Below are positions 1 through 57,424 of a stretch of DNA of 57,424 nt, piece after piece. Position numbers and translations under genes: made by a program. The notes under the pieces are model-generated. The model worked only from the letters and a program-made list of their open reading frames with translations, searched no databases and had not been told where the DNA came from. Position 1 is the first letter of the stretch, and every line of letters begins with the position of its first letter. Origin of the DNA: a virus. The stretch covers positions 1-57,424 of the IMG/VR virus record IMGVR_UViG_3300038825_001534. One strand, written 5' to 3'.

Positions 1-432
1 ATCTGTGCTTGTGCTACTAGAATGATATAACTTCGAATCAAAAATAACTATTCTATTTTCCTTACAATCTACAGGATCTTTATCTTTAAAATAAGTTTTT
101 CCATTAGTTGTTGACATATAAAATATTGCAGTCTTGGTATTGTCGTAGTCTATATGATAACCATGTTGGACACTTTTCTCTGTCTTAGTTAATAAATTAG
201 TTTTTATTTTAACTAAAGTTTTACACTTTAGTTTTTCTAAAAAAGGTAACATTAAATTGAAATAACCTGATAGAACTTTATCATTTTCATAAAAGGTATG
301 AACGAATTGACAATATCCATCACCTATTAAATTAACTCCATTATAAAAATACCAAGGAAATTCATTCCCACAAATTAATTCTTTTAATTGATTAAAATTT
401 TTTTGATCTAAGAATTGATCAATAATTTTCAT
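1..432 (-). CDS. 2OG-Fe(II) oxygenase, C-terminus cut by window edge
   Basis: An open frame of 144 codons runs from an ATG at 432 to the window edge without a stop, so the C-terminus is missing. The sequence shows a double-stranded beta-helix pattern. The iron-binding HID triad is at residues 93-95, followed by the strand TAIFYMSTTNGKTYF, and then FDSKLYHSSS carries the distal histidine at residue 137. The 2OG-binding arginine would lie beyond the edge. The family hydroxylates proteins or nucleotides using Fe(II) and 2-oxoglutarate, and phage versions usually have no known substrate. The start overlaps the stop of the upstream gene as ATGA, which indicates translational coupling. Confidence 0.75.
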   Translation of the reverse strand, partial: MKIIDQFLDQKNFNQLKELICGNEFPWYFYNGVNLIGDGYCQFVHTFYENDKVLSGYFNLMLPFLEKLKCKTLVKIKTNLLTKTEKSVQHGYHIDYDNTKTAIFYMSTTNGKTYFKDKDPVDCKENRIVIFDSKLYHSSSTSTD

Positions 433-1625
433 TCCCAATCACTCTCTACTTCGAATGTCATTTGATAGTCAAACCTTAATTCTTTTAAATATGGTTTAAT
501 CATATTCCAATGTTCTTTGGTAGGATAAGAGAAACAATTATCAGATCTTAACCAATGATCTATTGTAGTTTTTTTAATAATATCAGCAGCATACAAACTT
601 TTTTTATCTAAATTTTCTTTTAAATATTTTATAAATTTATCTTTAGGAGGTAGTTGAGGCCTTATTTTAAATTTTTCATCATATACATCTATTAAGTGCT
701 TATTGTTTTTTAAATGTTCCATGGCCACATCCATTGATAATGTTTTTTGTACCGGTTGTTTTGATTGAGATCTATTTAATTTTCCTCTTAAAATTTTGGC
801 TGCATACTTAAAACTATTATCCCCTTTATCCATTGCGGTCGGAGTCCGAAAAAACTTTTTTGATTGCAAGTCCGATGATTCTTGCACATTGTGGGACGAT
901 TGCGTTTCCGAGACTTTTGATTCTGTTGGATCTATCTTTGTCCAATTCTCTGGAAATCCCATTAGGAACTCCACAAAGGTCGGATTCAATTTGCCACCAG
1001 GTTCTATTGGTTGATTTACTTTGTTCACTACATCGTTCAACTTTGCTCCGAACTTCGTTCCAGTGCCAACCCTCGTTACACTCCAACCTGATGAATTCTG
1101 CTTCACTGTTTCTGGTGGTGCTACTACATCCATCTGACAACTTGCCGATGGTGTTGGATACATCTTTAGCCGATCTGCTGCTATCCGTTGACCCAGACTG
1201 TGTCCTCTCGTTTTTCCTATGGATGGTGGAACCGTGTTCAACGTGTCCTTCCAATCTCTTGCGTTCGGTGTTGGATACTGCCTTGAGTAATCCATTTGTT
1301 TTTGAGTGTCCAATAATCCAGACTCTGTTTCTTTGGTGCCAAGCACCGAAGCCTGAAGCTGGAATAAGGAAACATTGGACTTCGAAACCTTCACTTTCCA
1401 ACTCGTCTTGCACCTGTCTGAGTACCATGCCGTTTTGGAGGTTAATAAGGCCTTGCACATTCTCCCCAATAACGAATTCTGGTTTAATTTCTTTGATGAG
1501 TCTAAACATTTCTGGCCAGAGATATCTGTTGTCATTTGTACCTTTTTGTTTTCCTGCAACACTGAATGGTTGACATGGGAAACCTCCAGTAATGACATCT
1601 GCTTCGAATTCTTCTCCTTTGACAT
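429..1625 (-). CDS. Dcm-associated protein overprinted on the methyltransferase gene
   Basis: This 398-aa frame lies one base out of phase with the cytosine methyltransferase gene and shares about 800 bp with it (826-1625). It then continues alone for about 130 residues. It looks like a real family seen beside phage C5 methylases. Around residues 31-46 it has TTDISGQKC, followed by YSDRCKTSWKVKVSKSN, YPTPNARDWKD and GGKLNPTFVEFLMGFPENWT. The unshared C-terminus has a helix-turn-helix-like stretch, KKTTIDHWLRSDNCF. Function is unknown; a target-recognition or methylase-partner role is inference. The start is uncertain. ATG codons occur at 1625, 1598 and 1535, and the one at 1535 has an AAAGGT ribosome site about 5 nt upstream. 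Confidence 0.7.
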   Translation of the reverse strand: MSKEKNSKQMSLLEVSHVNHSVLQENKKVQMTTDISGQKCLDSSKKLNQNSLLGRMCKALLTSKTAWYSDRCKTSWKVKVSKSNVSLFQLQASVLGTKETESGLLDTQKQMDYSRQYPTPNARDWKDTLNTVPPSIGKTRGHSLGQRIAADRLKMYPTPSASCQMDVVAPPETVKQNSSGWSVTRVGTGTKFGAKLNDVVNKVNQPIEPGGKLNPTFVEFLMGFPENWTKIDPTESKVSETQSSHNVQESSDLQSKKFFRTPTAMDKGDNSFKYAAKILRGKLNRSQSKQPVQKTLSMDVAMEHLKNNKHLIDVYDEKFKIRPQLPPKDKFIKYLKENLDKKSLYAADIIKKTTIDHWLRSDNCFSYPTKEHWNMIKPYLKELRFDYQMTFEVESDWE

Positions 1626-1797
1626 CTCTTATATCTCCTTCTATTGGTACATCAGGAAAATTTTTTCGTAAAACTTTCTGACAAAATTTATCAAACTCAA
1701 CAAACTTAACTGTATCAAATATACCGGTAGAGTGAAGTCCTAAACTAAAGCCACCTATTCCACTAAATAAATCTAATACCTTAAGCTTATTGTTCAA
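826..1797 (-). CDS. dcm: DNA (cytosine-5-)-methyltransferase
   Basis: This 323-aa enzyme transfers a methyl group from SAM to cytosine C5 in DNA, probably to protect phage DNA from host restriction. Motif I is LDLFSGIGGFSLG at residues 8-20. The catalytic Pro-Cys is in GGFPCQPFSVAG with Cys75. The ENV motif is near residue 113. Motif VIII is HQRNRVWIIG, with His at the usual Gln position as in many Dcm proteins. Motif X is RIKSLGNAIVPQ near the C-terminus. The variable region between VIII and X (about 165-290) should hold target recognition. It starts at TTG, inside the end of the upstream small gene. Much of the gene also encodes a second protein in another frame. Confidence 0.92.
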   Translation of the reverse strand: MNNKLKVLDLFSGIGGFSLGLHSTGIFDTVKFVEFDKFCQKVLRKNFPDVPIEGDIRDVKGEEFEADVITGGFPCQPFSVAGKQKGTNDNRYLWPEMFRLIKEIKPEFVIGENVQGLINLQNGMVLRQVQDELESEGFEVQCFLIPASGFGAWHQRNRVWIIGHSKTNGLLKAVSNTERKRLEGHVEHGSTIHRKNERTQSGSTDSSRSAKDVSNTIGKLSDGCSSTTRNSEAEFIRLECNEGWHWNEVRSKVERCSEQSKSTNRTWWQIESDLCGVPNGISRELDKDRSNRIKSLGNAIVPQCARIIGLAIKKVFSDSDRNG

Positions 1798-1993
1798 CCT
1801 GATCTCTCATTTTAAGAAATTTCAATTTAGCTATTTTCAACATACGATCAAATAATGATTCTGCTTTTACTGTATGTATCTTATTTCTTAATTCACCATT
1901 AACATATAAAGTTACGTTATTGTGTTCTAGATCAAGCTCGATGGTAAAAAATTCTTTACCCTTTATTTTTTTTAGATCCATCATCGGCCCCAT
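1787..1993 (-). CDS. hypothetical protein, 68 aa
   Basis: I do not recognise this small protein. It has an N-terminal beta-rich half (FFTIELDLEHNNVTLYVNG) and a basic helical C-terminus. It overlaps the next upstream gene by 38 nt and the TTG start of the methyltransferase by 11 nt, so it sits in a coupled run. A second ATG four codons in (MMDL) could be the real start. It shows no membrane segment or cysteines. Confidence 0.55.
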   Translation of the reverse strand: MGPMMDLKKIKGKEFFTIELDLEHNNVTLYVNGELRNKIHTVKAESLFDRMLKIAKLKFLKMRDQVEQ

Positions 1994-2177
1994 TTAAAAG
2001 TTGAGTCCTATAAGTAGCATTAGGAATTTTTAATTTTCTAGCTCTATGGTCTACGTAATCATTAAGTATTTTTGATATCATAGCACCTGGAGCTCTATAC
2101 TTATCTTTACAAAGTCCTTTTAATAATTTGTAATCATTTATTCTTATTGCAACTGACTTCCAATCTTTTATGTTCAT
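1956..2177 (-). CDS. small basic protein, possible ribbon-helix-helix type
   Basis: The 73-aa protein begins with WKSVAIRINDYKLLKGLC and continues with a helical stretch, PGAMISKILNDYVDHRARKL. This is the strand plus two-helix order expected of ribbon-helix-helix DNA-binding proteins (Arc/MetJ/CopG). The assignment rests on the pattern only. It begins 3 nt before the end of the upstream gene, an ATGA-type overlap. A small regulator of the early genes is a reasonable guess. Confidence 0.6.
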   Translation of the reverse strand: MNIKDWKSVAIRINDYKLLKGLCKDKYRAPGAMISKILNDYVDHRARKLKIPNATYRTQLLNGADDGSKKNKG

Positions 2178-2440
2178 TGTTTCTCCTTTAAGTTTATTTC
2201 AGTTAAACGATTCATGGCATTTATAAAACTTTCATCTAATGGCAGTTTTACTTTAAAAATTTTTTTTTCTGAAGTAACTCCTCTTTCTCTAAAATAAATT
2301 CTGTTTTCGTCAACTTCAGAAATTCTAAAATATATAGAGGCTTCCTCATCAGTATGACTCATTAAACAAAGTTTTATCTCTTCATCTAAATCGTGAGAGT
2401 ATTGCTCTAATAATTTTTTTATTAATTCTCTTACTGTCAT
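2174..2440 (-). CDS. hypothetical protein, 88 aa (MTVRELIKKL type)
   Basis: The N-terminus MTVRELIKKLLEQYSHDLDE resembles a widespread small phage and bacterial protein that starts with a helix followed by alternating strands such as IYFRISEVDENRIYF. Function is unknown. It overlaps both neighbours by 4 nt, so it is part of a translationally coupled run of small genes downstream of the divergent region at 3119-3161. Confidence 0.6.
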   Translation of the reverse strand: MTVRELIKKLLEQYSHDLDEEIKLCLMSHTDEEASIYFRISEVDENRIYFRERGVTSEKKIFKVKLPLDESFINAMNRLTEINLKEKQ

Positions 2441-2874
2441 TTTATTTCCATGTCCTCTGTTAATACTAAAACATCTTCCAATTCCTTAACACCTAATGAC
2501 TCAAGAGCTTTTTTTAATTTAATATTTTCTTCTCTTGTTTTTTTTAAAGTCTCTGTAAGTTTATCTATATTAGAACACAAGCGATCAACTACCTCTTTTA
2601 ATTTTCCTAATGAATCTAAATTTCCCTCTGGTTGTTCTCCTATAGGTGGACTTATAGAATCATTATAATTTATAGAAGAATATGTTGGAGTAACATTAGG
2701 ACCTTGTGTTGTTGGTGTTACATTACGTGACTGACTTGTAGTACCATTTCTTAATATTTCACTCAACTTATACGATGAAGTATAACTTGGACTTACTGCA
2801 TTTTCATCTATTTCAATATAAGTTTTTCCATCTTTATTTATTGTTTCCATTTTTATCCTCTTCTGTTGGTTCAT
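2437..2874 (-). CDS. hypothetical coiled-coil protein, 145 aa
   Basis: The middle of the protein (about 35-85) is rich in Ser, Thr, Pro and Asn and is probably disordered. Residues 88-130 form a charged heptad-like coiled coil (LGKLKEVVDRLCSNIDKL and following), consistent with oligomerisation. An internal ATG at 2850 (METINKDGKTYIEID) may be the true start, because it would shorten the 41-nt overlap with the upstream gene. I do not recognise a family. Confidence 0.55.
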   Translation of the reverse strand: MNQQKRIKMETINKDGKTYIEIDENAVSPSYTSSYKLSEILRNGTTSQSRNVTPTTQGPNVTPTYSSINYNDSISPPIGEQPEGNLDSLGKLKEVVDRLCSNIDKLTETLKKTREENIKLKKALESLGVKELEDVLVLTEDMEIK

Positions 2875-3118
2875 TTAATCGACACTCTAGTTCATCTTCT
2901 ACTAAATATGTCGCAACTGTTTTTGTAAATGGATAATGTTTTCTATTTATTTTATCTATAAAATGTATCTCTGCTATAGAGTCTACATACATATCCATAT
3001 GGAGTGAATCTTCAATTGGACTTCCATCAAAATCATGTGAGGGAATTAGCCCCAATTGTTCATCGACTTGTGTCATGATACTATCAAATACCTGACTTTT
3101 ACTTTTTTTATTTTTCAT
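2834..3118 (-). CDS. hypothetical acidic protein, 94 aa
   Basis: This is the first minus-strand gene left of the short divergent gap at 3119-3161. It has a basic N-terminus (MKNKKSKSQVF) and an acidic remainder with an asparagine/lysine tail. No known domain is visible. Its position makes it the promoter-proximal gene of the small-protein run that leads to the methyltransferase. Confidence 0.55.
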   Translation of the reverse strand: MKNKKSKSQVFDSIMTQVDEQLGLIPSHDFDGSPIEDSLHMDMYVDSIAEIHFIDKINRKHYPFTKTVATYLVEDELECRLNEPTEEDKNGNNK

Positions 3119-3161
3119 GAAATCTTAAATACATGGGATAAGAAGGAAAGTCAAATAAATT

Positions 3162-3374
3162 ATGAAATATATTTTAATATTAACATTGTGTTCTTTAGTG
3201 GATAAAACATGCACAGATCCTCATGTTTTTCACACAGATTTTAACAATTTGTACGAGTGTCAATTAAATGGTTATGCACAATCTATGCACAAAGTACAAA
3301 AAATAGGTAGTGATACTATAAATAAACATGGTATATATGTTAAGTTTGCATGTAGTGAAGTAGAAACAATATGA
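3162..3374 (+). CDS. short exported-type cysteine protein, 70 aa
   Basis: First gene of a rare plus-strand island. The N-terminus MKYILILTLCSLV is a short hydrophobic signal-like segment, followed by CTDPHVFHTDFNNLYEC, a Cys/Trp-Tyr style pattern, and a C-terminal YVKFACSEVETI. Similar small proteins with a hydrophobic start and three or four cysteines recur in marine phages with unknown function. A purine-rich AAGGAAAG lies about 10 nt upstream of the ATG. Its stop overlaps the next ATG. Periplasmic location is inferred. Confidence 0.65.
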   Translation: MKYILILTLCSLVDKTCTDPHVFHTDFNNLYECQLNGYAQSMHKVQKIGSDTINKHGIYVKFACSEVETI

Positions 3375-3631
3375 TAATAAAATTTATTTTATTAGGTTCA
3401 ATGTGTTGGAATTTTCCTGATGTTGGGACTCAGTGCACACAATATCTTATTAATGATATTAAAGACTCCACTATATGTAGAGATATAGCCCTTGAGAGAG
3501 GTAGAACCTCTAAAGACAAAATCGTTGAATTAGGTGGTTTTATGGACCATTATAGTGCTCATTGTATGGCCATTGACTCAGAGGGGTATAATGTTGACCA
3601 ATCATTCGAAATATCTTATAATATCTTATGA
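3371..3631 (+). CDS. short exported-type cysteine protein, 86 aa
   Basis: The protein has a hydrophobic N-terminus (MIIKFILLGSMCW) and four cysteines, at CW, QCTQY, TICRD and HCMAI. The ending is hydrophobic. It resembles the preceding gene in architecture, so the two may be diverged relatives. It is coupled by ATGA to both neighbours. An extracytoplasmic role is plausible; the function is unknown. Confidence 0.6.
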   Translation: MIIKFILLGSMCWNFPDVGTQCTQYLINDIKDSTICRDIALERGRTSKDKIVELGGFMDHYSAHCMAIDSEGYNVDQSFEISYNIL

Positions 3632-3855
3632 CAGCTTATCGTATTAGAGCTTGTATGGGAGGACAGCAATTAGACCATGTAGTCGAAGCTGACACAAGCA
3701 ATGAAGCGATTTTAAGACTGTCTGAACAAGTGAGCCAGGGTACTGTTGAAATAACTGATGATGGTTTCACAGGTAACTCTAGGATTCACATAACTTATGA
3801 GGATCTCGATGAGTCCAGAAAAGATAAAGTTGTTGAAGGAATTAAAACAACTTGA
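3628..3855 (+). CDS. hypothetical protein, 75 aa
   Basis: This small acidic cytoplasmic-type protein starts MTAYRIRACMGGQQLDH and has no hydrophobic segment. It reads as a compact beta-alpha fold, but I do not recognise it. It is coupled upstream by ATGA and overlaps the next gene by roughly 50 nt. Confidence 0.5.
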   Translation: MTAYRIRACMGGQQLDHVVEADTSNEAILRLSEQVSQGTVEITDDGFTGNSRIHITYEDLDESRKDKVVEGIKTT

Positions 3856-3991
3856 AAATAAGTGGTCAACTGATTTTTTAGATCATGGTCTATGCACAGT
3901 TGAAATGCTTAAAACAGAACGTGATATTCGATCTAAAAGAAATGAGATTAAATATCAAGATGTACAAGAAAATTTAGCTGCAGCAGGTTAA
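3809..3991 (+). CDS. hypothetical helical protein, 60 aa
   Basis: I chose the ATG at 3809 (MSPEKIKLLKEL) over the one at 3797 because AGGA lies about 6 nt upstream of it. The product is almost entirely helical, with charged heptads (LKELKQLENKW), and is probably a small coiled-coil protein. It ends tail-to-tail against the homing-endonuclease gene, overlapping it by 4 nt. Function unknown. Confidence 0.5.
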   Translation: MSPEKIKLLKELKQLENKWSTDFLDHGLCTVEMLKTERDIRSKRNEIKYQDVQENLAAAG

Positions 3992-4419
3992 TTTTTCTTT
4001 AGTTTCATAAAAGGAAACTTTTTACCTAGGCTATCTGTCGGCTTTTTAAACTCATAATGATTTATTATTTTTAATAATTTTTCCCTTTTACTTACTGAAT
4101 ACGGAATAAAAAGTTTTGCTAATGCTAACGCTTTTTGATGTGAACACCTCCATCTCCATTGATCTTTTTTATTTAAAGATCCTTTAGCTTTACCTTTAAA
4201 ATGTATAGATCCTGTTTGAACAATATCATAAAAGTTCTTAATACAATCTAAATCTGTCATTGCAATTTCCATGGCAACGTTCCATTTTAAATAAACCTTA
4301 CCGTTTGGTTTTTTACATTTATATTGTGCGTAATTTATATTACCCTCTCCATCAAATAGTCCTGCTGCGTATCCTATTAAATCTTGATTATTGTGTGGTA
4401 TATTTTTTTTATTTAGCAT
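3988..4419 (-). CDS. LAGLIDADG-type homing endonuclease, single motif
   Basis: The sequence LIGYAAGLFDGEGNINY is a clear LAGLIDADG dodecapeptide with the acidic residue that normally binds the catalytic metal. There is only one copy, so the protein (143 aa from the ATG at 4419) would act as a homodimer. The rest is basic, with a WRWRCSHQKALALAKLF segment typical of these folds. It begins inside the last codons of the DNA polymerase gene (11-nt overlap). This suggests a free-standing homing endonuclease that uses the polymerase gene neighbourhood as its site. A GTG start at 4455 is possible. Confidence 0.75.
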   Translation of the reverse strand: MLNKKNIPHNNQDLIGYAAGLFDGEGNINYAQYKCKKPNGKVYLKWNVAMEIAMTDLDCIKNFYDIVQTGSIHFKGKAKGSLNKKDQWRWRCSHQKALALAKLFIPYSVSKREKLLKIINHYEFKKPTDSLGKKFPFMKLKKN

Positions 4420-6283
4420 CTCCCCAACTTTCTCCAAGTCCGTATTCAACAACACTTGGTACTTTAAATTGAATTGTATCTTGCATTATTTTTTTTATTT
4501 GTTTTGCATGCTCTTCATCTCTTACATTAAAACAAAGTTCATCATGAATTTGAAGTATTGGTAAGTGGCCTTCATTATAACAATCTAACATCGATTGTTT
4601 TGTTTGATCAGCTGATGATCCTTGAATTAATCTGTTTAAAGCTTTATATGTATAAGCCCTTTTAATATTATCTTTTCCATATTTAGCTACAGCGTCTTCA
4701 TATTTTTCTGCAACATGTAAACCAAAATCTCTTGTTTCCCATAAATCAAATCTACACTTTCTGCCTTTTTTTGTTCTTATTACTCCTTTTTCATCGGCTG
4801 CATATTTACATCTATCGGATAATTTTTTTACAAAAGGTACCTTTTTATTATATTTAATTATTAATTCATTCGCCTCATCTTTGGTTACCCCTAAAGAAAT
4901 TGCTAATTTAGCTTTACCCATACCATACATTAGACCTAAACCAATTGTTTTTGCTTGAGTTCTTTCTATACCTACTAAATCTGCAACGGTTTGGTGAAAG
5001 TCTGCACTAGCATTTTGATAAGCCTCAACCAATTCATTTGACCCCTCATACCCATCTCCTATTGATGCTGCATAATGAACAGTCATGCGAGGTTCTTGTT
5101 GAGAGTAATCAAAACTACCCCACTTATATCCTTCCTCTGGTATAAATAGACTTCTAATCTTTGGGCCAAAATCCTTATTTCTTGCAGGGATTTGTTGAAG
5201 ATTAGGATTACTCATACTAAGTCTGCCTGATACAGTGCCTCCATTATCTCCTCTTAATTGATTGATTTCTCCATGAATTCTACCGTTCACTTGGTACTTC
5301 ATGATTGATGATAAAAAAGTTCCGTGAAATTTATTAATCTCTCTTGCACTCACTATTAATTGTGCTATTTTGTTTTTATTATTAATTAACCAATTTTGAG
5401 TGAAGGAAGGCTCTTTTGTTTTTTCGGTACGTGGATATTCTAACTTCAACTTGTCAAAAGCTTTGGCAATCTGGCGGGGTGCCCAAATATCTATTTCTAA
5501 TCCTGTTTCTTTCTGTATATCCTGTAGTATTACTTTTTCTTGGAGCTTCATTTCTTTTTGTAGTGCTTCAGCTTTTTCCACTTGCACTCTCACACCTCGT
5601 TGACGCATCTTTATTAGTATCGGAAGCAATTGCTGCTCCATTTCCCAAACAGTAGTTAAACTTTGTGTTGCAATTTCTTGTTTAAATCTTTGCCATAATT
5701 TTAAAGTTAATTCTGCATCTTGCTCAGCATAATACCCAACATGTTCTGCAGGCAGTTTCCACATCTCTGCTTTAGGGTCTATACCATGAGCTGCTGCAGC
5801 TTCTCTTAATTCTGTTTCCGCTTTTATTTCATTAAGATAGTCTACTGATAGTGCGTTTAAAGAATAAGAAAATCTGTTTTCATCAATGAGTGCAGCTGCA
5901 ATCATTGTATCAACTATAGGTCCGTGTACCGTGATTCCGGAAGCTTGAAGCCATCCAACATCGTACTGTGCGTTATGAAATATTTTAGTTGAGGGTAAAG
6001 CACATACATCTTTCATATATTTTTTCACTTGCTCTGGTATCATGTTTCCACCACCTAGATGACCAAAAGGAAAATATCCTTTCCAACCTTCTACTGCTAC
6101 TGCGAATCCCACTATCTGTCCTTTACCTAATGCCCAACCAGCTCCTAATCTTTCATTTATGCCATCATCTCTAGTTTCTAAATCTATAGCTATTTCTTTA
6201 TATCCAGATAAATCTTTATATTCACTTGGAGTATTCCACATAGATTTTTTAAAAGTTAAAGTTAGTTGAAGGCCGTTACTCAT
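4409..6283 (-). CDS. polA: family A DNA polymerase with 3'-5' exonuclease
   Basis: A 624-aa replicative polymerase. The proofreading domain has exo I IDLET at about 33-37, exo II HNAQYD at 103-108 and exo III YAEQD at 185-189. The polymerase domain has motif A FDYSQQEPR with Asp392, the O-helix RTQAKTIGLGLMYG at 441-454 with Lys445, and motif C QIHDEL at 577-582. The residue at the Escherichia coli Phe762 position is Leu449. Known work on PolA links this position to speed, fidelity and nucleotide discrimination. The 5'-3' exonuclease domain is absent, as is usual in phages. No CXXCXGXG DnaJ-type insertion is present. Confidence 0.96.
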   Translation of the reverse strand: MSNGLQLTLTFKKSMWNTPSEYKDLSGYKEIAIDLETRDDGINERLGAGWALGKGQIVGFAVAVEGWKGYFPFGHLGGGNMIPEQVKKYMKDVCALPSTKIFHNAQYDVGWLQASGITVHGPIVDTMIAAALIDENRFSYSLNALSVDYLNEIKAETELREAAAAHGIDPKAEMWKLPAEHVGYYAEQDAELTLKLWQRFKQEIATQSLTTVWEMEQQLLPILIKMRQRGVRVQVEKAEALQKEMKLQEKVILQDIQKETGLEIDIWAPRQIAKAFDKLKLEYPRTEKTKEPSFTQNWLINNKNKIAQLIVSAREINKFHGTFLSSIMKYQVNGRIHGEINQLRGDNGGTVSGRLSMSNPNLQQIPARNKDFGPKIRSLFIPEEGYKWGSFDYSQQEPRMTVHYAASIGDGYEGSNELVEAYQNASADFHQTVADLVGIERTQAKTIGLGLMYGMGKAKLAISLGVTKDEANELIIKYNKKVPFVKKLSDRCKYAADEKGVIRTKKGRKCRFDLWETRDFGLHVAEKYEDAVAKYGKDNIKRAYTYKALNRLIQGSSADQTKQSMLDCYNEGHLPILQIHDELCFNVRDEEHAKQIKKIMQDTIQFKVPSVVEYGLGESWGDAK

Positions 6284-6863
6284 GTTTTAAAAAAATATTT
6301 CCTGAAAAGGTTATACGATAATCATCACTAGAAAAAAAGGGATAAACTAAATGATTTAAGTTTGAAAAAAACATTAATCCTTTGCCTTCCCAACTTTGGT
6401 CAATAAAAAACTCCCGAGTTTTTATTGGTTCTTTAAAGTTAGTTGATAAATAAAAAAATTGTAATACACCAGAAAGATTTTTCTCAGCAACAACTCCTGG
6501 ACTTACTTTGTGTTCATCAGACATTCGGAATGGTATTTTTCCAAATATTATAAAACTTATTATACCTGAGTGATTATGGAATGGATTAAATTCATATTTC
6601 TTTTGATAGTTTACCCAAAGTTCTTTTAATTTAAGTGAAGTGGGATTTGTAAGTATATTTAACTTTTGAACTGCATCATTTAACTCACGACTATTTTTTA
6701 ATTGTTCTATTAAAAAATCCTCTAATAAATAAGTATATTTATCTAATGAAATTTGTTTTCTTATGTTACCTGCAAGTTCTTCATTTATAAGTTTTTTTTC
6801 AACTTCAGCAACAGAGATCAGCTCGCTTAATTTTTTTTCAGGCAAATCAAAAACGTATATCAT
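6276..6863 (-). CDS. putative 2OG-Fe(II) oxygenase, variant metal site
   Basis: The C-terminal half shows the phage oxygenase pattern. FNPFHNHSGIISFIIF lies at about 92-107 and NHLVYPF with His171 lies near the end, followed by YRITFSGNI with Arg183. The nearby relative (6876-7472) has HEHEGD at the first site. Here the equivalent acidic residue is isoleucine, so iron binding may be altered. The gene overlaps the start of polA by 8 nt and is probably co-expressed with it. Substrate unknown. Confidence 0.65.
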   Translation of the reverse strand: MIYVFDLPEKKLSELISVAEVEKKLINEELAGNIRKQISLDKYTYLLEDFLIEQLKNSRELNDAVQKLNILTNPTSLKLKELWVNYQKKYEFNPFHNHSGIISFIIFGKIPFRMSDEHKVSPGVVAEKNLSGVLQFFYLSTNFKEPIKTREFFIDQSWEGKGLMFFSNLNHLVYPFFSSDDYRITFSGNIFLKHE

Positions 6864-6875
6864 TTTTTATAAAAA

Positions 6876-7472
6876 TTAAGTTGATGGGTCATTAATAAAC
6901 TCGATGTTATATGCTATTGATACTCTTTCAATATCACTTTTGAATGGAAAAACATAGTGAATTAATTTAGAGGGAAAAATAAACATGTCACCTCTTTTTG
7001 GAAAAAAAGTATATTGTTTTATAAAAAAATTTGGAACTGAGCAATTGCTCATAAAACATATAGCTCCAGGGCCATCGCTTTTTATTAATTTATCTTTATG
7101 TTTTTTATATTCTTCTTCTAATTCTATAGGTATATCTAGATATAAAACACTAGAAAAATCACCTTCATGTTCATGTGGTGGATTGAACTCTCCCTTTTTC
7201 ATAAAATTAACCCAAGCATTAGGAATTTTTAAATTATATTTTTCTCTGCTATAGTAGTGTTTAAAGCATTCTAAAAATTGATTTAAACTTTTATTTAAAT
7301 ATTTTTGTAAAAATTCACTATTAATTTTATATTCATTATCTATATGTCCTGCTAATTCTTTTTTAAAATCTAAATTTTTATCAATAATACACAAATCTTT
7401 TATTTGATTTAAGGTAGAATCCTCTATTTGAGTATGAAACAGTAATGGTCCCCAATGATAAACTTTAGTCAT
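6876..7472 (-). CDS. putative 2OG-Fe(II) oxygenase
   Basis: A 198-aa protein of the phage TIGR02466-like oxygenase type. NPPHEHEGDFSSVLYLDIP at about 98-116 holds candidate iron ligands His100, His102 and Asp105. IHYVFPF carries the distal His172, and the 2OG-binding arginine is probably in ERVSIAYN (Arg183). It is a tandem relative of the next gene and overlaps the zinc-ribbon gene by 4 nt. Hydroxylation of a protein or a nucleotide is the family reaction. The target cannot be read from sequence. Confidence 0.7.
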   Translation of the reverse strand: MTKVYHWGPLLFHTQIEDSTLNQIKDLCIIDKNLDFKKELAGHIDNEYKINSEFLQKYLNKSLNQFLECFKHYYSREKYNLKIPNAWVNFMKKGEFNPPHEHEGDFSSVLYLDIPIELEEEYKKHKDKLIKSDGPGAICFMSNCSVPNFFIKQYTFFPKRGDMFIFPSKLIHYVFPFKSDIERVSIAYNIEFINDPST

Positions 7473-7639
7473 GATTCATTAACAATCTTACTACTGTAGT
7501 TGCTGGATTCAAATCTAGGTCCTTGACGCACCCTGTTAATGTTATACTTATCAATATAGCAATCAGGACAATGATAAATTTTTTTTTCAATAACAACTGC
7601 ATCTTTTTTACAATATTTGCATTTAATTTTTCTTTTCAT
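7469..7639 (-). CDS. zinc-ribbon protein, 56 aa
   Basis: The protein starts MKRKIKCKYCKKDAVVIEKK and continues HCPDCYIDKY. This gives two CxxC knuckles about 16 residues apart, the hallmark of a zinc ribbon. The basic tail suggests nucleic acid binding. The ATG at 7639 was chosen because it is close to the end of the upstream gene; an upstream start at 7675 would add 12 residues. Similar peptides are common among phage replication genes. Confidence 0.6.
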   Translation of the reverse strand: MKRKIKCKYCKKDAVVIEKKIYHCPDCYIDKYNINRVRQGPRFESSNYSSKIVNES

Positions 7640-7880
7640 CTTTTTTATCTTTAAGATGTCTAATCTCAAGATCACAATAATGTTTAATTTTTTCTAAATC
7701 TTGAATTGGGTTTCCTTTAAGTAAGTACCTACAAACATATTTAATTATATTAGCTTGCAATGGATTTAAATTATTTTTTCTTATAAAGGTCCATGGTTGA
7801 ATAACAAATTTTTTGTAGTGAGATCCTCCAACTTGTCTACCATCTGGAAATGCTTCATCAAATAGATCTTTATTTGTCAT
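7623..7880 (-). CDS. DUF3310 protein (T7 gp1.7-like)
   Basis: The 85-aa protein contains VGGSHYKKFVIQPWTFI, NPLQANIIKYVCRYLLKG and LEKIKHYCDLEI, the signature of DUF3310. That family includes phage T7 gp1.7, a nucleotide kinase, and relatives of unknown role in nucleotide metabolism. The gene lies between the UvrD-like helicase (10-nt overlap) and the zinc ribbon, consistent with DNA replication. Confidence 0.85.
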   Translation of the reverse strand: MTNKDLFDEAFPDGRQVGGSHYKKFVIQPWTFIRKNNLNPLQANIIKYVCRYLLKGNPIQDLEKIKHYCDLEIRHLKDKKDEKKN

Positions 7881-9513
7881 TTTTCTCCTGTATGTAAACT
7901 AAATAATCTTGTCCAATAGGATAATTAAACTTATAGTCAGATCTAAGTAAATGTAAAGTTTTTCTTGCTCTAGTTACACCAGTATACCAAACCTTACGTT
8001 CATCACTTTTTTCTTGTTTATTTTTGTTAGCATAATCAGAGGGGTAATTACCTTTACTATATAAAACAACATGATTTGCTTCTCCACCTTTTACAGAGTG
8101 TATTGTATCTATAGTAATTAGTGGATCTTTATCTAACTCTTTTTGGCCATATCTTCTTAACAATCTTATAAAATGTCTTATTTGTCTAGGTTTAAAATTT
8201 CTTCGTAAAATCCAATACCATGGCTTTGTTTTTTGATTATCTTCTAAAGTTAAACCACACCATTCTTTCAAAGTTTGAAAATCATATTCTCTAAAATCTG
8301 GTTCACTTCTCCAAAATTTATCTAATCTATATGCAGGGTCTTCAAGCTCTCTAATATATTTATACATATTCCTTGCAGCCTTTTTATCTATTTTTTTATT
8401 ATTAGTTATGGCTGTCCATGCTTTTATTGACTCCCATTGCTTTTGGTCAAAACACTTAGTCCCTTTATTATCTTTGTAATATAAGCCTGCATCTTTAGCT
8501 AACATTCTTAATTCATTTACTGTCTCATTGATTCTACCCAATATGTACCAATCCTCATTAAATTTTTCAAAAGGTATTTCTTTAAAAGATAAATAAGCTT
8601 TTACATAACCCTTGGACCCACCAGGTAAATATTCTTTTTCTTCACTATCGCTTATACCCCTCCTAATCACTTGAGAAAATTTATGTATAGCCTCTCCAAA
8701 TCTTTGAGTTCTTCTTAGTTTTACTTTTCGACCTGGAAAAAATTTAGTAAAGTATTTAGGATCAGCTCCGTTCCATTTGTAAATAGCTTGATCGTCATCT
8801 CCTGCCAAATATATTCTATCTACTTTAGGTGCCATCTTATAAATGACTGACCATTGTAATGGTGTGCAATCTTGTGCTTCATCTAATATTAAAACTTTTA
8901 ATGATGGAAAATCTATTTCTTTTATTGCTCTTTCAATCATATCATCGAAATCTATAAACGATCTTTCTCCACCACCTGTTTTATAATGTTCATAAGTGCT
9001 TATCTTTCTAAGAAATACGGTTAAAGAATCTCTTTTATAACTCTCTAATTTATAAGCTTCTTCAGGACTTATTAATAAATTTCTTGCTTTACTATATACA
9101 CCCAAGGACCAATCTTTATACATAAAGTTATCATCTGCTAATCTTTTATCACTTGTCTTTATAACTTTTGTTTGTAGTGCAAAATCAATCGTACAATCTT
9201 TTGGATCAAAAACTTCTTCTGGAAAATATCTTCTGCAATAAGTATGTAATGTTTTAAATCTAGAAAAATCATCTGTATTATATTGTGGAAAAGATTCCAT
9301 TGCTCTTCTCACTGCAGTGTTAACAGCTTTATTTGTAAATGATAAATAAGCTATTTGTTGAGGTCTAACACCTTTTCTTAAATAATTTTTTAAAACTTTT
9401 TCTATTAAAGTATAAGTCTTACCTGTACCAGGGGGACCAAATATTTTTATTGTTTTGTGGTAAAGTTTTTTTAATATTTTAAGTTCTAAACTTTCCTGTG
9501 TGGAATTCATCAT
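7870..9513 (-). CDS. UvrD/Rep-like superfamily 1 DNA helicase
   Basis: A 547-aa helicase. Walker A is FGPPGTGKT at about 25-33, followed by the motif Ia region YLSFTNKA. Walker B is LILDEAQD and motif III is LAGDDDQAIYKWNGAD. Motif V is TIDTIHSVKGGEANHVVLY and motif VI is VWYTGVTRARKTLHLL. It should translocate 3'-5' on ssDNA and unwind DNA at the fork or in recombination. It overlaps the primase gene by 35 nt. No DnaB-like helicase was seen in the window, so this protein may be the replicative helicase (inference). Confidence 0.95.
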   Translation of the reverse strand: MMNSTQESLELKILKKLYHKTIKIFGPPGTGKTYTLIEKVLKNYLRKGVRPQQIAYLSFTNKAVNTAVRRAMESFPQYNTDDFSRFKTLHTYCRRYFPEEVFDPKDCTIDFALQTKVIKTSDKRLADDNFMYKDWSLGVYSKARNLLISPEEAYKLESYKRDSLTVFLRKISTYEHYKTGGGERSFIDFDDMIERAIKEIDFPSLKVLILDEAQDCTPLQWSVIYKMAPKVDRIYLAGDDDQAIYKWNGADPKYFTKFFPGRKVKLRRTQRFGEAIHKFSQVIRRGISDSEEKEYLPGGSKGYVKAYLSFKEIPFEKFNEDWYILGRINETVNELRMLAKDAGLYYKDNKGTKCFDQKQWESIKAWTAITNNKKIDKKAARNMYKYIRELEDPAYRLDKFWRSEPDFREYDFQTLKEWCGLTLEDNQKTKPWYWILRRNFKPRQIRHFIRLLRRYGQKELDKDPLITIDTIHSVKGGEANHVVLYSKGNYPSDYANKNKQEKSDERKVWYTGVTRARKTLHLLRSDYKFNYPIGQDYLVYIQEKNDK

Positions 9514-11032
9514 CCATCTCCGATACTGCTTTAGTTTGTTTTGATTTAGTTGCCTTTTTATAGTCTACAAATTTAGGCATCTCTACTGACCACACATTTT
9601 TAACTCCTTCATGATAATCTATACGTTCACAACCTAATAAGTGCATAGCCTCTGCTGCACTTTTAAATGTTTTATCGTTACCTAAAAATTTTTCAAAAGT
9701 AATTTTTTTAAAATAACAGACATTTGTTTTAGAATCTAAGACAACATAATTATCTTGCAGTTTATCAAAGTCATCTTCTTCAATGTGGCTTTCAAAAAAC
9801 TTTTTAAGAAAATTATATTTTTCCTCTCCAAGTGTATCTTCAAATTTCATCTTTTGATTTTCAACTGCTTTCTTAACTATAGTGGACATAAGCATCTCAA
9901 AAGGGGATGGCCCACTTCTTGGTCTAGGTAATGTGACCCAATAAATTCCATAACGTAAAAGTTTTACTCTAAAAGATTTTTCATCCTTCATATCCTCCGG
10001 GCCAATAATAATTTTTTCGCCTTGGAAAATAAAAGAATATTCTATTGATTTAGTGCTTCTAATAAACTCTATTTCTTCAAAATCATCGATTAAATCTGGA
10101 ACCTGTGAACCAATACCAAGTTTACGAAACTTACATAAATCTTTATTACATATAGGTGTAATGGCTCCAAGCTTAGGTGGACATTTATAATTATAATCTT
10201 TTTTAATTACAGATTTGGCAACAGAGTTTTCTACCTCTCTAGGGTCCATCGGTGTAACAAAAATTTCTTGATTTCTTTTGAGAAGAATTGTTCTCATATC
10301 TTCAATATTTATTTTACCGTCTGTTTTTTTCATTTCTAAAACACCAACATTGTAAAGTAAGTCATTTCTATGATTGCCAGACCACTTATCCATTATCATT
10401 TTTTGAACACATGGTGGATAGTGTTTCCAGTCTTCCTCTGGTTCATATTCTTTTACTTTAATGTTTTGCAAATCTTCTAACGATAGTGTTTTTCTTTTTA
10501 TAATTTCTAAAAACGTTCCTATTAAAACTGGTGTATTAGATTCATTATATGCAAATTCAGTTGTTGCGTTCATATTAAAATAAGGCATATTCATACACTT
10601 ATTCATAGGAAATACTTCTAATGCTTGAAAAAAATTTTTATTCCATTCATGCAATTTTTTCAAAACATCTTTTACTGGATACCAATCTTTTAAAAATAAA
10701 AATAAATGTAGACCACCAGATTTAGATCTTACTGGCACCAAGGGTAATTGATTGTCTCTAAGTATATCTATAACTTTTTTTTGAGAATAGTCTTTGTAAC
10801 TTTGAGGATCGATATCAATACATCCCCATTTACAAAGATCTTGTTTTTCTGGTTTGATACCTATTCTTCTTTTACCTTGTAAATGTTCCTTCCAAATTTC
10901 TAATGTGACAGGTTCGTGGACCGTGAGTGTTTGGCCAACAGTCTTACCCCGTTCATCTACCTCCCCTGTAAGAGAGGTAGTGATGAACAGTTCAGAATTA
11001 CCCTCAAATATTTTTAAGAGTTGCTCCTCCAT
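9479..11032 (-). CDS. AEP-superfamily DNA primase
   Basis: A 517-aa protein. WGCIDIDPQSY at about 69-79 gives the catalytic DxD (Asp73, Asp75). VRSKSGGLHLFLFL at 101-114 gives the SxxxH nucleotide-binding motif of archaeo-eukaryotic primases. The segment YPPCVQKMIMDKWSGNHRND, followed by a helical region, resembles a PriCT domain. CNKDLCKF adds two cysteines. The C-terminal half is probably an accessory or helicase-contact region. It synthesises primers for PolA. It sits directly upstream of the helicase with a coupled overlap. Confidence 0.85.
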   Translation of the reverse strand: MEEQLLKIFEGNSELFITTSLTGEVDERGKTVGQTLTVHEPVTLEIWKEHLQGKRRIGIKPEKQDLCKWGCIDIDPQSYKDYSQKKVIDILRDNQLPLVPVRSKSGGLHLFLFLKDWYPVKDVLKKLHEWNKNFFQALEVFPMNKCMNMPYFNMNATTEFAYNESNTPVLIGTFLEIIKRKTLSLEDLQNIKVKEYEPEEDWKHYPPCVQKMIMDKWSGNHRNDLLYNVGVLEMKKTDGKINIEDMRTILLKRNQEIFVTPMDPREVENSVAKSVIKKDYNYKCPPKLGAITPICNKDLCKFRKLGIGSQVPDLIDDFEEIEFIRSTKSIEYSFIFQGEKIIIGPEDMKDEKSFRVKLLRYGIYWVTLPRPRSGPSPFEMLMSTIVKKAVENQKMKFEDTLGEEKYNFLKKFFESHIEEDDFDKLQDNYVVLDSKTNVCYFKKITFEKFLGNDKTFKSAAEAMHLLGCERIDYHEGVKNVWSVEMPKFVDYKKATKSKQTKAVSEMDDEFHTGKFRT

Positions 11033-11040
11033 AAAAAATA

Positions 11041-11850
11041 TTAAAAGGGTACGCCTTCTTTACTATTATTTCCTTGTGCTTGATTATCTTGTGTAAAATC
11101 TACTTTACCGAAAATATCACTCTTCATAGCACTTTGGTAAAACGCTTGAGTTGTTTCTAATAATTTTAAATTTTCTTGTGTATTTAAAAATTTATCAAAC
11201 TCAACAACCCAACCATACCAAGAGTTTTGTGAATTAGACTCTTTTGTGGTTGTAAGTCTATAAGCAGTTGACCATGATGGTGGATTAAACATACCATTTT
11301 TACCTTGTGCTCTTCTAGACATAATCATTGAATTCCATGTCTTAGATTTTTTCTTTTGCGTAGATTTCATGGTAATTAATGCTTGTTCCATTGGATGATA
11401 ATTTTCATCTAAAATATAAACAAAATGATTACCAGTATCTTCAATATAGTTTCCGTTTTCTAATCGGTCTTTATTATCAGCACCTCTAGTTGTTTGGGAC
11501 ATAATAGCAGGGTCAGTATGTATATTTACTGGTCTTCCTGGACTGTCTCCCTTATCTTTCCATTCATTAAAAGTATTTATGTAAAGACAAGGCACTACTA
11601 TTACACCTTGTTTACCTTTCCAAACTTTACCTGATGTTTCACTCCATATGTCTCCTTGCTTAGCAGTTTCAACATACTTACCATCAGTTTCATCTAAAAC
11701 TGGAGAGTTAGCATAAAGTATTTTTAGGATTGGTAATTTTTGATCTCGAGCAGTTACATACTCTTGACCTTGGCCTGCCATCTCTTCTAAATTTATTTGA
11801 GATGGAAGGTTATCTTTTTTAGTCGTCATCGCTTTTTCTTTAGTGATCAT
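11041..11850 (-). CDS. conserved replication-region protein, possible ssDNA-binding protein
   Basis: The 269-aa protein is of a type I recall from marine podoviruses, with YVTARDQKLPILKILYANSP and CLYINTFNEWKDKGDS. Its end, NSKEGVPF, resembles the hydrophobic tip of SSB proteins, but the usual acidic run is weak. The position between primase and the next replication protein supports ssDNA handling. No OB-fold signature is obvious to me, so the function is inferred from context. An alternative start is MTTKKDNLP at 11829. Confidence 0.7.
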   Translation of the reverse strand: MITKEKAMTTKKDNLPSQINLEEMAGQGQEYVTARDQKLPILKILYANSPVLDETDGKYVETAKQGDIWSETSGKVWKGKQGVIVVPCLYINTFNEWKDKGDSPGRPVNIHTDPAIMSQTTRGADNKDRLENGNYIEDTGNHFVYILDENYHPMEQALITMKSTQKKKSKTWNSMIMSRRAQGKNGMFNPPSWSTAYRLTTTKESNSQNSWYGWVVEFDKFLNTQENLKLLETTQAFYQSAMKSDIFGKVDFTQDNQAQGNNSKEGVPF

Positions 11851-11852
11851 GA

Positions 11853-12398
11853 TTATTCCTTCGTGGTTATTTTAGTTTTATTTGCTACATAAGTACCAAA
11901 CAATTCAGATGGAACATCTTTTCCAAGATCTTGAATTTGCTCTCTAACAAATCCTCTTAACGTACTTGGATGTACTGATGTTTTCTGCTGCACTGCAAGG
12001 CCTTTTTGTTTCAGCTCCTCTACAAGTGCTTTAGCTTCATTGTCTTGTCTCATACCAAATTCTAAAGAAACTTGGTTTTTGATCATGTCTCCATGACCAT
12101 TGTCTCTAAGCCAATTGAAAGCTTCTTCACTTTTAGATGCCGGTATTCTAGCTGAATAGAATGGCTTAACCTCGACAGATGAACCATCTGCTAGTTTAAG
12201 CATTGAGATACCAGCTTGTTGCATTAAGTTTGGAATTGTTTGCTCAGAAAGTGTAGTTTCAACTTCTTTCAACTTTTTTAATTCGCCTTCAGTCGTTAAA
12301 ATTTTCTTCTGAGTTTCCAATAACTTATTGCAAGAATTGGCAATGTCTGATGACATGCCAGTATCTATCGATACGATAGATTCTGCTTCTAAGTCCAT
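11853..12398 (-). CDS. conserved replication-region protein, 181 aa
   Basis: This is the first gene of the leftward replication operon. Its ATG is preceded by a strong AAGGAGG site. Residues 25-60 form a coiled coil. The remainder has VEVKPFYSARIPASKSEEAF and STLRGFVREQI, which look conserved-domain-like, but I cannot name the family. The operon that follows is ssDNA-protein candidate, primase, helicase, DUF3310, oxygenases and polA. Confidence 0.65.
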   Translation of the reverse strand: MDLEAESIVSIDTGMSSDIANSCNKLLETQKKILTTEGELKKLKEVETTLSEQTIPNLMQQAGISMLKLADGSSVEVKPFYSARIPASKSEEAFNWLRDNGHGDMIKNQVSLEFGMRQDNEAKALVEELKQKGLAVQQKTSVHPSTLRGFVREQIQDLGKDVPSELFGTYVANKTKITTKE

Positions 12399-12471
12399 AA
12401 GAACCTCCTTGTAGCCGAATCAATATATTATTAGTTTGATTTTTGCAAACAAATAATTTAAATAATTCTGC
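12399..12471. promoter_or_regulatory. divergent intergenic region
   Basis: These 73 bases separate the leftward replication operon from the rightward SNF2-like helicase gene, so both promoters must lie here or within the gene ends. It is very AT-rich and contains the AAGGAGG ribosome site of the minus gene at about 12402-12412. I could not call -35/-10 boxes with confidence on either strand. Confidence 0.5.
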
Positions 12472-13878
12472 GTGTATAACTATAAAACAAAACCATTTAA
12501 ACATCAAAGACAGTCGTTAATTGAAGGAGCCAAGCCACTCAACTTTGCATATTTTATGGAAATGGGAACAGGTAAGACAAAAGTAGCTATTGATAACGCT
12601 GCCTATTTATTCCAACAAAATGAAATAAAATTTGCATTTGTTATTGCCCCTAATTCAGTTTACCAAAACTGGAAGAAAGAAATAAATTTTCACTGTCCAG
12701 AATCCACTAATATATATATTTGGAAAGTAACAAAAGATAAAACATTTAAATTAGATCCTCAAAAACTTACATTTATTCTTATGAATGTTGAAGCATTATC
12801 TCATGCCTCTGGAAAAAAATGGCTTGAATATAAGCTACTAAAACATGGTAAAAGTAGTATGATTATTTTAGATGAAAGCACCACTATAAAAAACTTAAAA
12901 GCATCAAGAACAAAAGCCATAATAAAATTAGGGAAATTAGCTAAATATAAGAGAATTTTAACTGGTTCTCCTATTACTAAATCTCCTTTAGATTTGTTTT
13001 CACAATGTGCTTTTTTAGATAAAAAATTATTAGGCTATGAAAATTATACAGTTTTTAAATCAAGATACGCAGTTATGTATAGTATTGAAAGAGGTGGCTA
13101 TAACATACAGATACCAAAGTATTATGTAAATCTTGAAGAGCTTGAATATAAGTTAAAAAATTTTTCTTATAGAGTTAGAAAAAAAGATTGTTTAGATCTA
13201 CCCCCAAAACAATATGTCCAAAGAATGATTGAATTACCAGATGAACAAAGAAAAGCTTATGAACAATTAAAGGCCAATGCTCTGATTGTTTTAAAAGATG
13301 ATGAAGTATCTTATAATAATAAACTTACTGAATTACTTAAATTGCAACAAGTAGCTAATGGTTTTTTAAAAACAAATGATGGAAAGATAGTGAATTTCAA
13401 ATCGAATGCTAAATTAAAAGAATTAATGAGTATATTGGAGGAGAGTGAAGATAAGTGTATTATATGGGCTAATTACGTACATAATATAGAAATGATTAAA
13501 AAAAAATTAGAGGAGACCTATGGCAAAGATTCAGTGGTTTCGATATACGGAAAAGATTCAGTTGAAGTTCGTAACAATGCTGTTGAAAATTTTCAGCATG
13601 ATGACGGATGCCGTTTCCTCGTTGGCAACCCTACTGTTGGTGGTTATGGTCTTACCCTTACTGCTGCTAAGTATGTTATATATTTTAGTAATTCTTACAA
13701 TTTGGAAGTCCGTTGGCAAAGCGAAGATCGTGCTCATAGATATGGTCAAGACTCTCAAGTCACATATATAGATCTTATAGCAACAGATACTATTGATGAA
13801 ATGGTATTACATAATTTGGAAAATAAAATTAAATTGTCTGCTGAGACTCTTGGGGAACAGGTTCAGAAGTGGCTTTAA
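12472..13878 (+). CDS. SNF2/DEAD-like superfamily 2 helicase
   Basis: A 468-aa ATPase. The Q-like HQRQSL is at 11-16, Walker A MGTGKTKVAI at 31-40 and motif Ia is VIAPNSVYQNWKKE. The DExx box is IILDESTTIKN and motif III is LTGSPITKSPLDLF. The C-terminal lobe has VGGYGLTL and motif VI with SEDRAHRYGQDSQV. Phage members of this group act as DNA translocases in replication or recombination. It starts at GTG; a downstream ATG would lose the Q and Walker regions. It is one of only five plus-strand genes here and ends tail-to-tail with the next gene, overlapping by 50 nt. Confidence 0.92.
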   Translation: MYNYKTKPFKHQRQSLIEGAKPLNFAYFMEMGTGKTKVAIDNAAYLFQQNEIKFAFVIAPNSVYQNWKKEINFHCPESTNIYIWKVTKDKTFKLDPQKLTFILMNVEALSHASGKKWLEYKLLKHGKSSMIILDESTTIKNLKASRTKAIIKLGKLAKYKRILTGSPITKSPLDLFSQCAFLDKKLLGYENYTVFKSRYAVMYSIERGGYNIQIPKYYVNLEELEYKLKNFSYRVRKKDCLDLPPKQYVQRMIELPDEQRKAYEQLKANALIVLKDDEVSYNNKLTELLKLQQVANGFLKTNDGKIVNFKSNAKLKELMSILEESEDKCIIWANYVHNIEMIKKKLEETYGKDSVVSIYGKDSVEVRNNAVENFQHDDGCRFLVGNPTVGGYGLTLTAAKYVIYFSNSYNLEVRWQSEDRAHRYGQDSQVTYIDLIATDTIDEMVLHNLENKIKLSAETLGEQVQKWL

Positions 13879-14314
13879 TTTCTAAGGTGCATATGGTGTC
13901 ATTGTGTTGAGATCCATGATTTACTAATAAAATTTTTTCTATTTCAAAACCATTCTTTTTACCGATACCACCTGAGTTCCAACCAAATGAAATTACCTTA
14001 CCATTTGGTTTTATTATTCTAGCTATTTCTTTTTTACAATTAGACCAATAACTATTATTCATGGGGTGATCTAATGATAGACCATTACTATGATACATTT
14101 CTTTTAGTTGACGTTGAGAATATGGTGGATCAAACACTAGACTTAATTTTGAGTTATTTTTAATTTTTTTTAAGTATGTTATTGCATCTTCTTTAAATGG
14201 ATAGGGAAAAGGATCTACATAATCTGATCCTAAATTTTCTTTTATAAATTCTTTTATTGGTTTTATTTCAAACGTTCGATGGTTTGGCATCGCCCAAACT
14301 CTTTTTATCATCAT
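13829..14314 (-). CDS. DPPY-type DNA methylase-like protein lacking motif I
   Basis: The 161-aa protein has LVFDPPYSQRQLKEMY (motif IV, DPPY, of N6-adenine and N4-cytosine methylases). A later strand pair includes GKVISFGWNSGGIGKKNGF and ILLVNHGSQHNDTICTLE. No FxGxG SAM-binding motif I is visible. It is therefore either a minimal methylase-like protein using another SAM site or a non-catalytic relative. It overlaps the exonuclease gene end by 47 nt. MPNHRTFEIKP at 14290 is an alternative start. Confidence 0.65.
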   Translation of the reverse strand: MMIKRVWAMPNHRTFEIKPIKEFIKENLGSDYVDPFPYPFKEDAITYLKKIKNNSKLSLVFDPPYSQRQLKEMYHSNGLSLDHPMNNSYWSNCKKEIARIIKPNGKVISFGWNSGGIGKKNGFEIEKILLVNHGSQHNDTICTLEIKATSEPVPQESQQTI

Positions 14315-15011
14315 GATATTTTCTCACTCTTATTAGCCACTTCTCTTCATATTCTTTTAATTTTGCCTCGTTCATCTTAAACTCTTGATAGATCACATCT
14401 TTAGTGCAAACACAAATAAGTCCTTGTTCTATAGGGCCATATTGTTTTTTATGAGCTAATGAGTATGCGGCTATTTGATAATAATAATCTTCTACAAATT
14501 CTTCACGTTTAAGTTTATTAGATTGTTTGAAGTCTATTATGGTTGGTTTATCTGCATAGACTCCTACTACGTCAGTAGATCCTGCCCATCTATCTTCATA
14601 AGATAAGCTCACTTCATTACCCCATACAGTTTGTAATGATTCTAAATTACTAATTATTTCATGAGCCATCATTCGTGCCTGTGCTCCTTCAGGAGAGAGG
14701 TTTAGGTATCCACGACCATCTATGTAGTTTTCAAGCACATAGTGCATCTCCGTGCCTCTGAGGGCCGCTAATGAGGTGATTCTAGCTGCCTCTTGATATC
14801 CCACTCTTTCTCTCCAAGCATCTAATCCTGCTTTCTTTTCTGCAGATTGAGTAGCTGATAAAATTGTTGTAACACTTGGTATTTTTTTGTTACCTACATT
14901 ATAGGTCCGTGAGCCGTCTTCCTCTTGTCTTGTATACTTCTTATAGTTGTATTTATTTTCTCTCTTAAGATCAGTAATAAAAAATTTATTATTTTGTTTT
15001 ATAAGACGCAC
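14268..15011 (-). CDS. PD-(D/E)XK exonuclease (Cas4/RecB-like)
   Basis: A 247-aa nuclease. RGTEMHYVLENYI gives the helix with the first acidic position. GSTDVVGVYADKPTIIDFKQ gives the catalytic D...DxK core, and EDYYYQIAAYSLAH gives the QxxxY motif. Phages with this enzyme use it to degrade host DNA and process recombination ends, as T7 gp6 does functionally. It is the last gene of the replication block before the structural genes begin. Confidence 0.88.
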   Translation of the reverse strand: MRLIKQNNKFFITDLKRENKYNYKKYTRQEEDGSRTYNVGNKKIPSVTTILSATQSAEKKAGLDAWRERVGYQEAARITSLAALRGTEMHYVLENYIDGRGYLNLSPEGAQARMMAHEIISNLESLQTVWGNEVSLSYEDRWAGSTDVVGVYADKPTIIDFKQSNKLKREEFVEDYYYQIAAYSLAHKKQYGPIEQGLICVCTKDVIYQEFKMNEAKLKEYEEKWLIRVRKYHDDKKSLGDAKPSNV

Positions 15012-15019
15012 ATGGTCTT

Positions 15020-15235
15020 TTAATTTAATTTTAATATAAGAGCAACAACAATTCCTATTAATGTAGTAATAATAAATGCAGAGCTAGAAATCATTATTTT
15101 TTCTAGTTTATGGATATCTTCATGTAAATCTTTAATTTTTTTATTAGTTTCTCTTTGCATGATAAGACAAAGTTTTTCATGATCATCAATACGTTGATGA
15201 GCTAAAGAATCTTTATGTGTTGACTTTCGTGGCAC
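15020..15235 (-). CDS. small C-tail membrane protein, XhlA/holin-like
   Basis: The first 45 residues are charged and helical (DLHEDIHKLEKIM). They are followed by one hydrophobic segment, SSAFIITTLIGIVVALIL, and a short LKLN end. This layout matches hemolysin XhlA-like phage proteins and some holin accessories. It starts at GTG with a strong GGAGGG site 8 nt upstream, inside the end of the 804-aa internal protein gene. A role in lysis is inferred. It lies far from the endolysin gene. Confidence 0.55.
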   Translation of the reverse strand: MPRKSTHKDSLAHQRIDDHEKLCLIMQRETNKKIKDLHEDIHKLEKIMISSSAFIITTLIGIVVALILKLN

Positions 15236-17627
15236 TTACTATCCCTCCCTTATTGAAAAGGTTAAGAGCTGTGGCTAGTTCAGTATTAGAACCTTGCCCA
15301 CCTAAACTACCACCACCTTGATTTATAACAGGAAAATTACTAGGTTGCACATTAGGTAAAGATGGTTGGTTATTAATTGATGCTGTTTGTCTATTTATAG
15401 TTTGTTGCATATTATCTACTTGTGCTAATGCATTATCTCTGTCAGATTCTGATATTAGTCCATCAGTAAACATTCTACCAATTATTTGTCTATATAGAAC
15501 TGCCATTTTACTTGGAGTGTTTTCCCCCTTAGCAACTAATTTTGCAGACTCTTTAAATATCAAATTAGAAAATTTAGGATTTAACATTATCTTTGAAGCT
15601 ACAGCAGGAGCGAGAAGAATTCCTGCTGCTGGTACTATACCACCAAGATAACCTGCTAAACCAATTGTACCTGCTTGACCTAATTGTAATAATTGACCAG
15701 CCGCACCAGCTTGTTTTAACTGAATAAAAATACCACCTGGAAGACCTGGTAATCTAGATAAGTCTCCTTGAGCAAAAGCTAAAGTATTTTCTAAGTCTGA
15801 TAATTTTTTTGCGTCATCACCTTGAAATAAAAATCTTTTAAGTTCAGGTCTTTTATCTAGGGCTTTAGTAAATTTATCTGCATTATAAAATTTTCCAAAT
15901 TGTTCACTACCACTAACAGATTCAGATAACGCATTTGAAAGATAGTGACCTTTTATAGATTGTTTTAATCGGTCACCTTGAGCTTGTGTTATTACACCTT
16001 TGCCTGTATCTGGATCTATTACTTTTTTTAATGCTTTCAACCCAAATTGTTCAGGAACATCTTTTCCTGATAATGCGTCTATTTCTCTAAATAGAGCTCT
16101 AGCAGTCATAATATTATCTTGTCCTGCAACTTGTTTGAACACTTGTTGCACTGCTTTTGCATCTTTAGATAATACTAAACCATCCTCACCAGTTTTTTTT
16201 AATAGAGTATTGGTAATACCTCTTGTAAATACATCATTACCCTCTCTTACAAATTTATTTGCAAGATTTAAAGCATCTACTGCCTCTTTAGGTATTATCT
16301 GATTTAAAGCAGGATCGCCTAATATTTTTTCTACTTGAGCTATTAATTGTCCATTATATCCTCTTGATCTTTTATCAGTTAAGGTAGCAAAATCATCTTG
16401 TAAACCTTTTCTTAATTTATCTAATTGGCTAAAACTATATTTACCAGTCCGTTCATCTATATTTTTTAAAATACTATTTATTCGTAAACCTAAGGTTGCA
16501 GGAATTTCAGACTCTGTATAAAATTTTTGTATATCGTCAATTGTATTTTTTAAAGTATTAACTGGTATAACTTCAGTATTTAGTGCACCTTTTTCTAATA
16601 ATATATCATTTACATTTTTATATAATTTATTTGCTGTTTCATCAAATGCACCTCGTGCACCACCTAAACTTTCTAAAAATAATCTACCTATCTCTGCTTC
16701 TCCTACTGCAGCTCCTTGCTGAAATTCTTGAAGAACATCTCTTGCAATTATATCTCCAACTTCTTTCGCAGCTTGATATCTTGTAGTAATAGCACCACCA
16801 CCAACAATAGATTTTTGTGCTATATTTTCAATAATTTCTAATGTTCTATTTGAAGACTTAACACCAGGTGTTAAACCTTGTGCTATTTCCATAGCAGTTT
16901 TTTCTAATCCTTTTATATTTTTTGCACTCGTTTTTAATCCAGCTGCTTCAGCAAATTGTGTAACAGTTTGTTGATCTGCAACAAAACCTTTAGATGTTAT
17001 TTCTTTTAAAATTTTCTTTTGTTCTTCGGGTTTTAACTTTGCAAAATCTTGTGGTTTAATACCTTTTAATATTTGCACTCCTTTTGATTGTAAAGCAAAC
17101 TCAGCATCTTTAGCACCATCTAATAAATCGTTAAAAGCTTTTGGATTACTTGATCCTAAAAATTTACCAGCTACTTGTGCACCCTTAATTACAATAGGAG
17201 CACCGACTGCTTCTGCTAACGCACCCTCTGTTGTAGCTCTTAAAATTTCTTTTACTACATCTTCTTTTGGATCAAATGTTTGTGCAACTGCTGCACCCGT
17301 TCCACCCCCAACACCAGCACCTATTGAGCTTTTTGCTAATTGAGTTAAGAAAGGTCTAGCTAACATACCAGCTCTTAACGCAAGACCAGGTAAAGCTAAA
17401 CCACCTGTTGCGATTGATCCTGCTATAGCTAAACCTGCTTCGGTAAGTAATCTACCAAAAGCTGGAGATGACATAAAACTTTCAGTTAATTCTTCAGCTG
17501 GAGCATCAGTAACTTGTGCTGCTCCTTTAGCTTCGATCATTCTTTGAAATACTGCAATTTCTTCTTCATTAGGAGTATTACCTTCTATATCTACTACACC
17601 CAGACCTTTTATGTTTACTCTTCCCAT
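15213..17627 (-). CDS. large internal virion (ejection) protein, 804 aa
   Basis: The protein begins MGRVNIKGLGVVDIEGNTPN, a start typical of internal proteins in marine podoviruses. It carries Gly/Ala-rich, potentially membrane-inserting stretches at about 65-115 (LAIAGSIATGGLALPGLALR and following) and at about 665-710. Between these are long charged helices. Such proteins leave the virion with the DNA and help it cross the cell envelope. It is the last and largest of three consecutive internal-protein genes, the equivalent of the T7 gp14-16 block. No transglycosylase motif was found. Confidence 0.75.
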   Translation of the reverse strand: MGRVNIKGLGVVDIEGNTPNEEEIAVFQRMIEAKGAAQVTDAPAEELTESFMSSPAFGRLLTEAGLAIAGSIATGGLALPGLALRAGMLARPFLTQLAKSSIGAGVGGGTGAAVAQTFDPKEDVVKEILRATTEGALAEAVGAPIVIKGAQVAGKFLGSSNPKAFNDLLDGAKDAEFALQSKGVQILKGIKPQDFAKLKPEEQKKILKEITSKGFVADQQTVTQFAEAAGLKTSAKNIKGLEKTAMEIAQGLTPGVKSSNRTLEIIENIAQKSIVGGGAITTRYQAAKEVGDIIARDVLQEFQQGAAVGEAEIGRLFLESLGGARGAFDETANKLYKNVNDILLEKGALNTEVIPVNTLKNTIDDIQKFYTESEIPATLGLRINSILKNIDERTGKYSFSQLDKLRKGLQDDFATLTDKRSRGYNGQLIAQVEKILGDPALNQIIPKEAVDALNLANKFVREGNDVFTRGITNTLLKKTGEDGLVLSKDAKAVQQVFKQVAGQDNIMTARALFREIDALSGKDVPEQFGLKALKKVIDPDTGKGVITQAQGDRLKQSIKGHYLSNALSESVSGSEQFGKFYNADKFTKALDKRPELKRFLFQGDDAKKLSDLENTLAFAQGDLSRLPGLPGGIFIQLKQAGAAGQLLQLGQAGTIGLAGYLGGIVPAAGILLAPAVASKIMLNPKFSNLIFKESAKLVAKGENTPSKMAVLYRQIIGRMFTDGLISESDRDNALAQVDNMQQTINRQTASINNQPSLPNVQPSNFPVINQGGGSLGGQGSNTELATALNLFNKGGIVSATKVNT

Positions 17628-17630
17628 ACA

Positions 17631-18494
17631 TTACCTCGCTGGTGTTCCATCTGGATTAAAAGTTTCTAAGCTTGAATCAAAATTAGTATCTAAGTTAAAA
17701 GCTATACCAAACTTCTCAAACAGAGCAGCATCTTGTTTTGCTACTTCTTCTGCTTTTAATCTAGTTGATACAACTCCGTTTGGATTTAATCTTTTTTCAA
17801 TATTACCCAATTTATTTCTTGCTACTTCAATTTTAGCGGCAATAACATCAGGTGGATCAGATATAGATGGAAGAACAGCATCGAAACTTGCTTCCTCTGC
17901 TACACCAACTTGAGCACCCCTAAGTGCTTTAATAATTGATTTTCTAAAGTCTTCAATTTCAGTATTAAGTAATGCTGCTTCTTTGTTAAATCCTAAAAAA
18001 GCTTGAGTCTTTGCTATTCTACCTGATACTGGACCAGTTTTAACTTTTTTTAAACCTTGCTCAATTCTATCCAATGAATCAAATGCTGCTGTTCGATCAG
18101 CTGCCTTATCTCTTTCTCCTGCAGTTGGTTTAGAAGCTATACCAGTTACAACACCATTTTTTACTTTAACATTTACATTATCTTCAGGACTAAATCCTAA
18201 ATTTATTTTTTCACCTTGTGTTGCTTGTCTAACAGTTTCAACACCAGCAGGTTTTGCTTCTTGTATTGAAAGTAAAGTTTCAGGTAGTTTTTCAAAACCA
18301 GTTCCTAAAGCTTGTGCTGTTGCAGATATGGAGCTTTGACCTGGAGCTTTTGTAGATTTTAAAAGTGGAGCAGCAAACGATGCAGCAATAATACCTTTTT
18401 CTAATGATGATAAACCACCAGTATTAAATTTTTTTGGTGGGTTATATTCAAAGTATCTTTTTCTAAATAATTTTCTAGTTAATACTTTATCCAT
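17631..18494 (-). CDS. internal virion protein, 287 aa
   Basis: The protein is helical and Ala/Lys-rich with a basic N-terminus and an early NTGGLSSLEKGIIAASFAAP segment. It lies 3 nt upstream of the 804-aa internal protein and 2 nt downstream of the Gly/Gln-rich one, so the three are expressed together. I infer a core or ejection function from position and composition; no catalytic motif is visible. Confidence 0.65.
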   Translation of the reverse strand: MDKVLTRKLFRKRYFEYNPPKKFNTGGLSSLEKGIIAASFAAPLLKSTKAPGQSSISATAQALGTGFEKLPETLLSIQEAKPAGVETVRQATQGEKINLGFSPEDNVNVKVKNGVVTGIASKPTAGERDKAADRTAAFDSLDRIEQGLKKVKTGPVSGRIAKTQAFLGFNKEAALLNTEIEDFRKSIIKALRGAQVGVAEEASFDAVLPSISDPPDVIAAKIEVARNKLGNIEKRLNPNGVVSTRLKAEEVAKQDAALFEKFGIAFNLDTNFDSSLETFNPDGTPAR

Positions 18495-18496
18495 TA

Positions 18497-19336
18497 TTAC
18501 CTCGGTTGCATTAAGTTATAGGCAGAATATGCACCTAAACCAGCACCTAAGGCTTGGCCAACTGGATTAGCACCGGGAGCCGTGGTTGCTGTAAGTGTAC
18601 TCTGAGTAGTTGGTAAATTTGTCATGATACCTTTTAAAAACTCTATTCTTTGATAAGGTTCATAAGATCTTTGTAAAGCTGTTTGTCTTTGTGCATCAAG
18701 AGCTGCTTGGCCTATACCTCTTTGAACAGCACCAGCTTGTAATTGTGCTTGAATATCTGCAAGACTCATTGCCTGTTGTTGGGCACCCACTTGACCTAAT
18801 GCTGTGCCTGCAGCTAATTGTTGTTGTCTTTGATTTTGAGCTGCTGCTAAAGCTGTTTGAAATCCTTGTGCCTGTGCTTGACCGATGTTTGCTAATCTAG
18901 CTCTTTCTATTTCAGCTTCTGCAATACCTTGTCTTGCTCCACCAAAAGCACCTGAACCCACAGCTTGTGCTCCAAGTCTGTTTGTTGCAATCTGTGCTTG
19001 TCTTGTTATTTCATCTGTTACGTATGATTGAAATGGATTTAAAAAAGCAGAAATATTTGGAGCTGTTTGTGCAGCTTGTAAAGCAGATATACCTGCTCCA
19101 ACTGTTCCGGCACCAACGCCAGTTTGACCAGCTTGTGTTATAGCTGCTTGTTCTATTCCAGATATAGGAGCAACTTGAAGTGCTGGTAATGAAACTGGTG
19201 AAGATGCTAACTTTGCAGCTTGATCATATAGAGATAATTTTCTAGCTTCAACTCCTGGAGCTTCTCTTTGTGTTACAACAGATGAACCAGATTGTGGTTG
19301 ACTACTGCCGCCACCACCACCAAATATAAAACTCAT
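18497..19336 (-). CDS. internal virion protein, Gly/Gln/Ala-rich, 279 aa
   Basis: The start MSFIFGGGGGSSQPQSG and the block LGAQAVGSGAFGGARQGIAE are typical of phage DNA-transfer or internal core proteins. The middle is an Ala/Gln-rich helix with many AQ dipeptides. The C-terminus is Gly/Ala-rich and could insert in a membrane. It starts where the GNAT-like gene stops. Confidence 0.72.
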   Translation of the reverse strand: MSFIFGGGGGSSQPQSGSSVVTQREAPGVEARKLSLYDQAAKLASSPVSLPALQVAPISGIEQAAITQAGQTGVGAGTVGAGISALQAAQTAPNISAFLNPFQSYVTDEITRQAQIATNRLGAQAVGSGAFGGARQGIAEAEIERARLANIGQAQAQGFQTALAAAQNQRQQQLAAGTALGQVGAQQQAMSLADIQAQLQAGAVQRGIGQAALDAQRQTALQRSYEPYQRIEFLKGIMTNLPTTQSTLTATTAPGANPVGQALGAGLGAYSAYNLMQPR

Positions 19337-19797
19337 TATTTAATCTCCTTTGTGTATAAATATCTTTTAACATTCCAACCTTTTGTTTTTAAAAAGGGTT
19401 GCCAACCTGGTCTTGCATGAACTGCTATTCTTTTACAATTAGATGATTTAGCAAGACTTTCAATTGTTTCAGCAAGTTCATCTTGCCATAATTCTCTTTT
19501 TTCTCCTTTTAATAAAATTACTTCACATTGATTAAAGTTGGGTAGAGCCGTGATGCGTGTTACACAAACACCAAAAACTTTATATTGTTTACCATCATCA
19601 GAACCAAACATTATAAATAATTGCATTTGTTTTTCTTTAATTAATTTTTTTAAATCTTCTATACTCATTGGATCTCCATCATACTTAAGACCCTCTCTCA
19701 ACATAAAATCAACTAGATTCCAATACTCATCTAAAACAGATGGAAATATTTCAAGCACTTCTACTTGTTGTTTTATTTTAGTTTTGTTTAGCTGCAT
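19336..19797 (-). CDS. GNAT-fold / T7 gp13-like protein
   Basis: The 153-aa protein has the strand-turn-helix order of GNAT acetyltransferases, ending ELAETIESLAKSSNCKRIAV followed by HARPGWQPFLKTKGW. The late GWQPFLKTKGW pattern is shared with small virion-assembly proteins placed before the internal protein genes in T7-like phages (gp13 position). The acetyl-CoA loop is not clear, so an assembly function is as likely as an enzymatic one. Confidence 0.6.
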   Translation of the reverse strand: MQLNKTKIKQQVEVLEIFPSVLDEYWNLVDFMLREGLKYDGDPMSIEDLKKLIKEKQMQLFIMFGSDDGKQYKVFGVCVTRITALPNFNQCEVILLKGEKRELWQDELAETIESLAKSSNCKRIAVHARPGWQPFLKTKGWNVKRYLYTKEIK

Positions 19798-20713
19798 TTG
19801 TTATATCGTAGATTCTCTTAAATTTTTTTTGTTGATCGTAGAAAAAATCTGCACCAGCTTTTCTCATACTTTTAAAATTTTTTGGATCAGCACCAGATAA
19901 AATACCAGCACCTAAAACTGCATCTGCTCTAGATACAAACTCTCCATCAGCTAATTGTGCTAACATAGTGTCTTCATCTTTATCTCCAACACCCGCACCA
20001 TCTTCAACATAACCCTCTGCTCTTACATAATTGTTAACATCATTTTCATCATGATCAACTTTAGATGGTAAATAATTTACACCACCCTGATTATATGTAG
20101 GAATTGCTGTAGCTAATCCACCTTGATTTGCGTAAAACATATTAGAACCAAAAACTTCTGCTCTAGATGGTAATGCTGAACTAGCTGGTTCAAAACCACC
20201 TTTTAATTTTTCTGATTGTTCTTTGTAAGCTTTTTCATAATCTTCTTTTGTAAATGGTGGTTTAAAATCCTCGCCCTCGCCTTCTAGTAAAGGTAAAACT
20301 GTTGAAGCTATTAAAGCAGTTTCCAGTTTATTGTCTTTTGCTTTTTTTAATAATGCTTGAATACCTGTTGGTTCTTTTGTTAAACCTGACGTTATTTTTT
20401 GTGCTCCAACTCTTCCTCTGTTAAATGCTGCAAGTTGATCTGGACCAGATCTAAATTGAGCCCCAGCAATATCTGCTGCTCTCATTTGAGGTAAGCCTGC
20501 GGCTGTTTGTGCTACTTGAGATGGTTGACCAAAACCTAAAGATGAAAAAGCAGGTCCTCTACCAAATGTGCTTTCTGCGCCTAAAGCTCCAGAGGCTCCA
20601 ACTGCATAAGATCCACCACCAACAATGGCAGCATCTCTTAATGCTCTTTTTGTAGATTTACCTCTAAGTTTTTGAACGCCAAAAGTGGCTAACGCTAATG
20701 TAAATGGATCCAT
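19778..20713 (-). CDS. virion-associated protein with ADGEFVSRADAV motif
   Basis: A 311-aa protein with a Gly/Ala-rich first half. The conserved stretch DTMLAQLADGEFVSRADAVL at about 247-266 is common in pelagic phage internal or tail proteins. That motif follows NQGG-rich linkers and precedes a KKFKRIYDI tail. It is the first gene of the internal-protein operon and has its own sigma70-like promoter just upstream. Its exact role is unknown. Confidence 0.68.
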   Translation of the reverse strand: MDPFTLALATFGVQKLRGKSTKRALRDAAIVGGGSYAVGASGALGAESTFGRGPAFSSLGFGQPSQVAQTAAGLPQMRAADIAGAQFRSGPDQLAAFNRGRVGAQKITSGLTKEPTGIQALLKKAKDNKLETALIASTVLPLLEGEGEDFKPPFTKEDYEKAYKEQSEKLKGGFEPASSALPSRAEVFGSNMFYANQGGLATAIPTYNQGGVNYLPSKVDHDENDVNNYVRAEGYVEDGAGVGDKDEDTMLAQLADGEFVSRADAVLGAGILSGADPKNFKSMRKAGADFFYDQQKKFKRIYDITNAAKQN

Positions 20714-20739
20714 ATACTATATTCCTAATTATAGCATAC

Positions 20740-20768
20740 ATTATACCTTTTTACGGTTTGCTTATCAA
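20740..20768 (-). promoter_or_regulatory. sigma70-like promoter for the internal-protein operon
   Basis: Read on the minus strand, TTGATA (20763-20768) and TATAAT (20740-20745) are separated by exactly 17 bases. This is five of six and six of six matches to the sigma70 consensus. The -35 box lies in the last codons of the glycosyltransferase gene. The -10 box is 26 nt upstream of the ATG at 20713. Confidence 0.75.
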
Positions 20769-21650
20769 CTCATCAACAAAACGACCCTCATAAGAATGTT
20801 CTCCAATATGATGAATAGGTGCGTTCACATAGGCATAACATTTACCACCTAAATCTTTCCATAACTTACAAAATGAGAAATCTTCACCTAAGTAAGTTTT
20901 TGTTATAGGGTCATGAATACAATCGAAAAAATTCCACATATGTGGTCTATCTACATATTTACCATTAATGACTGTTTTTTGTCTTATTTCTTTGTCTGGA
21001 TGAGCTTGTATTAACTTGTGAAATACTGATCTTTTTATTAACATACATCCAGTAGGACTATGGGTTACTTCCATCACACCATTATCGAGTGTTATGTTGT
21101 TTGGATTTTCAACTCTCATCGGATATGTATTTAAACCTTTTTGAAGATCTTCTGGTTTTTTAATTTTGCCTTCTTGAATTTTTCCAAATAATTTATCCCA
21201 CATCATGGTTTTTAATGGATATGGTATTGAAATAACTTCTTTATCTTTTTCTATCATGTCTAAAATAGATGGAGAATGAAAATATATATCTGAGTCTATA
21301 AATAATAAATGTGTGTAATTAGAAGCTAAGAATGATGATACACATAAATTTCTACCTTGCGTTACTAATGAAGATTTCATTAATGAGAATGTGGTCTTTA
21401 TACCTTTATCTCTACACAATTTTTGAAACTCAAGAAGAGCCTGACAATAATGCATTGATACATCACTATGTACAGGTGTACATACATGGATTGAGTATTT
21501 GCTTGTAAATTCTTTATCCTTTGAACCCTGTAAAGTTTCTTCTTGTCCTTTCCAAAGAGGACTTATATTTTTTTCATAAGATTGAGGAGCAACTTTTAAT
21601 TCAGTGAGTGTTTGATAAGTATCTTGATTAATAAATTTATTTGTACTCAT
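20751..21650 (-). CDS. GT-A-type glycosyltransferase, 299 aa
   Basis: The catalytic core runs YSIHVCTPVHSDVSMHYCQA, then SLVTQGRNLCVSSFL, then THLLFIDSDIYFHSP, which carries the DxD metal/sugar-nucleotide motif. FSFCKLWKDLGGKCYAY follows near the C-terminus and AYVNAPIHHIGEHSYEG ends the core. This order matches Anp1/GT2-like phage enzymes. The acceptor could be host surface glycans, phage protein or DNA. The gene is paired with a GT-B enzyme and overlaps it by 14 nt. Confidence 0.85.
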   Translation of the reverse strand: MSTNKFINQDTYQTLTELKVAPQSYEKNISPLWKGQEETLQGSKDKEFTSKYSIHVCTPVHSDVSMHYCQALLEFQKLCRDKGIKTTFSLMKSSLVTQGRNLCVSSFLASNYTHLLFIDSDIYFHSPSILDMIEKDKEVISIPYPLKTMMWDKLFGKIQEGKIKKPEDLQKGLNTYPMRVENPNNITLDNGVMEVTHSPTGCMLIKRSVFHKLIQAHPDKEIRQKTVINGKYVDRPHMWNFFDCIHDPITKTYLGEDFSFCKLWKDLGGKCYAYVNAPIHHIGEHSYEGRFVDELISKP

Positions 21651-22566
21651 TTAAGACTCCTTGTAGAAAATTTTTCCATTCTAAACCTTTTTTATCCCAA
21701 TTATAGAATTTTTTAAAATAATTTTGTTGATCCTCTAAATGTTTTTGTATGTAATCTTCATGAAGATAATTAGCTGCTATTTGTATAGCACTGGCAGTGT
21801 CCATTGCCATTTTAGTATAATTAGTAGAATAATTTATGTATACAGGCCACTCTGCACAAGTTTCATATAAGGCCCCAAAATTATTTGTTACTACATGAAC
21901 ACCACTAGCCAAAGCTTCTAAAGCAGAAACACAAGATGTTTCTTCAAAAATACTTGGGTATACAAACATATCGTAAGTTGGCATGACTTCTCTAATATAT
22001 TCATTAGGTTTATATCCAATGTAATTAACATTAGGTAAAGATTCTGCTTGCCTATATAGAGGTTGAAATTCATGATCGTTCATTTCTTTATATTGGCTAC
22101 CGTACACTTGTGAAGATGAGTAAACATCTAATATAATATTAGGGTTTTTTATTTCTTGCATTGCACGTAATAAAACATTTAAGCCTCTCCAAGGTGTGCA
22201 ATGGTGAATTAGTCTTACAGTTTCTCCTTTCTTATAAATTTTTCTTTTGGGAAAATTATCTAAAGCATTTTTTATTACGATTGATTTTTCAGTTGGTATA
22301 TCAAAAAAATATCTAAACTTTTCATAATTCCAATGACTATTAAAAACATACCAATCGTATTCTTTATGTCTTTCTTTGTTTCTAAAAAATTCTTGTAAGT
22401 TAGGTTGATCCCAAGAATTTTTTTGCCACAATAAATTTATTTTGTTAGGATTTAAAGGCACCTTACCAGGAATAGATGTACATATTTGAAATTTTTCTAA
22501 TAGTTCATTAGGAACGTACTTATGGAGTAGTTCCATTTGTAATTCTGTGGCACCTCTAGGATTCAT
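21637..22566 (-). CDS. GT-B glycosyltransferase (GT4-like)
   Basis: A 309-aa enzyme. HHCTPWRGLNVLLRAM at about 166-181 is the nucleotide-sugar-side helix. NVNYIGYKPNEYIREVMPTY and FVYPSIFEETSCVSALEAL follow, the latter being the E-x7-E-like donor-binding motif of GT4. The N-terminal lobe begins MNPRGATELQMELL. It acts with the adjacent GT-A enzyme, probably building a short glycan. It ends at an overlap with the next gene start (TAATG-like coupling). Confidence 0.85.
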   Translation of the reverse strand: MNPRGATELQMELLHKYVPNELLEKFQICTSIPGKVPLNPNKINLLWQKNSWDQPNLQEFFRNKERHKEYDWYVFNSHWNYEKFRYFFDIPTEKSIVIKNALDNFPKRKIYKKGETVRLIHHCTPWRGLNVLLRAMQEIKNPNIILDVYSSSQVYGSQYKEMNDHEFQPLYRQAESLPNVNYIGYKPNEYIREVMPTYDMFVYPSIFEETSCVSALEALASGVHVVTNNFGALYETCAEWPVYINYSTNYTKMAMDTASAIQIAANYLHEDYIQKHLEDQQNYFKKFYNWDKKGLEWKNFLQGVLNEYK

Positions 22567-22763
22567 TATTTTTTTGTATGTGCTTCTATATTTACACGAG
22601 TAACTTTAATTTCTAAATCTTGTCTGAAATCATCATTAGTTGTATCTGTATTTGGATCTGCTACATCTGCATCAAAGTCAGCTTTAGTAGCATACACTTT
22701 TCCTGTTCTTTTATTTTTAATAATTTCTTTTGCCTCTGCTGGTATCTTTGGTATATCATTCAT
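22566..22763 (-). CDS. hypothetical protein, 65 aa
   Basis: A short hydrophilic protein with EIIKNKRTGKVYATKADFDA in the middle, of a kind that recurs beside glycosyltransferases in pelagic phages. Function unknown. Its ATG overlaps the stop of the 43-aa basic protein gene (TAATG), and its stop overlaps the start of the GT-B gene. Confidence 0.6.
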   Translation of the reverse strand: MNDIPKIPAEAKEIIKNKRTGKVYATKADFDADVADPNTDTTNDDFRQDLEIKVTRVNIEAHTKK

Positions 22764-22894
22764 TAGACTCTTCCTTGTTTATGATATTTCTTATACGATC
22801 TTTTTTCACTTTTGTTAAGTCTTTTTTTGTGACGACCGGGACGTTTTCTAGGCTTAGGTCTTGGGACGTAATGTACAAATTTTTGTCTAGCCAT
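22763..22894 (-). CDS. small very basic protein, 43 aa
   Basis: The peptide begins MARQKFVHYVPRPKPRKRPG and ends KKYHKQGRV. More than a third of its residues are Lys or Arg. Similar tiny arginine/proline-rich proteins recur in marine phage genomes. Nucleic acid binding or packaging with the genome is inferred from charge. It is coupled to the next gene by a TAATG overlap. Confidence 0.65.
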   Translation of the reverse strand: MARQKFVHYVPRPKPRKRPGRHKKRLNKSEKRSYKKYHKQGRV

Positions 22895-23477
22895 TTAAAA
22901 ATCCTATATTAAATGATACTGAAATTCTACTCATATCCTCATAGTGTGGATTTACAAAATGATTAAGATGTGAAGGAAATAAAATAAATGAACGTTTTTT
23001 TGGATAAACTATAAAACGATCATAAAAAACTTGATCGTCTATAAAATCATAAGATTTATTAAAATAGGCCGAAGTATCGTTTCTTAAAAAAACAAGTTCC
23101 CCATTTTTTTTAGGCACACTTAAATAATAAACTCCAGAAAATTCAGATCCTGGATGCACATGATTTGTATTAAAATTATTTTTTTCATTTTTATTAATCC
23201 ACAAATTTTTTAATTCAAATTTTGTTTTCTGTCTAAATTTAAAGTTATCACCTAAGATTTTTACAGATTTTTTTAAAATATTTAAACAAATTAATTCATT
23301 ATCTATTGGATTAGTTTGAAAACCACCCTGATTTGATTTAGTAACTGATTTATTTTTCTGTTCTTCTTCTTTTAAAATTTTTAATATTTCTTCATCAACC
23401 TCTGGATTGAAAAATTCCTCTAATATAACGCAATCTGAAAAAAAATTTATTCTATTCATTTGAATATTAGGGCTCAA
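22887..23477 (-). CDS. 2OG-Fe(II) oxygenase (TIGR02466-like)
   Basis: A 196-aa protein. NTNHVHPGSEFSGVYYLSVP at about 103-122 carries the first iron ligands (His106 or His108). ILFPSHLNHFVNPHYED carries the distal His173, and RISVSFNIGF carries the probable 2OG-binding Arg184. It is one of the clearest members of the oxygenase set here. It lies between glycosyltransferases and a JmjC/cupin protein, so modification of a glycosylated or tail protein is possible. MNRINFFSD at 23459 is an alternative start. Confidence 0.8.
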   Translation of the reverse strand: MSPNIQMNRINFFSDCVILEEFFNPEVDEEILKILKEEEQKNKSVTKSNQGGFQTNPIDNELICLNILKKSVKILGDNFKFRQKTKFELKNLWINKNEKNNFNTNHVHPGSEFSGVYYLSVPKKNGELVFLRNDTSAYFNKSYDFIDDQVFYDRFIVYPKKRSFILFPSHLNHFVNPHYEDMSRISVSFNIGFLNG

Positions 23478-24021
23478 GATTAATAGTTAGAGATAATTTA
23501 TTATTTTTTTTTGACAACACCCGATGATTTACACCTTTTGGTATACAACAAACATTTTGAGGTTTCATTGTAAATTTTTGATTACCTACCTCCCAATCGG
23601 AGTCTCCATAAATTTGTTTTACTATTACAGTATAATCATGATTATGACTTTCAAAACTAGGTTTTTGTCCAACTTTAGAAAAATAAAAATTACCACTAAC
23701 ATCTAAGCCAACTTCATTAAGTAAAGTTTTGTGAATTTCTCTTAAATCATTATTTAAATCTAAAACATTAGAAATTATTGCAGTATAACCTAAATCGTAT
23801 AATTCTTTCCATCTTTCAAATTGAAATTCTCCTCTTACATTAAAAAAATATTTATCCATTTTTAGATCATCAACATTAGATAAAATCTCTATACTTGGTT
23901 GTCCCCAAGCATATCTATATGGCCACCTTTTATTTATTTTTAAATAATTAAATATATCATTTTCTTCTAAAAGAATTTTTTTTGTTTCTAAAATTTTTAA
24001 AGCATCTTTAAGCACGACCAT
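23467..24021 (-). CDS. cupin/JmjC-like oxygenase, 184 aa
   Basis: The C-terminal half has the cupin signature. SFESHNHDYTVIVKQIYG at about 122-139 holds the His/Asp cluster, and W143 follows. IPKGVNHRVLS at 160-170 holds the distal His166. The order HxHD...VxxxQxxG...W...GxxH matches JmjC/ROXA-type hydroxylases, which also use Fe(II) and 2-oxoglutarate. The N-terminal half has no named domain. It overlaps the downstream oxygenase by 11 nt. Confidence 0.72.
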   Translation of the reverse strand: MVVLKDALKILETKKILLEENDIFNYLKINKRWPYRYAWGQPSIEILSNVDDLKMDKYFFNVRGEFQFERWKELYDLGYTAIISNVLDLNNDLREIHKTLLNEVGLDVSGNFYFSKVGQKPSFESHNHDYTVIVKQIYGDSDWEVGNQKFTMKPQNVCCIPKGVNHRVLSKKNNKLSLTINLEP

Positions 24022-24058
24022 AACCTTTGTGATGTGTCTGTTTTTTTTGTTTAGCCAT
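24008..24058 (-). CDS. tiny basic peptide, 16 aa (tentative)
   Basis: An ATG at 24058 opens a 16-residue frame, MAKQKKQTHHKGYGRA. It resembles the starts of small basic pelagic phage proteins (compare GYGAAR in the 188-aa protein at 33856). It overlaps both the end of the 116-aa gene and the start of the cupin gene. It may be a real peptide, a decayed gene or a coupling leader. Confidence 0.3.
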   Translation of the reverse strand: MAKQKKQTHHKGYGRA

Positions 24059-24401
24059 TTTCTTGAGATCTATCTATTTGTGCGTAACTTATTGCCCCTT
24101 GAATTACATTACTTCCTGTAGCTGCTTGTACTGTTATTGCATCACCTGCTTCTAAATTTAAACCTTGAGGTGCAGCGTTAACTTGTGTTTTAGCGGCTAA
24201 ATCATTTCTAAAAAATTCATACTCCGTACTTGAATCAGAGGAATCTACTAAATTCATGTTTACTAAAATAGAAGATGAAGCATCACTGTTTGCACAATAA
24301 ATACTTTTAACAATTACTGTTGCATCAGTAGGACAAGTAAATACTGTGGTCTTACCTGTACTAGCTTGTTTGAAACCTTGATTTTTATATCTTATTGTCA
24401 T
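24051..24401 (-). CDS. beta-sandwich virion protein, 116 aa
   Basis: The protein begins MTIRYKNQGFKQASTGKTTV and alternates short strands with Asn/Ser/Asp loops, as in small head decoration or tail proteins. Similar YKNQG..KQAS proteins sit next to the stabilisation protein gene in other marine phages. No cysteine-rich or membrane segments. Structural role inferred. Confidence 0.6.
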   Translation of the reverse strand: MTIRYKNQGFKQASTGKTTVFTCPTDATVIVKSIYCANSDASSSILVNMNLVDSSDSSTEYEFFRNDLAAKTQVNAAPQGLNLEAGDAITVQAATGSNVIQGAISYAQIDRSQENG

Positions 24402-24562
24402 GATAAAAAATAATTAAAAGCTTCCTGTTCATTTTTAAGTTCTTGTTGATAAGATGTATTTAGCTTATCTTGCATCGTTCGTAAAGACTGAGTTACTTGT
24501 CTTTGGTTTTCCTCAGTATAAGTAGGTGTGGGTTCAGGGATTACAATATCTACTCTGGCCAT
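24398..24562 (-). CDS. small helical protein, 54 aa
   Basis: The frame starts at an ATG overlapping the stop of the stabilisation protein gene (TAATG) and ends at a TGA that overlaps the next ATG (ATGA). It begins MARVDIVIPEPTPTYTEENQ and continues as one helix ending in FNYFLS. The same layout recurs in marine phages directly after the 700-aa tail protein, so I consider it real. Function unknown. Confidence 0.7.
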   Translation of the reverse strand: MARVDIVIPEPTPTYTEENQRQVTQSLRTMQDKLNTSYQQELKNEQEAFNYFLS

Positions 24563-26712
24563 TATCTCATACCATCTGGTTGTACATCTGCCCTAAACGT
24601 TCCATATCTCCAACTCTGATCCGTTGATGTATTGGCAACTTTAATACTAGCAAATCTTGATCTTGCTCTAGTATCAACCTTTTCAGTTGAGCTAGTTATT
24701 GTAAAAGGTCCGAGAGGCGAGGATGCTGCAGCCTGAGAAGGGAATCTTCTTAAGTTAATTGTAATTTGTGCATCCCCTTGTAAAACTTTAAAATCTGGAA
24801 TAAATCTTCTTACACTCATAAAAAACTGGCCATCTCCGCCTTGAGATAAATCGAAATCTCCTGATTGAATAAAAGCAGGGATAGCTGTTTTAGCTCCTGC
24901 AGAATCCACCTGATTTACACCTACTTCATGAGCATAGTAAATAGTTGATCCGTTGACATTAGTTACTCCTTGTATTGTTGGAAATGTAGGAGTGCCTGTA
25001 GAAGTAAATTCAGTAGCATACGGTTTTTCATAAAGACTGGCATCTGTCCAAGTCGTTCTAGCTAAAGAACCCGTAGTCCAAGTGCCATTTTGATAATTAT
25101 AAGTTACACATCTATCAACTTGGTTACTACCACTTTTTGCATAGAACCAAGTTATTTCTTCATATAAATGATTAAGACCTGCATACACTGCTTCCCCTTG
25201 ATTAAAGTTTATACCTAAATTACTTCCAGTAGTTTTAAAAACAAAATCCTCTACTAAACAAGGTAAAGCCTTTACTGTACCATCGTAGACAAAAAAACCA
25301 CCAGACTCTCCAATCCAATAAACAGCACCATTAACATATTTAATTGAATGTTGTCCAATAGCTCCACAATTTGAACCTACCTGTCTTACTGAAAATGTAA
25401 AAGGAGGACCAACAAATTGTATTACATAAGCAGAGGTATCTGTAAGAACAAAAGTATAATCTTTACCTTTTATAGCTCCTACTATTTTAGTTCCAGAATC
25501 TAATCTAAAAGTTCCTGCTGTGTTTGTAGATGTTGCCGTGTAATCACTAATATTTTCTTGATCTGAAAATCTTATAAATAACTTATCTTGAGTGCCTGGA
25601 GTTCCTATGGTTTCTTCTGTCCCTAACATAAATAGATGTCTGTCACGATCTGAAACAAGTGACATAACAGATGCTGTAGGTGCATTCGAAATAACAGTTG
25701 CTCTTGTAGTTAAAGCGTTGGGATTAGAATTAATTGGATTCCATGAAAAGGATCTTCCATTTTTTATAGTAGCTATCAATTGCTCTCCAAAATTATCAAG
25801 TGACCAAGATGCGGGATCTATCGTCAAAGTTTGAGATAAAGAAGCTTGGCCCCAACCTGTAAAATATTCAACACCTGCTCCATCTGAATGTGCAGACCTT
25901 GTACCTGCTACATCTCTTGTAATTCCTGTTAAATCATTTGAAGAAATTCCAGTATAAGAAATAAATTCTGCTCCTACTTTTATTACTCCCGTGGTTGGAA
26001 ATCCTGCAGTAGATCCTAATGTTATCGATGTACCAGAACCCCCAGTACCAGCTGTATCATCTAAAAGAGCACCGTTCAAAGTTGAAAAAACTTGTTGGCC
26101 ACCACCCCACAAAGCTGTACCCCAACCAAATCCATAAGTTTGTGCCAAGGACCCAACTTTTTCATAAGGATTAACAACTGCAGAACCACTATTATTTACA
26201 GTTGTGCCTGCTGCTGATGCCATTGTAATTGTAAAATCATCACTACTAGGAACAGAAATAACTTCAAAAGTATTTGTTTCAAAATCTGAAGCTACGTATC
26301 CAGCTCCTGATGGTGGTGTGACTGAAGTAAATGTAAATAGGTCTCCAGCTTCTAGACCATGAGCTGCTTTGTTTACAGTTACAGTAGCTGAAGTATTCAC
26401 GGTATCAAACGTGCAACCTGTTATCGCTGTTGCTAAAGGTGTAATGTCATAAAATGCACCTTCGTAATAAATAACTAAAACTCTATTAGTCCCAATAGCA
26501 GCGTACCTTCTTCCATCTAAATCTGCCCAAACAAATTGTTCTCTAGCTGCACCGACTAAAGTGTTTGATAAGATTTGTTCCCAACCACCTATTTTTTCTG
26601 GTAGACCATATCTAAATCTAACAAAATCTCCATCAGTCCACTGGCCCTCTGCACCAGTCTCTGTGACTTGTTTATTAAAACCTGGTTGTATTTGTACATT
26701 TGTTAAAGGCAT
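24562..26712 (-). CDS. DNA stabilisation / tail nozzle protein, 716 aa
   Basis: A long beta-rich protein. The start MPLTNVQIQPGFNKQVTETG, followed by GQWTDGDFVRFRYGLPEKIG, is the typical opening of phage stabilisation (P22 gp10-like) or T7 gp12-like nozzle proteins. The repeated blocks VYWIGESGGFFVYDG and WSLDNFGEQLIATIKNG suggest a beta-propeller. It would form the end of the short tail and retain packaged DNA. It has its own promoter. A Gly/Ser/Thr-rich insert lies at about 95-180. Confidence 0.82.
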   Translation of the reverse strand: MPLTNVQIQPGFNKQVTETGAEGQWTDGDFVRFRYGLPEKIGGWEQILSNTLVGAAREQFVWADLDGRRYAAIGTNRVLVIYYEGAFYDITPLATAITGCTFDTVNTSATVTVNKAAHGLEAGDLFTFTSVTPPSGAGYVASDFETNTFEVISVPSSDDFTITMASAAGTTVNNSGSAVVNPYEKVGSLAQTYGFGWGTALWGGGQQVFSTLNGALLDDTAGTGGSGTSITLGSTAGFPTTGVIKVGAEFISYTGISSNDLTGITRDVAGTRSAHSDGAGVEYFTGWGQASLSQTLTIDPASWSLDNFGEQLIATIKNGRSFSWNPINSNPNALTTRATVISNAPTASVMSLVSDRDRHLFMLGTEETIGTPGTQDKLFIRFSDQENISDYTATSTNTAGTFRLDSGTKIVGAIKGKDYTFVLTDTSAYVIQFVGPPFTFSVRQVGSNCGAIGQHSIKYVNGAVYWIGESGGFFVYDGTVKALPCLVEDFVFKTTGSNLGINFNQGEAVYAGLNHLYEEITWFYAKSGSNQVDRCVTYNYQNGTWTTGSLARTTWTDASLYEKPYATEFTSTGTPTFPTIQGVTNVNGSTIYYAHEVGVNQVDSAGAKTAIPAFIQSGDFDLSQGGDGQFFMSVRRFIPDFKVLQGDAQITINLRRFPSQAAASSPLGPFTITSSTEKVDTRARSRFASIKVANTSTDQSWRYGTFRADVQPDGMR

Positions 26713-26718
26713 ATGAGC

Positions 26719-26747
26719 ATTATACCTTAAATAGCTTATCTTTTAAA
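26719..26747 (-). promoter_or_regulatory. sigma70-like promoter for the stabilisation protein
   Basis: On the minus strand TTTAAA (26742-26747) and a perfect TATAAT (26719-26724, extended by GG) are spaced by 17 bases. The -10 box is only 6 nt from the ATG at 26712, so transcripts from it would have little or no leader. The -35 match is weak (four of six). Confidence 0.5.
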
Positions 26748-26985
26748 CCTTGTCTTTGTTAGGACTTTCCATAGTTTTTACCGTTTCTGTGGAGGTAGTA
26801 AGATTGTTAAAAGTAGGATCTGATATTTTATTAAATTCCATAACAATTTTTACAAGATTGTTTCCAAAATGTTTTAAAAACTCTGGAGACAAATAAAGAG
26901 ATTTATTTTTTTGAATAATTTGACATTCCTTTTCTGTAAACACTATTTCACAAGAACCATCTTTTTGACTTTGTTTAAATTCCAT
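26743..26985 (-). CDS. hypothetical protein, 80 aa
   Basis: The protein starts MEFKQSQKDGSCEIVFTEKE and contains LYLSPEFLKHFGNNLVKIVMEFN, a pattern I recognise from small proteins near tail genes of marine phages. I chose the ATG at 26985 because it overlaps the upstream stop as TAATG; the longer version would begin at TTG. Function unknown. Confidence 0.6.
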   Translation of the reverse strand: MEFKQSQKDGSCEIVFTEKECQIIQKNKSLYLSPEFLKHFGNNLVKIVMEFNKISDPTFNNLTTSTETVKTMESPNKDKV

Positions 26986-27533
26986 TATTTTTCTAATCCC
27001 CAAAATTTTCTCTTATCTAGATGATAATCTTTATTTTGTCCATTAGAATCTACATAGTGCATAAAAATTTGCATTTGATAATCACCAAAAAATTCTTCTC
27101 TCCAATGATTTACTTCACAACCTAAATAAACTGCACCATCTCCAGGATCTAAATCTATAGGAGTTCCGTCCATAAAAATAGGCCACTTTGTTCCATCACT
27201 AGATATGTTTAAAGTAACACTTATTTCACACGATGGTCTATCGGTATGTTTTTCAAGAGTTGCAAATTTAGTATACATTCTCCAAAAAGCATAGGAAGGT
27301 AATAAAGATTTATTTGTTTCTTTTTCAATAATATTTTTTTTCTTCAACATTAACGCTTCTACTATTGGATCACCGTAAAAATATGTATCACCATTATTAC
27401 TTTGTTTTAGATCAAAATTTTTAAAATTTATTCTGTGTTTTATTTCTCCATAAATTCCTAATAAATCTATTTCATCTTTAGTTAATAAATTTTTAATAAT
27501 TTTAAATTTAAAATCTTTTCCTATACTGCCCAT
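26985..27533 (-). CDS. 2OG-Fe(II) oxygenase-like protein, 182 aa
   Basis: TLEKHTDRPSCEISVTLNI at about 92-110 contains a textbook HxD (His96, Asp98), followed by a beta strand. DPGDGAVYLGCEVNHWREEF at about 129-148 gives the distal His143 and a possible basic 2OG ligand. A cis-acting role on tail proteins is suggested by its place between the stabilisation protein and tail fibre genes. It overlaps the next oxygenase gene by 13 nt. Confidence 0.75.
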   Translation of the reverse strand: MGSIGKDFKFKIIKNLLTKDEIDLLGIYGEIKHRINFKNFDLKQSNNGDTYFYGDPIVEALMLKKKNIIEKETNKSLLPSYAFWRMYTKFATLEKHTDRPSCEISVTLNISSDGTKWPIFMDGTPIDLDPGDGAVYLGCEVNHWREEFFGDYQMQIFMHYVDSNGQNKDYHLDKRKFWGLEK

Positions 27534-28117
27534 GATACAACAGAATACCTTTCTCCTTTAGTTACTGGTTTTACACTATGAGGATATAAAAAATTACTAG
27601 GCCAAACTATCATAGTATTTTTTTGTTTATTAATTGTATATTCTTTATCAAAATCTGGATATTTAAAAACTAAATCTCCCCCTTCGTAATCATCATTTAT
27701 TAAAAAAATGCAACTGTACGTTCTTGGTATTGTTGCATGAGAATCAGTATGAAACTTATAATGACCTCCTAAATTATATTTTAATATTTGTATTTCGCAA
27801 ATTTCAAAACTATGATGATTCTGAAAATTAGTTAAGTATTTCTCAATTGCTTTTACAAAAGTATTTTGTAAAAAATTAGCCCAATGTACCTCTGTTAAAC
27901 TTTTAGATTCTAAATTTTTTAAATGCCAAACTTGTGTTTGTCTTATTTTTTTATCTTCTACAAAATTTTTTCCGTTATGAATAATAGTTGCTTGTTCAAA
28001 TTTTTTAGTATTTTTACAAATTTTGTGTAAATTTTTAAAAATATCATTTGGTAAAAAATTATGAAAAATTTTAACATAATCTTCTAATTTTTTTACTTCC
28101 ATTTTTTTACATTCCAA
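27521..28117 (-). CDS. prolyl-4-hydroxylase-like 2OG-Fe(II) oxygenase
   Basis: A 198-aa protein. GGHYKFHTDSHATIPRTYSC at about 117-136 carries HTD (His123, Asp125). FLINDDYEGGDLVFKYP is the conserved EGG...F strand, and PSNFLYPHSVKPVTKGERYS carries the distal His180 and a basic 2OG ligand (Lys187 or Arg190). This is the canonical P4H domain, also found in cyanophages and other marine phages. It lies in tandem with another oxygenase just downstream of the tail-fibre genes. Confidence 0.88.
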   Translation of the reverse strand: MECKKMEVKKLEDYVKIFHNFLPNDIFKNLHKICKNTKKFEQATIIHNGKNFVEDKKIRQTQVWHLKNLESKSLTEVHWANFLQNTFVKAIEKYLTNFQNHHSFEICEIQILKYNLGGHYKFHTDSHATIPRTYSCIFLINDDYEGGDLVFKYPDFDKEYTINKQKNTMIVWPSNFLYPHSVKPVTKGERYSVVSWAV

Positions 28118-28839
28118 TATTTTTTTTTATAATTATCTATTAAAAATTTAAAATAAGAGAAATATCTTTTTGAAAGTCTTTTTTTGATTTCGGATATCTT
28201 CATTTTCCATTCTTCTCTTTTAAAAGGAATTACTTGTACATAAGGTGTACCATATTTTATAGTTGTTTCTAATGAATCATATTTATCCCCATTAACAATA
28301 AAAGGAAAATTAACTTCCAATGTATATTGATCAGTATCAACTATACCTGGTATTATAGAGAATCTATCATCATTATTATTTAATGGAGGTAAAAAAAGTG
28401 TAGAATAACCTGGAGGTGTTATAATTGTCCAAGGATTCATTATTTTATGCACTTTTAGATTTTTATTTTTTTCCACAAGGGGACATTTACCCAATTGTTC
28501 TACTGGATGAAAACTTTTCTCTACATCAAAATTTAAATTCATACTAACTTGATATGTTGGCTCAAAACATTCTGATGCAGATGATATATATTCAGTTACT
28601 TTTTCACCATCTTTATTTATATTATGTCTTATATGATAATCTACTGGCATTTTTAGTAAATAGCCAGTGGTTAAAGTATCCAAAAAAGGCATACAACCTT
28701 TTATGGTTTTATTATTAACTTTATGTGATAATTCTTTGAACCAATTTGGTATGTTTGTTTTTATAGGAACAGGTAAATTATCTTTTTGATTTTCTATTAA
28801 ATCTTTACTAGCCTTGAATTCAATAATGTTTGAGAACAT
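28093..28839 (-). CDS. DUF6065-like protein, 248 aa
   Basis: The protein has IPNWFKEL, then TIKGCMPFLDTLTTGYLLKM, then MNPWTIITPPGYSTLFLPPL, then IPGIVDTDQYTLEVNFPFIV. I associate this series with a phage and cyanobacterial family (DUF6065, from memory) found beside 2OG oxygenases. A beta-barrel fold is likely. Function is unknown; partnership with the adjacent oxygenases is inferred from repeated neighbourhood. Confidence 0.65.
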   Translation of the reverse strand: MFSNIIEFKASKDLIENQKDNLPVPIKTNIPNWFKELSHKVNNKTIKGCMPFLDTLTTGYLLKMPVDYHIRHNINKDGEKVTEYISSASECFEPTYQVSMNLNFDVEKSFHPVEQLGKCPLVEKNKNLKVHKIMNPWTIITPPGYSTLFLPPLNNNDDRFSIIPGIVDTDQYTLEVNFPFIVNGDKYDSLETTIKYGTPYVQVIPFKREEWKMKISEIKKRLSKRYFSYFKFLIDNYKKKYWNVKKWK

Positions 28840-28857
28840 TACCTCTTTTAAATTAAA

Positions 28858-29304
28858 TTATGGAAGTTGTAAAGGGTTTATAAAAGATATTGAGTTATCC
28901 TCACAATACTCTTCCCATGTTTTATTTAAAGGATAAGTAAGAGAGTTATAATCTAAGTTATTTAAATAATTTAAATAATTTTCACTTACTGAGTAAAGAG
29001 ATTTTGACGTATTTGAGGGATTTAAAAATTCTTTAATTAATTTTTTTATTCCTTCGTGATAACCTTTTAAAAAATCTATATGCTCCTCTGTTGTTCCTTG
29101 TGTTGGACTAAAAGGAATATCTTCTAGACTCACTTCACCTCCAGACAAACTTGTCATAACTTTATTTAATTTAATTTTAGAAAATTGTTCATCTGTAATT
29201 TCTTTTATTGTATAGGCTGACTCATCAACATTTAATTGATTTTTTTCAGTCGTATTAGAAGCTATTCTGTACAAATTATCATGCATAAATATTGCGAAAG
29301 CCAT
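28858..29304 (-). CDS. putative tail-fibre accessory/chaperone, 148 aa
   Basis: It lies 2 nt after the glycine-rich tail fibre. The first part (MAFAIFMHDNLYRIASNTTE) is a beta-rich start repeated in several marine phages, and the last part (NKTWEEYCEDNSISF) is helical. In many phages the gene directly downstream of a fibre encodes its assembly chaperone, and I infer that role here. No known fold is obvious. Confidence 0.5.
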   Translation of the reverse strand: MAFAIFMHDNLYRIASNTTEKNQLNVDESAYTIKEITDEQFSKIKLNKVMTSLSGGEVSLEDIPFSPTQGTTEEHIDFLKGYHEGIKKLIKEFLNPSNTSKSLYSVSENYLNYLNNLDYNSLTYPLNKTWEEYCEDNSISFINPLQLP

Positions 29305-29306
29305 TT

Positions 29307-30545
29307 TTATTGTCCTCCATCATCATAAAATACAATGTATCCACCAGACCCAGTACTACCATTACCAGGATTTGTGCCATTACCTGCAGCTCCGCTACCA
29401 CCTGCTCCGACACCAGATTGACCATGTAAAAAATTTGCAAAAGTTAATGAAACGCCTCCTGGTTCTGTTCCTCTTGCACCAGTGGTTCCGTTAGAGTTAC
29501 CAGCTACACCATTTCCTCCGCCACCGCCATTTGCAGTTGCAAGACCAGTTATGGTAGTAGCACCTCCAGCGTTACCTGCTCCTCCAGGGGGATTAGAGTT
29601 TTGTCCAACTCCTCCAGTTCCACCTCCGCCTATAGAGTAAGCGTAAGCTGTTGAAGCAGTTACTGATCCATTAAAAAAACCAAAAGATCCTCTTCCTCCA
29701 GTTCCACCACTTAAATTCGCAGTCCTACGAGAACCTCCTCCGCCACCGCCTCCGCCATAAACGAAAGCGTAGAATTTTGAAGCATTAGCAGGAGTAGTTA
29801 TGTTACCACTGCTTGGACCTTGAGATGCATTGATAAGTCTAGGAAAATAAGATCCGTCCCCTCCAGCACCTGACGATGCTGCCGTTAATCTTCCTTGAGC
29901 ATCAACAGTAATATTTGCAGTCGTATAACTTCCAGCACTTACAGAAGTGTCAGCTAATTTATCTGCGCTAACAGCATCATCAGCGATCATATCAGTTTGA
30001 ACTTGTACTTCACCAATAGTTCCAGCACTTACGGCTCCTAAAACTCTGTTCGCAGTTGAAGTGTCTTGCATTTTTGCATAAGTCACAGCGTCATCTGCAA
30101 TTTGTGCAGTTCCAATAGTGCCACCTAAAGTATCTAGTGATACTTCAGTTAAATTTGTACCATCTGAATAAGCAGCATAAATTTTTGCAGCGTCTAAAGT
30201 AAAACCTGAGCCCGATGCAGTTTTGATTGTTAAATTTTCTGGATTAGTTAAACCCGTTGCATCAAAAATATAAAATTTTTCTATTGAATCTGGAATAGTA
30301 CAAATGGTGCTCGCTGCAATCGTTGCAGTTGCGAATTTAACAACCATATTTCTTGCATTTGATAAAGTTGCATCACTCATTGCGAGAGCAAGAGTACTAC
30401 CACTATTTAAAGTTACTTGTTCGAATCCTGCTATTGCTTGTTGAATTAATTTTAAATTTTGATTTGTTTTATCTCCCCATGTACCAGCATTTTCACCGGT
30501 TACCATAAGTTCGAGTTTCAAATCACTTGAGTAACTAGATGTCAT
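29307..30545 (-). CDS. tail fibre with glycine-rich receptor-binding tip
   Basis: A 412-aa protein. The N-terminus (SSDLKLELMVTGENAGTWGD and following) is the tail-attachment pattern common in pelagic phages. The middle has repeated SAGTIGEVQVQTDMIADDAV and SADKLADTSVSAGSY units that resemble triple-stranded fibre shafts. The last ~170 residues are Gly-rich blocks such as GGGGGGGSRR, SIGGGGTGGVGQ and NGGGGGNGVAG. This resembles the polyglycine sandwich of phage adhesins, so it probably contacts the host receptor. Confidence 0.8.
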   Translation of the reverse strand: MTSSYSSDLKLELMVTGENAGTWGDKTNQNLKLIQQAIAGFEQVTLNSGSTLALAMSDATLSNARNMVVKFATATIAASTICTIPDSIEKFYIFDATGLTNPENLTIKTASGSGFTLDAAKIYAAYSDGTNLTEVSLDTLGGTIGTAQIADDAVTYAKMQDTSTANRVLGAVSAGTIGEVQVQTDMIADDAVSADKLADTSVSAGSYTTANITVDAQGRLTAASSGAGGDGSYFPRLINASQGPSSGNITTPANASKFYAFVYGGGGGGGGSRRTANLSGGTGGRGSFGFFNGSVTASTAYAYSIGGGGTGGVGQNSNPPGGAGNAGGATTITGLATANGGGGGNGVAGNSNGTTGARGTEPGGVSLTFANFLHGQSGVGAGGSGAAGNGTNPGNGSTGSGGYIVFYDDGGQ

Positions 30546-30579
30546 AAAATTCTCCTAAATAATTATAATTATACATTTA

Positions 30580-31566
30580 CTATGCAGCTAAATCAACCAC
30601 TGTCCAGTTATTAGTGACTCCTAAATCTACTTCCTGCCACGCAGTAATATTAACACTTCCTACAGAAGCTGTCATCTGTATACCAGAAACGTCAATATCC
30701 GCTGTTCCAGTCGCTGTTACAGACCCAACAGAACTTGTCATAGATAAGCCAGAAACACCTATTATTTGTCCAGGTATTTCTGCGTGTTGGCCTAATGACA
30801 TTGTGGCTTGTTGACCTGTTACAGGCTCATTTGTAGATTGAACTAATGAAAAAGTGCCTAATGTAAATGTGGTTGCAATACCAGTAACATCTACAGGAGT
30901 TTTTAGACCTGCTACCGTTGAACCAATTGAGCTAGTTAAAGATCCCGCACTAGTAACGTCTACGTCTGCATTTGCGTCAAAATCTAATGTTCCTATTGTA
31001 AAATCAAGTTGATCTTCAGCTGCAAAAACAGTTATGTCTTGATCAATTTTTAATGAGAAACTTCCAAAAGTAGAAGTAAGTTGTCCTGCACTTGTAACAG
31101 AAACTGTTACATCAGTTTTACCAATAGCAGCTCCAATTGATGAAGTTAAAGCTTGTCCAGTTGCAAGTACCGAGTAAGCCTCACCCCAAGCAAGGTTACC
31201 CCAAGCTCTTCTACCCCAACCAATACCTGTTAATTGTGATTCGTCTACAGTAGCAGTGCCAATACTAAACGAAGCAGATACACTTCCTACTGGTACACCA
31301 ATTCCTATTGTAGCACTTCCTATACCTGCTGACATAGTAACAGGTCCAGGATTTTCTATTAAAACAGAAGTGCCACCAACAGTTGTACCTTGAGAAGATG
31401 TTAATTGAATACCAGTAACTTCTACTGTTGCGTTTGCAGTAATTGTTACTGATCCTTGAGATGAGGTTAAAGAATTACCTGATCCACCCCAGTCATTTGA
31501 ACTCCAAGTAGATTGACCCCAATATTCGGAGCCTGGCGACTGTACTAAAACTGTTATGTCAGCCAC
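30580..31566 (-). CDS. tail protein with repeated VTG...TSSxGS units
   Basis: A 328-aa protein made of about eight imperfect repeats of roughly 35 residues, each with a V-x-VTGIQLTSSQGS-like core (VTGIQLTSSQGT, VSGLSMTSSVGSVTATG, VSGIQMTASVGSV). The N-terminus has WGQSTWSSNDWGG and the middle GWGRRAWGNLAWGE. Such repeats occur in marine phage tail or adhesion proteins and form extended beta structure. It lies between the fibre and the 149-aa structural protein. Confidence 0.72.
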   Translation of the reverse strand: MADITVLVQSPGSEYWGQSTWSSNDWGGSGNSLTSSQGSVTITANATVEVTGIQLTSSQGTTVGGTSVLIENPGPVTMSAGIGSATIGIGVPVGSVSASFSIGTATVDESQLTGIGWGRRAWGNLAWGEAYSVLATGQALTSSIGAAIGKTDVTVSVTSAGQLTSTFGSFSLKIDQDITVFAAEDQLDFTIGTLDFDANADVDVTSAGSLTSSIGSTVAGLKTPVDVTGIATTFTLGTFSLVQSTNEPVTGQQATMSLGQHAEIPGQIIGVSGLSMTSSVGSVTATGTADIDVSGIQMTASVGSVNITAWQEVDLGVTNNWTVVDLAA

Positions 31567-31583
31567 AAGGCTCCTCCTTTAAA

Positions 31584-32033
31584 TTAAGCTAATCTCAATA
31601 TAGCAGCCGATGTTGTGAACGCAGGAAACTGTATTGTGAAAGTTCCAGATGTTGCAGTTTTGTCACCACCAAAATCTAAAACAGCTACAGCATCAGTTGT
31701 GCTTGAACCACCATCAGTTGTCGTGTTGTAAATTAATGCACCTCTTGCAGTAAGTGTTACACCTACAAAAGATAAGTCAGCAAAATCAGTAATCGCTACT
31801 GATGATGAAACTTTTACACCTTGATTTACTAAAGCTTTACCACCAGCTGAATAACCTCCAGTTGGAGATGAAACTTCTTGTGAAGTTGTATAGTTTTCAG
31901 TTGATTTTCCTAAAGTTGCTGAGTTTGTGTACATCGCTAACTTATAAGTGTCAGATGATGTATCAAAGTCATGTTTTGCTTGTAGTAATTCTTTTTTAAA
32001 AGAATCACAAATTGCGTTTGTTGTTATAGCCAT
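31584..32033 (-). CDS. virion structural protein, 149 aa
   Basis: The protein begins MAITTNAICDSFKKELLQAK and contains GYSAGGKALVNQGVKVSSSV, then FADLSFVGVTLTARGALIYN and AVLDFGGDKTATSGTFTIQF. This series recurs as a short beta-rich tail or head protein in marine phages. No catalytic residues. Its role in the virion is inferred from family recall and from its position among tail genes. Confidence 0.7.
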   Translation of the reverse strand: MAITTNAICDSFKKELLQAKHDFDTSSDTYKLAMYTNSATLGKSTENYTTSQEVSSPTGGYSAGGKALVNQGVKVSSSVAITDFADLSFVGVTLTARGALIYNTTTDGGSSTTDAVAVLDFGGDKTATSGTFTIQFPAFTTSAAILRLA

Positions 32034-32051
32034 AATTATTCTCCTTTAAAT

Positions 32052-32705
32052 TTATGGACTTGGAGAATCTACTTTTATTCTTGGAACACCATCAGTATAT
32101 TCCCCTCGTCTTCTTCTACCCATTTGTTGTAGGGCAAAATTTTGTATCTCTTCATTATACTTCGAATTGTATAGGTTGTATAGGTTATCAGGACCTTTTA
32201 AAAATCTAAAAGCTTCTGCTAACACTCCATGTAAAAGCATGGACTCCTGATAAGTAGACAAGAATGTATTATTACTTGAGGTAAAATTTGGTGGGTCTTT
32301 AATATAGTTTATTTGAACAGTGTCAGCTGCAGCAGGTACAGGTGCTACAAGAATATTAAAATCGTCATAATTAGCATAATATTTTGGTGTCCCTTGTCGA
32401 CCTGTTCCGTTAAATTCAGATATAAAACTAGTATCTCTTTTTTCTAAAAAGAGCCTATTGCCACTAGAATCTATATGTTCAATCGATCTTAATATAAGAA
32501 CATCAGATGGTAAAGTTACAGCTCTATTACCTGCTGTAAAATTTGATGTAGCATATTTCCTTAAATCATCATAATCAACTTTACCGGCAACATCTAATTC
32601 TACTGATCTTATAAAATCCTCTATAATTGCGTCAGTTAAAACATTACTATCAACCTCAGTATAGTTTCTGACTTGTGTTAAAAAAGCTGAATGTGTTATT
32701 GCCAT
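32052..32705 (-). CDS. head-tail adaptor/tail tubular protein, 217 aa
   Basis: The protein is of the phage adaptor type (T7 gp11 / P22 gp4 position). MAITHSAFLTQVRNYTEV, then a helical bundle, then LPSDVLILRSIEHIDSSGNR, and APVPAAADTVQINYIKDPPN form the usual helix-sheet order. It would bind beneath the portal and carry the tail nozzle. A related adaptor is encoded at 33154-33849, so two rings of this fold may stack. Confidence 0.7.
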   Translation of the reverse strand: MAITHSAFLTQVRNYTEVDSNVLTDAIIEDFIRSVELDVAGKVDYDDLRKYATSNFTAGNRAVTLPSDVLILRSIEHIDSSGNRLFLEKRDTSFISEFNGTGRQGTPKYYANYDDFNILVAPVPAAADTVQINYIKDPPNFTSSNNTFLSTYQESMLLHGVLAEAFRFLKGPDNLYNLYNSKYNEEIQNFALQQMGRRRRGEYTDGVPRIKVDSPSP

Positions 32706-33154
32706 TATGTAATACTAACTCCTACTCTACCTATATTTGTATTTAACTCTCTTCTTCTGTTTTGCAATGAAGGATCTTCTGGAACCATACTATGAATTGT
32801 TGTTGTAATTCCGTTAGTAGTAACTTCAAACTCTTGTGTCTTGAATGCAAACTGTCCAGGTAAACTTAAATTAGCTACACCCACTCTTGTTCCTCCTGAG
32901 TCAGATATTGTTTGATCTGCAGTAGGATCATTAATAAATTCTTGAGTTGGTTGTTGAAATTTCATAACTCTTGGATTTCTTAATGCTATCGGATCTGCTT
33001 TATGATAAGGTGGATCTAATTGTGGATGTTTAGGCTCAAACTCAGATATATGCACTAAAGAACCATTCCATTCTTTTACCATTTCAGTATATGGAAATTC
33101 CATTCCTGATCTGTCAGATATTGCTTTTGATCTTTTTCCTCTTGCGTAAGGCAT
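32705..33154 (-). CDS. conserved virion protein (MPYARGKRSKAISDRSG), 149 aa
   Basis: The start YARGKRSKAISDRSGMEFPY, followed by EWNGSLVHISEFEPKHPQL, is shared by small proteins between the two adaptor genes of many marine phages. The middle is proline-rich, and TNGITTTIHSMVPEDPSLQN ends it. Probably a head-to-tail joining component. It overlaps both neighbours by one base. Confidence 0.68.
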   Translation of the reverse strand: MPYARGKRSKAISDRSGMEFPYTEMVKEWNGSLVHISEFEPKHPQLDPPYHKADPIALRNPRVMKFQQPTQEFINDPTADQTISDSGGTRVGVANLSLPGQFAFKTQEFEVTTNGITTTIHSMVPEDPSLQNRRRELNTNIGRVGVSIT

Positions 33155-33849
33155 TATACACCATCTCCAAAATATGTTTGAGGAGATATGTATACAGATG
33201 CTCTTTGACCATCTTCATTTAATGCTCTTAATAATTCATCCTCATAAAGTTGTTTTAATAATTGTATTCTATCAGGAGATTTTTTTTGTGATAAATAATA
33301 AGCCAGACCTGAACACATACATGGTAAAAATCTATATACAACATCAGCTTGGTTTGAATATATACCAGCATCTTGAATTCTATCTATTGTATAGAATTTT
33401 AAAGTAGTAAAAGTAGATGCATCAGGTGCTAAATATAAAAAAATTTGAGGTGTGGTTTGCCTATCAACAAAATACTGAGAGGGTTGACCAGTTTCTAATT
33501 TGTTTGGAAGAGCTGCATATGCAGATCTATCTATTTTTGTTAAAGCAATATCTTGAGTGCTAGAACTATCAGATGCTGCTGCTGTCGTTGAAATATAAGC
33601 TTCTAAAACATCATTTACACTTTGATTTACTGCATACTGTGCGGTCCCTGCTGTTAATGCTACTTCATTTAAAGAAACTTTCCAAAGGTGTATTCCTCTA
33701 TTGCCCCATTCTGAAAATAAAAGATTTAAACTTCTTCTTGCACTTCTTAAGTCATAACCACTATTAGTCCGAACCCCACACCTTTCGTAGGCTTCTTCAA
33801 TAATATCATCGATATCTAAATCGAATGCTGAGGTTCCTGACGTTGCCAT
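33154..33849 (-). CDS. head-tail adaptor (P22 gp4-like), 231 aa
   Basis: DIIEEAYERCGVRTNSGYDL followed by RSARRSLNLLFSEWGNRGIH is the helical opening of phage adaptor proteins. The beta section PSQYFVDRQTTPQIFLYLAP and the helical end with SPDRIQLLKQLYEDELLRAL complete it. It should attach to the portal ring before the tail is added. It is the first gene of the adaptor trio on the minus strand. Confidence 0.78.
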   Translation of the reverse strand: MATSGTSAFDLDIDDIIEEAYERCGVRTNSGYDLRSARRSLNLLFSEWGNRGIHLWKVSLNEVALTAGTAQYAVNQSVNDVLEAYISTTAAASDSSSTQDIALTKIDRSAYAALPNKLETGQPSQYFVDRQTTPQIFLYLAPDASTFTTLKFYTIDRIQDAGIYSNQADVVYRFLPCMCSGLAYYLSQKKSPDRIQLLKQLYEDELLRALNEDGQRASVYISPQTYFGDGV

Positions 33850-33855
33850 AATTCA

Positions 33856-34422
33856 TTACATTAAATCTTTATAGTAATCTAAAGATTTTCCTGGTGGTAA
33901 TTGTTCGTCTTGTAAACCCATTCCTGAAGTTCTAGCTGCACCATAACCTCTAACAGATTTACCCATTGATGCTTTCATCATTTGATCTTCTCTAACTTTT
34001 TTAGCGGCCATACCAACGTTAGCGTACATCATTTTTCCTTTTTTAGCTTTTGTCATTTTTCTCGATTTAGCCATTTTTCCTTTTTCTCTTTTCGAGCTTT
34101 CAGATGCACCTATCATAGACTCAGTTTTTCTAATGTCTCTTTTATCATCACCTTTGACTGACATACCTTTAGTGGCTTTTAACATTTTACCTTTTTTTGC
34201 ATATCCCATTCTATTTCTTACTTTTTCTGGAAGCTTTGCAAGTCCTGGATTTTTTTCTTTGTTCACTTGTTTTAACATTTCTCCTCCAACGCTTTTTTTA
34301 GTCATAATTTTTGCCAACATCTCAGGCTTTAATTGTATAAATATACCCCCAGGTATTTTATTTTTAAATAAAGACCTTTTTGAAACATTTTTTAATATTT
34401 TTAATTTTTCTTTTGTTGTCAT
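33856..34422 (-). CDS. lysine-rich protein with GYGAARTSGMGLQDEQ motif, 188 aa
   Basis: The middle is unusually basic and repetitive (KKGKMLKATKGMSVKGDDKR, KMTKAKKGKMMYAN). The end, GYGAARTSGMGLQDEQLPPG, is a motif found on several small marine phage proteins. An early PGGIFIQLKPEMLAKIM resembles part of the 804-aa internal protein (PGGIFIQLKQAG near residue 660), which may be a shared piece. Likely a virion or DNA-associated protein; not otherwise recognised. Confidence 0.6.
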   Translation of the reverse strand: MTTKEKLKILKNVSKRSLFKNKIPGGIFIQLKPEMLAKIMTKKSVGGEMLKQVNKEKNPGLAKLPEKVRNRMGYAKKGKMLKATKGMSVKGDDKRDIRKTESMIGASESSKREKGKMAKSRKMTKAKKGKMMYANVGMAAKKVREDQMMKASMGKSVRGYGAARTSGMGLQDEQLPPGKSLDYYKDLM

Positions 34423-34430
34423 AATTCTCT

Positions 34431-34706
34431 TTAGATTTCTATCATACCACCATAATACTTCTTGGTAAAGGTGCTGACATTTGTTGGTTTACCACCGACT
34501 CCTTGTGGTTTAGCTCTTTTCCTCGCAACGGCACTCTTCCTTTGAGATTCTGTCATCCTTGCTGCTTTTGCAGCAGGGACGCATTTTGGATACTTTCGTT
34601 TTTGATCCGATTTTAATTTTGAACGACCACAAGGTGCGTATGAACCATCTTTTCGTTTGCTCCCAATATCTACCCACTTCTGATCGAACCATTTCTTTAG
34701 TCCCAT
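34431..34706 (-). CDS. basic conserved phage protein, 91 aa
   Basis: WVDIGSKRKDGSYAPCGRSK, then KRKYPKCVPAAKAARMTESQ, then RKSAVARKRAKPQGVGGKPT, is a series shared with cyanophage and marine phage proteins of unknown function. Two cysteines (CGRSK, KCVP) could bind metal. It lies directly after the tagged-protein trio and its ATG overlaps the stop of the upstream gene. Confidence 0.7.
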   Translation of the reverse strand: MGLKKWFDQKWVDIGSKRKDGSYAPCGRSKLKSDQKRKYPKCVPAAKAARMTESQRKSAVARKRAKPQGVGGKPTNVSTFTKKYYGGMIEI

Positions 34707-35098
34707 TAGAAAACACCTTTAAACTTCAAACCTTTTATCGCAGCTCCACCACCTCTAGCTTCTCCACCAGATTGAAACTTTTTTATAACTTCAAATTCAA
34801 AATTTTTGGCCTTTCCTCTTTTTGTTCCTGATAAAGAAAATTGAGATGAATCGCCTTCTTCAAGATTACCTCTTGTTATACCCAACGTAATCGCACTATT
34901 AATATTTCTTTTGTCTACTTTACTAAATGGTTTTTCAACACTAGATGTAACTTTAGTTTTTCCTTTACCTATATTAAGACCTATTTTAGGAGAAGTAACA
35001 AACTCGTCATCAAAAACACCAACACTTGTGCCTACTGTCGTGCCTTTCATAGTTTTTTTTAAATAGTCTGGAATTATTTTTGATTTTTTTTTACCCAT
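34706..35098 (-). CDS. basic protein with shared C-terminal tag, 130 aa
   Basis: The bulk of the protein is a K/S/T-rich beta-type region (TVGTSVGVFDDEFVTSPKIG and following). The end is ARGGGAAIKGLKFKGVF, nearly identical to the ends of the two upstream neighbours. The bodies of the three proteins are unrelated to each other, so the tail behaves like a portable tag. The gene starts immediately at the stop of the next tagged gene. Function unknown. Confidence 0.65.
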   Translation of the reverse strand: MGKKKSKIIPDYLKKTMKGTTVGTSVGVFDDEFVTSPKIGLNIGKGKTKVTSSVEKPFSKVDKRNINSAITLGITRGNLEEGDSSQFSLSGTKRGKAKNFEFEVIKKFQSGGEARGGGAAIKGLKFKGVF

Positions 35099-35361
35099 TA
35101 AAAGACCCCCTTAAATTTTGTACCTTTTATTGCTGCTCCACCGCCTCTTGCTTTCATCATGCCACCTTTTTTTACTCCACCTCTAATTATATAAGGAGTT
35201 TTTAATATATCTCCAATAAAATCAAAAATATCTTTACTCCCTGACTCTTTTTTCTTTTTCATCTTTTCATTCATTTGTTTTAATTCTAAGTTACTTACTA
35301 TTCTAGATTTTCTTTTCATTGGACTAGGAAGCATCCTTGTTTTTGGCTTTTCTTTTGTCAT
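35098..35361 (-). CDS. basic protein with shared C-terminal tag, 87 aa
   Basis: An 87-residue protein with a very basic N-terminal half (PSPMKRKSRIVSNLELKQMN, KMKKKKE), a short hydrophobic middle (DIFDFIGDILKTPYIIRGG) and the tag ARGGGAAIKGTKFKGVF. The middle could touch a membrane or another protein. The tag is shared with the genes on either side. Coupled by a one-base overlap. Confidence 0.65.
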   Translation of the reverse strand: MTKEKPKTRMLPSPMKRKSRIVSNLELKQMNEKMKKKKESGSKDIFDFIGDILKTPYIIRGGVKKGGMMKARGGGAAIKGTKFKGVF

Positions 35362-35699
35362 TAAAACACTCCCTCGAATTTCGTTCCTTTGATAGCGGCA
35401 CCACCTCCACGAGACATACCACCATTTTTAAATCTTTTGTTTGGGACATAATCCATTTTAAATCTATTACCATAACTTTCACCCATAATCGAACCTTTTG
35501 GTCTTGCACTAGGTTTACCAACCTTTTGTGGTTTTGTTTTTTTAATTAAATTTGGATTTGTTCTATCTCGTAAAATTTTTAAATCTTTACCACTTAACGG
35601 TGAAGTAAAACCCATAGATTCTAATTTTTTTTCGTTAATTTTTCTTAATGTTTTGATTCTGTTTCTTTTTTGAAAATTTATATTTTTTTTAGTCGTCAT
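35361..35699 (-). CDS. basic protein with shared C-terminal tag, 112 aa
   Basis: It starts MTTKKNINFQKRNRIKTLRK and has KKLESMGFTSPLSGKDLKIL in the middle. The end is SRGGGAAIKGTKFEGVF, differing from its neighbours at only a few positions. Together the three genes form a tandem set with different bodies and one tail. No enzyme motif is seen. Confidence 0.65.
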   Translation of the reverse strand: MTTKKNINFQKRNRIKTLRKINEKKLESMGFTSPLSGKDLKILRDRTNPNLIKKTKPQKVGKPSARPKGSIMGESYGNRFKMDYVPNKRFKNGGMSRGGGAAIKGTKFEGVF

Positions 35700-36087
35700 T
35701 AATCATACCCTTATAATAATTATTTAAACTTTTATTAGATACCTCATGACCTGCTAAGTTTCCTTGAATGTAACTTCCATCATAAGGTTGAAGTTTTTGA
35801 GCAAATTTTCCATCTGAAGCTTTTACAAGTGAATCTAAAGTTTTAGCTTGTGCTTTATGTAAACCTGATGCCTTATGTAAAGCACTTGCAACTTTTTTAA
35901 TTTTAGCCTCTCCACCTCCTACTTTACCTGCAGGTTTCGGTCCTCTAAAATCTTTTCTTTTTACACCAGATGGATCTTTAATTTTTCCTGCACAAATTTT
36001 ACTAGCGTATGCATTAGCATATGCTGATGGATAAACTCGAAATTTTCGCTTTGCTGCGGCTTTTCCTCTTGGGCATAATTTTGTCAT
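35689..36087 (-). CDS. basic conserved phage protein (KRKFRVYPSAYANAYA), 132 aa
   Basis: The start LCPRGKAAAKRKFRVYPSAY, followed by ANAYASKICAGKIKDPSGVK, is a strongly conserved phage signature of unknown function. The remainder is helical and Lys-rich. A near-consensus promoter ends 9 nt before its ATG. It heads the run of basic proteins that includes the tagged trio. Probable virion or DNA-associated protein. Confidence 0.7.
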   Translation of the reverse strand: MTKLCPRGKAAAKRKFRVYPSAYANAYASKICAGKIKDPSGVKRKDFRGPKPAGKVGGGEAKIKKVASALHKASGLHKAQAKTLDSLVKASDGKFAQKLQPYDGSYIQGNLAGHEVSNKSLNNYYKGMINDD

Positions 36088-36095
36088 GATGCAAA

Positions 36096-36124
36096 ATTAT
36101 ACCATCTATTAATAGCTCAGTCTA
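36096..36124 (-). promoter_or_regulatory. sigma70-like promoter before the basic-protein run
   Basis: On the minus strand TAGACT (36119-36124) and a perfect GG-extended TATAAT (36096-36101) are 17 bases apart. The -10 box lies 8 nt upstream of the ATG at 36087, so the transcript would be nearly leaderless. The -35 box matches four of six bases and overlaps the stop of the 43-aa gene. Confidence 0.55.
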
Positions 36125-36253
36125 TGCTTTGAAAAGAGGGTTTCTTTTTCTTTTAATTGCTGCAATGACTCTTCTTTTTTTCTTTTTTTCGTCCCTTGCA
36201 CCTCTCAATTTACCCTCAATTTGTTTTGGTATTTGTGATCTTGATATTGGCAT
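36122..36253 (-). CDS. small basic protein, 43 aa
   Basis: A 43-residue frame beginning MPISRSQIPKQIEGKLRGAR and ending KRKRNPLFKA, with a run of lysines and arginines. The MPISRSQ start is shared with other small pelagic phage proteins. It begins one base after the stop of the oxygenase gene. Nucleic acid binding is likely from charge. Confidence 0.55.
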   Translation of the reverse strand: MPISRSQIPKQIEGKLRGARDEKKKKRRVIAAIKRKRNPLFKA

Positions 36254-36254
36254 T

Positions 36255-36800
36255 TTATATTTCTATTACTATATTTAATGAAACTCTTCCCTTATCTTTA
36301 ACAGTTGAATACGAACTATGCAACCATTCACTTTTAAATATTTTAGCTTGTGAAACTACATCATCATATTTTTTTCCTAATATTATTGTACCACCATCTG
36401 TAGTATGAAAATTATAAACAATTGATATGAAATTATTACATTTAGAATCTCTATGGTCTGTAGCACACTGATTACGACAATAATAATTATATCCTACTCT
36501 AAAAATATTTTTATATTTAAATTTAAGCCTTTTTGAAATTTGATTAACTATTACAAATGCATAGATATTAAGAGGATCATCAAACAAATTCTCTTGAAAA
36601 TTACATGCAGTTTCACATAAAAAACCAGCGTGTTGCACTTCATCTAAAAGGGCTTTGTTAAGTCTTTTACCAGGTTCAGGATTATTTACACCAATCTGAA
36701 AACTTTTATTAGCAAATAAAAATTCTAATATATTTAAATTATCAATATTAGATAGAACATCATCCAATAAAATTGGTTCTTTTATTTTTAAAATATCCAT
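36255..36800 (-). CDS. 2OG-Fe(II) oxygenase-like protein, 181 aa
   Basis: CATDHRDSKCNNFISIVYNF at about 112-131 contains the HxD pair (His116, Asp118), and TTDGGTIILGKKYDDVVSQA continues the sheet. FKSEWLHSSYSTVKDKGRVS at about 155-174 carries distal His161 and the 2OG-binding Arg172. All iron and 2OG ligands are visible, so it should be active. It lies between the endolysin and the basic-protein run and overlaps the endolysin start by one base. Confidence 0.8.
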   Translation of the reverse strand: MDILKIKEPILLDDVLSNIDNLNILEFLFANKSFQIGVNNPEPGKRLNKALLDEVQHAGFLCETACNFQENLFDDPLNIYAFVIVNQISKRLKFKYKNIFRVGYNYYCRNQCATDHRDSKCNNFISIVYNFHTTDGGTIILGKKYDDVVSQAKIFKSEWLHSSYSTVKDKGRVSLNIVIEI

Positions 36801-37276
36801 TAAACAAGATTTCTAGCAGAACCTAATAGAGGTTTATATTTTGTTTTACCTTCTGATCTATACGCATGTAGATAAGAAGCTCTTGGTGTCCCTTCAATCC
36901 AACTTGCGTGAATCCATCCACTGTTAGGTTCACCTGGAGTATAGAACTCAAGGATAAGCTGATCTGGAGAAAGGTTAGATTTAATCCAATCAAATAGTTC
37001 AGCATTGTCCACTCCGATACATTCAAAATCTGCCGCCTCTGCACGGGCATGTTGTGACCTGCTCGAGCTTCCAATGGCTTCACACAACTCTACACTACGA
37101 AAACCGCTAGTTATCTTAACTCGGCCAAAATGGTCACGTACTGGTTGCAAAATATTTTCGCATAATGCTTTTAATTTTTCTATTTGTTCTGCGTTAGGGT
37201 TGTTATTAATACCCTTACGTATAGCAGTGTCTGATTTAGTTAACTCTGAAAGAGTGAAATTACGTGAAAGATTCAT
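36800..37276 (-). CDS. peptidase M15 endolysin
   Basis: A 158-aa zinc D-Ala-D-Ala peptidase. SSRSQHARAEAADFECIG at about 71-88 gives the zinc ligands His76 and Asp83, and SGWIHASWIEGTPR gives His123. It is a single-domain enzyme without signal peptide, so it needs a holin to reach the peptidoglycan. It clusters with small membrane proteins at 37284-38169 that are candidates for that job. Confidence 0.92.
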   Translation of the reverse strand: MNLSRNFTLSELTKSDTAIRKGINNNPNAEQIEKLKALCENILQPVRDHFGRVKITSGFRSVELCEAIGSSSRSQHARAEAADFECIGVDNAELFDWIKSNLSPDQLILEFYTPGEPNSGWIHASWIEGTPRASYLHAYRSEGKTKYKPLLGSARNLV

Positions 37277-37283
37277 ATTACTC

Positions 37284-37499
37284 CTATTCTATAATAAGTT
37301 TTTTAATTGATTTACTACCATCAATGTTATCTTCTAATTCTGCAGAACCCTTCCAGCATTTGTACATTACAGTTTCTGAATATTGTCTCTCTGCCTGACG
37401 CTTGCCACGTAAACATTGTGCCATACCTTCAGGCTGCAAACGGGCCTCCTTGATCTCGGCGTTGACAAACATAAGCAGGGCTACTACAGATTCTATCAT
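37284..37499 (-). CDS. small exported-type cysteine protein, 71 aa
   Basis: The N-terminus MIESVVALLMFVNAEI is hydrophobic and two cysteines follow (AQCLRGKRQA, MYKCWKGSAE). This matches a family of short proteins found beside the endolysin in pelagic phages. It may sit in the periplasm and act in lysis or entry exclusion; both are inference. The stop of the next gene overlaps its start by 4 nt. Confidence 0.6.
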   Translation of the reverse strand: MIESVVALLMFVNAEIKEARLQPEGMAQCLRGKRQAERQYSETVMYKCWKGSAELEDNIDGSKSIKKLIIE

Positions 37500-37927
37500 T
37501 GTGAATAACTCCCACTACCGTTTGTGTATTTCATTTCTCTGTTTGCATCTTTTAGTTTTTCAATGTCTTCTAAAGCTTTTTTAAGTTGACCTTCAATAAA
37601 CTCAATTTTAATTTTATTACTCATATTCGTCTCTTGATTTGATGCTAGTTTTTCTACTTGTTTATACAGATCTTCGATAAGCATAAATTGTTCCGAGTCC
37701 GCGGGAAGTGAGCCAAGTTGGCCCCGTGGCCATTTTATTCTAAAGTCTGTATTCTCTGTTAAATCTTTTTCCATCAACTCTAATCTTGTTGAGTGTTGGT
37801 TTAAACGTTCTACCATTTGAAAATAACCCATGGTGCCGAGAGCAACGATGATTATCAGGCTGGCAACCGTCTTCATAGGCATTTGCACGGCGGCCTCTTC
37901 AGAGATGTTTAAAGGTTTATTAGCCAA
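37496..37927 (-). CDS. single-TM coiled-coil lysis-region protein, 143 aa
   Basis: The start codon is TTG at 37927, supported by AAAGGAAAG just upstream and by the familiar MANKPLNISEEAAVQM opening. One membrane segment, TVASLIIIVALGTMGYF, lies at about 20-36, and the rest is periplasmic coiled coil (FIEGQLKKALEDIEKLKDAN). RIKWPRGQLGSLPADSEQFM is the conserved core. It resembles spanin- or holin-like phage proteins. Probable lysis role. Confidence 0.7.
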   Translation of the reverse strand: MANKPLNISEEAAVQMPMKTVASLIIIVALGTMGYFQMVERLNQHSTRLELMEKDLTENTDFRIKWPRGQLGSLPADSEQFMLIEDLYKQVEKLASNQETNMSNKIKIEFIEGQLKKALEDIEKLKDANREMKYTNGSGSYSQ

Positions 37928-38084
37928 GTTTCTTTCCTTTGTTTATTCCTTTTTTAATAATATAAGATTGCGTCCCATTTGCTCCAATGTCAACTTCTTG
38001 TCGAAGTGTTTTTTGTAGCAATTTTACTTTATTTTTTTCTTTTTCTTTTTTTGAATAACTTTCCAATAGTCTTGTGTCCCTCAT
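37920..38084 (-). CDS. small basic protein, 54 aa
   Basis: An ATG at 38084, 7 nt after an AGGAGA ribosome site, opens a 54-codon frame. It begins MRDTRLLESYSKKEKEKNKV and ends KKGINKGKKLG. Its stop overlaps the TTG start of the next gene by 8 nt. The strong ribosome site and overlap pattern support it. Function unknown. Confidence 0.6.
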   Translation of the reverse strand: MRDTRLLESYSKKEKEKNKVKLLQKTLRQEVDIGANGTQSYIIKKGINKGKKLG

Positions 38085-38169
38085 ACAAAAACTCTCCTAA
38101 TTTTAGCATAAAATTATCTACTACTCCAAAAAATTTATATATAAATTTATCAATCATTCTTTTTTCCAT
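38029..38169 (-). CDS. small amphipathic protein, 46 aa
   Basis: From the ATG at 38169 the protein is MEKRMIDKFIYKFFGVVDNF, an amphipathic aromatic helix, followed by a KKRKRKK end. Similar peptides (IDKFLYKFFG type) recur near lysis genes in pelagic phages. It overlaps the end of the upstream gene by 20 nt and the small gene at 38084 by 56 nt. A membrane-surface role is plausible. Confidence 0.5.
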   Translation of the reverse strand: MEKRMIDKFIYKFFGVVDNFMLKLGEFLYEGHKTIGKLFKKRKRKK

Positions 38170-38869
38170 TATTCTCAAAAGACATATCATCTGCATAATC
38201 CATATACGACTCATATGTTCTCTTGTCATCTTTTATTTTTTCCATTTGGTAAAACATTTTATCAGAATCCTCTGTGACCATGCTAGAGTCTTCTGCATCC
38301 CAATAAGTAGTTTGGACTTTATAGTCAGGCCAATTGTTATCAGTAGTATAGCTAGTACAGTGCCACAAAATACGATTATTAGGCTGAGCTGCAAAATTAC
38401 CGTTATCAAGCTCCAATATATGTGCACACTTATGTTCTTGAGGTATTTCAGAATGTTCTGTATCAAGGATATTAACGTCTGGATGAGCCCAGTCGATTGT
38501 GAAAAGATATTTACCATGATAAAATTTTTTATCTAAACCTAAATACTTACCTTTTAAACCATCCAGCCAATCAAAACAAGTGACACTAGGCCAGTAACTA
38601 AAACAATTCCACAATTCCAACTCGTGGACTTGCATATCGGGCACTTCGGCTCGATCAAATTGTTTTTGGAAAAATGCTGAGATAGGCAATCTCCAATAAC
38701 ACGCACCATTCGGTAACATGATGTTAAATAAGATAGCCCTTCCTGAAATACTGCTAATACTAAAGATAACGCAGTCACTATACTGTCCTTTATTTTCTGT
38801 AAGATCATAAAGATACTCCTTCCTTATTTTACAATAAATTGGTGGTATATTTGCATTTAAATAAGCCAT
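38150..38869 (-). CDS. conserved pelagic phage protein, 239 aa
   Basis: The start MAYLNANIPPIYCKIRKEYL, followed by YDLTENKGQYSDCVIFSISS, is a series I recognise as a widely shared protein of unknown function in marine podoviruses. Later blocks are LELWNCFSYWPSVTCFDWLD and IPQEHKCAHILELDNGNFAA, then QPNNRILWHCTSYT. It is Trp- and Cys-rich. It lies between the lysis region and structural genes; no enzyme motif is clear. Confidence 0.72.
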   Translation of the reverse strand: MAYLNANIPPIYCKIRKEYLYDLTENKGQYSDCVIFSISSISGRAILFNIMLPNGACYWRLPISAFFQKQFDRAEVPDMQVHELELWNCFSYWPSVTCFDWLDGLKGKYLGLDKKFYHGKYLFTIDWAHPDVNILDTEHSEIPQEHKCAHILELDNGNFAAQPNNRILWHCTSYTTDNNWPDYKVQTTYWDAEDSSMVTEDSDKMFYQMEKIKDDKRTYESYMDYADDMSFENNGKKND

Positions 38870-38876
38870 TCATATT

Positions 38877-39494
38877 TCATTTTAAGTAAGTATAACTCAA
38901 ATCATTTGGTTTTTCAATTTCTTCATATTTTTTTTGTAGATCAACACACAAATTTTTTAACAATTGGTAGATAAATGGTGTAAATTTATTGAAGCACGCA
39001 CTTTCACAAATAATAACTTTATCAGTTTTAGGTATTTTTAAATCAGATAAATTATTAAAAATTTTAAATATTTCTAGATTTCTTAAAAAAGTATGTTTTA
39101 ATAAAACTTTCTCATCATAGTCTGAGTTGTAATTTTTTACCCAAACATAACCTTTAATTTTTTTTTCAAACATTGCTCCCATAACCCAACTACCTTCATC
39201 TACTTTATTTTCACTTAAATATTGTAAATGATCTGGATTATAAAAAATATCGTGATGATGATCTATATTATAAATAATAGAATTTTTATCTATTAAATCA
39301 TATGCGTGATGATGTTGTTTAATAAAATATACAGGTATATTTGTCTTAAATAATTTTGTGCAGAGAGATATGATTTCTAAGTTTTGTCTATCTGTTAGGG
39401 ACCAATCTAAATCAATAGTTAAGATATGTTTAACATTTCCATCTACGTCTTGCTTGTCTAATTCTTGAGTTTGGGTCATTTCTTGTTTTTGCAC
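38877..39494 (-). CDS. UPF0489-like putative metal hydrolase, 205 aa
   Basis: KHILTIDLDWSLTDRQNLEI at about 22-41 provides an Asp pair, and FIKQHHHAYDLIDKNSI with IIYNIDHHHDIFYNP provides histidine clusters. This D-x-D...HHH...DHHHD arrangement resembles the UPF0489/C5orf22-like arginase-deacetylase fold. Activity and substrate are unknown. The start overlaps the end of the previous gene by 65 nt; MTQTQ at 39479 is an alternative. Confidence 0.6.
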   Translation of the reverse strand: MQKQEMTQTQELDKQDVDGNVKHILTIDLDWSLTDRQNLEIISLCTKLFKTNIPVYFIKQHHHAYDLIDKNSIIYNIDHHHDIFYNPDHLQYLSENKVDEGSWVMGAMFEKKIKGYVWVKNYNSDYDEKVLLKHTFLRNLEIFKIFNNLSDLKIPKTDKVIICESACFNKFTPFIYQLLKNLCVDLQKKYEEIEKPNDLSYTYLK

Positions 39495-39753
39495 TAGCTC
39501 TTTTTAACTGACCTAAGCTTCTAGCGCAATAACTTTTTCTTCTTTTAGCGTCTTTTGATCCAGGTTTTACTTTACCAGTAACGGCAGTTTTAAGTTTTGA
39601 TCCAGGATTTTCTCTTCGGTATCTTGCAACACCTGCTTTAGTCATACCTGCACCAGCTTCTGTTTTTCTAAAATATTTTTTGGTTTTAGGTGGTTGCACA
39701 TCGCCCCCACGCTTAAAACCTAAAATGTCATCGTAATACGAATTAAGCATCAA
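39430..39753 (-). CDS. basic conserved phage protein (GAGMTKAGVARYRRENPGSK), 107 aa
   Basis: The block GAGMTKAGVARYRRENPGSK, followed by LKTAVTGKVKPGSKDAKRRK and SYCARSLGQLKRA, is shared with many cyanophage and pelagic phage genomes; function is unknown. It is highly basic and ends IRQARRRWKC with a C-terminal cysteine. Its conservation near head genes suggests a virion or DNA-packaging association. Confidence 0.72.
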   Translation of the reverse strand: MMLNSYYDDILGFKRGGDVQPPKTKKYFRKTEAGAGMTKAGVARYRRENPGSKLKTAVTGKVKPGSKDAKRRKSYCARSLGQLKRASAKTRNDPNSRIRQARRRWKC

Positions 39754-40342
39754 AATAAACAGTTACTGAATTGCAATTAACTTCTGAAAAACTAACAAAA
39801 GCACCACTTTTATAAAGAATTCCATCTTGTGGAATATTAATAGTGCTAATGTCTCCTTCAGTTGCAGTTGTTCTAACTGTTAATAAAGAATCTCCAGAAA
39901 TACTTTCGTCTCTCACTTCTACACTTCCAATTGCTCCACCTGAAGCCACGTTTGCTTGTCTAACTCTTGTTCTTCCCGCAAATATAGAACCAAAAACATC
40001 AGCAGTCATACCTAATGAAACATTTGCTGCTGGTTGAGCACTAACGGTTGCAGAGGTAATTGTTAAGAAAGCAGTTGTAGTTCCAGCAGTCGTAGTTGCT
40101 GATCCTGGTAAATTGATTACCTCTGTAGCAGCATTTCCTTTTTCATCTGTTCCAACAATAGTTACTGTGATTGTAGACTCGTCCCCGAGAGTAGTCGCAG
40201 TAATTTTTCTAGCAGTATTAGTCCCAAAAGATGTATTTGCTAAAGTAAAAGTTGTTGTTGGTCTAGCAGCCACAGCAACATACGTATTAGAAGAAGCATT
40301 CGAGTCGATAAAAGTTTTCGACTTTACGTCACCCATGTACAT
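39743..40342 (-). CDS. Thr/Ala-rich structural protein, 199 aa
   Basis: Beta-rich and low in charge, with short strands separated by Thr/Ser/Gly loops (TTAGTTTAFLTITSATVSAQ). It begins MYMGDVKSKTFIDSNASSNT after an AGGAGA site 6 nt upstream. This composition and position next to the head genes are typical of decoration or tail-tube type proteins. No motif identifies it further. Confidence 0.62.
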   Translation of the reverse strand: MYMGDVKSKTFIDSNASSNTYVAVAARPTTTFTLANTSFGTNTARKITATTLGDESTITVTIVGTDEKGNAATEVINLPGSATTTAGTTTAFLTITSATVSAQPAANVSLGMTADVFGSIFAGRTRVRQANVASGGAIGSVEVRDESISGDSLLTVRTTATEGDISTINIPQDGILYKSGAFVSFSEVNCNSVTVYFDA

Positions 40343-40361
40343 ATTTATTCTCCTATAGTTT

Positions 40362-40383
40362 GTGGCTCTCCGAAGAGAGCCAC
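40362..40383 (-). other. stable mRNA hairpin with UUCG tetraloop
   Basis: On the minus strand the RNA reads GUGGCUCUC-UUCG-GAGAGCCAC, a perfect 9-bp stem closed by C(UUCG)G, the most stable tetraloop known. No U-run follows, so it is not a classical terminator. It lies in the 51-bp gap between two structural genes and may stabilise, process or attenuate the transcript. Confidence 0.7.
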
Positions 40384-40393
40384 TAATTATTTA

Positions 40394-40939
40394 TTACTGA
40401 TCATCAAAAGGTGTTGCTAAAGTTCCTGTAGCATTTAGTAATCCTTGTACTAAATACAAGTTTGCTGCTATTGCAGTAAATTTAACATAACTACCTTTTA
40501 ACCCACCTGTTGTTGCAACAGAAGCACCAGCTTCTCCATTTAAGTTCATCTCGTTATTTGTTGCAGCTGGAACAAATTGTTTTCCAGCAGTTGACGCATC
40601 AATTCCAAGAGTAACCATACCAACAAATTTGTCAGCAGTGTTAGCAGTTTGGATAGTTCCAGTGAAATCATCTGTAAAAAGAATTTCAAAAGTTGTTCCA
40701 ATTGTGTTTGCATTATTTGGATCACTTCCTGGTCCTGCAATAGCAGAGTCAGCAGTTGAAACAATTGAAGGTATTGTAATTGCAGTTGGTGTTCCTGCAG
40801 GATCCATTGTTACTAATCTTCCCGCATGATCAGCAACATTTAAATCTGTTGCTAAGGTAACAGCTTTTACTGCAGCAGGTCCTAAATTAATAAAACCATT
40901 TTTTGATCTGACTGGTCCGTCAAATGTAGTATTTGCCAT
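40394..40939 (-). CDS. virion structural protein, 181 aa
   Basis: It starts MANTTFDGPVRSKNGFINLG, a common opening of small head proteins in marine phages, and continues as a beta-rich Thr/Ala sequence ending YLVQGLLNATGTLATPFDDQ. Located directly after the major capsid transcription terminator, it may be a decoration or head-vertex protein. Inferred from position and family recall. Confidence 0.65.
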   Translation of the reverse strand: MANTTFDGPVRSKNGFINLGPAAVKAVTLATDLNVADHAGRLVTMDPAGTPTAITIPSIVSTADSAIAGPGSDPNNANTIGTTFEILFTDDFTGTIQTANTADKFVGMVTLGIDASTAGKQFVPAATNNEMNLNGEAGASVATTGGLKGSYVKFTAIAANLYLVQGLLNATGTLATPFDDQ

Positions 40940-40963
40940 AATATTCTCCTTTGTATAGCGTTA

Positions 40964-41006
40964 ATTTTGTAGTCTCTATACCGTCTGCCTAGTCAGTCTA
41001 CAAAAT
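40964..41006 (-). promoter_or_regulatory. leader inverted repeat before the 181-aa gene
   Basis: The minus strand has ATTTTGTAG and CTACAAAAT arms (9 bp) around a 25-base loop, ending 25 nt before the ATG at 40939. A stem-loop in the 5' leader is likely. It follows the capsid terminator and a TATAAT at about 41028-41033, so a new transcript probably starts here. Confidence 0.45.
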
Positions 41007-41031
41007 AATTATTTACTAGGTGTTTTTATTA

Positions 41032-41069
41032 TACATAAAAAAAGGGGCGATGTGAACACCGCCCCTTTT
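41032..41069 (-). terminator. Rho-independent terminator after the capsid gene
   Basis: Read on the minus strand, AAAAGGGGCG and CGCCCCTTTT form a perfect 10-bp stem (41060-41069 and 41040-41049) with a 10-base loop. A T-run follows immediately (8 T in a row including the arm). It lies 20 bp downstream of the major capsid stop codon. It should end or reduce the head-gene transcript there. Confidence 0.85.
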
Positions 41070-41088
41070 AAATAATACTTAATTAGTA

Positions 41089-42006
41089 TTAGCTAGTAGG
41101 TAAATTTCCGTTACCAAAAACACATCTTGGATCAGAAAATCCAAAAGAGTATCTTTCTCTAGCTTTAAATCTAACGTTTCCAGTATCAAAGTCTCCTTCA
41201 ATCGCAGTTTTGATTGGTGATCTAACGAAATGTTTAAATCCATTAGGCACATCAGTCAACAAGAAGTATGAGTCAGTATCAGTTAAAAAGTTATTAACTG
41301 CATAACCTTCTGGTACCATACCCATGCTTACAATTGCATTGATATCATTATCTGCAGTAGATGTTCTTTGAGGAGATTTCATCAATCTCTCAGCAGTAAA
41401 TTGTAATTCTTTTGGAATTATCATTTTTCTACCTTGAGCAGCGATTCTTAAACCTCTTTCATCTACGAATCCAGCAATATCAATTAACGATTGCTCTAAC
41501 GAAGTTTCGTTCAAGTCTGCAGCAGTTGATAAAACGTTTGCAAATGTACCACCAGTTGCTAGTGGGTGTGCGTTAGAAATTAACGGTACACCGTCTCCAC
41601 CAGTTACTGCAGTAAATTGTGCTTGGTTTAAAACGTTTGCAGCTTTTACTTGCTTCGTGTTTGACATTGATCTTGCAAGAGCTCTTGTGTATCTCGCTGC
41701 AAGTCTGTCATAAAGGTTATCTTCGATTGCTTCTTCAGTAATAGCAAATGCTAAAGCGATTGTTTCATGATTGTATCTAGCAGTGAAAGTTTCATTTGCT
41801 TGATCAAACACTACTCCAGCACCTTCTTGTTTAGTTGGTGCAGAAGCAAAACCACTTAACATTACTTCTTCTTCAAAAGCTCTGTCAGATGTTTCTGTTA
41901 CGAAAATCTCCGCATGTTGATTTTCGTATCTATTATATTCCAGGCCAAATAAAGCATTCAAACCTGGCTCTAGTTCTTTAACTAGCTGTGATCGTGAAAT
42001 AGCCAT
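41089..42006 (-). CDS. major capsid protein (HK97 fold)
   Basis: A 305-aa protein of the Mu-like/HK97 capsid type. MAISRSQLVKELEPGLNALF is the N-arm, and FEEEVMLSGFASAPTKQEGA with FTARYNHETIALAFAITEEA forms the E-loop and start of the P domain. EGYAVNNFLTDTDSYFLLTD and NGFKHFVRSPIKTAIEGDF lie near the C-terminus. It follows the scaffold gene order and is ended by a strong terminator, consistent with the most abundant transcript. Confidence 0.9.
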   Translation of the reverse strand: MAISRSQLVKELEPGLNALFGLEYNRYENQHAEIFVTETSDRAFEEEVMLSGFASAPTKQEGAGVVFDQANETFTARYNHETIALAFAITEEAIEDNLYDRLAARYTRALARSMSNTKQVKAANVLNQAQFTAVTGGDGVPLISNAHPLATGGTFANVLSTAADLNETSLEQSLIDIAGFVDERGLRIAAQGRKMIIPKELQFTAERLMKSPQRTSTADNDINAIVSMGMVPEGYAVNNFLTDTDSYFLLTDVPNGFKHFVRSPIKTAIEGDFDTGNVRFKARERYSFGFSDPRCVFGNGNLPTS

Positions 42007-42019
42007 ATAGTTCTCCTTA

Positions 42020-42604
42020 TTATGCTAAGCCTGTACCACTTCTATAGAAGTGATTGTTGATTCTAACAAGAATATTAGCATTTGAAGTTCCCACATCATC
42101 ATTTTCAGGATCTTGTGAGATATCAATTGCTTGAACGACAAATGTACTTGCAACTCCTCCTACACCTACATCTAACATTACTTGTGATATTCCTGTTGTT
42201 GTACTTCCTGTAGCCGTATCAACAGAGTAGTTCTTATATAGATCTGCTCTTGCAAAAACAGCATCAGCATTCATCAAAAATACTGCATCTGGATCATCCA
42301 CAACGAAGGCAGTTATATCGCCTGAAGATGGAGTAATTGAGCCAGGGTAGTAATTTGAGAATGTTGGCTTTTTTGTTGTTGGATCATTATAAAAACATCC
42401 GTTAAATACACCCACAACAGCATCGCTTGTATTTGCAGTGTGTCTTTCAATAAAACCATTTGAAGTTGGAATTACCAAGTCACCCTGAAATATAGCAGTT
42501 CCATAATTATCTTTAATTATGTATCTGTTCTGAGCACCGACTAATGGAGTACCGTCTAGTTTTCTGTATGGTCTTAGACCAAACTTTTCTAGTTGATTTG
42601 CCAT
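42020..42604 (-). CDS. capsid-associated/decoration protein, 194 aa
   Basis: A beta-rich protein starting MANQLEKFGLRPYRKLDGTP, with GVFNGCFYNDPTTKKPTFSN and AVFARADLYKNYSVDTATGS. This series is common immediately upstream of the Mu-type capsid gene in marine podoviruses. Decoration or head-fibre role inferred. Thirteen bases separate it from the capsid start. Confidence 0.68.
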   Translation of the reverse strand: MANQLEKFGLRPYRKLDGTPLVGAQNRYIIKDNYGTAIFQGDLVIPTSNGFIERHTANTSDAVVGVFNGCFYNDPTTKKPTFSNYYPGSITPSSGDITAFVVDDPDAVFLMNADAVFARADLYKNYSVDTATGSTTTGISQVMLDVGVGGVASTFVVQAIDISQDPENDDVGTSNANILVRINNHFYRSGTGLA

Positions 42605-42661
42605 TTATATGTTCTCCTATTAACAGTTTGTTTTAAATGACCTGCAGCAATTACAAAAAAA

Positions 42662-43132
42662 TTATTTTTTGCGACTACCACCAAAGGTCACTTTAGACTG
42701 TCTATCAATATTGATAGGCATGTCTGGGTGCTGTTCCTTCATGAGATCATTATCTACTGCGTTCATTCTCTCTTGAGTAATTTTATTAAAATACTCAGCA
42801 CGAGATAACAGTATCTCTGTTGGTATCCTTGCCAGCACAAGGCCTCCAATCCCTATACACCCCACGTATTTACCTTCGGTATAGAAAGGATATTTGTTCT
42901 CGCCAATCTCCTCTTTGATTTGATCAACTTTTACAAATTCCCAACCTTCCCTTAATTTTTTAGATACATTAGCTGTATCTTCAAAACCTTGAACGTTAGT
43001 ACGTATCCATCTGTGGGCGTACCCGTTCGGTGCAGGTGGTGCATCCAAACTGGATGGTGGAGTCCAAGTTTTTTTAGCTTCTTTCGAAACTTTATTTTCT
43101 GACTCCCGTGAAGTTCTCTTAATTGTACTCAT
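42662..43132 (-). CDS. conserved head-region protein, 156 aa
   Basis: APPAPNGYAHRWIRTNVQGF, then DTANVSKKLREGWEFVKVDQ, then YVGCIGIGGLVLARIPTEIL, is a conserved series in capsid clusters of T7-like and pelagic phages. The hydrophobic GLVLARIP is too short for a membrane span. Basic N- and C-termini. Probable head assembly or internal scaffold-associated function. Confidence 0.68.
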   Translation of the reverse strand: MSTIKRTSRESENKVSKEAKKTWTPPSSLDAPPAPNGYAHRWIRTNVQGFEDTANVSKKLREGWEFVKVDQIKEEIGENKYPFYTEGKYVGCIGIGGLVLARIPTEILLSRAEYFNKITQERMNAVDNDLMKEQHPDMPINIDRQSKVTFGGSRKK

Positions 43133-43133
43133 A

Positions 43134-44201
43134 CTATTTATCCTCCTTCACGTATCTAGCGTATTCCTCTAGTGGCACATTTAATCTTTTAGCAATTGCT
43201 ACCTGTGACTTTGTGAGTTTCACAGTTCTGCGTCCTTGTTGACTACGACCAGCAGAAGCAACTGTTTGGACGGGTTTAGGTGCTTCCTTTTTAGGCTCGT
43301 CTTTAGTGTTATCAAAACTATCAGGAAAATACTTCCTAAGTCTTGAATTAACTTCATTATAATACTCATCACTATCTACTTCAATACCCTCTTGAGAAAT
43401 ATTGTTATGAATAGTAATAGCAGCATTAGTCATGACTTCATCAGTTCCAAACCAAGTATTTTCCTCAGCCCATTTTTTAGCTTTTGGAGTAATTTGTGGC
43501 ATAGAATCTGATGTTCCGCTGTTTGAGGTATCAGCTTGTACGTTTTGTTGTTGTTTACTTTTTTCTTCTTCAACTTTCTTTTTTTCTTCACGATTAGCTA
43601 ATTCAAGTCGAGCTTTTTCTTTTTCGACTGCTAATTGTGTAAGTTTATCATTAGCCTCCATAATTTTAGAAGCGTCTTGTTTTTCGATAGCTGATTGAAG
43701 AGCTACTTTGACTTGTTCTCTTTGAGCATCTACTCGTGCGTCTAATTCTTTTAGATATTGTTCATCAGTAGAATTAAGTTTTTGGATACTTGAGTCAAAT
43801 TTCTTTTGTATGCCTTTAGCGTATTCAAGTGCAGCTTTTTCTCTTCTTTCTGCTTCTTTCTTTTGAAAGACAAGTTTATCAATTCTTTTTTGATAATCTC
43901 TTCTTGACTCACTAAGATTAGGCTTATCATCTTTATTTTCTTCAGATTTTTTTTCAACCTTTTTTTCAATAACTTCTTCCTCAGTTATTTCTATTTTAGG
44001 TTCTTCTTTTTTTTCCTCTGAAGGTTTTTCGTGATCTGTATAACCTAGATCAACTTCTCCTAAATTTAAATTAGGCTCAGTTTCTTTTTTAGTTTCTTCC
44101 TTTACTTCAACGCTTTCTTCTTTTACGTCATCAGTATCAAGTTCAACTTCTTTTTCTTTGGCTAATAGTGCCTCTGCACTATAATCTTTTTTTTCTGCCA
44201 T
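43134..44201 (-). CDS. scaffolding protein, 355 aa
   Basis: Extremely charged and helical. The first 120 residues are Glu/Lys-rich and probably disordered, followed by a long coiled coil (LAVEKEKARLELANREEKKK region). The C-terminus KLTKSQVAIAKRLNVPLEEY resembles capsid-contacting helix ends of phage scaffolds. Position between the portal/GroES side and the head genes supports a scaffold that directs capsid assembly and then leaves. Confidence 0.78.
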   Translation of the reverse strand: MAEKKDYSAEALLAKEKEVELDTDDVKEESVEVKEETKKETEPNLNLGEVDLGYTDHEKPSEEKKEEPKIEITEEEVIEKKVEKKSEENKDDKPNLSESRRDYQKRIDKLVFQKKEAERREKAALEYAKGIQKKFDSSIQKLNSTDEQYLKELDARVDAQREQVKVALQSAIEKQDASKIMEANDKLTQLAVEKEKARLELANREEKKKVEEEKSKQQQNVQADTSNSGTSDSMPQITPKAKKWAEENTWFGTDEVMTNAAITIHNNISQEGIEVDSDEYYNEVNSRLRKYFPDSFDNTKDEPKKEAPKPVQTVASAGRSQQGRRTVKLTKSQVAIAKRLNVPLEEYARYVKEDK

Positions 44202-44213
44202 GTTTATCCTCCT

Positions 44214-44657
44214 TTAAAACAAATGGAGAATATCTTCTGGCTTTCCTATAGTTCCTATAATTTCGTCATCATTGAGTATACGATGTTCACCGTATTTAGT
44301 TTGAAATCTATTTCCAGTGTATCTACCATAAACAACGAATTCGCCTTCTTTACACCAAGGTCCTTTAGGGAATTTTTCTTTATCTTCATAACACAGATCT
44401 CCCATTTTTACGACTAATCCAACGACAGTTGTCATTTGTATTTTGTCTTGAGTTTCATCTGCGAGAATAACTCCACCTTTTGTTTTAGCTTTACCAGACC
44501 ATGGTCTAACAAGCATTCGGTATCCTACTGGATTTGGAATGATTTCAAGATATTCTTTGATGCCTTTTGGATCTGTTGGAATTTGTGATTTAACCTCTTC
44601 TTTCTTTTTTTCGTCTGAACCGAAATCAGTAAGTTTAGGTTTTATCAATTGTACCAT
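44214..44657 (-). CDS. GroES-like co-chaperonin
   Basis: A 147-aa protein. The GroES domain covers about 44-145. VGYRMLVRPWSGKAKTKGGV and ILADETQDKIQMTTVVGLVV include the mobile-loop region. GDLCYEDKEKFPKGPWCKEG and EHRILNDDEIIGTI close the domain. Like T4 gp31 it may replace host GroES so that the host GroEL can fold the capsid. It lies next to the scaffold gene. The N-terminal ~40 residues are an extra charged extension. Confidence 0.85.
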   Translation of the reverse strand: MVQLIKPKLTDFGSDEKKKEEVKSQIPTDPKGIKEYLEIIPNPVGYRMLVRPWSGKAKTKGGVILADETQDKIQMTTVVGLVVKMGDLCYEDKEKFPKGPWCKEGEFVVYGRYTGNRFQTKYGEHRILNDDEIIGTIGKPEDILHLF

Positions 44658-44835
44658 CGTTATCCTCCTTATGCAGGTTTATAATATCCTGAAGCAGTGC
44701 TTCTAGAGCACTGAGTCTGCCTCGAGCATACATCAATTGAGATTCCGTTTCAACCCCATAGCATATATGATCTTTTGTGTTATCAATTTCTTTCTTTATT
44801 AAATTTTTAAATCTCTCTGTTGTGTGATAATCCAT
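44635..44835 (-). CDS. hypothetical helical protein, 66 aa
   Basis: Mostly helix (FKNLIKKEIDNTKDHICYGV, ARGRLSALEALLQDIINLHK) with one cysteine. It overlaps the GroES gene start by 23 nt and the methyltransferase end by 29 nt. Similar small proteins lie in the same place in related phages. No function can be assigned. Confidence 0.55.
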   Translation of the reverse strand: MDYHTTERFKNLIKKEIDNTKDHICYGVETESQLMYARGRLSALEALLQDIINLHKEDNDGTIDKT

Positions 44836-45430
44836 CGTATTTCCTCATAATAATTTTATTTTTTGCTATATGCATAGGTTTTATATCTATAAGTTCGGCT
44901 ACTTTTATAAGTAAATCAAATTTAAATGATTCATAATCATCTAAAATAATAAAACCATTATTAACTAATCTTTCTCCAAAGAAAACTAATTCTTTTAAAA
45001 GATCAATGGTTTTATGTGGTCCATCTAAAAGCACTAAATCATATTTATTATAAATTTTTTTTTCGCCTTTATTATAAACAGGAACACCATCACAAAATCT
45101 GTTCATAAAATCTTCATCAGACATTTGAAATAAACTATAATTAGAATAATTTAAAGATTGCACAAGTTGTAACTTCATATCATTAGGGTAAGTAGGACTT
45201 TTACCACTTGTGTGTCTAACATTTGAATCTTTATCAAAATGTTCATAATCTATGTCTCCGTAAGGATCAATTCCTATATGCCAATGATTTTTATCTTTTA
45301 AAGATTCTAAAATTGTTTTAGAACCCTTACCTAATCTTACACCTATTTCACAAGTAAAAGGATTTTCGTTTTTTATTAATTTACAACATCGTTCTAGTAA
45401 TTCATACTCAATGCTGTCTCCTTCAATCAT
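44807..45430 (-). CDS. SAM-dependent methyltransferase (class I), 207 aa
   Basis: The Rossmann core shows motif I CEIGVRLGKGSKTILES at about 27-43 and the acidic loop IGIDPYGDIDYEHF. NKYDLVLLDGPHKTIDLLKE is motif IV-like, and NGFIILDDYESFKFDLL is the final strand. This is the Methyltransf_24-like arrangement, used on small molecules, sugars or proteins. It is unrelated to the DNA methylases here. It overlaps the preceding small gene by 4 nt. Confidence 0.75.
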   Translation of the reverse strand: MIEGDSIEYELLERCCKLIKNENPFTCEIGVRLGKGSKTILESLKDKNHWHIGIDPYGDIDYEHFDKDSNVRHTSGKSPTYPNDMKLQLVQSLNYSNYSLFQMSDEDFMNRFCDGVPVYNKGEKKIYNKYDLVLLDGPHKTIDLLKELVFFGERLVNNGFIILDDYESFKFDLLIKVAELIDIKPMHIAKNKIIMRKYDGLSHNREI

Positions 45431-45633
45431 AATTTAAAAGGTTGAAGAGCTTGTAATTTTTCCTCTGCATCTGTAATTATAGCTAGTTGCTTATCAATTT
45501 CATCTAAATGTTGTGGATGTTCTCCAATTCCTACTGAATTAGTCAAGTATATTTTAATTGTTGCATCGGCTTCAGATATTCTAGCTTTATATCTATCTTC
45601 TAAAGCTTGTATTAATACAGTTCGTAGATCCAT
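45427..45633 (-). CDS. conserved small helical protein, 68 aa
   Basis: The protein MDLRTVLIQALEDRYKARIS followed by EADATIKIYLTNSVGIGEHP is of a short helical family that I recall from pelagic phage head regions (IGEHPQHLDEIDK signature). Function unknown. It is coupled to the methyltransferase gene by an ATGA overlap. Confidence 0.65.
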   Translation of the reverse strand: MDLRTVLIQALEDRYKARISEADATIKIYLTNSVGIGEHPQHLDEIDKQLAIITDAEEKLQALQPFKL

Positions 45634-45647
45634 ACTGAATCTATATA

Positions 45648-45821
45648 CTAATAAAAAGGATGTGCAATACTTTTTATTTTACCCTGTGCTTTTAGTTTTT
45701 TTAAATCACCCTTTGTCATCTGTAGTAATTCCTCAATTGTATGTTCATTTTTTTGTGCTACTTCAACTTGAGGATTTTTTTGAAGACTAGGCTTAAATAA
45801 TTTTTTTAACCATTTCCACAT
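45648..45821 (-). CDS. small basic protein, 57 aa
   Basis: The frame begins MWKWLKKLFKPSLQKNPQVE at 45821, overlapping the end of the holin gene, and ends SIAHPFY at a TAG at 45648. An amphipathic Trp/Lys-rich N-terminus suggests membrane surface contact. It was too short for simple ORF calling but fits perfectly between the holin and the 68-aa gene. Function unknown. Confidence 0.6.
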   Translation of the reverse strand: MWKWLKKLFKPSLQKNPQVEVAQKNEHTIEELLQMTKGDLKKLKAQGKIKSIAHPFY

Positions 45822-46210
45822 TATTTTTTACCACCATTGTTTCTAAATATTTGTGTACCCTTAATGCCATAAATGCTCGCCACGACAAGGATCCATAAAT
45901 TTGTGAACCATGAAGGGAGCTGCGAGAACATCTCGAAAAAGAGTTTGACTTTGTCCATCGCTGTCGGATCGTCTGATACGACTGCCCAAGCAAGTATAGC
46001 TACGGGCAAACTAAGAATTATCAAAACTGCCTCATCTTTCCAGTCTGATTGACGAGCCTCTAATAATTTTCCTTGATATTGTTCTTCACCTCGAGCTTGT
46101 CTTTCTGCGTGAAGTAATTGTGCCTCAGACATAGCCATCTTTGCCTTCTGCCTGTTAGCATAAATTTTTGAACCAGCTTGAGCTGCTAATTTAAGTGCTG
46201 ATAACCACAT
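45821..46210 (-). CDS. holin of the 3TM / gene-transfer-release type
   Basis: A 129-aa membrane protein. A charged helical N-terminus (MSEAQLLHAERQARGEEQYQ) is followed by two or three hydrophobic segments, AVLIILSLPVAILAWAVV, a shorter one around FFEMFSQLPSWF, and LWILVVASIYGI. The end is GTQIFRNNGGKK. ASIYGIKGTQIFR is a known signature of this holin family. It would form the lesion that lets the M15 endolysin out. Confidence 0.8.
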   Translation of the reverse strand: MWLSALKLAAQAGSKIYANRQKAKMAMSEAQLLHAERQARGEEQYQGKLLEARQSDWKDEAVLIILSLPVAILAWAVVSDDPTAMDKVKLFFEMFSQLPSWFTNLWILVVASIYGIKGTQIFRNNGGKK

Positions 46211-46893
46211 TATCTTTGTCCTCCTTTTTTCATTTTAACTGGAGGCACTTGTGGGTTTGGTCCCCTTTTAGGTGGTGGCCCATAACTGACTCCACCGGAT
46301 AAACCTCCAACATTATATGAAACAAAATTAAAAAAATTATCTTTTGGTTTAATTAAATTTGTATCTATAGGTTTTGTTGCTTGAATAGGTGTAATTTTTT
46401 GTTGTGTAATTCTTCCACTACCTTTATCTCCCTTGGAGTCAGGTCTACTCTTAGGTCCTCTAGGTGTAAAACCCATTGCTCTTGCATCTATTGATTTTGA
46501 ATAAAGTGTACCACCAAAAGGCACTGCAAAATTTAAAGCATACTTTATAGCTTGATTGCTCAATCTAGTGCTAGGTGTAATTTCACCTCTAGCTCTTGTT
46601 CTTTGATCTTTGAGTCTTTGTCTTGAGTCTTTTGATAAGTTTGGGCCTTTTATACCTGGTTGAATTTGTTGATATTGTGCCATTGGATTTCTACCTTGGC
46701 CATCACCACCTGTATTACCAGAACCTCCAAAATCATCTTTTGATGCATCTGCCCCACCACCAAATCGTCTTTTTTCTACACCTTTAATAACACCTTTGTT
46801 TTTAGATGCATAAAAAACTTCTATACCTTTTTTCTTTCCATATCTCTCTTTCATGGAAGACATTATCTTTTTACCTTTTTTATTTAGTGGCAT
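46210..46893 (-). CDS. basic Gly/Pro-rich protein, 227 aa
   Basis: The first 45 residues (MPLNKKGKKIMSSMKERYGK, KKGIEVFYASKNKGVIKGVE) form a conserved basic motif shared by many phage proteins. The rest is Gly/Pro/Gln-rich and probably disordered, ending KRGPNPQVPPVKMKKGGQR. It lies between portal and holin. Virion association is likely; no enzyme activity is visible. Confidence 0.6.
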   Translation of the reverse strand: MPLNKKGKKIMSSMKERYGKKKGIEVFYASKNKGVIKGVEKRRFGGGADASKDDFGGSGNTGGDGQGRNPMAQYQQIQPGIKGPNLSKDSRQRLKDQRTRARGEITPSTRLSNQAIKYALNFAVPFGGTLYSKSIDARAMGFTPRGPKSRPDSKGDKGSGRITQQKITPIQATKPIDTNLIKPKDNFFNFVSYNVGGLSGGVSYGPPPKRGPNPQVPPVKMKKGGQR

Positions 46894-47030
46894 TTAATTT
46901 TCTTTACCTCTCTTTTACCATACTTATCTCTCCAATACTGTGCTCTTTCGAGCCTTCTCACCCTAAACTCAAGGTTAGTATAACTATAAAATAGCTTCAT
47001 TTTTAAAAACATAAAAAATTTTTTTATCAT
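46884..47030 (-). CDS. small basic protein, 48 aa (tentative)
   Basis: The frame from an ATG at 47030, overlapping the portal stop as ATGA, encodes a short hydrophobic start (MIKKFFMFLKMKLFYSY) and a basic helix with LEFRVRRLERAQYWRDKYGK. It ends 10 nt inside the next gene. The overlap style of the region supports it. Function unknown. Confidence 0.5.
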   Translation of the reverse strand: MIKKFFMFLKMKLFYSYTNLEFRVRRLERAQYWRDKYGKREVKKIKCH

Positions 47031-49351
47031 TTTTTAACTTTCTTTCTTGCAATATCTAATTTTTCCTCAGCGATTCTAATTCTTTCTGCTGCTTGATCCT
47101 CATTATTTTCTAATTTCATTTTTTCTATATCTAATTTTTCATCTATTTCATTTTCTCTTATTTCGTTAGACATCATATCTTGTTCTGATTTTCTTTGTAA
47201 ATCTAATGCTTTAATATCAAGCTCTCTTTGTTTTAATGTTACTAAAGGATCTTGTTGTTGTCCCATTGCTTCTGATTGAGCAAGTTCCATTGTCAATGTC
47301 GCCACTCTTTGAGCTACCATTGCATTAATTTGTATTTGTGCACCTTGTGGATCACTTGCTAATAGTGCAGTCATATTAGGATCATTTGCTATTGTAGCAC
47401 CAACTTCGCCTTGTGCTTTTAATGAAACGTGTTCAGATATATGTGCTTGTAATGCAGTGTAAACTTGTGGGTTTATTTGCACCATTCTTGTAGACATAAA
47501 TGCTCTATGAGCATTAATATGTGCATCATGATCTTGTTCAGGAAAAGCTTTTAATGGTTTCATAGCCAAAACATCCATATTTTCTGTTGCTGGATCTTTT
47601 GGAAAAGGTCTTTCTAATGGTTTTAAAATTTGGTCTATGTCTTGAGTGCCTAAAGCTTCATATACTCTTCGATATGCCTCTCTTAAGTTGTGCATCATTG
47701 GATTTGACATGGCAATCTTTAAATTTTCGTTAGCCATCGTCACTCTTTGAGCCATACTCATAATATTTGGATCTGCAACCGGTATTACATCTACTCGATC
47801 ATCAAAATCAGACTGTTTTACTGCTCGATCAGCACCATAAACTGAATATGGGTAGATTGGTGGTAGATATGTTGCAAAAACTTTTGATAAAAGTCTAAAT
47901 TCTCTTCTCATAGAGTAATAACATCGCTTGTGTATTGCACTCATGACCCTCGAACCACGTTCTAATAACGAAACAGTCGTACCAACAGCTCTATTTTGCA
48001 GATCATTACCGGTATCCATGTTAGTTATTGCTGCAAATTTTTGTCCTGCTTGTACAACAAAGCCCATTAATTGATATAATGTAGCTGATGGCTCTTTAAA
48101 TGGTAAAATTTGAAACTGATCTTTGATATTACCCCCAGGTGCATCAACATCTCTAAACTCTCCGGGCTGAAATGGTTGGTCATCATCACGAATTCTTATA
48201 CCTCGAGACTTAAATCCTGCAGGTAAGTTAGATAATGTACCTGCATCTAACAATTGTCTTAAAGATTGAGTTGCACTTCTTGATAATCCACCAATCATGT
48301 GCGTTAAACCAAAACCATAAAACCCTAAACCTGGTAAAAATTTGAAATGAACAAAATATTCTTTACGTTTTTTTGTACTATCGTCTGGATCATAGTTTCT
48401 ATAAATAGATAAAACTTCTCCAGAGCCTTCATCGATCGTAATTATGTAAGGGACTTTGACTTGTTTTTCTGGATTTTGCATTTCGAACTCTTCTAAATTA
48501 CAATCAACGTGCATTTCTAATACAGAAAATGAATATTGTTTATCTGCAGTTGGAGATATACCCTCTAATTCTTGGTATTTTTTTTCTATTTGTGTTGGTC
48601 CTGAAGCAGTTGGTTTTAATTCTACATCTCTATAAAATCCTGCAGCTTGTTTTTTTAAAATTTCGTTCTCTCCCATTTTAATTACATGGGTAATTCTTTC
48701 ACAATCTGTTAAATCTGTTGCATAATACGGTACTACTAAATCTTCTGCAGGAATAAATTTTGAAACTGCCCTTTGCATCACTTCATCATAATAAACTTTT
48801 TTAAATGCAGAACCTGCTAGTGCTAAGTAAAATAATAACTGATCAAACTCTGGAGTATATTCCTCCATTTCTTCTGTGATCATATAGTTCATAAAGTCTT
48901 GAACACGTTGAGCTTGATTTACTTTTAAATCATCTTCAACTCCTAAAACTCTAGTTCTAACTGGACCCTGTGAAGGTAGTAATTCTTTGTAAGCTTGTGC
49001 TTGAAATTGTGTTACTGCTTCTGACAACAATGGATGAGTTACAGATGCAGACCCTCTAAATGGTCTTGTCATCTCACGATTGTTTAAACCTAATAAATCT
49101 AAATTATTTGTATAACTTGTTTCCCAATCTTTTCTTGAAACTCTATCTTTTTTATAATCGTCAAGCAATTGATTTGACAGTCTACGTAAAACATCATCTG
49201 ACATATCCTCTGCAAGATTTTTAAAAAAATCATCTACTGCATCTGCTACATCTGAAAGTGATGGAGTTTCATCTGTTTCAAGCTCAACATCAATTTCTTC
49301 TGTTTCAGGAGTTTCTGTCTCCTCAACAATTGCTTTTTCAATTTCGGCCAT
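47027..49351 (-). CDS. portal protein, 774 aa
   Basis: A large podovirus portal. Residues 1-40 are acidic. The wing and stem are marked by YTNNLDLLGLNNREMTRPFR, GSASVTHPLLSEAVTQFQAQ and FLPGLGFYGFGLTHMIGGLS. The C-terminal ~100 residues are a long Gln/Glu/Lys helical barrel (LQRKSEQDMMSNEIRENEID). Size and order match HMO-2011-like and other marine phage portals. It forms the dodecameric entry for DNA and anchors TerL. It is followed by head-associated genes. Confidence 0.88.
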   Translation of the reverse strand: MAEIEKAIVEETETPETEEIDVELETDETPSLSDVADAVDDFFKNLAEDMSDDVLRRLSNQLLDDYKKDRVSRKDWETSYTNNLDLLGLNNREMTRPFRGSASVTHPLLSEAVTQFQAQAYKELLPSQGPVRTRVLGVEDDLKVNQAQRVQDFMNYMITEEMEEYTPEFDQLLFYLALAGSAFKKVYYDEVMQRAVSKFIPAEDLVVPYYATDLTDCERITHVIKMGENEILKKQAAGFYRDVELKPTASGPTQIEKKYQELEGISPTADKQYSFSVLEMHVDCNLEEFEMQNPEKQVKVPYIITIDEGSGEVLSIYRNYDPDDSTKKRKEYFVHFKFLPGLGFYGFGLTHMIGGLSRSATQSLRQLLDAGTLSNLPAGFKSRGIRIRDDDQPFQPGEFRDVDAPGGNIKDQFQILPFKEPSATLYQLMGFVVQAGQKFAAITNMDTGNDLQNRAVGTTVSLLERGSRVMSAIHKRCYYSMRREFRLLSKVFATYLPPIYPYSVYGADRAVKQSDFDDRVDVIPVADPNIMSMAQRVTMANENLKIAMSNPMMHNLREAYRRVYEALGTQDIDQILKPLERPFPKDPATENMDVLAMKPLKAFPEQDHDAHINAHRAFMSTRMVQINPQVYTALQAHISEHVSLKAQGEVGATIANDPNMTALLASDPQGAQIQINAMVAQRVATLTMELAQSEAMGQQQDPLVTLKQRELDIKALDLQRKSEQDMMSNEIRENEIDEKLDIEKMKLENNEDQAAERIRIAEEKLDIARKKVKK

Positions 49352-49860
49352 TAGTAAGTTTTAGTTTTTACAGTACCATTTAATTTAGTTTTAATTTGTA
49401 CTTCGCCACCATTATTTAATTTAGTTTTTGGACCAAGAACAAATCTATTTAAGAAAGTTTTTAAATCTGTTGAACCTCTTTCTCCTCTTCTAGCTTTCAT
49501 AGTTTTAGCATAAGTTTCTTTATCTTTAAATTTTTCTAAGCCTCTTGTAATAGTACCATCTGGACTAACAAATATTGATTTAAGATTTCTTTTTTCTGGT
49601 AAATCTGATCTTTTTAATTTTGTAATACCTTCTGCTACACCTAATAATGGACCTTTTCCTTTTACTCCTTTTACAGCTGATCTGCCTCTCATCGCTGCAT
49701 CTGAAGTCATAGCTTTTCTAGCTGCTGCAAATTTATCTCCTGCACCCATTGCACCTTTTCCTACAGTTGATCCTGTCGGAAGAAGTCCTAACTTTGATGC
49801 ACCCAAAGCAGCACCCATAAGGGCTAAAGCTTTTAATCTTTTTCTTGATTTTTTTGACAT
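49351..49860 (-). CDS. basic virion-associated protein, 169 aa
   Basis: An Ala/Lys-rich protein starting MSKKSRKRLKALALMGAALG and ending GGEVQIKTKLNGTVKTKTY, a C-terminal pattern with repeated KT/LNG turns seen in other marine phages. It lies between TerL and portal with one-base coupling to the portal start. Probable virion component that binds nucleic acid. No motif identifies it further. Confidence 0.6.
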   Translation of the reverse strand: MSKKSRKRLKALALMGAALGASKLGLLPTGSTVGKGAMGAGDKFAAARKAMTSDAAMRGRSAVKGVKGKGPLLGVAEGITKLKRSDLPEKRNLKSIFVSPDGTITRGLEKFKDKETYAKTMKARRGERGSTDLKTFLNRFVLGPKTKLNNGGEVQIKTKLNGTVKTKTY

Positions 49861-49870
49861 GTCATATCTC

Positions 49871-51352
49871 CTAATAATATACGTATTTACGTTCCTTATA
49901 ACTTTCTATCTCATCCTCGTCAGAATAAGTTGTTACAAAAGAACCTTGCCGGTATCTTAACATAGCTTGGGTGGTACTGTCCACATAATCATCATGTTCT
50001 CCATGTGGAAACGCTGCACATTCTTCGATTACTTCTTGAGCCCAATGCTCATCTCTTGGATAATAAACTTGTCCAGATTCGAATATAGGTGCAGATGCAT
50101 TTACTCTTGAATGCTTATCTTGTCCTCTTCCTGGTGTATAATCCATAACAGGGATACCCATTCTTCTAAATTCTTGTAATAAACTTTGGCCCGAAGCTTT
50201 TGCTTCTATAATAACTGTTTCTGGTTTCCAATATTTATACTGATCTAAGGCTACCATTTTTAATTCAGGAAAATCATATTTTCCTTTTATGGCATCGAGT
50301 AACATAATAGCATCAGGCCCAGCTTCGTGAGGCGTGAATATTCCCCATGTGGTAATAGCAGAATAATCTGCAGTTTCTTTTTTACTAAATGCTGTATCAT
50401 ATGATTGTATGACATGTTTTAATATAGGAAGATCCTTGGTCCACGGCTGCCACCATTCTCGTTTAAGGATAGCTCCTTCCTCTGACGTGGGGTTTTGCAT
50501 GTATTGTGCAGACCAGTTTCTAATAGATATAGACGCTTTAACTTTTTCCAGTTCATCAAGTGACCAATACTCAGGCCACACGGGTCTCGGATCATCCTCA
50601 CCCAATAAAGCAGGAAAAGAAATTTTTTCCCACTTATCTGCTTTAGGTTCAGTTTCTGCTTTTATTAATCTACCAGTTAAATCATCTTGAGCCCATCTTG
50701 TCATTACAAGAACAATCGAACCTCCTGGTTGTAAACGTTGTCTTGGTCCAGAAAGATACCAATCATAAGTTCTTTCCATAGCACTATCTGACAATGAGTC
50801 TTGTTCAGTATGTGGATCATCGATAATAAGTAAGTCCGCCCCTCGTCCTGTGATAGAACCGCCAACACCCGCTGCAAAATATTCCCCACCATGATTGGTC
50901 TCCCAACGTCCTTTAGCCTTACTATCTTCTCGTAGTTTAACATCTCCAAAGATTTGTTTATACTCTGGACTATCAATTAAATTTCTTACCTTAGCACCGA
51001 ACCTCGCAGAAAGTTCTGCGTTGTGAGACACTTGCATTAATTTCATTTTAGGGTTCTTTCCTATCATCCAAGCAGGAAAGTATATGGATGCAAATTCAGA
51101 TTTAGTGTGTCTAGGAGGCATGTTTACTATGAGCCTTCCTTTTTTATGTTTTGCTATCTTAGTAAATTCGTGTGCAATATGTTGATGATGTCCCCACTTA
51201 TCTGGATTACTATCAGTTCTACAAATAAAATCTGGCCAAACATTCTTTACAAAATACAAGAAATTATCCTGACATAGTTTTATGTGTTGTAACCACACCT
51301 TTTCGAGCCTCTCTCGTAATTGGTCGGTAGTCATTAAATCTGTATTAGTCAT
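49871..51352 (-). CDS. terL: terminase large subunit
   Basis: A 493-aa packaging motor. The Walker A-type PPRHTKSEF is at about 79-87, coupling residues lie near LMQVSHNAELSARFG, Walker B is LLIIDDPHTEQD and the motif III region is VLVMTRWAQDDL. The nuclease half has QSYDTAFSKKETADYSAIT, VIIEAKASGQSLLQEF and the acidic HDDYVDSTTQAML. It drives DNA into the capsid and cuts concatemers. Its partner TerS is encoded about 5.3 kb upstream on the same strand. Confidence 0.96.
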   Translation of the reverse strand: MTNTDLMTTDQLRERLEKVWLQHIKLCQDNFLYFVKNVWPDFICRTDSNPDKWGHHQHIAHEFTKIAKHKKGRLIVNMPPRHTKSEFASIYFPAWMIGKNPKMKLMQVSHNAELSARFGAKVRNLIDSPEYKQIFGDVKLREDSKAKGRWETNHGGEYFAAGVGGSITGRGADLLIIDDPHTEQDSLSDSAMERTYDWYLSGPRQRLQPGGSIVLVMTRWAQDDLTGRLIKAETEPKADKWEKISFPALLGEDDPRPVWPEYWSLDELEKVKASISIRNWSAQYMQNPTSEEGAILKREWWQPWTKDLPILKHVIQSYDTAFSKKETADYSAITTWGIFTPHEAGPDAIMLLDAIKGKYDFPELKMVALDQYKYWKPETVIIEAKASGQSLLQEFRRMGIPVMDYTPGRGQDKHSRVNASAPIFESGQVYYPRDEHWAQEVIEECAAFPHGEHDDYVDSTTQAMLRYRQGSFVTTYSDEDEIESYKERKYVYY

Positions 51353-51549
51353 CTAGATTTACTATACCTCTGGGTCCCCAAAAAATAAACCCCCTATTCA
51401 TCAGAAGCCTTTCTACGTCTATTTGTGTTACAAGTTATAGTCAAAGTGTAGTAACATCGCAAAATTTAGATTTTTTAGAAAAATAAAAAAAAGTTTTAAA
51501 TTTTGGATTTTAACTGGTACCTCTATTAATAGAGGTACCAGTTAGTTTG
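51353..51549. other. noncoding gap upstream of terL
   Basis: About 200 bases with no convincing gene. It contains the 32-bp perfect palindrome described separately and an AT-rich stretch at 51460-51510. Promoters for the portal and packaging block could lie here, but I cannot name boxes with confidence. Confidence 0.6.
51512..51543. repeat. perfect 32-bp palindrome
   Basis: AACTGGTACCTCTATT followed by its exact reverse complement. It lies between terL and the next upstream gene, 6 bases past that gene's stop. Possible roles are a terminator stem, a protein-binding operator or a packaging-associated site. No U-run follows closely on the minus strand. Confidence 0.8.
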
Positions 51550-51765
51550 TTATTGTCTTTGTTTTAGATAAAGTAATCGAGCATTAACCGAGTTTTTTAT
51601 CTTATTGACTACGTTGTGCCATTTTTTGTCTTCTGATGTATTTAACTTTAAAAAATAAGAATTGTCATCAATTCCATTTGAAAAGGTAAATTTAACACGA
51701 TCAGTCGAGGGCGTTATAACGCCCTCGATTTTTATATCGTAGCCTTTATATTTAAAGGGTATCAT
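51550..51765 (-). CDS. hypothetical protein, 71 aa
   Basis: A small beta-rich protein starting MIPFKYKGYDIKIEGVITPS, with FTFSNGIDDNSYFLKLNT in the middle and a helical end. It contains a perfect 24-bp palindrome in its coding sequence (51708-51731). It is coupled to the next gene by a 4-nt overlap. I do not recognise a family. Confidence 0.55.
   Translation of the reverse strand: MIPFKYKGYDIKIEGVITPSTDRVKFTFSNGIDDNSYFLKLNTSEDKKWHNVVNKIKNSVNARLLYLKQRQ
51708..51731. repeat. perfect 24-bp palindrome in a small gene
   Basis: TCGAGGGCGTTA followed by its exact reverse complement, then TTTTTAT on the plus strand. The plus-strand form has the shape of a Rho-independent terminator, although no plus-strand gene is seen here. 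It falls inside the 51550-51765 coding region. Confidence 0.75.
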
Positions 51766-52091
51766 ATCTTTTTATATTTAGTCTTCAGTTCAATAGACTC
51801 GCCACTAATCAAAAATTGATTATAAATATCTTGATGCTTTTCTTTAAAAGATTTTACATCAAATCTAGTGACATTTTTTTTGATTATTTCTAAAGAATAT
51901 TCTTTATTCTTTATCTTACCAACTGTGAACCCTCCAAACGCCTCAACTATTGGCAGTGTCTCATCTTTAACACTTACCCATAATTTATTGTAGTTTTTAC
52001 GAAGTTCATTAACCTCACAAGCTTTTAAAAGCTTTTGAGATGTAGCTGCCTTTAGTTTAGGTAGCTTTTTTTGTTTTGTTTGTACTGACAT
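51762..52091 (-). CDS. hypothetical protein, 109 aa
   Basis: A basic N-terminus (QTKQKKLPKLKAATSQKLLK) is followed by helical and beta segments, including PIVEAFGGFTVGKIKNKEYS and RFDVKSFKEKHQDIYNQFLI. The RFDVKSFKEKHPDxY pattern reminds me of small phage proteins in recombination regions, but I cannot name the family. Confidence 0.55.
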   Translation of the reverse strand: MSVQTKQKKLPKLKAATSQKLLKACEVNELRKNYNKLWVSVKDETLPIVEAFGGFTVGKIKNKEYSLEIIKKNVTRFDVKSFKEKHQDIYNQFLISGESIELKTKYKKI

Positions 52092-52181
52092 TTTTAACTC
52101 CTTTGTTAGTGTTTTTTTATGTTTTGTACATGTCCCAGATTAATCATATTTAATGAGATGTCAAATAAATAATTTAAATTA

Positions 52182-52210
52182 TTTACAGCCCTAGGTTGTA
52201 GGGCTGTAAA
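52182..52210. repeat. 12-bp inverted repeat hairpin
   Basis: TTTACAGCCCTA and TAGGGCTGTAAA flank a 5-base loop. It lies in the gap upstream of the 109-aa gene and downstream of the TM peptide stop at 52222. A transcript hairpin or operator is likely; a clear U-run is absent on either strand. Confidence 0.7.
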
Positions 52211-52221
52211 TTAGAATCGTT

Positions 52222-52314
52222 CTAAACTGGGACGTTTAAAATAACAAATAAAACAATAAGCAGGACCCACGGCAGCAATAGCCTGATTAGCCATTTTAGT
52301 AGATCTTCAATCAT
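52222..52314 (-). CDS. single-TM peptide, 30 aa
   Basis: The ATG at 52314 overlaps the stop of the Gp88-like gene as ATGA. The frame encodes a membrane-type peptide, MIEDLLKWLIRLLLPWVLLI followed by VLFVILNVPV, and ends at a TAG 12 bases before the 52182-52210 hairpin. The tight coupling makes it a likely real small membrane protein. Function unknown. Confidence 0.55.
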   Translation of the reverse strand: MIEDLLKWLIRLLLPWVLLIVLFVILNVPV

Positions 52315-52997
52315 GCTGCCTTTATAAATTTATTATTAATGTTACGGCCCTGGCCCTTGGCCACGAGTCCCACAATCACGCCTCGAGGATCTTTAAATCG
52401 AAGATCGTGAAGGTCTCCATTTATTACCCTTCTGCCCTTCCATCTTTTCGGAAGCTTGTCTTTAAAAACAACAGCCACGTTGTGGCCGGATCTGATGGCT
52501 GCATTGATATCTGAATCGTTCCGGCCTGAGTCGGAGAAGGTAACATTTAGATTTTTATAATCATGATCCAGATAATTTAGCACCTTAGTATACTCATAAA
52601 ATTGAACATCAGGGTGAAGCTCGTGAAGCGTTCCACCTCCTTCTACTTTCATGCGATGCCACGCCAGGTCTGAAGTACCGTTCAAACGCACTGCAAATTT
52701 AAAGCCTTGGCTGGCTGCTCTTTTTTTGAGCTGCTCAATCTCAGTACTTAGCTGCCACAAGAAGGCGTTCTTATTGGTCCAGAATAAATTAGTTTTATTC
52801 AACCTGGCTTTTTGCACTGAACCCATCTGGCCCCGACCGGATGTATTTAAGCAAGCTGCAACGCATTCCTTCGAAGCTTTAGGGCAGACGTTTTTACCAC
52901 TTAATGTAAAAGGTGCCAGGTGGAGGATGGCTGTTTTGTATCCAAATTTCTCACCCTTAGCCATTTTAGTCTGACTGTAATAATTAAGAAGCGGCAT
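52311..52997 (-). CDS. Gp88-domain protein, 228 aa
   Basis: FTLSGKNVCPKASKECVAAC, then LNTSGRGQMGSVQKARLNKT, is the signature of the mycobacteriophage Gp88-like family, with three cysteines (38, 45, 49). Later NGTSDLAWHRMKVEGGGTLH, the HPDVQFYEYTKV segment and NVTFSDSGRNDSDINAAIRS continue it. Biochemical function is unknown. Base composition here is clearly higher in GC than in the surrounding genes, suggesting recent acquisition together with the next gene. MAKGEKFGYK at 52964 is an alternative start. Confidence 0.78.
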   Translation of the reverse strand: MPLLNYYSQTKMAKGEKFGYKTAILHLAPFTLSGKNVCPKASKECVAACLNTSGRGQMGSVQKARLNKTNLFWTNKNAFLWQLSTEIEQLKKRAASQGFKFAVRLNGTSDLAWHRMKVEGGGTLHELHPDVQFYEYTKVLNYLDHDYKNLNVTFSDSGRNDSDINAAIRSGHNVAVVFKDKLPKRWKGRRVINGDLHDLRFKDPRGVIVGLVAKGQGRNINNKFIKAA

Positions 52998-53232
52998 GAA
53001 TCACCTTCTCCCAGTTACCGTTAACCTTAGCTAGTTTTATCTGATGACTGTAAACGCTGCCAGCTTCATCGAAAAAACCCAGCTCCGAGCCCTTAGCATC
53101 TATTAGCATAGTTTTCTTAATGCCTTTGCCTTGCTTTGGTGACTCCAGAAGCTTTCCGCTGCATAATATAAATGGATGCAGCTGGCTGCTTTTTATCTCC
53201 TGGCCTTTTTTTAGATCTTTAAAGTGTATCAT
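52984..53232 (-). CDS. small Gp88-associated protein, 82 aa
   Basis: A beta-rich protein starting MIHFKDLKKGQEIKSSQLHP, with GFFDEAGSVYSHQIKLAKVN near the end. The EAGSVYSHQI pattern is one I associate with small proteins encoded beside Gp88 in phages. It overlaps the Gp88 gene start by 14 nt and shares its GC-richer composition. Function unknown. Confidence 0.6.
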   Translation of the reverse strand: MIHFKDLKKGQEIKSSQLHPFILCSGKLLESPKQGKGIKKTMLIDAKGSELGFFDEAGSVYSHQIKLAKVNGNWEKVIHAAS

Positions 53233-53533
53233 TTTTTTTGCTCCTTTGTTAGTTAATAGAATCTCATTATCATGGGAGAGCCGCAGCTGTCAAGTTTTTT
53301 TTTGCAGCTGGATCTGCTGCCAGGATTCCAGGACCAATAAAAAAATAAATTTTTTTTATTTTAGTAATAGTAATACTGACTGAAAAAATTGCATGGCAAT
53401 TTTTTAGGAAAATCGCATAGGTGCGTTTAGTAATAGACACGCACACGCAAAATTCACATAAGAGTTTTTTAGTAATAGTAATCTTTTTTTAAAAATCGCA
53501 TGGCGATTTTTTAGAAAGATGCGTGGGACGTGG
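53233..53533. repeat. noncoding repeat region with hairpins
   Basis: About 300 bases without a gene. It holds the direct repeat TTTAGTAATAGTAAT at 53360-53374 and 53468-53482, with a shortened copy at 53427. It also holds two look-alike hairpins: AAAAAATTGC-ATG-GCAATTTTTT at 53383-53405 and AAAAATCGC-ATG-GCGATTTTT at 53491-53511. This looks like a binding-site cluster, for example an origin or control region; the role is inferred. Confidence 0.65.
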
Positions 53534-53899
53534 TTATTGCGTCTCGATTTTTTTCAATGCGTCTTTTAAAGTGAGTGATGAGTAGGCACGGATCAAGGTT
53601 CTCGGTTCACGAACCACGAAAATTTCTAGATTTTCAGAGGTCCTCTGCGAGAGATCCTCTCGCAAGATAAAAGATTGTCCACCATTTTTAAAATGTTCCA
53701 AATGCCAATTAATTTGATACTTTGAAAGGCCTAAATTCTTGACATCATTCGACTTAAGTTCAATCCAAATACTTTTCCCATTTATCAACCAAAAAACATC
53801 TGGAATTCCATTAATTGTATTGCTTTCTAATCGAAAAATTTGACCTTTTAACTTTAATTTTTTGATACGTTGCCAAAGATTTTTTTCAGATTTTGCCAT
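53534..53899 (-). CDS. VRR-NUC-like nuclease, 121 aa
   Basis: FRLESNTINGIPDVFWLING followed by KSIWIELKSN shows the E...GxPDxxxxxxG...xxELK core of VRR-NUC (PD-(D/E)XK) enzymes, and KYQINWHLEHFKNGG continues with the Q-xxWH pattern. Members cut branched DNA such as Holliday junctions. In a phage it would help resolve replication or recombination intermediates before packaging. Confidence 0.82.
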   Translation of the reverse strand: MAKSEKNLWQRIKKLKLKGQIFRLESNTINGIPDVFWLINGKSIWIELKSNDVKNLGLSKYQINWHLEHFKNGGQSFILREDLSQRTSENLEIFVVREPRTLIRAYSSLTLKDALKKIETQ

Positions 53900-53921
53900 T
53901 GAGTTATTAAGTCAATAACAT

Positions 53922-53961
53922 AAAAAAAGGCCTAACTCCACTCTCGCATTGTTAGGCCTTT
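53922..53961 (-). terminator. Rho-independent terminator
   Basis: On the minus strand AAAGGCCTAAC and GTTAGGCCTTT form a perfect 11-bp stem with a 14-base loop, followed by a run of seven T. It directly follows the 56-aa gene at 53972 and precedes the VRR-NUC gene, so it ends the right-hand small-gene transcript. Confidence 0.85.
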
Positions 53962-53971
53962 AACTAGTCAA

Positions 53972-54142
53972 TTAAGTATAAAATTTCTTCAAATAGTATG
54001 CAAGACTTCTCTCAATGGTTTTAGAATAAATGATTTTTTTACTACCAAAATCTTCTCTGCAATTTGAAAAATCCTTAACAAAATCAACAAACGTTCCATT
54101 GTATTCTTTTTTGTTTTTACAGTATAAGGACCATAAATTCAT
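53972..54142 (-). CDS. hypothetical protein, 56 aa
   Basis: The frame starts one base after the stop of the 78-aa gene and ends 11 bases before the terminator. It encodes MNLWSLYCKNKKEYNGTFVD, then a helical segment ending LAYYLKKFYT. Its snug fit between a gene and a terminator supports it. Two cysteines; no known motif. Confidence 0.6.
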   Translation of the reverse strand: MNLWSLYCKNKKEYNGTFVDFVKDFSNCREDFGSKKIIYSKTIERSLAYYLKKFYT

Positions 54143-54143
54143 A

Positions 54144-54380
54144 TTAATATATAACTGGAATAATTGGAAGTTCTTTTATATTTGTGTGAATTGCACCACC
54201 ATTGTTTCCCTCATCATCACTTGTAGGCGTTAGCCAAATACCATTATCCAATAATATTTGAACTGGTTGATTGTGCCAACCTTGTTCTTCCATTTCTTTT
54301 TTAGAACAATATTCAATTTTTACAATTTGTCTTCCTACTAATTGATCTGATATTTTTTTAATCCAATTTATTTTAGTCAT
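54144..54380 (-). CDS. conserved small protein, 78 aa
   Basis: SKKEMEEQGWHNQPVQILLD, then NGIWLTPTSDDEGNNGGAIH, is a conserved phage and bacterial small-protein pattern (EE-GW...P...L-DG...P--DDEGN-GGA). Function unknown. It belongs to a four-gene run that ends at the 53922-53961 terminator. Confidence 0.7.
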   Translation of the reverse strand: MTKINWIKKISDQLVGRQIVKIEYCSKKEMEEQGWHNQPVQILLDNGIWLTPTSDDEGNNGGAIHTNIKELPIIPVIY

Positions 54381-54382
54381 TA

Positions 54383-54598
54383 TTACTCCTTTTTTGCCAT
54401 TGCACTTTTTTTGTGTAGATGGACGTCAAGATTGGTTGCATAATCCCAAACTACAACAAATCTCTCAAGCCAATTAATTTGCTTATCTGTGAGTTTGTCA
54501 TTCCACATAATTTCTTCATCTGCACTTCCTAATGGGGACAGTTTCTCTCTGTCCCCAAAATTATTGTAGATTTTAATTAATGTATCAATACTAACCAT
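54383..54598 (-). CDS. hypothetical protein, 71 aa
   Basis: An acidic, mixed-structure protein starting MVSIDTLIKIYNNFGDREKL with an aromatic WLERFVVVWDYATNLDVH segment. Unrecognised. Its start overlaps the stop of the 203-aa gene by one base, and 2 nt separate it from the next gene. Confidence 0.55.
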   Translation of the reverse strand: MVSIDTLIKIYNNFGDREKLSPLGSADEEIMWNDKLTDKQINWLERFVVVWDYATNLDVHLHKKSAMAKKE

Positions 54599-55209
54599 TA
54601 TTTACTCGGTAATTCTTTCAAAGTGTTTTGAGGAATTGTCATATTGATATTAGTTTGTTTTGCAATCATTGATATTTGAGTTAAAACCTCTGACCCAATC
54701 ATATCACTATGTAATAAATCAGTGGCTTTTTCTTCTAACTCATCTAACTTTTTCAATTCTTGACCTTTTTTTGAATTATAAAAAGCAGTTTTTGTCTCTT
54801 CCTTACATTGTGATTTTAAATAATTATTTAATCTATCTGTTAGATCATAAATTGCACTTTCATAATCATATTTTGGAAGATCGTATTTATCCCAATTACG
54901 AGTTTCTGACCAATTTTCTAATTTATCTCTAATTATAGAAAAAAACTTTTTGACTTGTTCTCTTTTTTCTTCAAGTCTTTTCTGATAATTTTTAGAATAA
55001 TCGTTAAACTCTTTTTCAACTTTTAGATACTTCTTAATATCTTTTTCAACTCCTAATCTTTTTACAAAAGTTGGAAAGTTCTTTTGAGTTGTTTCGTTTA
55101 TTTCTGCTTGATGTAGAGATTGAATGACACTTTTCTTTTCATCAAATTTTCTTGATAATTTTCTTTGCCAATATTCTCTATTATCTTTGCTTATTTGTTT
55201 ATTACTCAT
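54598..55209 (-). CDS. coiled-coil protein, 203 aa
   Basis: Almost entirely charged helices with long heptad stretches (LGVEKDIKKYLKVEKEFNDY, KRLEEKREQVKKFFSIIRDK and beyond). No enzyme motif. It may be a structural or regulatory partner within the small early gene run. It begins after AAAGGAG. Confidence 0.6.
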   Translation of the reverse strand: MSNKQISKDNREYWQRKLSRKFDEKKSVIQSLHQAEINETTQKNFPTFVKRLGVEKDIKKYLKVEKEFNDYSKNYQKRLEEKREQVKKFFSIIRDKLENWSETRNWDKYDLPKYDYESAIYDLTDRLNNYLKSQCKEETKTAFYNSKKGQELKKLDELEEKATDLLHSDMIGSEVLTQISMIAKQTNINMTIPQNTLKELPSK

Positions 55210-55292
55210 TATTGCTCCTTTGTTTTTTTTTATTTAAGTGTGGTGCTTTGGTTAGGTCAATCCCCACTACTCACACCACAGATTATTTTTAT

Positions 55293-55312
55293 TTTTTAAC
55301 AATTGTTAAAAA
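55293..55312. repeat. perfect 20-bp AT-rich palindrome
   Basis: TTTTTAACAATTGTTAAAAA lies 17 bases past the stop of the 192-aa gene. It could be an operator site or a weak terminator stem for that gene; no strong U-run follows on the minus strand. Confidence 0.6.
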
Positions 55313-55328
55313 TAATCAAAAAATTCTT

Positions 55329-55907
55329 TTAACCTATACTAAAACCTCCACTGTTCTCGCAAAACTCTGCAAACTCTTCAACATTCTTTACTGAAAAAGG
55401 ATAACTTCCATCAGAGTTTCTTTTATTATAAATCTTTTCCCATTTATCGTGATCTTTTTTAGGAAAATCTTTTGGTGCTAGGTCTTTTCCAACTCTTTTG
55501 CAAACTTCTTGACAATGTTTTTTTAACTCTTTTTCAACTTTGTCATTATGCTTTTCTATTTTTTTTCTTCTTGCTTCCCATTCTGCCTCAAATCGTTTGG
55601 TATGACCTTTTTTAATTAAATGCCTTAATTGTTTGGCTATTTGAATTGCCTCTTCATTTTCAACTATACAATGATCATTATAACTCCAAGACTTTTTTTT
55701 ATCTTCATCAATTACTTTTGTATGTTCTAAAACGTAATGAGCAAGAGGTCGCCACCACCACACATTATTTCTGAAATATGCACCTTTTTGATTTTGGTAT
55801 TTTTCAAGTTCTTCAAAAAATAAATCTTGATCATTTTCGTATAATTCATTTGTTGGTGCTTTATATTTTTTATTCTTTGGATTTAATCCAGTTAAGTCAA
55901 AACCCAT
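55329..55907 (-). CDS. conserved phage protein (MGFDLTGLNP), 192 aa
   Basis: The start MGFDLTGLNPKNKKYKAPTN, followed by QNQKGAYFRNNVWWWRPLAH, is a widely shared phage and bacterial signature of unknown function. The centre is a long Lys/Glu helix, and PFSVKNVEEFAEFCENSGGF ends it. Common beside early or accessory genes in phages. An AAAGGAG site precedes the start. Confidence 0.72.
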   Translation of the reverse strand: MGFDLTGLNPKNKKYKAPTNELYENDQDLFFEELEKYQNQKGAYFRNNVWWWRPLAHYVLEHTKVIDEDKKKSWSYNDHCIVENEEAIQIAKQLRHLIKKGHTKRFEAEWEARRKKIEKHNDKVEKELKKHCQEVCKRVGKDLAPKDFPKKDHDKWEKIYNKRNSDGSYPFSVKNVEEFAEFCENSGGFSIG

Positions 55908-55974
55908 TATTGCTCCTTTGTTAGTTTTTTATTTATATCCCATGAATATAGGATATTAGAATTATTGTCAAGTA

Positions 55975-56082
55975 TTAAATTTGAATAAATAAACTTAATA
56001 AAACCCACAAAAAGACAACTATTACTATTGCAAGTATAGGTTGTGTAATAAGAAAATAAAATAATTGTGCTAAAAATCCCAT
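55975..56082 (-). CDS. single-TM peptide, 35 aa (tentative)
   Basis: In the 212-bp gap upstream of the 192-aa gene, an ATG at 56082 opens MGFLAQLFYFLITQPILAIV, which continues hydrophobic to FIQI. No good ribosome site is seen. The ATG lies in one arm of a small hairpin (CCATCT/AGATGG). It may be a real membrane peptide or chance. Confidence 0.35.
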   Translation of the reverse strand: MGFLAQLFYFLITQPILAIVIVVFLWVLLSLFIQI

Positions 56083-56119
56083 CTAAATAAGATGGCGATT
56101 AATATTAAAATTTCAATAA

Positions 56120-56431
56120 TTAAATTTTTTTTATATCTTTTATTACAGAATTTGGAATTAATGTTGTATTGCCTATTGTTTCTATTTTCTTTTTATCATC
56201 TGACAGTGAATAATCACCAAAAATTCTAGTAATACCCTTTGATTGACTTAACAGATGCCCTTTAGTTATACACGTTGCTAATTCACTTTTTTTAACTTCT
56301 TCAAAACTACTCCAACTTGAATTTGAGACAATATCAAACCACTCACAAGAAACCATAGGATATTTTTCGATCTCATTAAAAATTTTTTTTGGTATTAAAA
56401 TTTTTTTATTTTTCTTTTTTACTTTTTTCAT
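56120..56431 (-). CDS. conserved small phage protein, 103 aa
   Basis: PMVSCEWFDIVSNSSWSSFE, then EVKKSELATCITKGHLLSQS, shows the WxDIVSxSSW...C-T-G-L pattern of small phage proteins found in early regions. The N-terminus is very basic. Function unknown. It lies directly beside the three 30-bp repeats. Confidence 0.65.
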   Translation of the reverse strand: MKKVKKKNKKILIPKKIFNEIEKYPMVSCEWFDIVSNSSWSSFEEVKKSELATCITKGHLLSQSKGITRIFGDYSLSDDKKKIETIGNTTLIPNSVIKDIKKI

Positions 56432-56520
56432 AAACTTACATAGTTATTTTTTAGGAATATGAAATTTACATAGTCATTTTTTAGGAATATGAAATTTACA
56501 TAGTTATTTTTTAGGAATAT
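56431..56520. repeat. three tandem 30-bp repeats
   Basis: Three units of 30 bases, at 56431, 56461 and 56491, differ at only a few positions. Each contains TTACATAGTYATTTTTTAGG followed by AATATG. They fill the gap between two small genes. The TTTTTTAGGAA core also occurs at 53400-53410 and, as its complement, near 57227. They are likely iterons or operator sites. Confidence 0.8.
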
Positions 56521-56603
56521 CATTTTTTATTTTCAGTTAAAATTGAAACTATACCCACTGAAGTACTTAAATGTGAATTATGAATTTCATTAAACACTGT
56601 CAT
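56520..56603 (-). CDS. small peptide, 27 aa
   Basis: The ATG at 56603 has a strong GGAGG ribosome site 5 bases upstream and opens MTVFNEIHNSHLSTSVGIVS, ending ILTENKK. A longer frame from 56708 lies inside the TerS gene and lacks support. The peptide abuts the 30-bp repeats. It could be a short regulator or leader. Confidence 0.5.
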   Translation of the reverse strand: MTVFNEIHNSHLSTSVGIVSILTENKK

Positions 56604-56613
56604 AAAACCTCCA

Positions 56614-57123
56614 CTATTCAAGAGCTTTTTCTGGCGTGACGTTAATGATATCTTTGGCCTCTCCGATTTTACTTTCAAGTTCGGATAACCTTTTTTCAAG
56701 TTGTTCACGACTCATGCCCTCCAATCCTACATGTGTTACTTCTTTTTTATCTACAAACATACCTGCCATTTGGCCAGACCGGTATTCTGCATTTACTGCT
56801 ACGGCAAATTGTTTTTTATCTTCTGCTTTTTTGCTTAATGTTTCAAAACGTTTATATTTTTTTAATTTATCACCTTCATGTTTTTTTAATTCCTGGTTAT
56901 ACTTCATTTCCATATAACGCACTACATGTGGATTTTTATTTGGATCTGTTAATCTGCTTGCTATCTCTGTAGGACCTTCTGGCTTATTAGATTTATATCC
57001 AGCTCTCTTTGCTGCTTCTACCTTTGTAATTTCTCCCCAATTACTTACATATATATCAACAAAAGCTTTTTGTTTTAAAGTAAGCTCATTTGTAGATTTA
57101 AGGGTGTTTTTTCTTTTAGCCAT
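56614..57123 (-). CDS. terS: terminase small subunit
   Basis: A 169-aa protein from the ATG at 57123. LTLKQKAFVDIYVSNWGEIT, then KVEAAKRAGYKSNKPEGPTE, is the helix-turn-helix DNA-recognition domain of phage TerS. NPHVVRYMEMKYNQELKKHE continues it, and SREQLEKRLSELESKIGEAK is the oligomerising coiled coil. It recognises the packaging start and recruits TerL. A TTG start at 57156 is less likely. Terminal pac sites could lie near the repeats beside it. Confidence 0.85.
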   Translation of the reverse strand: MAKRKNTLKSTNELTLKQKAFVDIYVSNWGEITKVEAAKRAGYKSNKPEGPTEIASRLTDPNKNPHVVRYMEMKYNQELKKHEGDKLKKYKRFETLSKKAEDKKQFAVAVNAEYRSGQMAGMFVDKKEVTHVGLEGMSREQLEKRLSELESKIGEAKDIINVTPEKALE

Positions 57124-57156
57124 TTCTTGACCAAATATATCATAAATTTTTCCCAA

Positions 57157-57424
57157 TACACTTTCTTACAAACAAAATTTTAAAATAATTTTTCTAAAAA
57201 ATGCCCCCTCTGTATCTTATTTCTGCCATATTCCTAAAACTGAAGATATTTTCCTAGGAAATTCCTAGTGTTTTCCTAGTCTAAAATGCTCTAGAATTGT
57301 TGTATATCAACGTTTTTCCTAAAACTAAGCTAAAAAAGGCTTGTTTTAAAAAAAAAAAAATAAAATGTTTGTAAGGAATAGTACTAGGAAAAAACTTTGA
57401 GGCCTTTCGGCCCCTTATTAATAT
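57157..57424. other. noncoding end region with TTCCTA motifs and hairpin
   Basis: No gene is seen in these 268 bases. They contain repeated TTTTCCTA and ATTCCTAAAACT motifs (57227-57280 and 57312), matching the complement of the 30-bp repeat core. At 57402-57417 GGCC-TTTC-GGCC forms a short hairpin, which on the minus strand has a GAAA loop and a nearby T-run, possibly a terminator for a gene beyond the window. AT-rich and promoter-like, upstream of terS. Confidence 0.6.

Follow-up and report, generated by a model that had tools for sequence, protein, structure and literature searches.

A viral C5 cytosine methyltransferase gene without motif IX (frame A) is overlapped for 800 nt by a second gene in the +1 frame (frame B), and the two appear to encode the alpha and beta polypeptides of a single enzyme of the M.EcoHK31I type, with B providing target recognition and motif IX; we put the probability of this reading at roughly 0.88. 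Frame A encodes the catalytic half of a DNA-methylating enzyme, and frame B very probably the target-recognition half. Frame B is a genuine protein-coding gene and is under strong purifying selection. Both genes lie in the stretch of DNA analyzed here, designated the window, which comprises positions 1 to 57,424 (57,424 nt) of the 59,421-base IMG/VR virus record IMGVR_UViG_3300038825_001534. The features of the locus, all on the minus strand, are as follows.

826-1797, minus strand: frame A (alpha), C5 methyltransferase of 323 aa with a TTG start at 1797; motifs I-VIII and X, without motif IX.
429-1625, minus strand: frame B (beta), 398 aa, +1 relative to A; putative variable target-recognition region, motif IX, and C-terminal extension.
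1635-1640, minus strand: Shine-Dalgarno sequence AAGGAG of B, inside frame A and 9 nt upstream of the B ATG (1623-1625).
1309-1622, minus strand: doubly constrained part by the substitution test; A motifs IV to VIII (about A aa 60-163) with the B N-terminal domain.
1003-1308, minus strand: variable region, in which A (aa 164-265) is close to neutral and predicted to be disordered, and the PTPxxxD-rich putative recognition region of B is under purifying selection.
939-992, minus strand: motif IX in B, KLNPTFVEFLMGFPENWT, B aa 212-229.
889-915, minus strand: motif X in A, SLGNAIVPQ, A aa 295-303.
429-825, minus strand: B-only 3' extension of about 130 codons, with an HTH-like module, KKTTIDHWLRSDNCFSYPTKEHWNMI, common to recognition regions of other DNA methyltransferases.

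Translation of the open reading frames places the overlap at 826-1625, with B continuing about 130 codons past the A stop codon. Frame A matches Pfam family PF00145 (DNA_methylase) at 3.8e-55, and motifs I, IV (PCQ), VI (ENV), VIII, and X were all located through the Pfam match, invariant alignment columns, and the match to M.HhaI; an earlier note on this DNA was right that the methylase ends with a normal motif X. The predicted structure of A matches M.HhaI and M.HaeIII over about 165 columns, corresponding to the catalytic domain, and residues 173-264 have pLDDT below 50 and are predicted to be disordered. Frame B has no significant match in Pfam or NCBIfam, and belongs to PHROG_1008 ('DNA methyltransferase') at 9.8e-26. 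The blocks quoted in the earlier note for the second frame, YPTPNARDWKD and LMGFPENWT, are present, as is the placement of GGKLNPTFVEFLMGF opposite WQIESDLCGVPNGIS.

Other genes of the window are recorded in their own right. The gene at 1-438 (minus strand) matches PHROG_274, 'DNA endonuclease V', at 1e-42, and also has weak matches to 2OG-Fe(II) oxygenase families; the PHROG name looks doubtful. The product of the gene at 9479-11032 (minus strand) resembles primases and weakly matches the AEP domain of TOTE conflict systems (Pfam, 1.2e-7). An SNF2/ResIII-type helicase gene at 12472-13878 is unusual in lying on the plus strand, as almost every other long gene is read from the minus strand.

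Distribution of motif IX between the two frames

C5 methyltransferases require a motif IX, which adjoins the recognition region. The B block KLNPTFVEFLMGFPENWT lines up with the canonical motif IX, RRLTPRECFRLQGFPDSF, and comparison of B with canonical methyltransferases by hhalign gives a match to motif IX at the right place, although a weak one (E 0.094). Motif IX was sought, by regular expression together with reading of the sequences, in 149 scorable viral methyltransferase loci chosen without reference to B. It occurs in exactly one of the two frames across these loci; a handful of ambiguous cases were either settled by inspection or put aside. Where A is without motif IX, B is open through its own motif IX in 75 of 77 loci, and inspection showed the same for the remaining two (L325 and L326). 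In the canonical set, 68 of 72 genes have motif IX in A and no B; three of the others (L387, L406, and L364) proved on inspection to be artefacts of the regular expression, and the fourth, L392, has no visible C-terminus. This distribution argues for the proposed role of B more strongly than the direct profile comparison does.

Two relatives join elements of B to motif X. In BellusTerra gp79, which matches PHROG_1008 at 1.7e-79, sequence resembling B shares a chain with motif X, and in Gordonia phage Neville a B-type motif IX block and motif X are found within the methylase chain itself. The Mycobacterium phage BellusTerra locus (L168, 1417-2512) has a methyltransferase split between gp80, with motifs I-VIII, and gp79, with the recognition region, IX, and X, the two genes overlapping by 23 nt; this is an M.AquI-like arrangement in mycobacteriophages.

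The alternative that survives best, which we nevertheless regard as improbable, is that B is an independent second protein, such as a regulator, a nuclease, or an anti-restriction factor, overprinted by chance on the methyltransferase. Such a protein might well be without a Pfam match or a solved relative, as B is, and the B extension does resemble a DNA-binding module. There is also a precedent in the ShiLan domain, a mobile insertion that codes for an HNH homing endonuclease out of frame in phage methylase genes (PMC11855218). B resembles ShiLan in being a second protein encoded out of frame in a phage methylase gene, but it spans conserved motifs of A, forms no insertion, has no Pfam HNH match, and appears to take over a motif of the enzyme. 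Against an independent function stand also the presence of B exactly where A is without motif IX and the single-chain combinations in BellusTerra gp79 and Neville.

Structure prediction was less informative for B than for A. The AlphaFold model of B is of low confidence (pLDDT 67, pTM 0.37), with the extension, residues 270-398, mostly above pLDDT 85. Comparison of the model with PDB structures gave no significant match, a PDB sequence search with a seven-sequence B alignment returned nothing up to E 10, and a search of a viral structure library returned mainly its own homologue. Given the low confidence and the absence of a PDB match, we make no claim as to the fold of the B core. A low-confidence model could fit a domain that folds on its partner, and is not evidence either way.

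Coding and selection in the overlapping frames

Eighty viral contigs, many of them metagenomic, some near-duplicates, and some truncated, were collected with A peptides only, without reference to B. The +1 frame (B) is open for 142-430 codons in all 80 loci, and the +2 frame is interrupted many times. Two candidate exceptions, L061 and L078, were ruled out, as single indels in them shift both frames together. No stop codon was observed in B in any of the 66 full-length loci, against 8-15 expected per locus (mean 10.6), and the homologous loci with B broken by stops that the earlier note had proposed to look for are absent from this set. When the A protein was kept and synonymous codons were resampled, a stop-free B arose in 0 of 200 simulations for each of the 66 loci. 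A Shine-Dalgarno-like site precedes the B start in 114 of 139 loci, compared to 443 of 2851 (15.5%) other ATGs in the same A genes.

The comparison of substitutions between homologues, also proposed in the earlier note, was made over 27 disjoint pairs of loci with kappa set to 2. Upstream of B, substitutions are mostly silent in A. Across A residues 60-163, 45 of 192 substitutions are nonsynonymous in A and silent in B, and just 5 alter both proteins, which shows constraint on each frame; both are constrained again at A residues 266-306, the part that holds motifs IX and X. In the variable region between (A residues 164-265), 377 of 464 substitutions (81%, against 27% expected) change A and are silent in B. 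Selection there therefore acts on B, while A is close to neutral and is nearly a passenger. The variable-region pattern recurs in 19 disjoint pairs from an independent set (L261-L340), where 158 of 232 substitutions are A-changing and B-silent. Past the A stop, substitutions in the B extension number 71, 27, and 212 at codon positions 1, 2, and 3, a normal pattern for the B frame. The suggestion that about 800 bp are under two protein-coding constraints holds for A residues 60-163 and 266-306, but has to be narrowed by the roughly 300 nt of the variable region.

Canonical single-chain methyltransferases show the opposite pattern, with 167 of 230 substitutions silent in A, and the substitution test found no selected +1 frame in them; their long +1 open reading frames are therefore probably over-annotation. 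One such frame has been annotated as a gene: in Streptococcus phage P0091 (L259, NC_070690), gp40 at 1286-1705, which occupies the +1 frame of a canonical single-chain methyltransferase, is labeled a second 'DNA methyltransferase', and for the same reason it is probably over-annotation.

Programmed frameshifting from A into B, yielding a single A-B fusion enzyme, would recall the relatives in which a motif IX block and motif X share one frame. We consider it very unlikely, however, since B has its own Shine-Dalgarno sequence and ATG at a consistent place, the N-terminal part of B is constrained ahead of any useful shift point, and a +1 fusion would lose the motif X that A keeps.

The earlier note took conserved blocks as a sign of the second protein, and some of these blocks are partly +1 shadows of A motifs: KDDRxLWPE in A gives KMTxTSGQK in B, and EPxVGRVADGVPxR gives NPxWVEWLMGxPxG. 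Conservation of the B sequence is consequently no proof by itself, and tests that a shadow could not pass were used; the stop, Shine-Dalgarno, and substitution tests settle that B is real and bear out the claim of two genuine proteins in a long overlap. A shadow-ORF explanation, in which B would be spurious and would owe both its openness and its conserved blocks to the conservation of A, can be dismissed as scarcely credible: shadowed blocks exist and canonical methyltransferases also have a +1 frame open for 52-154 codons in their N-terminal part, but the expected stops are missing from B, a Shine-Dalgarno sequence lies upstream, B runs 130 codons past A with a normal coding pattern, and the substitution test already refutes it, selection in the variable region following B and not A.

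Breadth, the B extension, and known split enzymes

The earlier note expected the arrangement to be conserved in phages, and a tblastn search with B found it in 72 GenBank phage records, including phages of Paenibacillus, Escherichia, Vibrio, Staphylococcus, Pseudomonas, and Lacticaseibacillus among others. The +1 overlap is present in 80 of 80 loci from bacterial genomes, a set selected through B, and A ends in motif X in nearly all of them. Among the phyla represented are Bacillota, Bacteroidota, Pseudomonadota, Acidobacteriota, and Chloroflexota, and many of the loci probably belong to prophages. B is in the +1 phase relative to A throughout the sets of loci inspected. The more TP motifs B contains, the longer A tends to be (r = 0.68).

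B is extended past A in 23 of 66 close relatives, the window included, and the extension has the HTH-like, DNA-recognition-like C-terminal module that the earlier note described. The module, KKTTIDHWLRSDNCFSYP, is found also in the single-chain C5 methyltransferase of Bacillus phage CM1 (KKTTVEHWFRSDNCFSIP), between motifs VIII and IX, and in the methyltransferase of Staphylococcus phage Alsa_4 (KKSTIDHWFRRDKGGFSYP). Since the module is shared with other DNA methyltransferases, it probably makes additional DNA contacts. In Alsa_4 (L255, 262-2070), a Mom-like DNA modification gene adjoins the methyltransferase that has this module. In a Lokiarchaeota MAG (L175, CP070831), the B C-terminus together with the extension recurs downstream of a masked gap, at 60% identity to the window; this copy is possibly a phage or contaminant sequence in the archaeal MAG.

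The kind of enzyme proposed here is already known. M.EcoHK31I, which methylates YGGCCR, is a two-polypeptide C5 methyltransferase whose large polypeptide has motifs I-VIII and X, the small one having motif IX alone; the predicted TRD has been placed in the larger subunit (PMC3404938). In M.AquI, alpha has motifs I-VIII and beta has IX-X (PMC3404938). Compared with M.EcoHK31I by its published description rather than by sequence, the window has the same division, with motifs I-VIII and X but no IX in the large polypeptide and IX in the small. It differs in that its variable region is selected in the small polypeptide, B, and is disordered in the A model; we do not treat this mismatch as disqualifying, because the placement of the M.EcoHK31I TRD was published as a prediction. 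In M.EcoHK31I the small gene is reported (Lee, Kam and Shaw 1995) to be nested out of frame within the large gene, and the window shares this feature as well. The window beta, unlike that of M.EcoHK31I, may carry a C-terminal HTH-like extension, and the window type is widespread in phages.

M.AquI is likewise a natural split of a C5 methyltransferase whose small subunit has the recognition region and motif IX, but that subunit has motif X too, whereas in the window alpha retains motif X and the two genes share 800 nt. M.HhaI and M.HaeIII, both matched by the A catalytic domain, have the same total set of motifs as the window pair, but in one chain, and the +1 frame of canonical phage methyltransferases is broken and unselected. 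PHROG_1008 contains B, but is annotated by name only, without the overlap or a role for motif IX.

The belief that this kind of arrangement was undescribed does not hold. M.EcoHK31I (PMC3404938) is an enzyme of the kind, and depositors have annotated both frames in Paenibacillus phage Diva ('g49 internal gene') and in E. coli phage K1ind2 (ORF28/29). We found no paper in the open literature, of which our coverage was incomplete, that describes the overlap as general. What is new is the breadth, across phages and prophages from a wide range of bacterial phyla; the evidence for recognition in the inner frame; and the 130-codon B extension that shares a module with the recognition regions of other methyltransferases.

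A proposed two-polypeptide enzyme and its implications

We propose that one transcript would yield both proteins, alpha from the outer start and beta from the inner Shine-Dalgarno sequence within the alpha gene. Alpha would fold as the catalytic large domain, with AdoMet binding, the PCQ catalytic loop, and motif X, and beta would supply the small domain, with the variable DNA-recognition region and motif IX. Methylation would then require the association of alpha and beta. Over the variable region, beta would be the protein selected for, and the alpha translation would be tolerated as a linker, keeping frame A open as far as motif X. In the window phage and about a third of close relatives, the HTH-like module at the beta C-terminus would probably add DNA contacts, and the methylation product would protect or mark phage DNA.

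A broader reading, which we favor with some reserve, extends this to a large class of C5 methyltransferases from phages and prophages: lacking motif IX, they would be catalytic halves, and the overlapping frame would both encode their DNA specificity and be the place where it evolves. TP-rich modules of B would expand, from 1 to 7, passively lengthening a meaningless linker in A, and some betas would have gained the HTH-like module for longer targets. If this is true of the class, the overlap is its normal architecture, and the 'TRD' of the A frame carries no specificity.

The locus is an unusually clean and widespread case of dual coding over 200-430 codons, in which selection can be read for each frame and one gene has been reduced to a passenger of the partner that it overlaps. 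In phages and prophages, many of the genes that bear the annotation 'DNA cytosine methyltransferase' probably represent the catalytic half only. If so, expressing such genes alone, or predicting specificity from the A frame, will fail. For annotation, the rule that follows is that wherever A is without motif IX, it should be looked for in the +1 frame.
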